Assembly (NCBI GenBank): GCA_003219695.1
Contig: QHQA01000111.1
Location: 1-37,942 of the forward strand
Reading direction: 5' to 3'
DNA length: 37,942 nucleotides
Source of the DNA: Verrucomicrobiota bacterium
Lineage (GTDB): Bacteria; Verrucomicrobiota; Verrucomicrobiia; Chthoniobacterales; UBA10450
In this document: in pieces, positions 1-37,942 of the stretch
Layout of the letters: every line of letters starts with the position of its first letter
Numbering within the stretch: the first letter of the stretch is position 1
Notes under the pieces: model-generated
What the model saw: only the letters and a program-made list of their open reading frames with translations
Told to the model about the DNA's origin: nothing
Databases searched by the model: none
Translations under genes and position numbers: made by a program

Positions 1-813
1 GAGGCAGTCAGTCCAGACGCCGAACTTGGGATAGTCGTTTATCGTGTTAGCCGGCGGCTGGCCAACAGCACCCGTATCTGTGCGAATGGCATACAGGTAC
101 CAGCCTCCGGTCACGGGATCGCTGGTCTGCGACGCCGCGACGCACTGGTAAAACGCGCCGGTTGTTGCCCCCGGCGAGTAGGCAAGGTGCGTCAGAATCC
201 AGCGGTCTGCCAGCGCGTCGTAGATCACCACCGGGTCGCCACCGCCATTCCCGTCGCAGAAGGTTCCAGTCCCAGCCCATAGCGCGTTCTCTGTGAAAGA
301 GGCCAGCAACGTTCCAGTCTTGTTATAGATGCCATACGCGGAGTTGACCGCTTGAATATAGTGGTTAGGACCCACCGCGCCATTTGTGTCGGGCGGCGTG
401 CCCGCGCCACACTGTCCACCAACGCATGTATCGGTCCGTTTTATTCCGGGAAAGTTCTGAATGGGCGCAGGCATCGGCGCCAGTGGAATATTTGGTTCCA
501 GTTTTTGACCAGTGATTGCTTCAGGCAAAAGCTGTTTGTAATTGAACGGCGGCTCCAATTCTGGGCGTGTCAGTTCTTGCTGGGGGACCTGAGGCAGGTT
601 GCGCACGTCTCCGTTAAATACCCTGGGTACCACTTTCGCGATGGCAATCGCTGAAATTGAGCCATCGGGTTCTGCCGCGCCTTGGCCGGGGCCAGCCCCG
701 CTTAATGGCGCGAAACTAGAAGCGAATAAAATCGCCGAGATCGATGTCAGGGCGAGAGCGAGTGTGATTCGAAGCGCAAAAGCGCGTGTAGAGTTGTTCT
801 GTTTCTTTTTCAT
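1..813 (-). CDS. Secreted protein with PDTNGAVGPNHY motif, C-terminus beyond the left edge
   Basis: The frame is open from an ATG at 813 to the left edge, giving 271 codons with no stop. The N-terminus has a Lys-rich start (MKKKQNN) and a hydrophobic stretch at about residues 14-35 ending in small residues, a clear Sec signal peptide. After a Pro-rich linker, residues 141-157 carry PDTNGAVGPNHYIQAVN, a motif that recurs in large secreted beta-rich proteins of Verrucomicrobia and Acidobacteria whose function is unknown. Later residues include DPVVIYDALADRW, which looks like a beta-propeller-type blade. Catalytic residues cannot be assigned. A candidate promoter lies at 941-969 and a hairpin at 850-878, upstream of the start. 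The call of a secreted protein is firm; its function is not known. Confidence 0.82.
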   Translation of the reverse strand, partial: MKKKQNNSTRAFALRITLALALTSISAILFASSFAPLSGAGPGQGAAEPDGSISAIAIAKVVPRVFNGDVRNLPQVPQQELTRPELEPPFNYKQLLPEAITGQKLEPNIPLAPMPAPIQNFPGIKRTDTCVGGQCGAGTPPDTNGAVGPNHYIQAVNSAYGIYNKTGTLLASFTENALWAGTGTFCDGNGGGDPVVIYDALADRWILTHLAYSPGATTGAFYQCVAASQTSDPVTGGWYLYAIRTDTGAVGQPPANTINDYPKFGVWTDCL

Positions 814-849
814 GTTGTTCGTTGGATGGAGTCCCTGGAATCAAATGGC

Positions 850-878
850 GAGTTTAGCCGGACTGGCTCCGGCGACTC
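850..878 (-). promoter_or_regulatory. Hairpin in the 5' leader of the secreted-protein gene
   Basis: Read on the minus strand, GCCGGA-GCCAG-TCCGGC forms a perfect 6-bp stem with a 5-nt loop. A flanking GAGT/ACTC helix extends it with a one-base bulge on one side and TAA on the other. It lies between the candidate promoter and the ATG, so it would be in the mRNA leader. No known riboswitch is recognised and no regulatory role is shown. Confidence 0.3.
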
Positions 879-940
879 AGGAACTTTCTAGATGTGTTTC
901 GGGGGGATATGCCTTCAGAGCTATCTCGGGGTGGAGCGCG

Positions 941-969
941 CTTTTAGCTGAAACGCGACAATGTGTCAA
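941..969 (-). promoter_or_regulatory. Candidate sigma70-type promoter for the secreted protein
   Basis: On the minus strand TTGACA (969-964) is followed after exactly 17 nt by TAAAAG (946-941), a 4/6 match to the -10 consensus. The -35 sits inside an ATGTGT/ACACAT inverted repeat (961-974), which could also be an operator. Transcription would give a leader of roughly 120 nt. Confidence 0.35.
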
Positions 970-1194
970 CACATTTGTTTTGGAAAATTCTTTAAGCGGT
1001 ATTCGAACCGCTGGATTTCACAGACAACACGGATAGCCGCCACGTTGTGTACCGATGTTAAAACGTTAACGCTTTCACGAAGTTAGAAAGCTACAATGTC
1101 CTGACTCACAATGTTGAAGCGGAGTTCGCGACCGACTCCGCCTCATCCCGTCGTCACGGATGAATCGTGCATCGCTCCAAAACGATCGCATCGA

Positions 1195-1608
1195 CTATTT
1201 CGTGTCGAATTTGATGCCCGTCTTCTGCACTTCGCGGTACGGTAAAAGCCAGATGAGCGATTCGTCGTGAAGATCGACAACCTGGATGTGATTGCCCCAC
1301 GGATCGCGAAAATCGCAGCGGAACGGCGGCTGCAATTTAAGTTTATATTTTTCTTTCAGTTTTTTCCGGACTTCCTCCAGCTGCGCTTCGTCGCGAACCA
1401 TGATCCCGAAATGGCGCACGTTTGCGCGCTGCAGCTTTTCCACTTCGAAAATCGCGAGGAACTGGTGCTCACCCAATTTGAAAAACGCATCGCCCTCGCC
1501 GCCGCTCATCTGTTCGAGGTTGAAAACATCCTTGTAAAACGCTACCGCCTTCTCGACGTCGTCCACCTCGATGGCGACGTGATTACATCCATAAACTTGC
1601 ACGCTCAT
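1195..1608 (-). CDS. VOC (glyoxalase/dioxygenase-fold) family protein
   Basis: This 137-aa protein is the size of a single two-module vicinal-oxygen-chelate domain. The first module opens with CNHVAIEVDDVEKAVAFYKDVF, whose HVAIEV strand carries the usual first metal ligand. FLAIFE supplies a probable Glu ligand. The second module opens with VRHFGIMVRD. The last strand, GNHIQVVDL, has Gln or Asp where many glyoxalases have the final Glu, so it need not be a glyoxalase I. Substrate is unknown. The ATG at 1608 is the only strong start. It is separated by a large palindromic repeat from the genes to its right, so it is probably transcribed alone. Confidence 0.88.
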   Translation of the reverse strand: MSVQVYGCNHVAIEVDDVEKAVAFYKDVFNLEQMSGGEGDAFFKLGEHQFLAIFEVEKLQRANVRHFGIMVRDEAQLEEVRKKLKEKYKLKLQPPFRCDFRDPWGNHIQVVDLHDESLIWLLPYREVQKTGIKFDTK

Positions 1609-1749
1609 GTCTCAGTTTAGCCGAAAATCGAGCCGTGCGCGCGATCGTTTTGCCGGAAGGCGCGGCAGCCAAGCCGCCCCTTTTTTCGGGAGCGCCGCCT
1701 GCCGGCTCCCACGGAACGTGATTACAGGCAAAGGCGCTGCCGGCTAATC

Positions 1750-1958
1750 TAGCGCCAAAGGCGCGTCATATTCAATGAGAGCCTAGGGCAACGCCCCAGG
1801 ATTAGCGACCCAAAAGCGCGAGCGCTGAAGGCGCGATTCGCCGCAAGCAAAGAATTCGATCGACCTACTTGAGGCGCGCTTTCAGCGCTTGTTAGTCCGC
1901 AATTCGAACCCCTGGGGCGCTGCCCCAGGCTTCGCATGACAAAGCGCCCTTGGCGCGA
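1750..1958. repeat. About 200-bp imperfect palindrome (BIME/MITE-like intergenic element)
   Basis: The left arm 1752-1800 and right arm 1911-1957 are imperfect inverted copies: GCGCCAAaGGCGC, TCAT and GCCTaGGGCAaCGCCCCAGG recur in inverted order. The interior also pairs with itself through AGCGCTGAAGGCGCG and its near-complement near 1880-1890. Each end also holds its own short hairpin. The spurious reading frame across it resembles junk peptides commonly predicted from repeats in this lineage. No transposase is present. Confidence 0.6.
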
Positions 1959-1997
1959 AATAGATACCACCGCTGCGGCTTTGTGTGTTCCTTCATG

Positions 1998-3017
1998 TTA
2001 CCCGCGAACGGTCTTCACCCCGAGCCGAAGGATCCGCTCGATCAACTGCGAATACGCCAGGCCTGCCTTTGCTGCTGAGAGGGCGAAGTCTTCGTCGTCG
2101 GCGAGGATCGGATTCGGGTTCGCCTCGATGAAGTAGAGTTTGTTCGCCGGCGTGAGACGCAGATCGATGCGGGCGTAGCCGTCGATGGTCAGCAATCGGT
2201 AAATGTCTTTGCAGCTCCCTTCGATGCCGGCGACGAGCGCTGGATCGAGGTCCTCGGCGAACCGGTTCTCCAAGCCCCAGCGTTTGCGATATTCTTCGTC
2301 CCATTTTGCCTTGTAGGTGGCGATCTTCGGTTCGTTAGGCGGCACTTCGCGAAACAGAAGTTCGCGAATGGGAAAAATGGTCAACCGCACATTGCCCATG
2401 ATGCTCACGTAAAGCTCGCGACCGTCGATGTATTCCTCTGCAATCGCGTCGCTGTTGTGTTTCTCATGAATAAAAGCCACGCGCTCGCGAAACTGCTCCT
2501 CGTTTTGCACGAACGACGCCTGCGAGATGCCATAGGACGCTTCTTCCTTCACCGGTTTCACCAGAACCGGAAACTTGAGCTGCCGCGGCCGCCCGATCCG
2601 CTGCCCGCGTGGGATCACCAGGAAATTCGGCACGTGGATGCCGTGATAGTGCAGGATCTTTTTTGAAATGCCCTTGTGCTTGCATAGCGTCAGGCCGGTC
2701 GAGCCGCAGCCGGTAAAAGGAAGCTCCTGCATTTCCAGGAATGAGACGATGTACTGATCGAACCCCGGTTTGTTCTTGAATTGCTCGACCAGATTGAAAA
2801 GAACGTCGGGCGCGAACGTTTCCAGCTTTTGCCTAACGAGATCGACATCGTCGTAGATGGCCAGATGTTCCGCGATGTGACCAAGCGCACCGAGCGCGTG
2901 CATGACGTCCGCTTCGGTCTTCCAATCCTTTGTCTTCAGCTCTTGGCTGAAATCTTGATCAAGCCTGGTAGGACTTGTGCCATCGAAGAGCACCAGCACT
3001 TTGAGTTTCTTTTTCAT
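1998..3017 (-). CDS. ATP-grasp ligase, D-Ala-D-Ala ligase-like
   Basis: At 339 aa this is close to the length of D-alanine-D-alanine ligases. An N-terminal Rossmann-like part (KVLVLFDG, then DVLFNLVEQF) leads to the ATP-grasp core. That core contains VLVKPVKEEASYGI (151-164) for nucleotide binding, EEYIDGRELYVSIMGN (194-209), IDLR (284-287) and FIEANPNPIL (296-305) with the Mg-binding Glu and Asn. An ATP-dependent carboxylate-amine or carboxylate-thiol ligation is therefore expected in the cytoplasm. It lacks convincing D-Ala specificity features, so it may ligate another amino acid or peptide. It lies downstream of a zinc metallopeptidase on the same strand, separated by a repeat, and the pair may act on the same peptide or wall substrate. 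Confidence 0.85.
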   Translation of the reverse strand: MKKKLKVLVLFDGTSPTRLDQDFSQELKTKDWKTEADVMHALGALGHIAEHLAIYDDVDLVRQKLETFAPDVLFNLVEQFKNKPGFDQYIVSFLEMQELPFTGCGSTGLTLCKHKGISKKILHYHGIHVPNFLVIPRGQRIGRPRQLKFPVLVKPVKEEASYGISQASFVQNEEQFRERVAFIHEKHNSDAIAEEYIDGRELYVSIMGNVRLTIFPIRELLFREVPPNEPKIATYKAKWDEEYRKRWGLENRFAEDLDPALVAGIEGSCKDIYRLLTIDGYARIDLRLTPANKLYFIEANPNPILADDEDFALSAAKAGLAYSQLIERILRLGVKTVRG

Positions 3018-3032
3018 GCTTTTTCAATCTCT

Positions 3033-3132
3033 GTCATTCCGACCGAAGTGGAGGAATCTCTAATCTATCCCAGAGATGTCTCCAGCCTTCGCATAAAGCT
3101 ACGGCTTGGCACGTGACTCCGCTCGACATGAC
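3033..3132. repeat. Palindromic repeat, GTCATTCCGA family
   Basis: The copy starts GTCATTCCGACCGAAGTGGAGGAATC-like and ends CTCCGCTCGACATGAC, the inverted end. It fills almost all of the space between the metallopeptidase and the ATP-grasp gene. The same family recurs at 16958-17121 and, in frame, inside uvrA at 22644-22744. Confidence 0.65.
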
Positions 3133-3144
3133 AGCGCGTGCAGG

Positions 3145-4152
3145 TCATTTGGTGCGCTTGAATTTCCCGGTGAAAAGATAATTCATCACCAGTGTGGTGA
3201 TGAAAGCGGAGACGCGAAAATCCTGTTGCGGATCGTCGTTGAGCACATGAAGCCCAAGCTCGTCGCAGCGGCGCGTGAGGCGCGAGAGCAGCTGGTTGAC
3301 GCTAAACTTTTTCTCGTTCGTCCATTGGCAAACCGCGTTCAGTAGGCGGCGTCTCCGCCTGCGCAGGTACGCGCTTGCTTTGATGCCAGCCGGCGCAGCG
3401 AAAAGCTGTCGCAGATCGGCATCGTAAAAATCCGGATAAGTGTCTTCGTTGAGCTTGCGCTTGCGCGCATAATAAGTTTTCAGCTTAACGTTCAGGCAAT
3501 CGTAATCGGCGGCGCGATATTCTGGCATATGCACCGGCGGCGTGCCCGCCAGCGATCGCATGAGCTCATCTAGGTATTCGAGTTTTCTCAGTGCCGGCCA
3601 GCCCGCGTAACGTTTGCGCCAATCTAGGCCCGGTGTGAGCCAGACGGCGAACGTCTCGGCAAAATCTTCGTCAGGATGGCTCTGCGCGTACCAGTCCTCG
3701 AGGTGAACAACATAACTGCGGCTGAATGGACGAGGCCGATAGGTGCTCGGCGTTTCCTCGTGCGATGTCGGCCCGAAACAACGCTGCCATTTTTTCTTTC
3801 GTTGCAGCTGATAAGCATAGCTGTAGGCGTGTCCCGCTTCGTGTCGCATCAGTTTCATGAACCATTCCGGCGTACCGCCTTCCACTTCGAGCATCATGGT
3901 GCGCTCCAGCGCGCGCAGCCGGTCATGCACGAGGAAGAACGGAATAAAAATCGCCGGAGTGCCGATCGGCACGAACCATTCATCGCCGATGTGGCATGGC
4001 GGATGAAACACGAGGCCTTTCGCCGAAAGCTCGTCATACAGTTGCTGAATGAGGGGTTCGATCGCTGTGCCCTCAAGCTTCAACCCAAGCGTCGAAATGC
4101 GGCGTTCCACGAGCTCCTCGTCGCTCAGTAACGCCCAATCGGGAGCTTCCAT
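3145..4152 (-). CDS. Putative zinc-binding metallopeptidase (Peptidase_Mx-like)
   Basis: The protein has about 335 aa from ATG 4152; a longer TTG start at 4179 would overlap the upstream HEPN gene. An HExxH zinc motif (MRHEAGHAYSYAYQL) is followed about 60 residues later by HPDEDFAETFAVWL. The Glu there is the expected third ligand, and this matches the putative zinc-binding metallopeptidase family. No signal peptide or membrane segment is visible, so it appears cytoplasmic. It sits between the DUF262-HEPN pair upstream and an ATP-grasp ligase downstream, all on the minus strand with close spacing, and co-transcription is plausible. The peptidase fold is supported by motifs; the substrate is unknown. 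Confidence 0.8.
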   Translation of the reverse strand: MEAPDWALLSDEELVERRISTLGLKLEGTAIEPLIQQLYDELSAKGLVFHPPCHIGDEWFVPIGTPAIFIPFFLVHDRLRALERTMMLEVEGGTPEWFMKLMRHEAGHAYSYAYQLQRKKKWQRCFGPTSHEETPSTYRPRPFSRSYVVHLEDWYAQSHPDEDFAETFAVWLTPGLDWRKRYAGWPALRKLEYLDELMRSLAGTPPVHMPEYRAADYDCLNVKLKTYYARKRKLNEDTYPDFYDADLRQLFAAPAGIKASAYLRRRRRRLLNAVCQWTNEKKFSVNQLLSRLTRRCDELGLHVLNDDPQQDFRVSAFITTLVMNYLFTGKFKRTK

Positions 4153-4166
4153 CTCGCGCACGGAAA

Positions 4167-4874
4167 TCAAGGCGTCCAAAGAGGTGCTGCACCGAGCAAT
4201 TCTAGATTTTTGAAGAAAACCCGGTCAACATGCGAGATGAATCTCTGCGCACTGCGCAGCTTGGATCGGATATCTCCGGGTGTCAGGCCAGGAGGGATCC
4301 CTTCATGAGCAAGTTCAGTCCGCACGTCATTGAATGAATCGAGTAACAATCCTAAGTCGCTTTTGGCAGACTTGGCTAACTCATCAAAAATTTTAGCTAT
4401 TCCAAACCTATTAAAAAGGATCTTCAGATTTTTGCCAGATGGATACTTTCTATCTTTCCACAATTTTTCCGCCTGTAGCTCGGGGCAATGTTGTCCATTA
4501 ATAGCAAAATAATTACTAGGGTTGTTCAAACGACCGGCTAACCTTTCAAGAAGATCAACCTCGCTGCCAAAAGCTAGGAATTGGGCATATGCTCCTGCTA
4601 GCGCCTGTTCGTTAAAACCGTACGCTCGCAACGAGAGCGGAAGGTCGTCAGTTTGGAGAGCGGACGCGTTAGCGCGATCGACCCAGTCAGAGATAAGACT
4701 GGTTAGATAGAATTCCATCTTTGCGCTTCCCTGAAGCATCACGCTAGCAAGAACGTGTTCTCGTACATTTGGCAGTTTGCACTTTGAGGAAAACGCGTCC
4801 CGTACGGCACGAATCAGCCGATCGACATCCGCATCGAATTCTTTACGAGCGCGACTCTTAACGTATTTCGGCAT
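4167..4874 (-). CDS. HEPN-domain protein partnered with DUF262
   Basis: This 235-aa protein is mostly helical. Its C-terminal part carries FNDVRTELAHEG, with R185 and H190 spaced as the R-X4-H motif of HEPN ribonucleases. It resembles the MAE_28990/RiboL-PSP group of HEPN proteins. The ATG at 4874 overlaps the DUF262 stop as ATGA, indicating translational coupling. HEPN proteins of this type act as RNA-cleaving toxins or effectors in many anti-phage and toxin systems; here that is inferred from family. The coding strand is visibly more AT-rich than neighbouring genes, especially around 4360-4560, which suggests horizontal acquisition. It could also be a structural HEPN protein without nuclease activity. 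Confidence 0.7.
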   Translation of the reverse strand: MPKYVKSRARKEFDADVDRLIRAVRDAFSSKCKLPNVREHVLASVMLQGSAKMEFYLTSLISDWVDRANASALQTDDLPLSLRAYGFNEQALAGAYAQFLAFGSEVDLLERLAGRLNNPSNYFAINGQHCPELQAEKLWKDRKYPSGKNLKILFNRFGIAKIFDELAKSAKSDLGLLLDSFNDVRTELAHEGIPPGLTPGDIRSKLRSAQRFISHVDRVFFKNLELLGAAPLWTP

Positions 4875-5971
4875 CAGACCAGATCGGCGATAAGCTTTTG
4901 CAGTTTTTCGACTCGAGCTTTGACTTGTTTCTCGTCGCTTGTCGCGCGCGTAATCGCCTTTTGAAACGTTTCATCGTGAAACAGCTTAGGGAAAAGGCTT
5001 CGAATCCTGCTCTGTAATTTCGAATTTATGACTGCGCCGTCGAGAGACTTCGTCGACATAACCTCGGCATCAAAGAGCGCCGCGTTGAATTCACTCAGAA
5101 CCTCACCGCGATCAGTGAAGATCTTGAAGGCGAAGTGAGCGTAAAGGTCATTCAACCGCGAGACTACAGTATCAAATGCTTTCTCTAGTTCTTTCTCCTG
5201 AATGTCTGTGAGATCCCGATATTTCTCGCAGAACCGGTTCAAAAACGCGGACATGGGCTTTGAGTAGTCCGAATAATTCGTATAGAAGGCGAGAAGTCGA
5301 ATTACGAACTCCTCTGCGCGCATTCGTCTATCTTGCGTTAGTGCAAGCATCTTTTTCCAATTCTTACGTTTGGCGAGCCGGTCTACGAAATCCATCAGCT
5401 TGCCATGATAGATGCCATGCCTGAGTTCTTGGGCGGTGAGCTTCACAGCGCCCGTATTGAGTCGCTCGAACACATCAAACTTAACCTGCGGATGCGTGTC
5501 CTTCATAATCACAATACAGCGCAAAGTTCGATTTTTTATGTGTCGTTGAATCCTTGAATCCAACTGGTGGTAGTACAAACCTTCGAGTTCTGGATACGCA
5601 GTTAGCCCTTTTAGCTCAAATTCATTGCTGACGTACTTTCTAAGGGACTGAATCCGCTGATTACCATCGATCACCGATAATCGTTCATCCGTTTCCTGGT
5701 TCAGATAAACAACAGGAATGGGACATTGAATAATCAGTGATTCGACGAGACGTGATGCTTGAACCTGTGTCCATACGTAGCCACGTTGGAAGTGCGGAAT
5801 GAAGAGATGCCCCTTCTCTAGATAATCGATTACGGTAGATATCGAGAGATCATATGTATCCGTATGAAGCCGCCGCTGTTCTGGCGCGATCGACAGGATT
5901 GAGTCGCTTGGGTCTTCGTACTCGAAGCGTGGGAACAGTTTATCGGCAAGTTCTTCTCCTTGTTTAGCCAT
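4874..5971 (-). CDS. DUF262 (GmrS-like, ParB/sulfiredoxin-fold) protein
   Basis: At 365 aa this is a DUF262 core without the DUF1524 HNH nuclease tail of GmrSD enzymes. Motifs are in the expected order: FQRGYVW (61-67), RLVESLIIQCPIPVVYL (74-90), the nucleotide-binding DGNQR (102-106), and FERLNTGAVKLTAQELRH (168-185). DUF262 proteins bind and hydrolyse nucleotides and often act as sensor or regulatory halves of defence systems such as GmrSD and SspE. The following HEPN gene overlaps it by an ATGA junction, so the pair is one module in which DUF262 could sense and HEPN could cleave RNA. That division of labour is inference. Composition is AT-richer than the surroundings. Confidence 0.87.
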   Translation of the reverse strand: MAKQGEELADKLFPRFEYEDPSDSILSIAPEQRRLHTDTYDLSISTVIDYLEKGHLFIPHFQRGYVWTQVQASRLVESLIIQCPIPVVYLNQETDERLSVIDGNQRIQSLRKYVSNEFELKGLTAYPELEGLYYHQLDSRIQRHIKNRTLRCIVIMKDTHPQVKFDVFERLNTGAVKLTAQELRHGIYHGKLMDFVDRLAKRKNWKKMLALTQDRRMRAEEFVIRLLAFYTNYSDYSKPMSAFLNRFCEKYRDLTDIQEKELEKAFDTVVSRLNDLYAHFAFKIFTDRGEVLSEFNAALFDAEVMSTKSLDGAVINSKLQSRIRSLFPKLFHDETFQKAITRATSDEKQVKARVEKLQKLIADLV

Positions 5972-6045
5972 GCATGCAGCTTACAAGTTTCGCCGGATAT
6001 TTGCAGCAATTTACTTCATAGCGCGTATCGGCGTACCCTACAATC

Positions 6046-6165
6046 ATGTCTCTTTCCACGGCAGTAAGCGTTGGGATCGCTTGGGCGTTTGATTACTTAA
6101 GTCGATTGGGTGCACTTTTCTCGGTTGCGCCGGTGGTACTCATCGCTTTGCAAAATAAATTATGA
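6046..6165 (+). CDS. Possible 39-aa hydrophobic small protein
   Basis: ATG at 6046 opens a 39-codon frame that is mostly hydrophobic (GIAWAFDYLSRLGALF, then VAPVVLIAL), compatible with one or two short membrane helices. It is divergent from the DUF262 gene. No clear ribosome binding site is visible, and no homologue is recognised. It could be a chance frame. The 267 bases from here to the next gene hold only short inverted repeats and no other convincing gene. Confidence 0.25.
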   Translation: MSLSTAVSVGIAWAFDYLSRLGALFSVAPVVLIALQNKL

Positions 6166-6432
6166 ATCGCTTCCCGCAGTCGGAGAGTGACTTACAGCTG
6201 AAATCGCTGGCCGGCACTGGACAGAAACGAAAACGCCTGTACATGAAGAGGGATGAAATTGATCAACGCGCCGATTCGCGCTGCCCGCAGGGGCGGGCGG
6301 GCGGCATAAAGGCTCGTTAGATTTCGCCAAGTTGGAGCCCGCAATTCGCGGCACCCCAGTGGTCGAATCTCAACCACGCGCACTCTTTTTTGCGCCGGTA
6401 TCCCGAACCGCAATCGGGAAGAACTACACACT

Positions 6433-6747
6433 ATGAAACCAACACCTCAAATTAATCAGAACCAGCGCGGCTCGCGTCGCGTCAACCGCGCACGCCGCAA
6501 GCACCCGAGTTCTCCGTTAGCGGAGTACAACTATCGTCCAACGGCGGAAACGCAGTTGAGTTCCTCCACCGGTCAGCCGGTCGCTAAGTCGCCCGCATTT
6601 CACAAATTAAGCAGTGAATTCTTCGGCGCAGAAACAAGCCGACGTTATCTCGCTGAGCTCTTGTCCTTCATTCTGATCACTGGCATCGCCGCTTGGCCGG
6701 TCGTCTCGATGCTCATCGCAGTGACTCGCCTGATCAGGAATTATTGA
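6433..6747 (+). CDS. Small single-pass membrane protein of unknown function
   Basis: This 104-aa protein has a strongly basic N-terminus (about residues 10-25, many Arg/Lys) and a polar low-complexity middle. One C-terminal membrane helix runs at about 78-98 (LAELLSFILITGIAAWPVVSML), followed by a short basic tail. GGGAAGAA lies a few bases upstream of the ATG as a plausible ribosome binding site. No domain is recognised. The arrangement suggests a tail-anchored protein with its basic part in the cytoplasm, where it might bind nucleic acid or phospholipid; this is inference. Confidence 0.55.
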   Translation: MKPTPQINQNQRGSRRVNRARRKHPSSPLAEYNYRPTAETQLSSSTGQPVAKSPAFHKLSSEFFGAETSRRYLAELLSFILITGIAAWPVVSMLIAVTRLIRNY

Positions 6748-6784
6748 GAACGGCAAAAAGATCTTTAAGAAGGCAGACAAGATG

Positions 6785-6806
6785 CCAGCCTGCCCGGTCA
6801 GGCTGG
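6785..6806. terminator. Hairpin between convergent genes
   Basis: CCAGCCTG and CAGGCTGG form a perfect 8-bp stem with a CCCGGT loop, in the gap between the converging genes at 6747 and 6840. No strong U-tract follows on either strand, so its role as a bidirectional terminator is uncertain. Confidence 0.3.
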
Positions 6807-6839
6807 AAGCCTAAGTTCCGATCGAACTTGCCGAGGAAA

Positions 6840-7646
6840 TTACAGCTTCGCGTATACGCCGAGCAGAGGACGGTGCGATGGAGTCTTCGATCGGAAATCG
6901 CTGACAAAACCCTCCCGGGTGCGGAGTTCCACATGCCCAACGCTTCGGGCAGTGCCATACACGAGCACCGAGCCGACAGGCGCGGCGAAGGGATCGTTCA
7001 CAGGCAGTTTTTTGAATCCGTAATTGCTGACGAGTTCTTGAGCGGCGTCCCTGGCGAGTTCGCTTTTCGGTCGGGAATCGATAACGCCGGAAGCAAGCAA
7101 TGCGTCTTTTACATAATGCCAGCACCTCGAGCGCGAGTGCGCGTGCGCGCGTTCCTCCGCGATCGTTGCCGCTTGCATCAGCCTCCCATCGATGTGCCGA
7201 TCAATCCTGCCGGGATAATATTGCGTAATAACGGGGACTGACTCTTTCTTGCCCTCCGGAGTTTTGAAGCTGAAACGGCTAAAAGGCCATTTCGTTTTAC
7301 TTGCGTTTTGTCTCTCAACGGGTTTGTCGATCGGTCGCACCGGCTCTGCTACAAATGTTTGTGTCGAATTTTTGGCAACTACTGGCACTGGCTCCTTCTT
7401 GATCGGCGGCGCCGGCTTTCTCGCGATCACGGACGCTCGCTTTTTGGTGATCGCTTTCACTGGCTTATCCGTAGTTTTCTGTGCGGACTTCTGCGTGATT
7501 ACCTGAACCATGTCGTCAGCGGACTTTTGATCGCCGTGGCTCGCAAGGTCCAACGTTGACGGAGCCAATGCCTGCGCGCGAGCGGCTCCGCTGGAAATGA
7601 CCAGGAGCGAAGTGGTTGCCAATGCGAAGCATACCGGTCGCCACAT
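6840..7646 (-). CDS. Secreted CHAP/NlpC-like cysteine peptidase-fold protein
   Basis: The 268-aa protein starts with a signal peptide (MWRPVCFALATTSLLVISSGAARA) and has a long Lys/Pro/Val-rich linker of repeated short motifs to about residue 125. The C-terminal 130 residues resemble a CHAP-type amidase fold: a Cys in SRCWHYVKDALLASG at the start of a helix, then PVGSVLVYG and GHVELRTREGFVSDF with the expected His. Such domains cut peptide or amide bonds in the cell wall. The Cys and His are seen; activity is inferred. The linker suggests the domain is held away from the membrane or wall. Its neighbours are not obviously related. Confidence 0.7.
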   Translation of the reverse strand: MWRPVCFALATTSLLVISSGAARAQALAPSTLDLASHGDQKSADDMVQVITQKSAQKTTDKPVKAITKKRASVIARKPAPPIKKEPVPVVAKNSTQTFVAEPVRPIDKPVERQNASKTKWPFSRFSFKTPEGKKESVPVITQYYPGRIDRHIDGRLMQAATIAEERAHAHSRSRCWHYVKDALLASGVIDSRPKSELARDAAQELVSNYGFKKLPVNDPFAAPVGSVLVYGTARSVGHVELRTREGFVSDFRSKTPSHRPLLGVYAKL

Positions 7647-7770
7647 GGAGGCGAGGTTATGCCGGGAACTACAGCAGTAGGCAAGCTTTTTTTTGAAAAA
7701 ATTTCTGGCGGGGGAGCGTCGCCTTTACCTGCTCTGCCCGTTGGTTAATTGGGGCGTGTCTGCTCCGCTG

Positions 7771-9411
7771 CTAATCGTAAGGGGAATAATCCGGCTGAAA
7801 CCGAGGCTGTGGAGCGAACATTTCATCGCGATCGATGACAGCGCGCCGGTGGCGCCGTGGGGCGAATTCGTCTTCATCAGAGTCCGGCGCGACGATTGCA
7901 GTGCGACCGGATGGCAACCGTAAAATCAGTCTTCCATCCGAGGTGATACCGACGACTCGACTGCGCACCGAACCGACGCGCCTTTGTGGCCAGTCTTCGG
8001 AGAATTTTTTGCCGCCATGCGCGGGTTTGGATCCCGAGGCGACAGCTTTTTTCTTGCCGTTCGGACTTGGCTGGCTCCATGCGATCGGCTGCCCTGCATC
8101 TTCAGGTTTCGAGGATGCCTTGCTCGCAGAAGAGGAAGAGCTCTCCGCAATTGCTCCTGGCGAACTCTGCTGGGAAGCAGTTGGACCAGCGGCCTGCGAT
8201 TGAGAGTACGTTATTTGAGGCTGCTGAAGGTCCGGCGATGCAACCTGTGGAGAATTCGATGCCGTCGCCGCATTCGACGGCTGGTTCCCAGACGCTACGA
8301 CTGCAGGGACATCTTGCGATGGCAGAGCCGGGCGAGTAGGCGCACTCGACGCATCTTGCGTCGCTGATGCGGGCGAAGATTCCGGGATGCCAATTAGGAC
8401 GCCGATCGACTTTGTGTCGCGAGTCCGGCGCAGAATCTTGCCAGCAGGCTCCGGAAACAGAACGCCCGTAATCAACGCTGCGGCTAACAACACCGCGCCA
8501 ACTGCCAACGCTCGTCGCAGCAGATGTCCCGGCTGTGGCTCAACCCGCCGTGGAACAGTTGTCCTGAGAGGGATGCCGTATCTTTCGGCGAGCGTGCGTC
8601 GTCGTTCGATTTTCGCCAGGCATTGGCGGATCATCTCCGCGAGCACGACCAGGTCCCTGGGGCGTTGGTCGGGATCGCGATGCAACATTTGGGCAACCAA
8701 GCTCCGTAACGGCTTGGGGAACCCGGAAAATTTTCGCCTCTGCTGGAGCGCATCAGCGGAAGGCACGATACCTGTCAAAAGAAAATAAAGCGTCGCGCCG
8801 AGCGAAAATATCTCAGAACGGATGTCGCCGGTTCCATGCGCCAACGGGTGAGAGTTTGCAGGCTGCTGGACAGAAGCTGGTTGTTCGAGCGACTTTGAAT
8901 GCAGCGCGGGCAAGCCGAAGTTAGTCACCTTCACAAGTGGCCAACTGCCTTCGGGCGTTTGCCCCGGGACGACGATAATATCGGAGGGCTGAATGGAGGC
9001 ATACGGGAGCCTGTGAAAGCTCGCTGATGACAGAACGCTCACGATCTGCTCCGCCACCCGCAGCGCTGCGTCAGCCGGCATAGGGCCGTGCCCGCACACC
9101 CACGCCGCGAGTGTTTCGCCCGGCAAATGCTCCGAGACATAGACGTAGTCGTCGCCCTCGCGTCCAAAATCGAAGACCTTGGCGATGTTAACGTGCCGCA
9201 ACTTCTGCGCCGCGGATGCCTGCTCTTCGAATTGTTCGCGTACAGCTGGATCAACGCTCTCGGTCGGGATCAACTTTAGCGTAACGGGCTCACCGGTCCT
9301 GTCGTCAACGGCTTCGTAGGTAGTCGCTGCACCATTCCGGTCGAGTTCGTACGGCGTGCCGTCAGACCTGAGTCGAATGCGGTAATGTTGAAGAAATCTC
9401 GTGCGCTCCAT
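7771..9411 (-). CDS. Membrane-anchored pseudokinase (Ser/Thr kinase fold)
   Basis: The 546-aa protein is taken from ATG 9411; an upstream in-frame start is only TTG (9438). The N-terminal region follows the Hanks-type kinase fold: VTLKLIP with Lys46 in the usual VAIK position, then RHVNIAKVFDFG, and an intact DIRSEIFSLGATLYFLLTG. However the catalytic loop reads YASIQPSD where HRDxKPxN is expected, and DFG is NFG. The catalytic Asp, the loop Lys and the Mg-binding Asp are therefore all missing. One membrane helix (about 300-319) leads to a Ser/Gln/Pro-rich region and a small C-terminal domain containing RLILRLPSGRTAIV. It is probably a scaffolding or sensing pseudokinase rather than an enzyme. 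Confidence 0.85.
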   Translation of the reverse strand: MERTRFLQHYRIRLRSDGTPYELDRNGAATTYEAVDDRTGEPVTLKLIPTESVDPAVREQFEEQASAAQKLRHVNIAKVFDFGREGDDYVYVSEHLPGETLAAWVCGHGPMPADAALRVAEQIVSVLSSASFHRLPYASIQPSDIIVVPGQTPEGSWPLVKVTNFGLPALHSKSLEQPASVQQPANSHPLAHGTGDIRSEIFSLGATLYFLLTGIVPSADALQQRRKFSGFPKPLRSLVAQMLHRDPDQRPRDLVVLAEMIRQCLAKIERRRTLAERYGIPLRTTVPRRVEPQPGHLLRRALAVGAVLLAAALITGVLFPEPAGKILRRTRDTKSIGVLIGIPESSPASATQDASSAPTRPALPSQDVPAVVASGNQPSNAATASNSPQVASPDLQQPQITYSQSQAAGPTASQQSSPGAIAESSSSSASKASSKPEDAGQPIAWSQPSPNGKKKAVASGSKPAHGGKKFSEDWPQRRVGSVRSRVVGITSDGRLILRLPSGRTAIVAPDSDEDEFAPRRHRRAVIDRDEMFAPQPRFQPDYSPYD

Positions 9412-9499
9412 AACCTTGCCTATCCCTCGCGGCGACAATCATACTCGCGGCGATGCCACTGATTCAACCTCGATTTAGCGGCTAAGTTGCTGGCGGTAC

Positions 9500-9573
9500 T
9501 GGCTACCCCGCTTGGATTCGAACCAAGAATAACGCCTCCAAAGGGCGCTGTGTTACCGTTACACCACGGGGTA
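9500..9573 (-). tRNA. tRNA-Gln(UUG)
   Basis: On the minus strand the acceptor TACCCCG pairs with CGGGGTA. The D-arm is GTG/CAC, the anticodon stem GCGCC/GGCGT encloses loop CTTTGGA (anticodon TTG), and the T-arm CTTGG/CCAAG encloses TTCGAAT. The discriminator is G and CCA is encoded. All four arms fold. Confidence 0.96.
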
Positions 9574-9578
9574 ACGAG

Positions 9579-9601
9579 AATCGCGATTTAGATTCGCGAT
9601 T
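9579..9601. repeat. Inverted repeat AATCGCGA/TCGCGATT
   Basis: Two perfect 8-bp arms are separated by 7 nt between tRNA-Gln and the suf promoter. No T-tract follows, so an operator for the suf operon or a tRNA leader element is as likely as a terminator. Its role is unknown. Confidence 0.35.
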
Positions 9602-9650
9602 TTCGACTAAAGCGCAATCGCCAAAATGCTAGCGAAAGTTGAGCCCGCTA

Positions 9651-9679
9651 TTCGCAATCCTTCCGAACCGGCGTATAGT
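9651..9679 (+). promoter_or_regulatory. Candidate promoter of sufCBD
   Basis: TTCGCA (9651-9656) and TATAGT (9674-9679) are spaced 17 nt apart, 15 bases before the sufC ATG. The -10 matches the consensus at 5 of 6 bases and the -35 at 4 of 6. Confidence 0.4.
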
Positions 9680-9693
9680 TTAGGTTCCCACTT

Positions 9694-10461
<768 letters not shown>

Positions 10462-10466
10462 CAATC

Positions 10467-11876
10467 ATGAAAACCGAAACACCAGCCATTGATATCGACC
10501 GAGGTAAGGGAGATTTCTTTTATCCTGAAGCTCACGTGCGCGACGCGGGCGTCGGACTAAGTGAAAAAACCATCCATTATATCGCGGAGGTGAAAGAGGA
10601 CCCGGATTGGGTGCGCGAGTACCGTCTGCGGGGCCTGAAGACATTCTTGGAAAAACCGCTCCCGACGCATTGGGCGAGCAAGGATCTGGAAGCAATCGAC
10701 TTCGATAAAATCCGCTACTATCTCTCCCCGGGCACTGAACCGAAGCGCAGCTGGGAAGAAGTGCCGGACGACATCAAGCGCACGTTCGAGCGGCTCGGTA
10801 TTCCCGAGCAGGAACGTAAATTCCTCGCAGGCGTTGAAGCGCAGTTCGATAGCGAAGCCGTCTATTCAAACATCAAGAAAGCCGTCGGCGAACAGGGAGT
10901 TATTTTTGTCGGTTCGCGAGAGGGACTGAAGAATTATCCGGAAATCTTCCGGAAATGGTTCGGTAAAGTCATCCCAATCGCCGACAACAAATTTAGCGCG
11001 CTGAACTCAGCTGTGTTCAGTGGCGGCTCGTTTATTTACGTCCCGCCCGGAGTGAAAGTGAAGCACCCGCTTCAGGCGTATTTCAGGATCAACGCAGAAA
11101 ACTTCGGGCAATTCGAGCGCACCCTCATCATTGCCGATGAAGGCTCGGAAGTGACTTACATGGAGGGCTGCACCGCGCCGAAATTCAATACTCCCACATT
11201 GCACAGCGCTGTCGTGGAACTCATCGCCCTCAAAGGCGCCAAGATTCAGTACATCACGGTGCAGAACTGGGCTTCCAATGTTTTCAACCTTGTGACAAAA
11301 CGCGGTCTCGCGCAGGAAAACGCCGAGGTAAAATGGATCGACTGCAACATCGGCTCGCGTCTCACGATGAAATATCCCAGCGTGATCATGAAAGGTCGCA
11401 AAGCGCGCGGCGAAGTTCTCTCCATCGCGCTCGCCAATGACGGCCAACACCAGGACACCGGCGCGAAAATGATTCATGCTGCCGACGAAACGACCAGTAA
11501 CATCGTTTCCAAATCGATCTCGATTGGCAAAGGACGCGCCACTTACCGCGGCTTGGTTCATGTGCCGAAACATCTCAAGCACTGCAAGAACAACACCGAG
11601 TGCGACGCGCTCCTGATCAACGCGACTTCGCGCACGGACACGTATCCGGCCATCACCGTGCGCGGCACTGGAAACGCCGTGCAACATGAAGCGAGCGTGA
11701 GTCAGGTGAGCGCGGAGCAAATCTTCTACATGCAACAGCGCGGCCTCAGCGAGGCGCAGGCCATGAGCTTGAGCGTTAACGGTTTTGTCAACGATCTCGT
11801 GCGCCAGTTCCCAATGGAGTACAGCGTCGAGCTAAAGCGACTGATCGAGCTGGAGATGGAAGGCTCGGTCGGATAA
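10467..11876 (+). CDS. sufB: SufB, Fe-S cluster scaffold protein
   Basis: SufB is the scaffold on which clusters are assembled in the SufBC2D complex. The 469-aa length is typical. Conserved stretches include [63 protein letters not shown], and near the C-terminus [20 protein letters not shown] and [16 protein letters not shown], all hallmarks of SufB. The stop is immediately followed by a 60-bp palindromic repeat that separates it from sufD. Confidence 0.98.
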
Positions 11877-11936
11877 AGTAGCGCGAGCCTCTGGCTTGCA
11901 TCGTAGCCGGCTGCAAGCGAGGACGCATGCGCTACT
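11877..11936. repeat. GTAGCGC...GCGCTAC palindromic repeat between sufB and sufD
   Basis: AGTAGCGCGAGCCTC-type left arm and its inverted partner ending GCATGCGCTACT form an imperfect palindrome that begins at the base after the sufB stop. It is the same family as 25195-25222, 35610-35669 and the uvrA insert at 21700-21787. In the transcript it would fold as a long hairpin inside the operon. Confidence 0.65.
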
Positions 11937-11965
11937 CTTAACCCGGCGATCACCCAAAGATCGGT

Positions 11966-13288
11966 ATGTCGTTAGCCACACACGAAAAGCAGGCCGCACC
12001 GATTCTCTCCGGTCGGGTCGAGTTACGCGAGTTTCCGGACTGGTTCAGTGATCAGCAGCGCGCGGCTTGGAAACAATTTCAGTCGTTGCCGAACCCGACC
12101 CGAAAGGATCAAGCGTGGCGATTCGCCAATGTTAACCTTCTCGATCTCACGCGATTCAAATACGGCGGAACATTGACCGCTGAAGAGCGCGCTGCGATTC
12201 TCGAGCAATCTCGTGGGCTCGATGACATCGCAGGCCGGATGATTTTCGCAGGGGACGAACTCATCGAGCGCGACGTGATTTCTGATCAACTGAAAAAGCG
12301 CGGTGTGATCTTTCAATCACTTGAGCGCGCCATGGTCGAACACACCGATTTGTTTCGGAAACATTTCATGTCGCAACCGGCAATCCTCGGCTCGGCGAAG
12401 TTTGCCGCGTTACATCAGGCGCTGGTTTCCTCCGGCACGTTTCTGTACGTCCCGCGCGGCGTCGAGATCGAGTTGCCAATTGAGATTTTTCATTGGCTCA
12501 ATGGCGAAAACGCTTCGGTGTTTCCACATTTGCTCCTGGTTACGGACGAGTTGGCGAAAGTCACTGTGATCGAGCATTTCCGCTCGCTGGAGGTGAAATC
12601 GCCAGGGTTTGCTTGTGGCGTGAACGATCTCGTCGCAGGGCCGGGCGCGAAGGTGACCTACGTGTGCGCGCAAAATTGGGCTGACAATGTTGTGGCGCTG
12701 CAAATGAACACGACCACAGTTGATCACGACGCATCTGCCATGAGTTTGAATTTGAACATCGGCTCGCGCTACTCGCGCTTTGAAAGTTTGAGCCGACTCA
12801 TCGGTGAAGGTGGGCGCAGCGATTTGCTCGCGGTCGCCGTGGCGAAACACCAACAGGAATTCGATGCGCGCACATTGCAGGACCACATCTCGCCGCACAC
12901 GGCGAGTGATCTTCTTTACAAAAACGCGCTCGACGATCGCGCCCGTACCATTTTCGGCGGCTTGATCCGGGTCGAGCGACACGCTCATTTTGCTGACGCC
13001 TACCAAAAGGTTCGCAACCTTCTCTTGAGCGACGACGCCGAAGCAAACTCGATGCCCGGTCTGGAAATTCTCGCCGACAACGTCCGTTGCACCCACGGCG
13101 CCACATCAGGCCAAATTGAAGAAGACCAGCTATTTTACCTACGCAGTCGCGGCATTCCCACAAAAATGGCGCAACGCCTCCTCGTCACCGGGTTTCTCGA
13201 CGAAGTAATCCAGCGTGTCGATCATCCAGCTATTGCTGAGCATTTGCACGGCCTGATTGAAGAGAAATTCGCTCGGCAGGTTAGGTAG
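11966..13288 (+). CDS. sufD: SufD, Fe-S cluster assembly scaffold partner
   Basis: SufD is the SufB paralogue that completes the SufBC2D complex and is linked to iron entry. At 440 aa the protein has a divergent N-terminal helical part with the DQAWRFANVNLLDL stretch. The SufBD beta-helix core follows, with SSGTFLYVPRGVEIELPIEIFHW, VTYVCAQNWADNVVALQ, HASDLLYKNALDDRARTIFGGLI, SMPGLEILADNVRCTHGATSGQ and LRSRGIPTKMAQRLL. The His in RCTHGAT is the residue implicated in cluster assembly in other SufD proteins. It follows sufB after a 60-bp hairpin-forming repeat. Confidence 0.97.
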   Translation: MSLATHEKQAAPILSGRVELREFPDWFSDQQRAAWKQFQSLPNPTRKDQAWRFANVNLLDLTRFKYGGTLTAEERAAILEQSRGLDDIAGRMIFAGDELIERDVISDQLKKRGVIFQSLERAMVEHTDLFRKHFMSQPAILGSAKFAALHQALVSSGTFLYVPRGVEIELPIEIFHWLNGENASVFPHLLLVTDELAKVTVIEHFRSLEVKSPGFACGVNDLVAGPGAKVTYVCAQNWADNVVALQMNTTTVDHDASAMSLNLNIGSRYSRFESLSRLIGEGGRSDLLAVAVAKHQQEFDARTLQDHISPHTASDLLYKNALDDRARTIFGGLIRVERHAHFADAYQKVRNLLLSDDAEANSMPGLEILADNVRCTHGATSGQIEEDQLFYLRSRGIPTKMAQRLLVTGFLDEVIQRVDHPAIAEHLHGLIEEKFARQVR

Positions 13289-13320
13289 CGCAATCGACAC
13301 CAGCGCCGACTCCACCCGCG

Positions 13321-14283
13321 TCAATTCGCGTGATTCGCAGGCGTTGTATCGGTACTTAGCTCGAAATTGATTTTCACATCGTAGTGATCCCCTCTGATCA
13401 GCCCCGTCGGCGGCGGATCGACTTCTGTGACTTGTTTCGCGACCGCCGCTACCGATTCATTTACGACGGGGTTTTCGGACGGCTTGATGATCTCGAATTT
13501 GGAAACGCGCCCGTCCTTTTCGATGCGGACTTTGACCAGTGTCGAAATCTTGGCGCCTGAAGGGACATTGGTCGTCGGCTGTATCCATGCGCTGTAAAAA
13601 CGATCGTGAAGCATGTTGCCATACCAGCCGAACTCCGATGTGTTGCTTCCACCCGCCTTCGCCGAGGCTACGGCGGACAGGCCGGCCGAACCGCCACTTT
13701 TGCCGGCCGAACTTTTTTCCTTGGTTCCGCCCTGAGGCGCAGATCCAGTTCTTGCCAATACGTTCTTTTCCTTCCTCCCCAACTTCTCGGTCGATCTCGC
13801 CGGGCTCGGCTTCTCTTTCACCGATGGTTTTGCGGAAGCTTTTGCTACCAGAACCTTCTTCGGAGCTGGTCTGGGGACGGGTTTGGGGGTCGGCTTGGGT
13901 TTTGGAGTGGAACTCGCCGTTGGTTTTGGAGACGGCGTAGGCTTTGGAGTCGGTGAGGGCAATTCAATTTCGCTTTTCGTTGTACTTGCTAAAGGTTTTT
14001 CCTCTTCCACTTCGTTGTTTTTTAACGGACTCGATTCAGCCGCAGGAATCGAAGGCTTTGGCGCTGGCGATTCTTGTTTGTCCGATTCTCCAGTTGCGAG
14101 GTCTTCGGCGCCACCCAACCAAACGATGTTCTCCGGGTTTGATGACGCCCTGGCAGCGAGACTCCAGCGAATCAGTCCCGCGATTAGCGCAACGTGCGCG
14201 AGCGCGATGAGGACGACGTTTCGCCAAAACCGGGCAGGGGCACGACACGAATTATACGAATTGCCACGAATCTCCTCAGCCAT
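13321..14283 (-). CDS. tonB: TonB-family energy transducer
   Basis: The 320-aa protein has an N-terminal membrane helix at about 23-42 (NVVLIALAHVALIAGLIRWSL). A long Pro/Lys/Ser-rich periplasmic linker follows, with repeated PTPKP/PSPKP units as in TonB. The C-terminal TonB domain runs at about 225-320, with AWIQPTTNVPSGAKISTLVKVRIEKDG and VDPPPTGLIRGDHYDVKINFEL. It couples the proton motive force, via ExbB/ExbD, to outer-membrane transport. It lies downstream of exbB and exbD on the same strand, with a 266-base gap filled by repeats. Convergent with sufD. Confidence 0.88.
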   Translation of the reverse strand: MAEEIRGNSYNSCRAPARFWRNVVLIALAHVALIAGLIRWSLAARASSNPENIVWLGGAEDLATGESDKQESPAPKPSIPAAESSPLKNNEVEEEKPLASTTKSEIELPSPTPKPTPSPKPTASSTPKPKPTPKPVPRPAPKKVLVAKASAKPSVKEKPSPARSTEKLGRKEKNVLARTGSAPQGGTKEKSSAGKSGGSAGLSAVASAKAGGSNTSEFGWYGNMLHDRFYSAWIQPTTNVPSGAKISTLVKVRIEKDGRVSKFEIIKPSENPVVNESVAAVAKQVTEVDPPPTGLIRGDHYDVKINFELSTDTTPANHAN

Positions 14284-14395
14284 AGTTAAGGGTTCGTAAA
14301 AATTCGCGTCTCATAACAAGGCTGATGGCACACAGCAGGCGGCCGACCGCAGCGGAAAAGCGGCGTCGAGCCGCCGCACTCCAAAGGTCGCCGCG

Positions 14396-14411
14396 GCGAC
14401 CGAAAACATTC
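14396..14411. repeat. Copy of GGTCGCCGCGGCGACC repeat
   Basis: This perfect 16-bp palindrome is identical to one inside uvrA at 20946-20961. It lies in the tonB-exbD gap, next to a run of TTCGTG-type direct repeats (about 14409-14440). Nothing else is seen in the 14284-14549 gap. Confidence 0.5.
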
Positions 14412-14549
14412 GTGAAAATTCGTGAAATTCGTGTCTTCCTTTTGTGCGGATTCGTGAACCGAGCCGATGGGGATTGGCGAGATAGAAGGCAAAGCCGCGA
14501 GGGCATGCAGCGAGCGACTCGGGAAAGGAGCGAGTTTCAAATTCGTGTC

Positions 14550-14966
14550 TCACTTTGATTCTGCTCTGGTGGCGATGCCGACCTTTGTGATTCCCGCTCG
14601 TTGCAGCGCGTCCATTACTCCAATCAATTTTTGCACGGGCAAATCGCGATCGGGCCGAATCACAATGGCGACGTCCGGATTTGTCCGTTTCAGCTCAGCC
14701 AACTGGGCGGTGACCGTTTCCAAATCCACCACTTGATTATTAAACCGGATCGTGTTGCTTCGGTCTATCGACACGGTTTGCACTTGCGATGTGTTGATCG
14801 GCGGATTTTTCGTGCCACTGGATGGGATCACCAGGTTCATGCTGCTTTCAAGCAACGGTGTGGTGATCATGAAGATGATGAGCAGCACAAACGCCAGATC
14901 GAGCAGCGGCGTGACATTGATCTCGCTCAGCGTGGAGAGACTTTGGCGTTGCGAGTAGCGTCTCAT
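14550..14966 (-). CDS. exbD: ExbD/TolR biopolymer transport protein
   Basis: The 138-aa protein is taken from ATG 14966 (MRRYSQRQSL), preceded by GGGAG. A longer frame from TTG 15038 would add residues that are only translated tandem repeat. The single membrane helix LLDLAFVLLIIFMITTPLLE follows INVTP and contains the membrane Asp that carries protons in ExbD/TolR. The periplasmic domain ends with DLPVQKLIGVMDALQRAGITKVGIAT, typical of the family. It sits between exbB and tonB. Confidence 0.93.
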   Translation of the reverse strand: MRRYSQRQSLSTLSEINVTPLLDLAFVLLIIFMITTPLLESSMNLVIPSSGTKNPPINTSQVQTVSIDRSNTIRFNNQVVDLETVTAQLAELKRTNPDVAIVIRPDRDLPVQKLIGVMDALQRAGITKVGIATRAESK

Positions 14967-14976
14967 CTGCTCCCAA

Positions 14977-15011
14977 TTGGATGTTGGACGTTGGACGTTG
15001 GACGTTGGACG
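14977..15011. repeat. Tandem TTGGAYG 7-mer array in the exbD leader
   Basis: There are five consecutive 7-mers: TTGGATG then four copies of TTGGACG. On the minus strand this gives CAACGTC repeats ending about 10 bases before the exbD ATG. The array lies in the exbB-exbD gap and may vary in copy number. A related TTGGATG motif makes the end of lgt (about 15990-16005). Confidence 0.6.
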
Positions 15012-15084
15012 TTGAAAAACACTTTCGGAAAACGCCAAACGCCCAACGCCGAACGCTCAATGTCGAATGAAAGATGGGCACTCA

Positions 15085-15921
15085 TTATTTACGAAACGCC
15101 CCCTCGCGCGCGCCGTGATCGACGTATTTGTGCTCGAACTCGGACGCGAGCTCGCCGGCGAAATTGTCCATTTCAACTATGATCCCTCGAATATTGGTGA
15201 CGAGAAAGTTGTAACCGAACATGGCCGGAATAGCGACACACAGCGCGGTAACCGTAGTAATGAGTGCGCCGGACACTCCGGGCGCCATGGCCACGAGATT
15301 AGGCGAGCCGGCCTCGGCGACGCCCGTGAACGCATCCATCACACCCCAAACTGTGCCGAGCAATCCGAGAAATGGCGAACCGCTCACCGCGGTGGCGAGC
15401 AAGATCATTTGCGATTCGAGCGACAGTGCGGTCTCGCCCACGGCGCGTTCCATCGCCGCGTTCACCGCGCCCATTTGCGCAGGTGAAATTTTATCCGCGA
15501 TGTCCAGTCGCGCGCGAAACGTCTCATCCACCTCCGGCGAACCGAGCAGGTGGAATGTCATCTCCTCGCAGCCGGCGCGATACACGTTGAAAACCGGTGA
15601 ACCCGGAAACCGGGCGTTCTTTTCAAACAAGCGCAGCGGTTGTCGGTCCTGCCGAAAAGCGGCCAGGAAGCGCGCATTCTGTTTTCGCGCGAAACGGATC
15701 ACGCGCAGTTTGGTCATCATAATTGACCAACTGAAAATCGAAGCGACGGCCAGAAGAGTGAGGACAATTTTTCCTGCGATCGTCGCATGATCGAACGCAA
15801 AAAGGAGACCGCCGGTCGCTAGCAGCGTTGCACAGAGCATTTCCGCGTCACCGGAACTAGTAATAACGCGGTTTTGGAAAAGCGAAAGCGAAAGTGAGCA
15901 CCAAGTTCGAAGCTGCAACAT
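15085..15921 (-). CDS. exbB: ExbB/TolQ/MotA-family proton channel subunit
   Basis: The 278-aa frame has three membrane regions: KIVLTLLAVASIFSWSIMM near the N-terminus, and a paired segment with SGSPFLGLLGTVWGVMDAFTGVAEAG followed by MAPGVSGALITTVTALCVAIPAMFGYNFLV. The GTVWGVM and PGVSGALITT stretches are ExbB/TolQ hallmarks. With ExbD it forms the proton channel that energises TonB or Tol. The start is uncertain: ATG at 15840 (MLCATLLATGG) would remove 27 residues that look like non-protein sequence and would give a more normal N-terminus. First gene of exbB-exbD-tonB. Confidence 0.92.
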   Translation of the reverse strand: MLQLRTWCSLSLSLFQNRVITSSGDAEMLCATLLATGGLLFAFDHATIAGKIVLTLLAVASIFSWSIMMTKLRVIRFARKQNARFLAAFRQDRQPLRLFEKNARFPGSPVFNVYRAGCEEMTFHLLGSPEVDETFRARLDIADKISPAQMGAVNAAMERAVGETALSLESQMILLATAVSGSPFLGLLGTVWGVMDAFTGVAEAGSPNLVAMAPGVSGALITTVTALCVAIPAMFGYNFLVTNIRGIIVEMDNFAGELASEFEHKYVDHGAREGAFRK

Positions 15922-15971
15922 CCAAAGAAATTCTAATCATCAAATTCGAAACGCGGCCGCGACCAGTTTGA

Positions 15972-16940
15972 CTATTGAACATTGGAGCTTCTATGGAGGT
16001 TGGATGTTGTTTCTTGGCGCTTCGGAAACGTCGGGTGCATCTTTGCCACGGCAATGAACGCGATTCCGATTGCTATCAAAAAGAATGAAAAAAATTGGCC
16101 GCGAGTGAAAGGGCCGATCAGCTCTGCGTCGGGTTCGCGAAAATTTTCGATCACGATGCGAAAGATCGCGTAGCAAATGAAGAAGAGTCCGGTTAAGACG
16201 CCGTTCGGCTGGCGGGTGCGCGTCCGCACAAACCATAAAATGGCGAACAGCACGATTCCTTCGAAAAACGCTTCGTAAAGCTGTGACGGATGACGCGGAG
16301 ACAGAATGGAGCGCAACGCCGTCGCCACTCTTGGCTGATTGCGGACCGCACCGGCAATTGCTTCTGGCGTGGTCAGCGCGGGATTGATTTGCGCGCTCGC
16401 TGCGACTGCGCGCTCGGCTTCCTGGGGATGATCGAGCAGTTCTTTTGGGAATTGCATTGCCCACGGAACATTTGTGATGCGCCCATAAAGTTCGCCGTTG
16501 ATGAAATTGGCGCAGCGACCGAAGAACAAACCGATCGGCGCGGTAACGACCAGATTATCGCCGAGATTAGTCCACGAGATTTTGTGACGGTGAGCGTAAT
16601 ATAAGGTGAACAGCAACAACCCAAGCATTCCGCCGTGGCTCGACATGCCGCCTTCCCAGACGCGCAAGATTGATAACGGCTCGCGCAGCATCTCCAGCTT
16701 GTAGAAAAAAACGTAGCCGAGGCGTCCTCCGATGATGACGCCGAAAAGCGCGCAGCCGGTAATGAAATCGCCCACGCGTTGCGGAGGCAGGTCGGCGTAG
16801 CCGCGTTTGGCCAGCCAGAGAAAAAGAAGATAACTGACGACAAATGCCAGCACGTACGCGAGCCCGTACCATCGCGGCCCGACCTTGTCGTAGATCCGAA
16901 AAATGATCGGATCGAGATTGTGCAGGTAGTAGGCGAGCAT
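15972..16940 (-). CDS. lgt: Lgt, prolipoprotein diacylglyceryl transferase
   Basis: Lgt transfers diacylglycerol from phosphatidylglycerol to the lipobox Cys of prolipoproteins in the inner membrane. The protein has 322 aa and about seven membrane helices. It contains the signature region GRCANFINGELYGRITNV, the N-terminal YGLAYVLAFVVSYLLF, GGMSSHGGMLG, and RHPSQLYEAFFEG in the C-terminal half. The last dozen residues (TSNLHRSSNVQ) and the TAG stop come from the same TTGGATG-type repeat as the exbD leader, so the true ancestral C-terminus was probably earlier. Confidence 0.96.
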   Translation of the reverse strand: MLAYYLHNLDPIIFRIYDKVGPRWYGLAYVLAFVVSYLLFLWLAKRGYADLPPQRVGDFITGCALFGVIIGGRLGYVFFYKLEMLREPLSILRVWEGGMSSHGGMLGLLLFTLYYAHRHKISWTNLGDNLVVTAPIGLFFGRCANFINGELYGRITNVPWAMQFPKELLDHPQEAERAVAASAQINPALTTPEAIAGAVRNQPRVATALRSILSPRHPSQLYEAFFEGIVLFAILWFVRTRTRQPNGVLTGLFFICYAIFRIVIENFREPDAELIGPFTRGQFFSFFLIAIGIAFIAVAKMHPTFPKRQETTSNLHRSSNVQ

Positions 16941-16957
16941 TTGCGGCGATTTTCGCT

Positions 16958-17121
16958 GTCATTCCGAGCGAAGTCGAGCTGCAACGCAGCCGCCGGAGGC
17001 GGCGAGGCCAGGCTTTCAAATCCCGTGGCAGAACTTACAGCTAATTTCACGGGATCCTTCGACTCCGCGGAGTTTACTCTGAGCGAGCGAAGCGAGTCGA
17101 ACGGGCTTCGCTCAGGATGAC
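16958..17121. repeat. Compound GTCATTCCGA/GTCATCCTGAGC palindromic repeat
   Basis: The stretch starts GTCATTCCGAGCGAAGTCGAG and ends CTCAGGATGAC, with GGATCCTTCGACTCC and GAGCGAAGCGAGTCGAAC inside. It overlaps the last codons of uvrA and supplies its TGA stop (17112-17114). The 170-base gap between lgt and uvrA is essentially all repeat. Confidence 0.65.
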
Positions 17122-20100
17122 GGCGTGGTTTTCGCGCGCGAGCTGTTCAAAACTTTTCGCAAAAATGGCGCGGTGCGGCTCACTCGATTCTTTACAATTT
17201 GTTCGGGTGTTCCGGTAGCGACTACTTTGCCGCCCGCGTCACCAGCTTCCGGGCCGAGATCGACAATGTAATCGGCTTCCGCAATCACACTGAGATTGTG
17301 TTCGATCACGATCACGGTGTTGCCTTCATCCACGAGCCGATGAAGCACATTGAGAAGCAGTTCAATGTCGGCCATATGCAGGCCGATGGTCGGTTCCTCC
17401 AGCAAATACAATGTCGAGCCGCGCGCGCGCATTTTTCGGATCCGCTCGTCGGCCGCGCGGCTCACCCCGCGTTTCAGTTGCGTCACCAGCTTGAGCCGCT
17501 GCGCTTCGCCGCCGCTCAAGGTGGGGCTCGGTTGTCCGAGCTTGAGATAGCCAAGTCCAGTATCGACCAACAGTGAAAGCGGGCGCGCAATTTTCGGATG
17601 CGCCGAAAAAAAATGCGCCGCTTCTTCGATAGTCATTTCCATCACGTCGCCGATGGATTTTTCGTTATAAAGGACTTCCAGTGTTTGCGTATTGTAACGA
17701 CGGCCGTGACAATCTTCACAAGGCACGTAACTGCGCGGTAAAAAATTCATCTCCAGTTTGATCACGCCCTGGCCTTTGCACGTTTCGCAGCGACCGCCTT
17801 CGGCGTTGAATGAGAATCGGCTGGCCGAATAACCGCGCACACGCGAGACGGGCAGTTGCGCGTAAAGAATTCGAACCTCGTCGAATACTTTCACATACGT
17901 GCCCGGCGTCGAGCGCGACGTTTTACCGATCGGCGATTGATCAACTTCATAAACGGCTTGGATCTGGGGTGCGCACGCGCCCCGCGTGCTGGCAATGGCG
18001 CCCTCGCCATTGCGAACTTTTTCTTCAAACAATCCCATTTGCCCGCTGGAAGATCGCGGCGAGGCGCCGCGATCGGCACGCGAGGCGCGTGCGCTCCCCA
18101 GACTCGCGCGAACCATCGGAAGAATTACATCGTGCATCAGCGTCGATTTTCCCGAACCGGAAATTCCAGTGATCACCGAAAGCCTGCCGATGGGGAAACG
18201 AACATTGATGTCTTTCAAATTGTTCGCGCGCGCGCGGTGGACTTCGATCCAGTTTTCCACATCGCGCAGCGATCGGCGCGAGCCCCGGACGGGGTAGCGC
18301 AGCGGCGTTTTCAAGCAGCGGGCTGTCTCGGACTTTGGATTCTTCTCGATGTCGCGTAACGTTCCGGTTGCGACGACTTCGCCGCCGTGAATTCCGGCGC
18401 GCGGCCCGAGATCAACAATGTGATCGGCCCGCCGCATGGTTTCTTCATCGTGCTCCACTACGATTAGCGAATTGCCTTTGTTCCGAAGCGCGGTGAGCGT
18501 TTCGAGCAAGCGCATGTTATCGCGCGCATGCAGACCGATCGTCGGTTCGTCCAGCACGTAAAGAACGCCGCGCAAATTTGAGCCAAGCTGCGCGGCCAGA
18601 CGAATTCGTTGGGACTCGCCGCCGCTCAACGTTTTCGCGGAGCGCCCCAGCGCGAGATAACCGAGTCCGACCGTTTCCATGAAACGCAGTCGCTGCTGAA
18701 TTTCCGGGATGAGACCGGCAGCGATTGTTTCGTGCGCGCCTTTGAATTTCAACCTTCCGATCGCCCGCGCTGCTTGGCTGGCTGAAAGATTCGTGAACTG
18801 GTCGATGGTGTAGCCGTGCACGCGCACGTGACGCGCCACCGCGTTCAGGCGCGAGCCGTGACAGCTCGGGCATTCGCGCGCTTCGCCTTCCTCGATCCAT
18901 TCCGATTCGCGCTCCGCCGCGAGTTCGTTTTCCAGGACCGATTCACCGTCGCGGTCTGCGCCCGTTTGCAAATCCGCGTCCCAAATTTCACCGAACCCGC
19001 CGCATTCTTCGCACATGCCATGCGGCGAATTGAATGAAAACAACCGCGGATCGAGTTCCTCAAACGCGCGGCCGCAATTTGGACAGCTCATCTCCGTGCT
19101 CACCACTGTTAAGCGATTTTTTGAATCGAGCAGACGCGCTGTGCCGCGGCCGATGTCCAGCGCGCGCCGAACAATGTCGCGCGCGTTCGCGATTCGCTTG
19201 CGATCGATCGCGCCGACAACCACGTCAATGGTGTGCTCTTTGAAACGCTCCAGTTTCCGAAAATGCGCGACGGGAACCAATCGGCCATCGATATACAGCG
19301 CGTCGAAGCCCTGGCGCGCAGCCCAGTGCACCACATCGGTATGAAAACCTTTGCGCGCTTTCACCAGCGGCGCGAGGAGCCTCAGCGGTCCGCGCTTCGC
19401 CGCAGCTTCGACTTGTTTCACGATTGCGGCCACGCTCTGTTTTTCCACGGGCAAATCGCAATCGGGACAAAATTGTGTTCCGATTTTCGCAAACAGGAGC
19501 CGAAGGAAATGATAGACCTCGGTGACCGTCGCAACAGTTGATTTGCCGCCGCCGCGCGTGACACGTTGTTCGATCGCTACACTCGGCGGCAAGCCGCTGA
19601 CGAGATCGACATCAGGCTTTTCGAGTTGCTCGACAAATTGCCGCGCATACGGCGACATACTATCGAGAAAACGGCGCTGTCCTTCGGCGAACAAGATGTC
19701 GAACGCGAGCGTTGATTTGCCAGAGCCGCTTAAACCAGTGATCACTACGAGCTGCTCCCGCGGGATTGCAACATCGATGTTTTTCAGGTTGTGCTCCCGC
19801 GCGCCATGAACGTGGATTGCGCCATTCTTCTGCGGATTGGGGACCGCACGCGCCTCGCGTGCTCCGTTCGCTGCCTCGGCGAACGGTTCTTCCGCAGCTC
19901 GAAGCGCAAGATTCTCTCCCTCGTCAGTGTAGCTGCCACGCTTTCGGAGGGTTTTCGGCGGGGCGCCGAAAACGGCACGCGAGGCGCGTGCGCTCCCCAG
20001 AATTTCGCGAAGAAATTTGCCGGTATGCGAATGCTCAATGCGCGCGATTTCTTCTGGTGTTCCAGTCGCCACTACTTCACCGCCCGCGTCGCCAGCTTCC

Positions 20101-23100
20101 GGACCCAGATCGATGATCCAATCTGCGCACTTGATCACTTCGAGGTTGTGCTCGATCACAACGATGGAATGTCCACGATCGACGAGCCGCTGAAATAACC
20201 GCAGCAGCATCGCCACGTCGTCGAAATGCAGTCCCGTGGTCGGCTCGTCGAAGATGAAGAGATTGCCTCGTGGTATCGGCATCTTGCCGACGGATTGGCT
20301 GGAAGCCAATGCCACAGCGGGCGTCGCGCTTCCTTCCGTCTCCGCCAAGTGTCCAACCAATTTCAGCCGCTGCGACTCACCGCCAGAAAGCGTGTTGAGA
20401 GGTTGACCTAACCGCAAATAACCCAGTCCGACTTCTTCGAGCACTTTGAGCTCGTTCGAAATCTGCATACCCGGATCGACCCTCACCTGGCGCTTCCCGT
20501 CCGCCTCATGGAATTCTTGTTTGCCGATCCGCGCAAAAAACTGAATCGCTTCGCTCACCGTCAAGTCGAGCATATCGTGAATCGATTTTCCGCTGAGTTG
20601 AACTTTTAGAACATGCGGCTGGAAACGTTTGCCTTCGCACTCGGCACAGCGCACAAAAAGATCGCTCAAAAATTGCATCTCGATCTTTTCGTAGCCGGTG
20701 CCTGAGCAACGCTCGCAGCGACCATTGCCGGAATTAAACGAAAATGCGGCGGCGGTGAGTCCTTGCGCCATCGCGTCCGGCTGCGCAGCGAACAGTTCGC
20801 GGACGCGATCAAACAAACCGAGATAAAGGATCGGCGTCGAACGCGGCGTGCGCGCCAAGGGCGACTGATCGACCATCACCACGTCGCCGATGCGATGCGC
20901 GCCAGCGACCGACTTGCATGTGCCCGGCTCCCCTGTCAAGCCGTAGGTCGCCGCGGCGACCGAAGGCTGATGATCAGAGGATTGGCCCTTTGCACGCAAG
21001 AGATTCCGGTAAAGCACATCGTGAATGAGAGTGGATTTGCCGGAACCGGATACGCCGGTCACGCACGCGAAAACGCCAAGTGGCAGCTCGACGTCAATGT
21101 TTTTCAGATTGTGCTGGCGCGCACCAATGATCTTGATCGATGAGGTCGATCTTCGCCGCCATTTCGGCACTGGGATTGATTTGCGATTCGTCAGATAATC
21201 GCGCGTTAAGGATTGGGGAGCGCCATCTCGTGCGAGAAAATCCTCCGGCGAACCATTCCAAACCAATTCGCCGCCGTGCTCGCCGCGGCCGGGCCCGAGA
21301 TCGATCAAATTATCGGCGGCGCGGATGATTTGTTCCTCGTGCTCGACGACCAGCAAGGTGTTGCCCTTCTCGCGTAGATTGTGCATCAGGCGCACGAGCT
21401 GGCCGACATCGCGCGGGTGCAATCCGATGCTTGGTTCGTCCATGACAAACAGCGTGTTCACCAGCGATGCGCCGAGACATGTCGTCAGGTTTACGCGCTG
21501 GACTTCGCCCCCGCTCAACGTGCGAGTGGACCGATCCAGCGTGAGATAACCCACGCCGACTTCGCAGAGATAGTTCAGGCGTGCGCAAATTTCGTCGCGC
21601 AGCATTGCTGCAGTTTTGTCGGCAGGTGAAATTCCGAGATTGCGGAGAACATCGCGCGCTTCGCAGATCGAAAGCGCCTGGAATTCCGGAAGCGTTAAGG
21701 TAGCGCATGCCTCCGGTCCGCCAGTCGGACGGACTCGTCCCGCGGCGAGCTTGCCCCTCAAACTCGCAACCGGAACGGTCGCGCTACATTTGTAGTTCAA
21801 GGCTTCGGGTTGATAGCGGCCGCCATTGCATTTGGGACAAGTAATGTAAGCGCGATAGCGGCTGAGCAGGACGCGCACATGCATTTTGTACGTCTTGCTC
21901 TCAAGCCAGCGGAAAAAGCCGCGCGCGCCGTACCAGCGATCGTGTTCGTAGTCTTCACTGTAGCTGGCATCGTTGATGCCGGGGTCACCGCCCCCGGCTA
22001 CAGTCTCTCCTTCGATGACGAAATCCTGATCAGCCCGTGGTAATTCCTCGAACGGAACATTGATGTCGATCTCTGCGCGCGCGCACGCGCGAAGCAAGTC
22101 CTTCTGCGATTCGCCGAACTCCGCGCCGCGAAAAACGCGCACCACGCCTTGTTTGATGCTCAAGCTGCGGTCGGGAATTGCCTTGTTTAAGTCGATCGCG
22201 ATCGTCCGGCCGAAGCCGCGGCATTCCGGGCATGCGCCGAGCGGATTGTTGAAACTGAAGAGTCCCGAAGTGGGTGGACGAATGTCCAAGTCGCACCAGG
22301 CGCAATGCCAGCCGGTGGAGAAGGGAAGAGAGTGATCGGTGATTGGTGATTGGTGATCAGTTGAAAACGGAATGACGTTTATCTTTCCTCTTCCAAACCG
22401 AAGCGCGGTTTCGATGGCTTCGATTAATCGGGCGCGATTTTCGGGCATTATTGCGATGCGATCCTGGATCACCTGCACGCGGGCGCCGAGCCGTTTGATT
22501 TTTGGATCGGCATCGTCCACGCGGACGATTTGGTTGTCGATCCAAACGCGCACGTAACCTTGCTGCTGGAGGAAATCGAAAAACTTCCGCGGCTCGGTTT
22601 TCGGCGGGACGGAGATCCAAAACGTGATGAGAACCGTTGTGCCGTCATTCCGACCGGATCCCGCAGTCGCTGGAGAAGTGGAGGAATCCCGCGGAGTTAC
22701 CAGCTGGTTTCGCGACGGGATTTCTCGACTTCGCTCGAAATGACAGATGACTTGCTCGGCGATTGACTGCGCCGTTTCGGGGCGAATCTGGCGGCCACAG
22801 CTTGGACAGAAGGCGCGCGAGACGCGCGGCCATAGCAGTTTCAAGTAATCGTTGATCTCCGTCATTGTCCCGACGGTCGAGCGCGATGTTTTCACCGGAT
22901 TCGCCTGCTCGATGGCAATCGCAGGCGGGATGCCGCGGATGTCGTCCACGCGAGGTTTGTCCATGCGATCGAGAAACTGCCGCATGTAAGGACTGAACGT
23001 CTCGACGTACCGTCGCTGGCCTTCGGCGTAAATCGTCTCAAAGGCAAGTGATGATTTGCCGCTGCCGCTCGGGCCGGTGACGACGGTCAATTTCCCCAGC

Positions 23101-23213
23101 GGAAGATCGACATCAATCCCCTTGAGATTGTTCTGGCGCGCTCCGCGAATTTCGACGCAAGCATTCCGCGCCGGTGCAATCACACGCTCTTTTTTCCCGA
23201 TCTTCGAACCCAC
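17112..23213 (-). CDS. uvrA: Double-length UvrA, with repeat-derived insertions
   Basis: UvrA is the damage-sensing ABC ATPase of nucleotide excision repair. This 2033-aa protein is two UvrA copies in tandem. Four Walker A motifs are seen ([36 protein letters not shown]) with four LSGGE signatures, and two sets of zinc-finger Cys pairs (CPKC, CERC/CAEC, then CPNC/CEEC, CPSC, CETC/CEDC). A normal UvrA has about 940 residues; Chlamydiae carry a similar double form, which supports PVC ancestry. The extra length over two normal copies is largely short in-frame inserts made of palindromic repeats, listed separately. The start is GTG. The TGA stop lies inside another repeat copy. Confidence 0.95.
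17966..18099. repeat. In-frame insert in uvrA, GGGGAGCGCACGCG family
   Basis: GGGGTGCGCACGCGCC at one end and its near-perfect inverted partner GGCGCGTGCGCTCCCC at the other bound a 134-bp unit (uvrA residues about 1706-1750, reading [19 protein letters not shown] and on). UvrA homology resumes on each side: LMHDVILPM before and [15 protein letters not shown] after. Related to 19839-19998. Confidence 0.7.
19839..19998. repeat. In-frame insert in uvrA between the two UvrA halves
   Basis: The 24-bp terminal arms GGGGACCGCACGCG... and ...CGCGTGCGCTCCCC are inverted copies with one mismatch. The unit encodes uvrA residues about 1073-1125 ([19 protein letters not shown] and on) and forms the linker between the first and second UvrA copy. 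The peptide GSARASRA is shared with the 17966-18099 insert. Confidence 0.72.
20265..20335. repeat. Probable in-frame insert in uvrA near a Walker B region
   Basis: uvrA residues about 960-984 ([19 protein letters not shown] and on) interrupt the step between KLVGHLAE and [13 protein letters not shown], which are normally close together. The DNA holds TTGGCTGGAAGCCAA, an inverted repeat. Boundaries are approximate. Confidence 0.5.
20929..20975. repeat. In-frame insert in uvrA with GGTCGCCGCGGCGACC
   Basis: The 16-bp palindrome at 20946-20961 is identical to the intergenic copy at 14396-14411. It translates as part of [16 protein letters not shown] (uvrA residues about 747-762), just before [22 protein letters not shown], where UvrA conservation resumes. 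Confidence 0.6.
21700..21787. repeat. In-frame insert in uvrA, GTAGCGC...GCGCTAC family
   Basis: GTAGCGC at one end and GCGCTAC at the other bound 88 bp that encode uvrA residues about 476-505 ([19 protein letters not shown] and on). Conserved UvrA sequence ([14 protein letters not shown] before, [14 protein letters not shown] after) flanks it. The same family is intergenic at 11877, 25195 and 35610. Confidence 0.72.
21958..22003. repeat. In-frame insert in uvrA, CTGTAGC...GGCTACAG family
   Basis: CTGTAGC and GCTACAG bound a 46-bp unit with an inner GGCATCGTTGATGCC palindrome, encoding uvrA residues about 404-419 ([16 protein letters not shown]). Related to the intergenic GCCGGGATCACCGATCCCGGCTACAG copy at 33062-33086. 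Confidence 0.62.
22331..22361. repeat. In-frame GTGATTGG tandem array in uvrA
   Basis: AGTGATCGGTGATTGG followed by GTGATTGGTGATCAGT is an 8-9-mer tandem run that translates as [13 protein letters not shown] (uvrA residues about 285-295). A related GTGATCGGTTATCAGTG pair flanks tRNA-Val upstream (27334-27413). Confidence 0.6.
22644..22744. repeat. In-frame insert in uvrA, GTCATTCCGA family
   Basis: GTCATTCCGAC at one end and TCGCTCGAAATGAC at the other bound 101 bp that encode uvrA residues about 157-190 ([16 protein letters not shown] and on). It is the same family as 3033-3132 and 16958-17121. Normal UvrA sequence resumes with [14 protein letters not shown]. Confidence 0.75.
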
Positions 23214-23260
23214 TGGAGATTTTCGCTCCTAGTCAAGCACTTCGCAAATTCCAAGGAACA

Positions 23261-23304
23261 ACGGCTTCCCAGCCGTCGAGCAAACGTGACGGCTGGGAAG
23301 CCGT
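23261..23304. terminator. 16-bp-arm palindrome between pckG and uvrA
   Basis: ACGGCTTCCCAGCCGT and its perfect inverse ACGGCTGGGAAGCCGT are separated by 12 nt, and the arm touches the pckG TGA stop (23304-23306). It would form a strong hairpin at the end of the pckG transcript, but has no T-tract. It belongs to the repeat collection in this window as much as to terminators. Confidence 0.5.
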
Positions 23305-25133
23305 CACTCCTTGAATCGCTCTGCCACCGCCTCGCGCTGTTTTTGCAACTCCTCCGGCACTACGCCGCCTAACGAATCGAAAAATTCCTTGTGCGCAGCA
23401 ATCTCTTTCTGCCATTCCTCGTGATCGATGCCGAGAAGTTCGGCTACGCATTTGTGATCGAGATCCAGTCCGGCGAGGTCGAGGTCGTGCGGGTTGGGTA
23501 TCCAGCCGACAGGCGATTTGAGCGCGGAAGCTTTTGGGTTCCCTTCGCAGCGATCGATGATCCATTTGAGCACGCGCATGTTTTCACCGAAACCGGGCCA
23601 AAGGAATTTTCCGTCGGTGCTTTTGCGGAACCAGTTCACGTTAAAAATGAGCGGCGGATGGGTGAGGCGTTTACCGATGTCGATCCAGTGCTGGAAATAA
23701 TCGCCGATGTTATATCCGCAAAAAGGCAGCATCGCCATCGGATCGCGGCGAACCTTGCCGACCGCGCCAGTGGCCGCAGCGGTCGTTTCCGAAGCCATCG
23801 TCGCGCCGAGATAGACGCCGTGATTCCAATCGAATGCTTGATAAACTAGTGGAACGGTATCGCTGCGGCGCCCGCCGAAAATGATGGCGCTGATCGGCAC
23901 GCCTTCGCCTTTCTCAACATCGGGATCGAGCGCCGGGTTGTTGCGCATCGGGGTGGTGAACCGGCTGTTTGGATGCGCGGCCTTTTCCTTTGAGTCCGGC
24001 ATCCAATCGTTCCCGCGCCAATCAATCGCATGTTTGGGTGGGGGGGCGTCTTTTCCTTCCCACCAAACATCGCCGTCATCGGTGAGCGCGACGTTGGTGT
24101 AAAGCGTGTCATGCTCGATCGACTTCATCGCGTTCGGATTCGATTTGTAACTCGTGCCGGGAACGACGCCGAAATAACCGTTCTCCGGATTCACAGCAAA
24201 CAACCGCTCATTGCGAATCTGCATCCACGCGATGTCGTCGCCGACGGTTGTGACCTTCCAGCCATTGAAATGCGCCGGCGGAATGAGCATGGCGAAATTG
24301 GTTTTGCCGCACGCACTGGGAAACGCCGCAGCCACGTAGTGCTTTTTGCCTTCGGGCGATTCGACGCCGAGGATCAACATGTGCTCCGCCATCCAACCTT
24401 GCTTGCGCGCGAGATACGATCCGATCCGTAGCGCGAGACATTTCTTGCTCAGCAAAACGTTGCCGCCGTAACCTGAGCCCACCGAAATGATGGTGTTGTC
24501 CTGCGGAAAATGGCAGATGAAGCGGCGCTCAGGATTCACGTCCAGCAATGAATGCACGCCGCGGTTCCATTCTGCGTTTGGATCGTTGCCCAGCCGTTTT
24601 ACTGCGACCGCGCCCAGGCGCGTCATGATGCGCATGTTGAGCGCGACATATTTTGAGTCGGTAATTTCAAAGCCGACTTTAGCGAGTGGCGAATCCGCCG
24701 GACCCATGATGTAGGGAATGACGAAGAGGGTGCGCCCGCGCATGGCGCCCTTGAGCAGGCCGCGAAGCTTTGCGTATGTCTCCCGGGGCTCCGACCAATT
24801 GTTGGTTGGACCGGCTTCCTCTTTAGTCGGTGTGCAGACGAAGGTGAATTGCTCGACGCGCGCGACGTCGTTCGGATTTGAACGGTGCAAATAGGAGCGC
24901 GGAACTTTCTTCTGGTTCAGTTTGATCAGGACATCTTGCTTCAGCGATTCAGCGATGACAAAATCCTTTTCCCGCTCTGAGCCGTCGCACCAGAAAATAT
25001 TTTCCGGTTCTGTGAGAGTCGCGATGTCGTGCACCCAATCCAGCACCGCTTGGTTGGCCGGTCTTGCGTCACCGATCCCGTTCGGCGGGAATATGGCAGG
25101 CGCGGGATTTTTCATAAAAGCGAGAATGTCCAT
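23304..25133 (-). CDS. pckG: GTP-dependent phosphoenolpyruvate carboxykinase
   Basis: This enzyme converts oxaloacetate + GTP to PEP + GDP + CO2, the entry to gluconeogenesis. At about 609 aa it has the GTP-form length. Seen motifs are the P-loop-like PSACGKTNFAML, GGNVLLSKKCLALRIGS, VTTVGDDIAWM, NPENGYFGVVPGTS, and FGGRRSDTVPLVYQAFDW. ATG 25133 is chosen; an upstream GTG (25142) adds three residues. Gene order puts it just upstream of uvrA on the same strand. Its TGA stop abuts a perfect palindrome. Confidence 0.97.
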   Translation of the reverse strand: MDILAFMKNPAPAIFPPNGIGDARPANQAVLDWVHDIATLTEPENIFWCDGSEREKDFVIAESLKQDVLIKLNQKKVPRSYLHRSNPNDVARVEQFTFVCTPTKEEAGPTNNWSEPRETYAKLRGLLKGAMRGRTLFVIPYIMGPADSPLAKVGFEITDSKYVALNMRIMTRLGAVAVKRLGNDPNAEWNRGVHSLLDVNPERRFICHFPQDNTIISVGSGYGGNVLLSKKCLALRIGSYLARKQGWMAEHMLILGVESPEGKKHYVAAAFPSACGKTNFAMLIPPAHFNGWKVTTVGDDIAWMQIRNERLFAVNPENGYFGVVPGTSYKSNPNAMKSIEHDTLYTNVALTDDGDVWWEGKDAPPPKHAIDWRGNDWMPDSKEKAAHPNSRFTTPMRNNPALDPDVEKGEGVPISAIIFGGRRSDTVPLVYQAFDWNHGVYLGATMASETTAAATGAVGKVRRDPMAMLPFCGYNIGDYFQHWIDIGKRLTHPPLIFNVNWFRKSTDGKFLWPGFGENMRVLKWIIDRCEGNPKASALKSPVGWIPNPHDLDLAGLDLDHKCVAELLGIDHEEWQKEIAAHKEFFDSLGGVVPEELQKQREAVAERFKE

Positions 25134-25194
25134 CTTAACCACGAATGAACGCGAATAAACACCAATGTAGTGCGGAGGAAGCTCGAATCACCCT

Positions 25195-25222
25195 GTAGCG
25201 CAGGTTTCTAAACCTGCGCTAC
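25195..25222. repeat. GTAGCGCAGGTTT/AAACCTGCGCTAC palindrome
   Basis: Perfect 13-bp arms with a 2-nt centre lie in the divergent gap between pckG and the rhomboid gene. Member of the GTAGCGC family. Nothing else is clear in the 179-base gap. Confidence 0.6.
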
Positions 25223-25312
25223 TTTCCCCGCGGCTTCGCTGCATGTGGGTTTGTTCGTGGTCGAGTCGTCGTTGCGCTTGCGTAAACGAAAGCGCGGCAT
25301 TTAATTGAAAGC

Positions 25313-26167
25313 ATGTTCGGGGTCACCACGTCCGATGATTATCGGCCGGTTGCGTGGATGGGTCGTTATCCCGTCGATGTGACCACGATGCTGGTCGGGG
25401 TGCATGTCGCAGCCGCAGTTCTCGCGGCAATTCTCGTGGCGTTCGGAGCCGGGTCACTCCTGGCGTATCTCCAATTCGACAGCGCAGCGGTGTGGTCCAG
25501 TGGTCAAGTGTGGCGCCTTTTCACTTACGCGTTCGTGCATGCGCCGTCGGGACTGCTGTGGTTCGCCATCGAGATGTACTTCCTGTTCGTGTTTGGGCGG
25601 GAGGTGGAGCGTTTTGTCGGGCGACGCGCTTACATTGGGCTCTATCTGGTTTTACTGCTCACGCCCGTGGCGCTGCTCACGGTCTGGGGTCATTGGGAAC
25701 GTTCTGCCATTGCTGGCTCGCCGGCGTTGCACTTTGGGATTTTTGTCGCTTTCGCCACCATCTACCCGCGCGTTGAGTTGTTTCTCCGGATCATGGCAAA
25801 ATGGATTGCGCTGATTCTGGCCGGTGTTTACACGTTTCAACTCCTCGCCTATCACGCTTGGGGCGATCTGGTGGTGGTCTGGACCAGTATTGGCGCCGCG
25901 TTCCTCTTTATTGAATTGCGCGGGGCCGGACCGGAACTCGCCTGGTGGAATGCTTTGAAAGAGCGGTTCGCTTCCAGGCCGAAATACCATGTCGTTCCGA
26001 AAATGCGACCGCGATCCGGCGGCGATCGGACGGAATCGGATGATGTTTATTCATCGATCGATCCGATTCTCGACAAAATTTCGAAGTTCGGCATTGGAAG
26101 TTTAACCGCAAGCGAGCGGCGGCAACTGAATCGCGAGCGCGAGAGGCTGCTGAAGAAATCGGAGTAA
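25313..26167 (+). CDS. Rhomboid-fold membrane protein, probably inactive
   Basis: The 284-aa protein has about six membrane helices in the order of a rhomboid (WRLFTYAFVHA starts the L1-TM2 region). Its C-terminal tail (DVYSSIDPILDKISKFGIGSLTASERRQL) resembles the DUF6576 tail common on bacterial rhomboids. The catalytic Ser motif GxSG is absent: the site reads AGSPALHFG. The HxxxN pair expected in TM2 is also missing. It is therefore best called a rhomboid pseudoprotease, perhaps binding membrane clients. The tail is soluble and Arg/Glu-rich. A palindromic repeat starts right after the stop. Confidence 0.82.
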   Translation: MFGVTTSDDYRPVAWMGRYPVDVTTMLVGVHVAAAVLAAILVAFGAGSLLAYLQFDSAAVWSSGQVWRLFTYAFVHAPSGLLWFAIEMYFLFVFGREVERFVGRRAYIGLYLVLLLTPVALLTVWGHWERSAIAGSPALHFGIFVAFATIYPRVELFLRIMAKWIALILAGVYTFQLLAYHAWGDLVVVWTSIGAAFLFIELRGAGPELAWWNALKERFASRPKYHVVPKMRPRSGGDRTESDDVYSSIDPILDKISKFGIGSLTASERRQLNRERERLLKKSE

Positions 26168-26271
26168 CCTGTAGCCGTCGCCCTGGGCGGGACGCGTTTC
26201 CTCCATCAGTATTTCGCTTCGTACCCGCCTTCGCTGCGCTTCGGCGTGCCAGGCAGCGAAGCGGCTACAGG
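26168..26271. repeat. CCTGTAGCCG...CGGCTACAGG repeat
   Basis: Ten-base perfect inverted ends bound a 104-bp unit filling the convergent gap between the rhomboid gene and gmhA. It begins at the base after the rhomboid stop. The inner part has CGCTTCG-type short inverted repeats. Confidence 0.6.
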
Positions 26272-26278
26272 ATCAGGA

Positions 26279-26857
26279 TTACGTTTTATTGAGCCGCGCC
26301 TCGATGATCTCGCACAGTACATGAAGCAAGAGCTGGTGCGCTTCCTGGATTCGCGCAGTTGAGTTACTGCGAATCAAAAGATCGACGTCGGCCATGCCAA
26401 TGGTTGATCCGCCGTCGCGGCCGAGGAAGGCAATCGTTTTCACTTTGCGCGCTTTGGCTTCCTCCAGAGCGCGTATCACATTTTTTGATTTGCCAGAAGT
26501 GGTCAGGCAAATGAGTAAGTCCCCCGGCTGGCCGAACGCCGCGACCTGGCGCGCGAAAATTTCGTCGAAACCATAATCGTTTCCTGCGGCGGTGAGAAGC
26601 CCGCCATCGCTTGCGAGGCAAATCGCCGGATAAGCAGGGCGGTCTCCGGCGAACCGCACTACTAACTCAGTCGCAAAATGGGACGCATCCGCCGCGCTGC
26701 CACCATTCCCGCAAACGAGTAGTTTGTTCCCCGCACGCAAACATTGCTCGATCAGATCGGCAGACTTTTCTACGGGGTCTTTTAGTTTCGCGAGTGATTC
26801 AGTTGTCTGGAGTGACGCTGTGATAGCCGCTCCAAGGATGTTCGAGATTTCAGTCAT
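26279..26857 (-). CDS. gmhA: GmhA-like sedoheptulose-7-phosphate isomerase (SIS domain)
   Basis: GmhA converts D-sedoheptulose 7-phosphate to D-glycero-D-manno-heptose 7-phosphate for LPS heptose. The 192-aa protein has the family length, with LLVCGNGGSAADASHFATELV (SIS phosphosugar site), LTTSGKSKNVIRAL and AHQLLLHVLCEIIE carrying the C-terminal active-site His. The ATG overlaps the stop of the preceding TonB-like gene as TAATG. No other heptose genes are adjacent, so a general phosphosugar isomerase role remains possible. Confidence 0.9.
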   Translation of the reverse strand: MTEISNILGAAITASLQTTESLAKLKDPVEKSADLIEQCLRAGNKLLVCGNGGSAADASHFATELVVRFAGDRPAYPAICLASDGGLLTAAGNDYGFDEIFARQVAAFGQPGDLLICLTTSGKSKNVIRALEEAKARKVKTIAFLGRDGGSTIGMADVDLLIRSNSTARIQEAHQLLLHVLCEIIEARLNKT

Positions 26858-27216
26858 TACGGGACAAAATTCTGCCGATGGCTAAACGTTAACGGGATAT
26901 CGACGTGAGATGCAATTCCAGATTTGAAGCGCCAATGCTGGAAACATTCAACACCTGAATCATCTAAGATCTTGTAGCCTGTGCTTTTGATCACCTCAAC
27001 GCGGATGACGTGGCCTGTTACCTTATCGATATATGCGCGGAAAATTCCGCTACCCTCGGGCCAATTGCGCGAATATTTTGGACGCGGTGCGAAAACCGCA
27101 AGGCGCTTTACCCTGCGCCTCTGATCAGGATTCTTGGCCTCATTCTCGGCAGAACCGGGCTTTGGAATAATCAGACCTAGGACTGGTATGGTCGCGACAG
27201 TTAAAACCAAGCGCAT
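26857..27216 (-). CDS. Small TonB C-terminal-domain protein
   Basis: The 119-aa protein has a hydrophobic N-terminal segment (LVLTVATIPVLGLIIP) and a TonB C-terminal-like domain: YSRNWPEGSGIFRAYIDKVTGHVIRVEVIKSTGYKILDDSGVECFQHWRF. It has no Pro-rich linker, so it is either a secreted TonB-box domain or a membrane-anchored mini-TonB. Its stop overlaps the gmhA ATG, implying one transcript. A separate full TonB lies at 13321-14283. Confidence 0.7.
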   Translation of the reverse strand: MRLVLTVATIPVLGLIIPKPGSAENEAKNPDQRRRVKRLAVFAPRPKYSRNWPEGSGIFRAYIDKVTGHVIRVEVIKSTGYKILDDSGVECFQHWRFKSGIASHVDIPLTFSHRQNFVP

Positions 27217-27238
27217 CCGGAGAATGTGAAGAAGAAGA

Positions 27239-27313
<75 letters not shown>

Positions 27314-27333
27314 ACTTCAATTAGAAGTGATAA

Positions 27334-27413
27334 GTGATCGGTTATCAGTGATCAGTCAAGACCGCGGAAGAGACCGATCGCCATTCCAATCACGTTCACT
27401 GATCACAGATCAC
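27334..27413. repeat. Inverted GTGATCGGTTATCAGTG pair upstream of tRNA-Val
   Basis: GTGATCGGTTATCAGTG (27334-27350) and CACTGATCACAGATCAC (27397-27413) are inverted copies with two mismatches. They occupy the region where a tRNA-Val promoter would lie. The sequence is related to the tandem array inside uvrA at 22331-22361. Confidence 0.55.
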
Positions 27414-27446
27414 CTGCATTCGTTTGCTGCTTGATGACTGGACAAC

Positions 27447-28115
27447 TTGGACAGCCGAGACGACTGTTGCTTCCCCGTGAGTGCCCTGTTTTTCAAACGC
27501 TTCCTCAAGCGCCCGTTTCAGATCGCGTCGATTGTTCCCAGCTCGAAGGCGCTGGTGGAACGGGTCGCCAGCAAAATGAACTTTAGCGGTCCGCGCGTGA
27601 TCGCGGAGTACGGCCCGGGCGAGGGCGTGCACTCGCGCGAGATCGCGCGGCGGATGACACAAGATTCGCATTTGCTCCTCTTTGAACTCGACGCGGCCCT
27701 CGCGCGCTCGCTTGAACGGCAGTTTTCAGGCGATCCGCGCGTTCATGTGATCCACGGAGACGCGGCTTCGTTGCCGTACGAATTAAAACGCCGTGGCTTT
27801 ATCCACTGCGATTACATTCTTTCGGGCATCCCGTTCAGCATTCTCAAGATCGACAGGAAACGCGCCCTCTTGCGAAAAACGTATGATGCGCTGGCACCCG
27901 GTGGCAGTTTCATCATTTACCAGGTCACCAACGAATTAAAGCAGCACGCCACGGTTTTCCAGCACGCCGAATCGGAATATTTCCTGCAAAATATCCCGCC
28001 AATGTTCATTACTGTTTTTCACAAAATGCCCTCGCCGCATGATCGCGACCGACGCGCTGCGGAATCCAAAGATTTTTCCAGGCTGGCCAGCGTTGGCGCG
28101 GATCGTTCCGCATGA
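27447..28115 (+). CDS. Phospholipid N-methyltransferase-like (PmtA-type) SAM enzyme
   Basis: The frame of 222 codons has a class I SAM-methyltransferase fold: motif I IAEYGPGEGVHSREIARR, then LLFELDAALARSLERQF, VHVIHGDAASLP, and CDYILSGIPFSIL. The preceding FFKRFLKRPFQIASIVPSSKALVERV closely resembles the N-terminus of bacterial PmtA enzymes, which methylate phosphatidylethanolamine. rRNA dimethylases share part of the fold, but the N-terminus favours PmtA. The start is a TTG (27447) or GTG (27477); there is no in-frame ATG upstream. The stop overlaps the fumC ATG (ATGA). No second Pmt enzyme or phosphatidylcholine synthase is nearby. Confidence 0.75.
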   Translation: MDSRDDCCFPVSALFFKRFLKRPFQIASIVPSSKALVERVASKMNFSGPRVIAEYGPGEGVHSREIARRMTQDSHLLLFELDAALARSLERQFSGDPRVHVIHGDAASLPYELKRRGFIHCDYILSGIPFSILKIDRKRALLRKTYDALAPGGSFIIYQVTNELKQHATVFQHAESEYFLQNIPPMFITVFHKMPSPHDRDRRAAESKDFSRLASVGADRSA

Positions 28116-29518
28116 CCGGGAAGCCGACGCGAACAGAAAAAGATTCGATGGGCGAGATGACCCTGCCCGCGGACGCACTGCATGGCGCCTCGACTCACCG
28201 CGCGGTCCTGAATTTTCCGGTGAGCGGTTACCGGTTTTCGCGGCCGTTCATTCGCGCGCTTGGTCTGATCAAATGGGCTGCTGCGCAAGCAAATCACGAT
28301 CTCGGTCTGCTCGACGCAGAGCGCGCGGCGCTAATTGTGCAAGCCGCCGAGGAAGTCGCCGAGGGAAAACTCGACGACCACTTTCCGCTCGACATTTTTC
28401 AGACCGGTTCGGGTACCAGCACAAACACGAACGCGAACGAAGTGATCGCGAACCGGTGCGCCCAGCTTGAGGGTAAACCGATTGGATCGCACGACCCAGT
28501 CCATCCAAACGATCACGTTAATATGGGCCAATCTAGCAATGACGCGATTCCGTCGGCCATCCACATCGCCGCCGCCGAGCAATTGAAGAATAGGTTGATC
28601 CCGGCCCTCGAAAAATTGCACGACGCGCTTGAAGCCAAAGCCAAAGAATTCTGGCACATCATCAAAATTGGCCGGACCCATTTGATGGACGCCACGCCGA
28701 TCCGGCTGGGTCAGCAATTTTCCGGTTACGCGCAGCAGGTCGCTTATGCGAAGGAACGCGCGCAGAAAGCGATTGAAGTCTTGCGCGAAGTTGCGCTTGG
28801 CGGAACGGCAGTCGGCACGGGACTGAATCGGCATGCCGAGCTTCCGAAAAAAATGCTGCGGCACATCGGACAGCGGACCGGCATTGCATTTTACGAGGCC
28901 AAAAATCATTTCGAAGCGCAGGGTGGGAAGGACGCGGTAGTCGAAGCGAGCGGTCATCTGAAAACAATCGCGGTGAGTCTGTTCAAGATCGCGAACGATA
29001 TTCGCTGGCTCGGCAGCGGGCCGCGTTGCGGCATCGGCGAGATCCAGCTTCCGGCGACGCAACCTGGCAGCTCGATCATGCCGGGCAAAGTGAATCCGGT
29101 GATGTCCGAATCACTCATGATGGTGTGCGCGGAGGTGATCGGCAACGATACGGCCATCACCTGGGCAGGCGCGAACGGGAATTTCGAGCTCAATGTGATG
29201 ATGCCGGTCATGGCGCACGATCTTCTCGAATCGATCCGACTGCTGGCAAACGTGGTCGATATTTTTTGCGAGAAATGCGTGCGCGGCATCGTCGCGAATG
29301 AAGAGCGCTGCCGCGAACTGGTGGAGCTTTCAATGGCCATGGTGACCAGTCTCACGCCGAAGATCGGTTACGATCGCGCGGCCGAAATCGCCAAGGAAAG
29401 CGCGAAAACCGGGCGCACGGTTCGCGAAATTGCGCGCGAGAAAAAAGTCTTGCCGGAGCAAGAACTCGAGCGCGCACTGGACCCACTCAAGATGACCGAG
29501 CCGGGCGGTAAAGAATAG
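28112..29518 (+). CDS. fumC: Class II fumarate hydratase
   Basis: FumC interconverts fumarate and L-malate in the TCA cycle without an Fe-S cluster. The 468-aa protein has the expected length. It carries TGSGTSTNTNANEV, NMGQSSNDAIPSAIHIA, IGRTHLMDATPIRLGQQ with the catalytic His, and the superfamily signature GSSIMPGKVNPV (about 319-330) on the mobile loop with the catalytic Ser. The ATG overlaps the upstream methyltransferase stop. A later ATG (MGEMTLPADALHG, residue 13) would also give a functional enzyme. Confidence 0.97.
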   Translation: MTGKPTRTEKDSMGEMTLPADALHGASTHRAVLNFPVSGYRFSRPFIRALGLIKWAAAQANHDLGLLDAERAALIVQAAEEVAEGKLDDHFPLDIFQTGSGTSTNTNANEVIANRCAQLEGKPIGSHDPVHPNDHVNMGQSSNDAIPSAIHIAAAEQLKNRLIPALEKLHDALEAKAKEFWHIIKIGRTHLMDATPIRLGQQFSGYAQQVAYAKERAQKAIEVLREVALGGTAVGTGLNRHAELPKKMLRHIGQRTGIAFYEAKNHFEAQGGKDAVVEASGHLKTIAVSLFKIANDIRWLGSGPRCGIGEIQLPATQPGSSIMPGKVNPVMSESLMMVCAEVIGNDTAITWAGANGNFELNVMMPVMAHDLLESIRLLANVVDIFCEKCVRGIVANEERCRELVELSMAMVTSLTPKIGYDRAAEIAKESAKTGRTVREIAREKKVLPEQELERALDPLKMTEPGGKE

Positions 29519-29547
29519 CAGAGCTGCTTTCTTTCGACGCGAACACG

Positions 29548-29925
29548 ATGGTTGCAAAACTCGAAGGGCCGCAATTTTCAGGCGGCGCAAACATTGCGAT
29601 CAAATGCCCCAGCCACACATATGAGCAGACAGTGGCTTTCTATCGCGATACGCTCGGGCTGCCGCTAATCGAAGAAGAAAAAGACGGCTGCATTTTTCAA
29701 TTCGGCCCGAACCGGCTTTGGATCGACAGCGTGCCGAACCTGAGTCATCCGGATATCTGGCTGGAACTGGAGACCAACGACACCGAAGCAGCCGCGTCAT
29801 TCCTGAAAGTGCACAGCGTGCAGCGGCGCGACGAAGTCGAGCAATTGCGTGAGGATTTCAACGGCTTCTTTATCGCCGCGCCCAATGGCGTGATCCATCT
29901 CGTAGTCGGTCCAGAAGAAGTCTGA
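29548..29925 (+). CDS. VOC-family (glyoxalase-fold) protein
   Basis: The 125-aa protein has a betaalphabeta start (ANIAIKCPSHTYEQTVAFYRDTLGLPLIEE) and second-half strands including HPDIWLELETNDTEAAASFL and PNGVIHLVVGPEE. Metal ligands are not complete: Lys replaces the usual first His, and the final strand lacks Glu. It may therefore not bind metal. It follows fumC after 29 bases and is probably co-transcribed. Confidence 0.82.
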   Translation: MVAKLEGPQFSGGANIAIKCPSHTYEQTVAFYRDTLGLPLIEEEKDGCIFQFGPNRLWIDSVPNLSHPDIWLELETNDTEAAASFLKVHSVQRRDEVEQLREDFNGFFIAAPNGVIHLVVGPEEV

Positions 29926-29938
29926 CGGAAGGTAAAAC

Positions 29939-29984
29939 AGTTACAAAGCTCAGACCGTGCCGTTTGAAGCGATGTAACTTTTTT
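29939..29984 (+). terminator. Candidate terminator after the VOC gene
   Basis: AGTTACA (29939-29945) pairs with TGTAACT (29973-29979), followed directly by a run of T (29979-29984). The 27-nt loop is long, so stability is uncertain. It lies between convergent genes. Confidence 0.4.
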
Positions 29985-31257
29985 AATGGTTAACTTCCGC
30001 GCTGCGCCCCCGCCAGCGTCCCACCCAAGTGCTCCAGCCGTAAAACCCCAGCGGGTCCAACGCGCCCGCGGCGGCCAGCGCGTCCACGTCAGCGCGGCTC
30101 TGCGCGCTCTTTACGTTTGCATCGGCTCCGCAATAATCGTCGATCACCATCCAACATCCCTCTGTCAATTTATCGCGGTAACACTCGATGTCGCGCCGTT
30201 TACCGGCATCGGCGTCAAGAATCAGCAGGCCAACTTCATCTGTGCCAAGCGCCTGACGGACTGCTGAGATCGTTTTCGGGTCGAAGGAGCGTCCTTTGAT
30301 CAGGGTGACCATTCCGGACACGCGTTGCCTGGCCAGATTGCGTTCCAAGTCGCGCAAGATATGGCGCGTGCCGAGCCGTTTGTGTTTCACCCCGCCTCCG
30401 GGTTCGATCGCGACCAGCTTTTTCGGCCGCCCGGAGTCGCGCACGCCGAATGCGGCGGCAATAGTCGCACCGCCAACGAACGCGCCGATCTCAAGGATCG
30501 CTCCGGAGCAAATTTTCGAAAAATGATAGATCAAGATCAGCACGTCCAGATGCAGCATCGAATATTTGTCCCGGATTTTCTGAAGCGCCGAATGAATCGG
30601 TTCCTGCCGATACTGCATCAGTGTCTGCATCAGACTCAGGCAATCGTTGTAGCTGCGCGGCTGCCCCCCGCGCCGTACGTCTGCGAAGGCGGACGGCGCA
30701 TCGGCATGTGGCACTGTTTCTGCGCAGACCGGACGGCCCGCAGGGCCGTGGCTACAAGGCTTTCCACAATGTAATCCGACTACAACGAGGTCCCGTTTCA
30801 CCCCATCGAGTTGTGCGACCGCGGGAAAAAATCCCCAGCGTTCGAAGCCGAGGCGATCGAACAATTTTAAACTCGGCTCGTTGTGTCCGAAGATCAGCCC
30901 GACCAGAGCTGTTATTCCCAGCGACGGCGCGCGGGCGATTGCTTCTTTCAACAATCGTTGTCCCACGCCGTGCCGCCGAAATTGTTCATCGACATAAACA
31001 CTGATCTCGGCCGTGCCGCGATACGCACAGCGTGGCAGGAATTTTTTGAAATCGAGCCAACCAATCACGCAACCGTCCGATTCTGCGACCCAGAATGGAT
31101 ATTCGTGCGGCGAATGTTCGCGAAACCATGGCAAACGCGCTTCGACGGTGGTCGGCTCCAGCTCAGCCGTTACCATGCGCGTCGGCACAGTGGCGTTGTA
31201 AATTTCGATGATCGCCGGCAGGTCGGCCGCAACAGCATCGCGGATGATCAGGTTCAC
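29983..31257 (-). CDS. GNAT acetyltransferase-SAM methyltransferase fusion
   Basis: The 424-aa frame has two unrelated domains. Residues 1-163 are a phosphinothricin-acetyltransferase-like GNAT: IRDAVAADLPAIIEIYNATV, the AcCoA loop VDEQFRRHGVGQRLLKEAI, and NEPSLKLFDRLGFERWGFFPAV. Residues about 195-424 look like a class I methyltransferase (SICSG-type motif I GAILEIGAFVGGATIAAAFG, later VGLLILDADAGKR and WMVIDDYCG). Between them, about 164-185, the sequence comes from a palindromic repeat (30706-30768), which appears to have removed the GNAT stop. Start is GTG 31257, overlapping the GH75 stop. Both activities are inferred; the fusion could be real or a product of repeat insertion. Confidence 0.8.
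   Translation of the reverse strand: MNLIIRDAVAADLPAIIEIYNATVPTRMVTAELEPTTVEARLPWFREHSPHEYPFWVAESDGCVIGWLDFKKFLPRCAYRGTAEISVYVDEQFRRHGVGQRLLKEAIARAPSLGITALVGLIFGHNEPSLKLFDRLGFERWGFFPAVAQLDGVKRDLVVVGLHCGKPCSHGPAGRPVCAETVPHADAPSAFADVRRGGQPRSYNDCLSLMQTLMQYRQEPIHSALQKIRDKYSMLHLDVLILIYHFSKICSGAILEIGAFVGGATIAAAFGVRDSGRPKKLVAIEPGGGVKHKRLGTRHILRDLERNLARQRVSGMVTLIKGRSFDPKTISAVRQALGTDEVGLLILDADAGKRRDIECYRDKLTEGCWMVIDDYCGADANVKSAQSRADVDALAAAGALDPLGFYGWSTWVGRWRGRSAEVNH
30706..30768. repeat. Repeat joining the GNAT and methyltransferase domains
   Basis: GTGG...CCAC ends bound a segment containing the palindrome ACGGCCCGCAGGGCCGT (30733-30749). The translation (CGKPCSHGPAGRPVCAET) has no homology to either enzyme family and falls exactly at the end of the GNAT domain. 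Confidence 0.55.
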
Positions 31258-32687
31258 GGCTTACGTTTCCTGATGCGACTTCGCTTCACCGCAGGTGAGT
31301 TCCTCGGGGTAGGCGTCGAACTAGTCGCCGTGATTGCCGTTGGACTGGAAACGGGAAACGCAAATGTCGGCGACGGTGAAATAGACGGTGTAACCGACAC
31401 AGTTGCCGAAGGCGACGGCGCCACGCTCGGAGATGCCGAAGGACTCGCAGTGGGGCTAGGAGTGGGCGAAGGCGGGATGATGTTTTCCCAGTGATGCAAC
31501 GGCACGCTGGTACCGCCGAGCTCTTTGACCAGTGTTTCGCAGCGCGCGTGAATTTTTTCTAAGTCCGGCGGGCCAAATGGCTTGTCCGCCGTTCCAGGAA
31601 AAATGATGTAGCTCACCTTGAGATCGCTCACGGGACGATTGTACGGCGTCGAAAGCGAGTTGATCTGTTTCGCGATGCGCAGCGACGCCTCTCCGACTTT
31701 GTCATTGGGCCCAATGTCGCCAACGATGGCTGGATAAATCGAGTCGCCGAAAATAACAAGCGCATAATCGCCCGGTTTGATTGGCTCAGGACCATGTGTA
31801 AATGCGCCCGGCACCACGATAAAAGGGTCAATGGCGCCGATGAGGAAGCTGTACTTTTTCAGCGTGCCAATTTCGACGCGCATTTGTGCGATCGCGTTGC
31901 GCAGGCTGGATTTTCGCGCGGGAGCGGTAGTTGCAAGCGCGTACTCAGCTTCTGCGCGTTTCAATGCATCTTCGGTCGCTGCGAGATACGGATTCGGCGC
32001 AGCCGTTTTCTTTGGCCAGCGATAACTGGTGGACGGCTTGAAATTAGTCGGCGCACCCGTGCTCGCAGGCATGCGATCCGCGTCGGAACCGTCCGAATCC
32101 ACGTCCATGTCCGCCTGGAGCAGGAGCGCTTTTCGGTGACTCTGTGGATGCTGAAGTTGCAGAACAGTTTGGCAATCGAAGAAATTATGCCGCGACAGAA
32201 GCAGATCGAGCCGGGCGAGGTTTTCGCGCAGCATTCTGACTTTTGTGTCGTAAAGCTGAGCGTAAAGCGGAGAAACCGGATCGGCTGATAACATCGACGC
32301 CAGCCCGGGCAACAGCCTCGGCAGTTGGGGACTGACTTTCGCCAGTTCTTCGATCGCCTTATTCGGCGAAGGCACGCGCGCCTGAAGTCTTAGATCGAGC
32401 ACGTAACTGTCCGGCTGGCTGCGTTCCGTGGCGGCATCGGCGCCAGGGATCGTTTCGACTGTCGAACGGAGCGTGATCCCGTTGAACAGTTTACCCGTGT
32501 CCAATTTTCCGGTGATCACCGGCGGGCGGCTCGGAGTCGGTTCCGGTGTTGGCATCGCCGGTAATTCAGCCGGCGCGACGCGCTGTAGTCGTTCGAGCGA
32601 GATCCAGCGATAAATGATCGCAGCGAAAAGCGCGCCGAATAGGACCAGCACCAGCCGCCGCCACGTCCGAAGGCGAATTTTTCCCAC
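31254..32687 (-). CDS. Membrane-anchored GH75 (chitosanase-like) protein
   Basis: The 477-aa protein has an N-terminal membrane anchor (RLVLVLFGALFAAIIYRW, about 11-28), a Pro-rich linker and a domain matching glycoside hydrolase family 75: DMDVDSDGSDADRMP (about 193-207), FKPSTSYRW (216-224), FIVVPGAF and GDIGPNDKVGEASLRIA (323-339). E333 and the Asp cluster are candidate catalytic residues, matching the acid pair in GH75 chitosanases. The C-terminal 75 residues are a Pro/Ser/Thr-rich tail. Start is GTG. It overlaps the GNAT fusion start by GTGA and follows the TMEM14 gene by 4 bases, so all are one transcript. Substrate is probably a polysaccharide at the cell surface; this is inferred. Confidence 0.8.
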   Translation of the reverse strand: MGKIRLRTWRRLVLVLFGALFAAIIYRWISLERLQRVAPAELPAMPTPEPTPSRPPVITGKLDTGKLFNGITLRSTVETIPGADAATERSQPDSYVLDLRLQARVPSPNKAIEELAKVSPQLPRLLPGLASMLSADPVSPLYAQLYDTKVRMLRENLARLDLLLSRHNFFDCQTVLQLQHPQSHRKALLLQADMDVDSDGSDADRMPASTGAPTNFKPSTSYRWPKKTAAPNPYLAATEDALKRAEAEYALATTAPARKSSLRNAIAQMRVEIGTLKKYSFLIGAIDPFIVVPGAFTHGPEPIKPGDYALVIFGDSIYPAIVGDIGPNDKVGEASLRIAKQINSLSTPYNRPVSDLKVSYIIFPGTADKPFGPPDLEKIHARCETLVKELGGTSVPLHHWENIIPPSPTPSPTASPSASPSVAPSPSATVSVTPSISPSPTFAFPVSSPTAITATSSTPTPRNSPAVKRSRIRKRKP

Positions 32688-32691
32688 GCGA

Positions 32692-33009
32692 TTACTTTTT
32701 TACCCAGGCGACAATGGCCGCAATGATCCCGATCACGCTCAGGACCGACATTATTCCCGCGGGCATAAATCTGCTAGTTCGCAAAAATTTGGGAATGAAC
32801 TGCGCCGCGAGTAAAAGCGAAATGATGAGCGCGATCGCTAATCCCGCCGCTCGATGTTCCGGCAAAAGAAACGCCCCTACGAGCAGCAAGACTCCGGTGA
32901 CCGCGCCGGCAATGATCGACGCCACGCTGCCTGCTTTTACGTAACCGATAATGCCGCCGACGATCGTCAAAACGCCGAAAACAATAAAATAAATCTTCGT
33001 CGCTTCCAT
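32692..33009 (-). CDS. TMEM14-like small membrane protein
   Basis: The 105-aa protein from ATG 33009 (MEATKIYFIVFGVLTIVGGIIG) has four membrane helices. YFIVFGVLTIVGGIIGYVKAGSVASIIAGAVTGVLLLVGAFLL is the conserved TMEM14 core; bacterial homologues have unknown transport or stress roles. The frame could be extended upstream to 33072, but the added residues come from the palindrome at 33062-33082. Just ahead of the GH75 gene on the same strand. Confidence 0.82.
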   Translation of the reverse strand: MEATKIYFIVFGVLTIVGGIIGYVKAGSVASIIAGAVTGVLLLVGAFLLPEHRAAGLAIALIISLLLAAQFIPKFLRTSRFMPAGIMSVLSVIGIIAAIVAWVKK

Positions 33010-33061
33010 TTGGAACGCGCCAGCACACGTAAGCCAACTGCTTTGCGCTGTCCAGCTCAAT

Positions 33062-33086
33062 GCCGGGATCACCGATCCCGGCTACA
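33062..33086. repeat. GCCGGGATC/GATCCCGGC palindrome with CTACAG
   Basis: Perfect 9-bp arms with a 3-nt loop (33062-33082) are followed by TACAG. The unit provides the TAG stop (33082-33084) of the 72-aa ORF. Related to the uvrA insert at 21958-22003. Confidence 0.6.
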
Positions 33087-33300
33087 GCGCCCGCTCGCTC
33101 GCGTCGTTGTAGAATTCAACCTGCCGTCCCCCGAGACGATGTATCACGCGCCAGCCGTGGTTTCTCGCGAAGTCTCGAATTTCCGCGTCGGACATGTTAC
33201 GCAGAACTCGCAGCTCGGCCGGCTGGGTGACGAGATACTCGGAGCCTTTTGAAAGCACCTCCGCAATCTTCGTCGTGAGAGCTGGCAAATCCTTGTGCAT
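33082..33300 (-). CDS. 72-aa conserved-looking small protein
   Basis: The frame runs from ATG 33300 to a TAG inside a repeat. The protein is helical and charged: MHKDLPALTTKIAEVLSKG, then VLRNMSDAEIRDFARNHGWRVIHRLGGRQVEFY. No family is recognised. The middle contains DAEIRDFARNHGWRV, which resembles a short DNA- or nucleotide-binding helix pair, but this is weak. The last residues (NDASERAL) lead into the repeat. It precedes the TMEM14 gene on the same strand. Confidence 0.5.
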   Translation of the reverse strand: MHKDLPALTTKIAEVLSKGSEYLVTQPAELRVLRNMSDAEIRDFARNHGWRVIHRLGGRQVEFYNDASERAL

Positions 33301-33318
33301 CTATTCCGGACCTAATGA

Positions 33319-33459
33319 TCAACACTGGGACTTCGGTTTGGGTACGTTTTTATTCGAAGGCAGCGGCGGCGGGCGCTTTATCTTTCGATTTAGTTTCGGC
33401 CCCAGGGCGCGATGCGCTTTGCGGTTCGGCGAAGGCCCGCGTGCGTTTGGTTTTTCCAT
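33319..33459 (-). CDS. 46-aa very basic Lys/Arg/Pro-rich small protein
   Basis: The frame is 47 codons from ATG 33459 to TGA 33319: MEKPNARGPSPNRKAHRALG then LNRKIKRPPPLPSNKNVPKP. About a third of residues are Lys or Arg, with many Pro and Asn, so it could bind nucleic acid. It precedes the 72-aa ORF. There is no visible ribosome binding site, and it may be a chance frame. Confidence 0.3.
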   Translation of the reverse strand: MEKPNARGPSPNRKAHRALGPKLNRKIKRPPPLPSNKNVPKPKSQC

Positions 33460-33566
33460 ATCGATTATTGGCGCTGCCTATTTATTGAACTTTCGCGTCT
33501 GATACAAGCCGCTAAAACAATCTGCGGGTAACTGGCGTGGTCGTTTTCCTTGGCTAAACTTTGCGG

Positions 33567-34796
33567 ATGTTTTCGGAAACGATCGAGTTGCGCGGACATA
33601 TCATTGACTCGCTGATTCTGCCGAAGGTGCTGGATCAAATTCTGACCCACGGCGCGAATTTTAAGATCGGTGAGATTAAGATCGGTAAAAGACGAGCCGA
33701 CCAAAGCTTCGCGCGAATCGAGGTGTCGGCCAAAACAAGCGAGGCGCTGGACGAATTGATTCTGCGCCTGCGACAGCACGGCGCCGAAGTGGCCGAACAC
33801 GCGGACGCTCAACTGGCCGCATCCCCCGCCGACGGAGTGTTTCCGCGCGATTTCTACGTCACGACCAACCAGCAAACCTTCGTCCGGTTTGACGGCAAAG
33901 AAATCGAAGTGCGGCCTGCCATGATGAATAGCGCGATCGCAGTTGATCGAAAACGGCGCGCCGCCCGAGCGGTAAAGTTTTTCGATGTGCACAAAGGCGA
34001 TGAGATCGTGGTCGGTCACCAGGGTGTCCGCGTCGTGCCGGTGCAGCGCGCAACATCGCGCACGGATCTTTTTCAGTTCATCAACACCATCATCGACGCG
34101 GATGAACCGAAATCGGCCATCATTCGCGAGCTGGCTGGTGAATTGCGACGCGCGCACGCGGCGAAGGGTAAAATCGCAGTCGTGGCCGGGCCTGCGATCG
34201 TGCGCACCGGCGCCAGCCGGCATTTGGTGCGCCTCATCGAATCGCGATATGTCGATCGTTTTTTTGCCGGAAACGCGTTTGCTGCTTACGACGTGGAACG
34301 GGCGTTGTTTGGCACCTCTTTGGGAGTGAACCCCGACCTAGCCTTCGCGCGCGGCGGACACGAGAACCATATGCGAGCGATCAATGCCATCCGCGAAGCG
34401 GGAGGAATCGCGGCAGCGGTGCAAAAAAATATCCTCACCAGCGGCATCATGCATGCGTGTGTCCGGCACAATGTCGATATTGTGCTGACCGGCTCGATTC
34501 GCGATGAGGGACCGATTCCGGGCGTGACGACAGACGCAATCGAAGCTCAAAAAGTGATGCGCAAAAAACTGGCCGACGTGACGCACGCCTTACTGCTGGC
34601 AACCATCCAGCATTCGCTTGCGGTGGCCAGCATGCTGGCGCCCAGCGTGAAAACCGTCTGCGTGGATATCGACCCTTCGGCAGTGGAAAGAGCAGTCGAG
34701 CATCAGCCGCTGCAGTCAATTGGCCTGGTCACGGATGTGGAACCATTTCTTCGGGAACTCGCCGATTATCTCAGCGACTCCCGTATTCGCGACTAA
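33567..34796 (+). CDS. TIGR00300-type ornithine cyclodeaminase (LOR/SDH domain)
   Basis: The protein has about 409 aa from ATG 33567 (a TTG six bases upstream is less likely). It matches the LOR/SDH domain family TIGR00300, whose archaeal members make proline from ornithine with release of ammonia. N-terminal FSETIELRGHIIDSLILPKVLD and the NAD-binding region with GHENHMRAINAIREAGGI, then TGSIRDEGPIPGVTTDAIEAQ and QSIGLVTDVEPFLREL are typical. In cyanobacteria this domain is the C-terminal half of ArgZ/AgrE. Here the dihydrolase-type domain follows as a separate gene after 12 bases, so the two enzymes are likely co-expressed. Product inferred from family. Confidence 0.85.
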   Translation: MFSETIELRGHIIDSLILPKVLDQILTHGANFKIGEIKIGKRRADQSFARIEVSAKTSEALDELILRLRQHGAEVAEHADAQLAASPADGVFPRDFYVTTNQQTFVRFDGKEIEVRPAMMNSAIAVDRKRRAARAVKFFDVHKGDEIVVGHQGVRVVPVQRATSRTDLFQFINTIIDADEPKSAIIRELAGELRRAHAAKGKIAVVAGPAIVRTGASRHLVRLIESRYVDRFFAGNAFAAYDVERALFGTSLGVNPDLAFARGGHENHMRAINAIREAGGIAAAVQKNILTSGIMHACVRHNVDIVLTGSIRDEGPIPGVTTDAIEAQKVMRKKLADVTHALLLATIQHSLAVASMLAPSVKTVCVDIDPSAVERAVEHQPLQSIGLVTDVEPFLRELADYLSDSRIRD

Positions 34797-34808
34797 ATTG
34801 ACCATTCC

Positions 34809-35618
34809 ATGCGCGAGCTGCTTCTTTGTCCGCCCGATTACTACGGGATCGAATACGAAATCAATCCCTGGATGAGTCGTGCCCGCGGCGCCGAGGCAGC
34901 GCTAGCGCAAAAGCAATGGGAAGGATTGCACGCGACCCTCTCAAAATTGGATCGCAAAGTGCATCTGATTGCGCCGCAGCCGGGACTTCCCGATATGGTT
35001 TTCACCGCCAACGCCGGCCTAACCGTTGGTCGCAGATTTATTCCCAGCAATTTCCGCCACAAAGAGCGCGCCGGCGAGCAGCCGTTCTTCGCGGAATGGA
35101 TGAAGCAACGCGGTTACGAAGTGCGTTGGCTGCCGGAAAATCGTTACTTCGAAGGCGAAGGCGATGCGCTCTTTGGCGGCGACGTGCTCTTTTGCGGCTA
35201 CAAATTTCGGTCCGATATTCAATCGCATCGCGCCGTCGCCGACATGCTGGGCTGCCTGGTGATCTCGGTGGAACTGGTTGATCCGCGCTTTTATCACCTC
35301 GACACGTGTTTTTGCCCGTTGCCCGACGGCGGGGCGTTCTGGTTTCCAATGGCGTTCGATGAATACGGCCAGCGCGCAATTCGCGAGCATGTGATCGATC
35401 TAATTGATGTTTCGCAGGAAGAGGCGACGCATTTTTCATGTAATGCGGTTGTTCTGGAGCGCGACATTGTTTTGCCCGAAGGCGCCCCCCAGCTCGTGAC
35501 CAGGCTGCACGAGCGCGGCTACCGCTGCCACGAATTGCCGATGAGCGAATTCATCAAGGCGGGCGGGGCCTGCAAATGCCTCGTCATGTTCATGCCACAA
35601 CGAGAAAGTGTAGCGTAA
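34809..35618 (+). CDS. Arginine dihydrolase-type guanidine-modifying enzyme (ArgZ N-domain-like)
   Basis: The 269-aa protein belongs to the GME fold. It carries PDMVFTANAG (61-70) with Asn68, FEGEGDAL (114-121), FYHLDTCFCPL (161-171) with His163, and GGACKCLVM (252-260) with C257 as the probable nucleophile. These match the N-terminal dihydrolase domain of cyanobacterial ArgZ/AgrE, which splits arginine to ornithine, CO2 and ammonia; the Asn there distinguishes it from deiminases. Peptidyl-arginine deiminase or dimethylarginine hydrolase are less likely. It follows the ornithine cyclodeaminase gene after 12 bases. The TAA stop (35616-35618) lies in a palindromic repeat, so the last residues (RESVA) may be repeat-derived. 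Confidence 0.85.
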   Translation: MRELLLCPPDYYGIEYEINPWMSRARGAEAALAQKQWEGLHATLSKLDRKVHLIAPQPGLPDMVFTANAGLTVGRRFIPSNFRHKERAGEQPFFAEWMKQRGYEVRWLPENRYFEGEGDALFGGDVLFCGYKFRSDIQSHRAVADMLGCLVISVELVDPRFYHLDTCFCPLPDGGAFWFPMAFDEYGQRAIREHVIDLIDVSQEEATHFSCNAVVLERDIVLPEGAPQLVTRLHERGYRCHELPMSEFIKAGGACKCLVMFMPQRESVA

Positions 35619-35669
35619 GCCTCTGGCTTGCGCGGGTATCTACACTGGGACGCGAGACGCTTACGCTAC
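35610..35669. repeat. GTAGCGTAAGC/GCTTACGCTAC repeat that ends two convergent genes
   Basis: The 11-bp perfect inverted ends are GTAGCGTAAGC and GCTTACGCTAC. Read in frame from each side, each arm gives GTA GCG TAA, so it supplies Val-Ala-stop to both the dihydrolase gene (plus) and polX (minus). Same family as 11877 and 21700. Confidence 0.75.
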
Positions 35670-37421
35670 TTCCCGCTTCGCTCGCAATACGCTCTGGATT
35701 TTGCCGAGCGGCAAACAATTCACCACATCCGCTTTGGTGAGCCAGCCTTTGCGCGCGATGCCGATCCCGAACCATAAATCCTGCAAACGCTCGGCGCGGT
35801 GCGCGTCCGGGTTAATTACGCATTTGACGCCCTTCTGTTTCGCCATTGGCCACCAACGCCAATCGAGATCGAGCCGTTTTGGAGCGGCGTTGAGTTCGAT
35901 CCAAGTGCCGGTGTGCGCCGCTGCGTCGAGAATCGCGGGGACATTGATCTGGTACGACTCGCGTTTTAAAAGCAAGCGGCCAGTCGGATGCGCCAGCATA
36001 GTCACGAACCGATTCTGCATCGCGCGAACCATGCGCCCGGTCATGTCCGCTTCGCTCAGACCAAGAGCAGAATGAACAGAAGCGACTACGAAATCGAGTT
36101 GCGACAAAATTTCGTCGGGAAAATCAAGTGAACCATCCCGAAGAATGTCGCATTCCACTCCAGCAAAAAGACGGAAGCCGTCGAACTTTTTGTTCAGCTT
36201 CCGAATCGCCGCGACCTGCGCCAGCAGTTTTTTCTCGTCGAGCCCGTGCGCTTGGATCTGGCTGCGGCTGTGATCGGCGATGCCCAGATACTCTAGCCCG
36301 AGCTCCTGCGCAGCTTCCGCCATCTCTTCGATCGAGTTGTGGCCGTCGCTTGCCAGCGTGTGACAGTGAAATGTGCCGCGCAAATTTTCTTTCTCGATCA
36401 ATTTCGGGATCGCGTGATTTTGGGCAGCGTCAAACTCTCCCCAGTTTTCCCGCAGTTCCGGAGGAATAAAATCGAGGTCCACAGCCCGGTACAAATCAGA
36501 TTCATCACGCACCTTCGGAATTTTTTTCGGCCGGATTTTCTTTTTCGCCTTTGGGTCAATCGGGAGCGGGCCGAGTCGATATTCGTTCAGTGTCCAGCCC
36601 CGTTTAAGCGCGCGGCTGCGCAGCTCGATATTGTGCTCCTTGTTTCCGGTGAAATAAGCGAGCGCAAACGGATATTCTGCCGTGCTCACCACACGCAGGT
36701 CACACTGAACCCCTGAACGAAGCCGCACACTCGATTTGGTCGGCCCCTGGGCAATGACCGATTCCACCAATGGATGAGAAACGAAAAATTTTGTGATCGC
36801 CTCGGGGTTTTTTGTCGCCACCAGCAGATCGACATCATGCACAATTTCTCTTCGCCGCCTGTAACTGCCTGCAACCTCCACCTGCATGGCATCGGATTGA
36901 CCTGCCAAATCGTTTCTTAATGTCTCCGCTTCATGCGCGATCTGCCCGAATTGAAAATAACCGGAATGCCGGGTTCGTTCCTCGATCGCTTTGCAAATCT
37001 TCGCCTGCGTTGTTTCACCGAAACCAGGCAATTCCGCCACGCGACCCGCCTCGCAAGCCTGGCGCAGCTGCTCGATCGAACTGACGCGCAGTTGCTCGTA
37101 CAGCGCCTTGATTTTTTTCGCGCCCAAGCCGGGAATCGAGAACAACTCCAGAATGGCCTCCGGAAATTCGGCGCGCAAATCTTCGAGGTATTTCAGGGAA
37201 CCGGTCTCGGCGAGTTCCTTAATTTTCAGTGCGATGCTCTTCCCGATCCCCGGAATCTTCGCCACTGCTTCTTCATCCTGAAAATTTGGTACGTTCCCGC
37301 CGAAAGTTTCGATCGCGCGCGCTGCGTTCGTATAAGCTCGGACCTTGAATGGATTTTCGCCCTTCAACTCCAGCAGTGTTGCGATCTGCTCGAGAATACC
37401 GGCGATTTCCTCCCTGGTCAT
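35661..37421 (-). CDS. polX: DNA polymerase/3'-5' exonuclease PolX
   Basis: PolX enzymes fill short gaps in base-excision repair; the bacterial form adds a PHP phosphoesterase domain. The 586-aa protein has N-terminal helix-hairpin-helix parts (IPGIGKSIALKIKEL, IPGLGAKKIKALYEQL, LPGFGETTQAKI), the nucleotidyltransferase motif GSYRRRREIVHDVDLLV (185-201) with D196 and D198, D241 in CDLRVV, and a C-terminal PHP domain opening with TFHCHTLASDG (H352, H354). GDID is HDVD here, a small change. It ends Val-Ala-stop within a repeat. The start ATG 37421 is clear. Confidence 0.95.
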   Translation of the reverse strand: MTREEIAGILEQIATLLELKGENPFKVRAYTNAARAIETFGGNVPNFQDEEAVAKIPGIGKSIALKIKELAETGSLKYLEDLRAEFPEAILELFSIPGLGAKKIKALYEQLRVSSIEQLRQACEAGRVAELPGFGETTQAKICKAIEERTRHSGYFQFGQIAHEAETLRNDLAGQSDAMQVEVAGSYRRRREIVHDVDLLVATKNPEAITKFFVSHPLVESVIAQGPTKSSVRLRSGVQCDLRVVSTAEYPFALAYFTGNKEHNIELRSRALKRGWTLNEYRLGPLPIDPKAKKKIRPKKIPKVRDESDLYRAVDLDFIPPELRENWGEFDAAQNHAIPKLIEKENLRGTFHCHTLASDGHNSIEEMAEAAQELGLEYLGIADHSRSQIQAHGLDEKKLLAQVAAIRKLNKKFDGFRLFAGVECDILRDGSLDFPDEILSQLDFVVASVHSALGLSEADMTGRMVRAMQNRFVTMLAHPTGRLLLKRESYQINVPAILDAAAHTGTWIELNAAPKRLDLDWRWWPMAKQKGVKCVINPDAHRAERLQDLWFGIGIARKGWLTKADVVNCLPLGKIQSVLRAKREVA

Positions 37422-37739
37422 TACCTAAATGGTTAGCGCAGATTCCGCTGCCGTCGATGCCGCCATTGTGGCTTCGCTGCTTGTCCGCCAAATCAAGCTA
37501 GAGCGGACCGAAGCGGCGCATGATGACTACGTCCTATACGCGCTACCGGTTGCTCACTGCCCGAGCAAGCTTCAACCGACCGGTAGAGGCAGCCGACGCG
37601 GCGTTGACCAAAATAGTCCCGGAATTGCACACACATAATCAGTATGGCCATCGCCGTCAAAATCTGCCGCACCTTGCTGAAAATCCAACCAGCCGGAAGC
37701 GTCGGGCCGAAGCCGTGAACTCTCTCTCAACCAATGGTT
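37422..37739. other. Gap of about 318 bases without a convincing gene
   Basis: A 69-codon plus frame (37429-37638) has unlikely composition, no ribosome binding site and no family. The right part (about 37660-37720) has CGGCTTCGGCCCGACG-like short inverted repeats. No promoter or RNA is clear. Confidence 0.4.
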
Positions 37740-37942
37740 TTAAGGTTTGTTCACAACAACTTTGGCCGGCGGCTTACTCATTTCGAGCTGGGCGTTCGCT
37801 TTTTGGATCTGAGCGGCGTTCTCTTTCACTTGGGTTGTGAGTATGTCTATTTGGTGCTGTTGCTCCGTGACAGTTGCCTGCAAGTTCTGAACGTTGCGAT
37901 TGAGCATGGCTTGCTTGGCGGCATCGGGAATGGCTTGGGGCC
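37740..37942 (-). CDS. C-terminus of a coiled-coil, possibly tail-fibre-type, protein
   Basis: The minus frame is open from the right edge to TAA (37740-37742), about 67 residues: PQAIPDAAKQAMLNRNVQNL, then a heptad-like EQQHQIDILTTQVKENAAQIQKANAQLEMSKPP and KVVVNKP. This coiled coil with AQLExSKPxxxVV ending resembles the ends of tail-fibre or chaperone-of-endosialidase proteins common in this lineage. The rest of the gene is outside the window. Confidence 0.65.
   Translation of the reverse strand, partial: PQAIPDAAKQAMLNRNVQNLQATVTEQQHQIDILTTQVKENAAQIQKANAQLEMSKPPAKVVVNKP

Follow-up and report, generated by a model that had tools for sequence, protein, structure and literature searches.

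Most of the inserts in the UvrA protein of this bacterium, which is probably soil-dwelling, are very likely non-autonomous copies of short mobile palindromes that survive in frame and are largely passengers. Nine inserts were located (A to I, Table 1), and with similarly high confidence they were classed as single REPs (C and E), inverted pairs (D, H, and I), other short repeats (A and G), and a plain tandem (B). B and F are left unexplained by REPs. The inserts are proposed to arrive as DNA, probably via an HUH-type RAYT transposase working on single-stranded hairpins; RAYTs are the presumptive movers, a role deduced from sequence comparison. Most landings within genes would be purged, while those that keep the frame in apparent loops or linkers would survive and, mostly as passengers, yield flexible peptides on translation. 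The inserts may also be shuffled by interspecies recombination. The kind is already known, as REPs inside uvrA have been published for Opitutus terrae (available excerpt of PMC3733652).

Excess residues in the tandem UvrA

The window (the whole stretch of DNA that was analyzed, 37,942 nucleotides) contains an uninterrupted open reading frame of 2033 codons at 17112-23213 (-) that begins with GTG. Its product of 2033 amino acids is a tandem (fused) UvrA, the first half of which matches solved UvrAs by sequence. With a core defined from the alignment columns of 23 more distant UvrA rows, the protein has 186 non-core residues, 178 of which are concentrated at nine sites. All nine inserts are in frame and stop-free, and they are lineage-specific; residues at these sites were looked for in the distant UvrA proteins and were absent. 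The eight excess sites named in an earlier note on this DNA were all recovered by this mapping, as was UvrA homology on both sides, with intact UvrA blocks around the inserts; a ninth site, F, near residues 900-914, had been overlooked.

Table 1. Inserts in the tandem UvrA and related repeats elsewhere in the window
Feature	Positions	Strand	Description
Site A	22643..22745	(-)	aa 157-191; inverted repeat TGTCATTT...GGAATGACG; folds, z -2.7
Site B	22330..22358	(-)	aa 286-295; short tandem repeat; no hairpin
Site C	21976..22001	(-)	aa 405-413; single GTAG-tagged REP; z -3.4
Site D	21700..21787	(-)	aa 476-505; starts GTAGCGC, ends GCGCTAC; z -2.8
Site E	20943..20966	(+)	GTAG REP antisense to uvrA, aa 750-757; excess residues 749-761; z -1.8
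Site F	20463..20513	(-)	about aa 900-917; columns occupied in 2/56 other UvrA rows
Site G	20265..20329	(-)	aa 962-983; two small hairpins; z -2.1
Site H	19839..19998	(-)	aa 1072-1125; two inverted REP arms flanking native LALRAAEEP segment
Site I	17966..18099	(-)	aa 1705-1750; two inverted REP arms flanking short segment
Intergenic copy of site A repeat	3028..3058	(+)	86% at 3030-3058
Second copy of site A repeat	16953-16978
Intergenic GTAG...CTAC element	11878..11935	(+)	site D layout, by eye
Intergenic copy of site E core	14385..14404	.	20/20 bases
Tandem of site B kind	27325-27356		by eye
Site C REP copy	33060..33087	.	89%; edges of two called genes

Stem-loop folding was 1.5 to 3.7 SD below that of their own shuffles for 9 of the 11 insert stretches tested, the weak folders among the nine being I3 (18 of 200 shuffles as good) and E (11 of 200). 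In the same test of 11 stretches, B and F folded no better than shuffled sequences. The arms of H and of I are in each case 80% complementary, with 70 and 60 bases between them, respectively, and H is positioned in the linker joining the two UvrA halves. The earlier note described each of its eight inserts as a short palindrome or tandem repeat. Most of the inserts are repeat-derived; B is a tandem rather than a palindrome, F is without a copy and without better folding than its shuffles, and H and I each consist of two spaced inverted arms.

It is highly improbable that the inserts are missing from the mature protein through removal at the RNA or protein level or through ribosome skipping. 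Hairpins could in principle favor bypass, which is an indirect point, whereas every insert keeps the frame and lacks stops, neither of which bypass or splicing requires. Furthermore, scans of 15 different RAYT-nested proteins, UvrA not among them, listed no intein family at the chosen cut-offs.

Dispersed copies and REP character of the inserts

A blastn comparison of the gene with its own genome gave 58 places, consisting of the gene itself, four in a UvrA-like region (contig 34), and 53 insert alignments. Each of these 53 lies within or partly across insert A, C, D, G, H, or I; the count is a minimum, scoring having covered 40 of the 247 candidates from a first look, and some of the alignments represent one spot matched on both strands. 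Within 562 kb sampled from the 3.14-Mb genome, matches outside UvrA at E values up to 0.01 numbered 29 for A, 22 for C, 7 for D, 1 for E, and 2 for G (3 copies in the genome-wide blastn), and for the arms 11 (H5), 8 (H3), 12 (I5), and 10 (I3). No BLAST match outside UvrA was obtained in this sample at that cut-off for B, for F, or for the central part of H. Dispersed copies are thus many for A, C, D, G, H, and I, with one short copy for E, and one outside copy of C was identical at 27 of 27 bases. The five window copies previously named (3033, 11877, 14396, 27334, and 33062) all exist, as judged by alignment or by eye, and further genomic copies, sought as a refuting check, were found for most inserts. 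Across 40 family rows, a dispersed copy was found in the sample from one genome for 97 of 149 site-occupancies (those with at least 8 excess residues) versus 7 of 149 controls, which were segments of equal length taken from other parts of the genes concerned; the inserts thus match dispersed repeats more often than chance would give.

The sample, 84% of which is coding, contained 157 repeat regions: 40 inside genes, 30 at gene edges, and 87 intergenic. The repeats are therefore rarer in genes than the coding share, and on the 20 contigs not picked for matches the corresponding counts were 7, 4, and 20. UvrA contains 7 of the 40 intragenic regions versus 0.52 expected by length (nominal P 1e-6), in a comparison where the gene was chosen post hoc and paired arms were counted twice. 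Targeting of uvrA by the repeats was dropped as an interpretation because the excess is nominal and the choice post hoc. The repeat load of uvrA is not predicted by neutral landing alone.

The following data bear on the REP assignment. GTAG is present at one end of C, D, and E, and GGAG occupies that place in H and I, where the RecG element of L214 has GTAG. The GTAG tag was not seen at A, B, F, and G among the insert sequences inspected. H and I are each an inverted pair of one REP family, and their arms are 86-87% (H) and 82-91% (I) identical to the ends of a RAYT nested in MetH. RAYT transposases are present in the genome, and the RecG, MetH, and C113 RAYTs are bounded by inverted ends found repeatedly in the sample; no such ends recurring in the sample were found for the CarB RAYT. 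When RAYT ends were compared with UvrA inserts, matches were observed in 6 of 12 same-genome and 74 of 132 between-genome comparisons. There was no within-genome excess, and the cognate transposase of the UvrA inserts therefore remains a presumed one.

Pseudomonas REPINs are inverted REP doublets that are generally extragenic, and their autonomous partners, the RAYTs, are generally stand-alone genes. H and I resemble them as inverted REP pairs; here, however, the pairs are intragenic and RAYTs are nested. Among the closest known systems are the GTAG REPs of Di Nocera et al. 2013 (PMC3733652), whose available excerpt describes GTAG-tagged short palindromes with head-to-head dimers and many copies, some intragenic, together with RAYT transposases, and reports REPs in both uvrA genes of O. 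terrae, of the same phylum. All of these features have counterparts here. Relative to that excerpt, the present case differs in that a single uvrA holds nine inserts, which are of several types and only in part GTAG-tagged, that the sites hold other types in related species, and that the RAYT itself lies inside MetH, RecG, and other proteins.

The earlier note had proposed an analogue of the Rickettsia palindromic elements, which are mentioned in the same excerpt (PMC3733652) as palindromic inserts in frame in proteins. Compared by description, the UvrA inserts share the in-frame position in a coding gene, and they differ in lineage, in the presence in the genome of RAYTs whose ends match, and in comprising several repeat types. 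An in-frame, lineage-specific, and mostly repeat-derived system was thus upheld, but the analogy was too narrow, since C, D, and E carry the REP GTAG tag and the ends of H and I resemble RAYT-gene flanks; the system is REP/RAYT-like with other short repeats in addition.

Insert sites in related UvrAs

Relatives also have inserts at these UvrA sites, frequently belonging to different repeat types, which points to recurrent colonization of a few places in UvrA. With only rows having data counted, and outgroup rows also counted by length, the changes between filled and unfilled states on the UvrA tree numbered 6 for A (9 of 27 rows filled), 5 for E (6 of 37), 4 for I (11 of 36), 3 for C (3 of 32), and 3 for F (3 of 38), while the REP-pair type at H changed 7 times (11 of 38 rows). 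At site I the filled rows group together on the tree (a value this low arose in 0 of 500 shuffles), and inheritance accordingly accounts for much of the pattern there.

The UvrAs of W and G031 were found to form a mosaic, with 0.29 differences per silent site overall and none in the 50-codon windows over codons 1-140; insert A lies within the low-divergence tract. Such a mosaic is what would be expected if homologous recombination of uvrA alleles across species, more than repeated transposition, had distributed the inserts. This was considered unlikely as the main route, since the flanks of D, E, and I stand at 0.18-0.48 differences per silent site, and different repeat types at one site together with dispersed genomic copies require transposition at some stage. 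In the same pair, inserts D, E, and I were below their own flanks in silent divergence and H was not. Low silent divergence of the inserts in this pair had suggested constraint at the DNA level, a reading that was set aside, insert A lying in the low-divergence tract of the mosaic.

Insert dN/dS was 0.37 and 0.75 versus 0.13 and 0.09 for the core, and the peptides at one site vary between species. The relaxed insert dN/dS is consistent with passengers, and both observations count against selection of the inserts in repair genes for tuning UvrA or creating mutator strains, as does the presence of repeats in genes outside repair (ThiC, MetH, TreS, PheT, and HutH). Such a function was judged improbable, even though the UvrA load exceeds its length share (in the post hoc comparison), RecG too holds a RAYT, and the available excerpt of Di Nocera et al. 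(PMC3733652) notes many REPs in repair genes and suggests a selective role for them. The data bear on that published puzzle of why REPs occupy repair genes, and the genus allows gain and loss at fixed UvrA and RecG sites to be traced between close species.

Transposases nested in housekeeping enzymes

A single MetH was found in this genome, and nested in frame within it is a RAYT flanked by H/I-like REPs; a related RAYT is nested in RecG, the only full RecG match among the matches listed. In Verrucomicrobiota, RAYTs were observed in frame inside RecG, MetH, AlaS, CarB, TsaC, IspG, and others. The RecG-nested RAYTs retain the HUH and Tyr residues, have a dN/dS near 0.1 (five pairs), corresponding to selection as strong as on the host protein, mostly have no internal ATG, and have been gained and lost at one site. 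Inverted ends were absent within 260 bases of the RAYTs in CarB, TsaC, IspG, PriA, NspC, PglX, and adenosine deaminase and of the L296 RAYT and the L281 MetH RAYT; these are nested and are not called REP-bounded.

With little more than even confidence, we lean toward the view that a REP-associated HUH transposase lineage in Verrucomicrobiota has become an obligate in-frame domain of housekeeping enzymes (RecG, MetH, AlaS, CarB, TsaC, IspG, and others), made only with the host enzyme, hopping between hosts and re-invading one exact site, and that its transposase-less derivatives are inserts such as those in UvrA. An element nested in an indispensable protein would be protected, since a frameshift in the element also kills the host protein. 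If active, the nested transposases would constitute a mobile element using the essential proteins of its host as its own gene, with consequences for annotation and for the way in which proteins acquire new domains.

Inteins and homing elements are likewise mobile, in frame inside a conserved protein, and able to re-invade one site. The nested RAYT proteins differ in having no listed intein family, in that their ends, where found, are inverted REPs, and in that the insert stays in the open reading frame. The literature search, which returned partial texts, yielded no account of RAYTs nested in frame inside MetH, RecG, or similar proteins. In its available excerpt, the classification of TnpA_Y1 (PMC6006769), the HUH-Tyr core family that includes RAYTs, discarded a few unexpectedly long proteins, blamed on gene fusions or annotation errors, and nested RAYTs would therefore have been left out.

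An assembly or binning artefact is the least probable of the explanations considered. Most of the genomes are fragmented bins, two RecGs occur in G022, and two AlaS matches lie on different contigs of the bacterium's own genome. However, the same sites are occupied in many separate assemblies, the RAYT in RecG was seen in genomes of about 10 (G044), 20 (G050), and 30 (G039) contigs, and an IspG-nested case was found in a one-contig genome (G388, L278).

In-frame dispersed repeats in UvrA and the re-use of their sites

The best named matches of the tandem UvrA (see table) were Verrucomicrobia bins, and the source bacterium, whose genome comprises 3.14 Mb in 224 contigs (about 93% complete), is probably from soil, as judged from record names and the Candidatus Udaeobacter label of 1 of 80 loci. 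UvrA was aligned with the relatives' loci (63 rows, 7 duplicates removed), with core columns defined by 23 more distant rows. This placed 178 of the 186 non-core residues within nine sites, designated A to I. The eight in-frame insertions claimed in the earlier note were all found to be real in this alignment, and site F (residues about 900-914) was additional to them. On contig 34, the same genome has another UvrA-like gene, which is not a tandem but a single copy (983 residues, L152:1596-4547) and inside which no repeat region was found.

Positions of the tandem UvrA and of the RAYT domains nested in host proteins of the same genome
Feature	Position	Strand	Description
Tandem UvrA	17112-23213 of the window	-	2033 residues, stop-free
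MetH-nested RAYT	residues 411-550 of MetH (contig 84, L158:8846-13486)		NF047646, 79.1 bits
RecG-nested RAYT	residues 406-546 of RecG (contig 8, L148:1024-3738)		NF047646, 69.9 bits

When the UvrA gene was compared to its own genome by blastn, at least 58 places were matched, including the gene itself and four in the contig 34 UvrA-like region. The remaining places (at least 53, some being one spot counted on both strands) all lay in or overlapped inserts A, C, D, G, H or I. For insert E, one 20-base copy was found in a 562-kb sample of the genome, and for B and F no copy was found in that sample. The description of the inserts as palindromes held in part: 9 of the 11 tested stretches were found to fold as single strands at 1.5 to 3.7 standard deviations below their own shuffles, weakly so for E and for I3 (one arm of insert I), while B and F folded no better than shuffles. 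Inserts C, D and E carry GTAG, the tag that marks short palindromes of the REP superfamily, with D starting GTAGCGC and finishing GCGCTAC, and inserts H and I are inverted pairs. Elsewhere in the window, an inverted GTAG...CTAC pair (35610-35669) spans the ends at which two convergent genes face each other, and a TTGGACG tandem repeat of 5.4 copies (14977-15014) lies within a called gene (14550-15038).

The 562-kb sample consisted of the window, 20 contigs drawn at even steps and a further 20 stretches mostly picked for hits, with 484 genes called by a simple custom gene caller. It contained 157 repeat regions, of which 40 were inside genes, 30 at gene edges and 87 intergenic; the even-step contigs by themselves gave 7, 4 and 20, respectively. 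UvrA held 7 of the 40 intragenic regions versus 0.52 expected by length, an excess deemed a lead rather than a result because the choice of this gene rested on its repeats and each pair of arms was counted as two. Further carriers include ThiC, MetH, RecG, TreS, PheT and HutH.

Among 40 rows of the UvrA family, 149 site occupancies with at least 8 excess residues were observed, and 97 of these had a dispersed copy in the own-genome sample, compared to 7 of 149 control segments. Re-use of a site by different repeats was seen at site H, where, judged from the peptide pattern of 38 rows, a REP pair as in the window was carried by 11, another repeat type by 20 and neither by 7; site I was empty in L010 and other relatives' loci. 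On the UvrA tree, with rows without data excluded, the filled/unfilled pattern required 6 changes for site A, 5 for E, 4 for I and 3 each for C and F. Filled rows clustered at site I (0 of 500 shuffles as low), and no clear clustering was found at A, E, C or F (54, 113, 500 and 500 of 500, respectively). The dN/dS of the inserts was 0.37 against the relative G031 and 0.75 against the relatives' locus L039, compared to 0.13 and 0.09 for the core. UvrA also recombines: relative to the G031 copy (L012), the window gene is a mosaic, with 50-codon windows over codons 1-140 free of silent differences and 0.29 differences per silent site overall.

Intragenic REPs of the GTAG and CGTC types, many of them in genes for replication and repair, are described by Di Nocera et al. 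(PMC3733652), with a Thioalkalivibrio uvrA and R. conorii uvrB among the examples; these authors argue that REP presence in such genes can hardly be called fortuitous. Since REPs inside uvrA are already published, the kind of insertion is known. The extension is the multi-type insert load and site re-use in one uvrA: in the verrucomicrobial Opitutus terrae, REPs are described there in both uvrA genes, whereas here several repeat types occupy a single gene at re-used sites.

Transposases with conserved residues nested in MetH and RecG

Two of the repeat-bearing proteins, MetH and RecG, were found to contain an in-frame REP-associated tyrosine transposase (RAYT) (see table), with scores below the curated cut-off of 80, although MetH was above it in a second search. 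The MetH-nested domain sits between the homocysteine methyltransferase and pterin-binding domains, and its ends are 82-91% identical to UvrA arms H and I. Every MetH match in the genome fell on the one RAYT-carrying gene, and the RAYT carrier was the sole full RecG match among the 3 of 7 matches listed; the other one listed, on contig 78, is a helicase that matched more weakly. On contig 82, a CarB with a nested transposase (L217) has one in-frame stop at 3934-3936, followed by another CarB-like frame of 417 residues.

An alignment of 68 RAYT domains showed the two HUH histidines in every one and a conserved Tyr, which we take to be catalytic, in 67, the exception being a cytochrome c-like fusion. 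One clade of the RAYT tree (100/94) comprised 17 RecG, 4 MetH and 4 AlaS copies and the short-ORF copy L219, adjoined by the TsaC and CarB copies (95/83). The dN/dS for five RecG pairs was 0.08-0.12 in the nested domain and 0.05-0.12 in the surrounding RecG. The host anchor was present in 17 RecG inserts, two being near-identical, and absent from the eighteenth (L208). In 13 of the 17, no Met occurred from this anchor to the HUH motif except one beside the motif, although GTG or TTG may serve as a start. Inverted ends were detected in 31 of 45 nested copies versus 7 of 45 mismatched pairs (RecG 18/19, MetH 4/5, AlaS 7/9, others 2/12).

A non-random sample of 48 RecGs, 18 filled and 30 best uninterrupted matches, was compared. 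The insert lies between LPLF and GTHALL, in L208 at the corresponding place, and by eye 2 of the 30 uninterrupted RecGs (L253 and L263) retain REP-like ends. Filled and empty genes differed by 639, 615 and 627 bases in three comparisons. On the RecG tree, where long branches may misplace some rows, the filled/empty pattern required 13 changes, of which 9 or more fall on branches with good support; this is no improvement on shuffling the labels, which gave a count as low in 103 of 500 trials. Between the source genome and G031, RecG is 91.9% identical but the transposase domains only 56.5%, which points to a transposase that may have been replaced at, or have re-invaded, one RecG site.

Nothing on RAYT nesting in RecG, other host proteins or Verrucomicrobia was found among the papers listed by the literature searches, and its novelty is provisional because subscription papers and bioRxiv preprints mostly lie outside the literature covered. 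Part of one survey notes a few unexpectedly long TnpA_Y1 proteins, discarded as gene fusions or annotation errors (PMC6006769).

Possible mechanism and spread in Verrucomicrobiota

The repeats may move as single strands, driven by RAYTs, with inserts tolerated where they would fall in loops; those of UvrA would be passengers. Two observations count against this mechanism. Matches between RAYT ends and UvrA inserts were seen in 6 of 12 comparisons within a genome versus 74 of 132 between genomes, and therefore no genome-specific pairing is visible. Furthermore, inserts B and F are unaccounted for by it.

Of 78 near genomes, 68 (the source genome counted) had matches to NF047646. Forty stretches, mostly picked for a transposase within a long open frame, gave RecG at 18 loci and MetH at 4 (the source genome included in both), AlaS at 4, TsaC at 2 and CarB at 1. 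In five genomes (L218 and L221-L224), the RAYT is the N-side part of a fusion with a cytochrome c-like protein, named from a weak family match; all five have the HUH motif, and L223 is without the conserved Tyr.

Across the phylum, the RecG-nested domain was matched in 153 of 387 genomes, with frames of at least 500 residues at 54 of the 150 places listed and 18 of the best 25. A host was sought in those of 28 loci (L269-L296) outside 12 frames of under 500 residues. Flanking peptides, read by eye, gave AlaS five times and RecG once. Scanning of 10 loci gave IspG twice, MetH, PriA, NspC, adenosine deaminase, a DrmD-like helicase with NOV_C, an Eco57I-type methylase, a PglX-like methylase and one unnamed host (L296), with several of these names scoring below curated cut-offs. 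Host homology was observed on both sides of the RAYT in RecG, MetH, AlaS, CarB, TsaC, the DrmD-like helicase and the Eco57I-type methylase, and on one side only in PglX and adenosine deaminase; for IspG, NspC and PriA the second host stretch was counted only. The methylase and helicase genes with RAYT domains (L282, L288 and L275) resemble BREX and DISARM defence proteins. In many relatives' genomes, AlaS matches were split at profile position about 373-378, another in-frame insertion site that is RAYT-filled in at least some.
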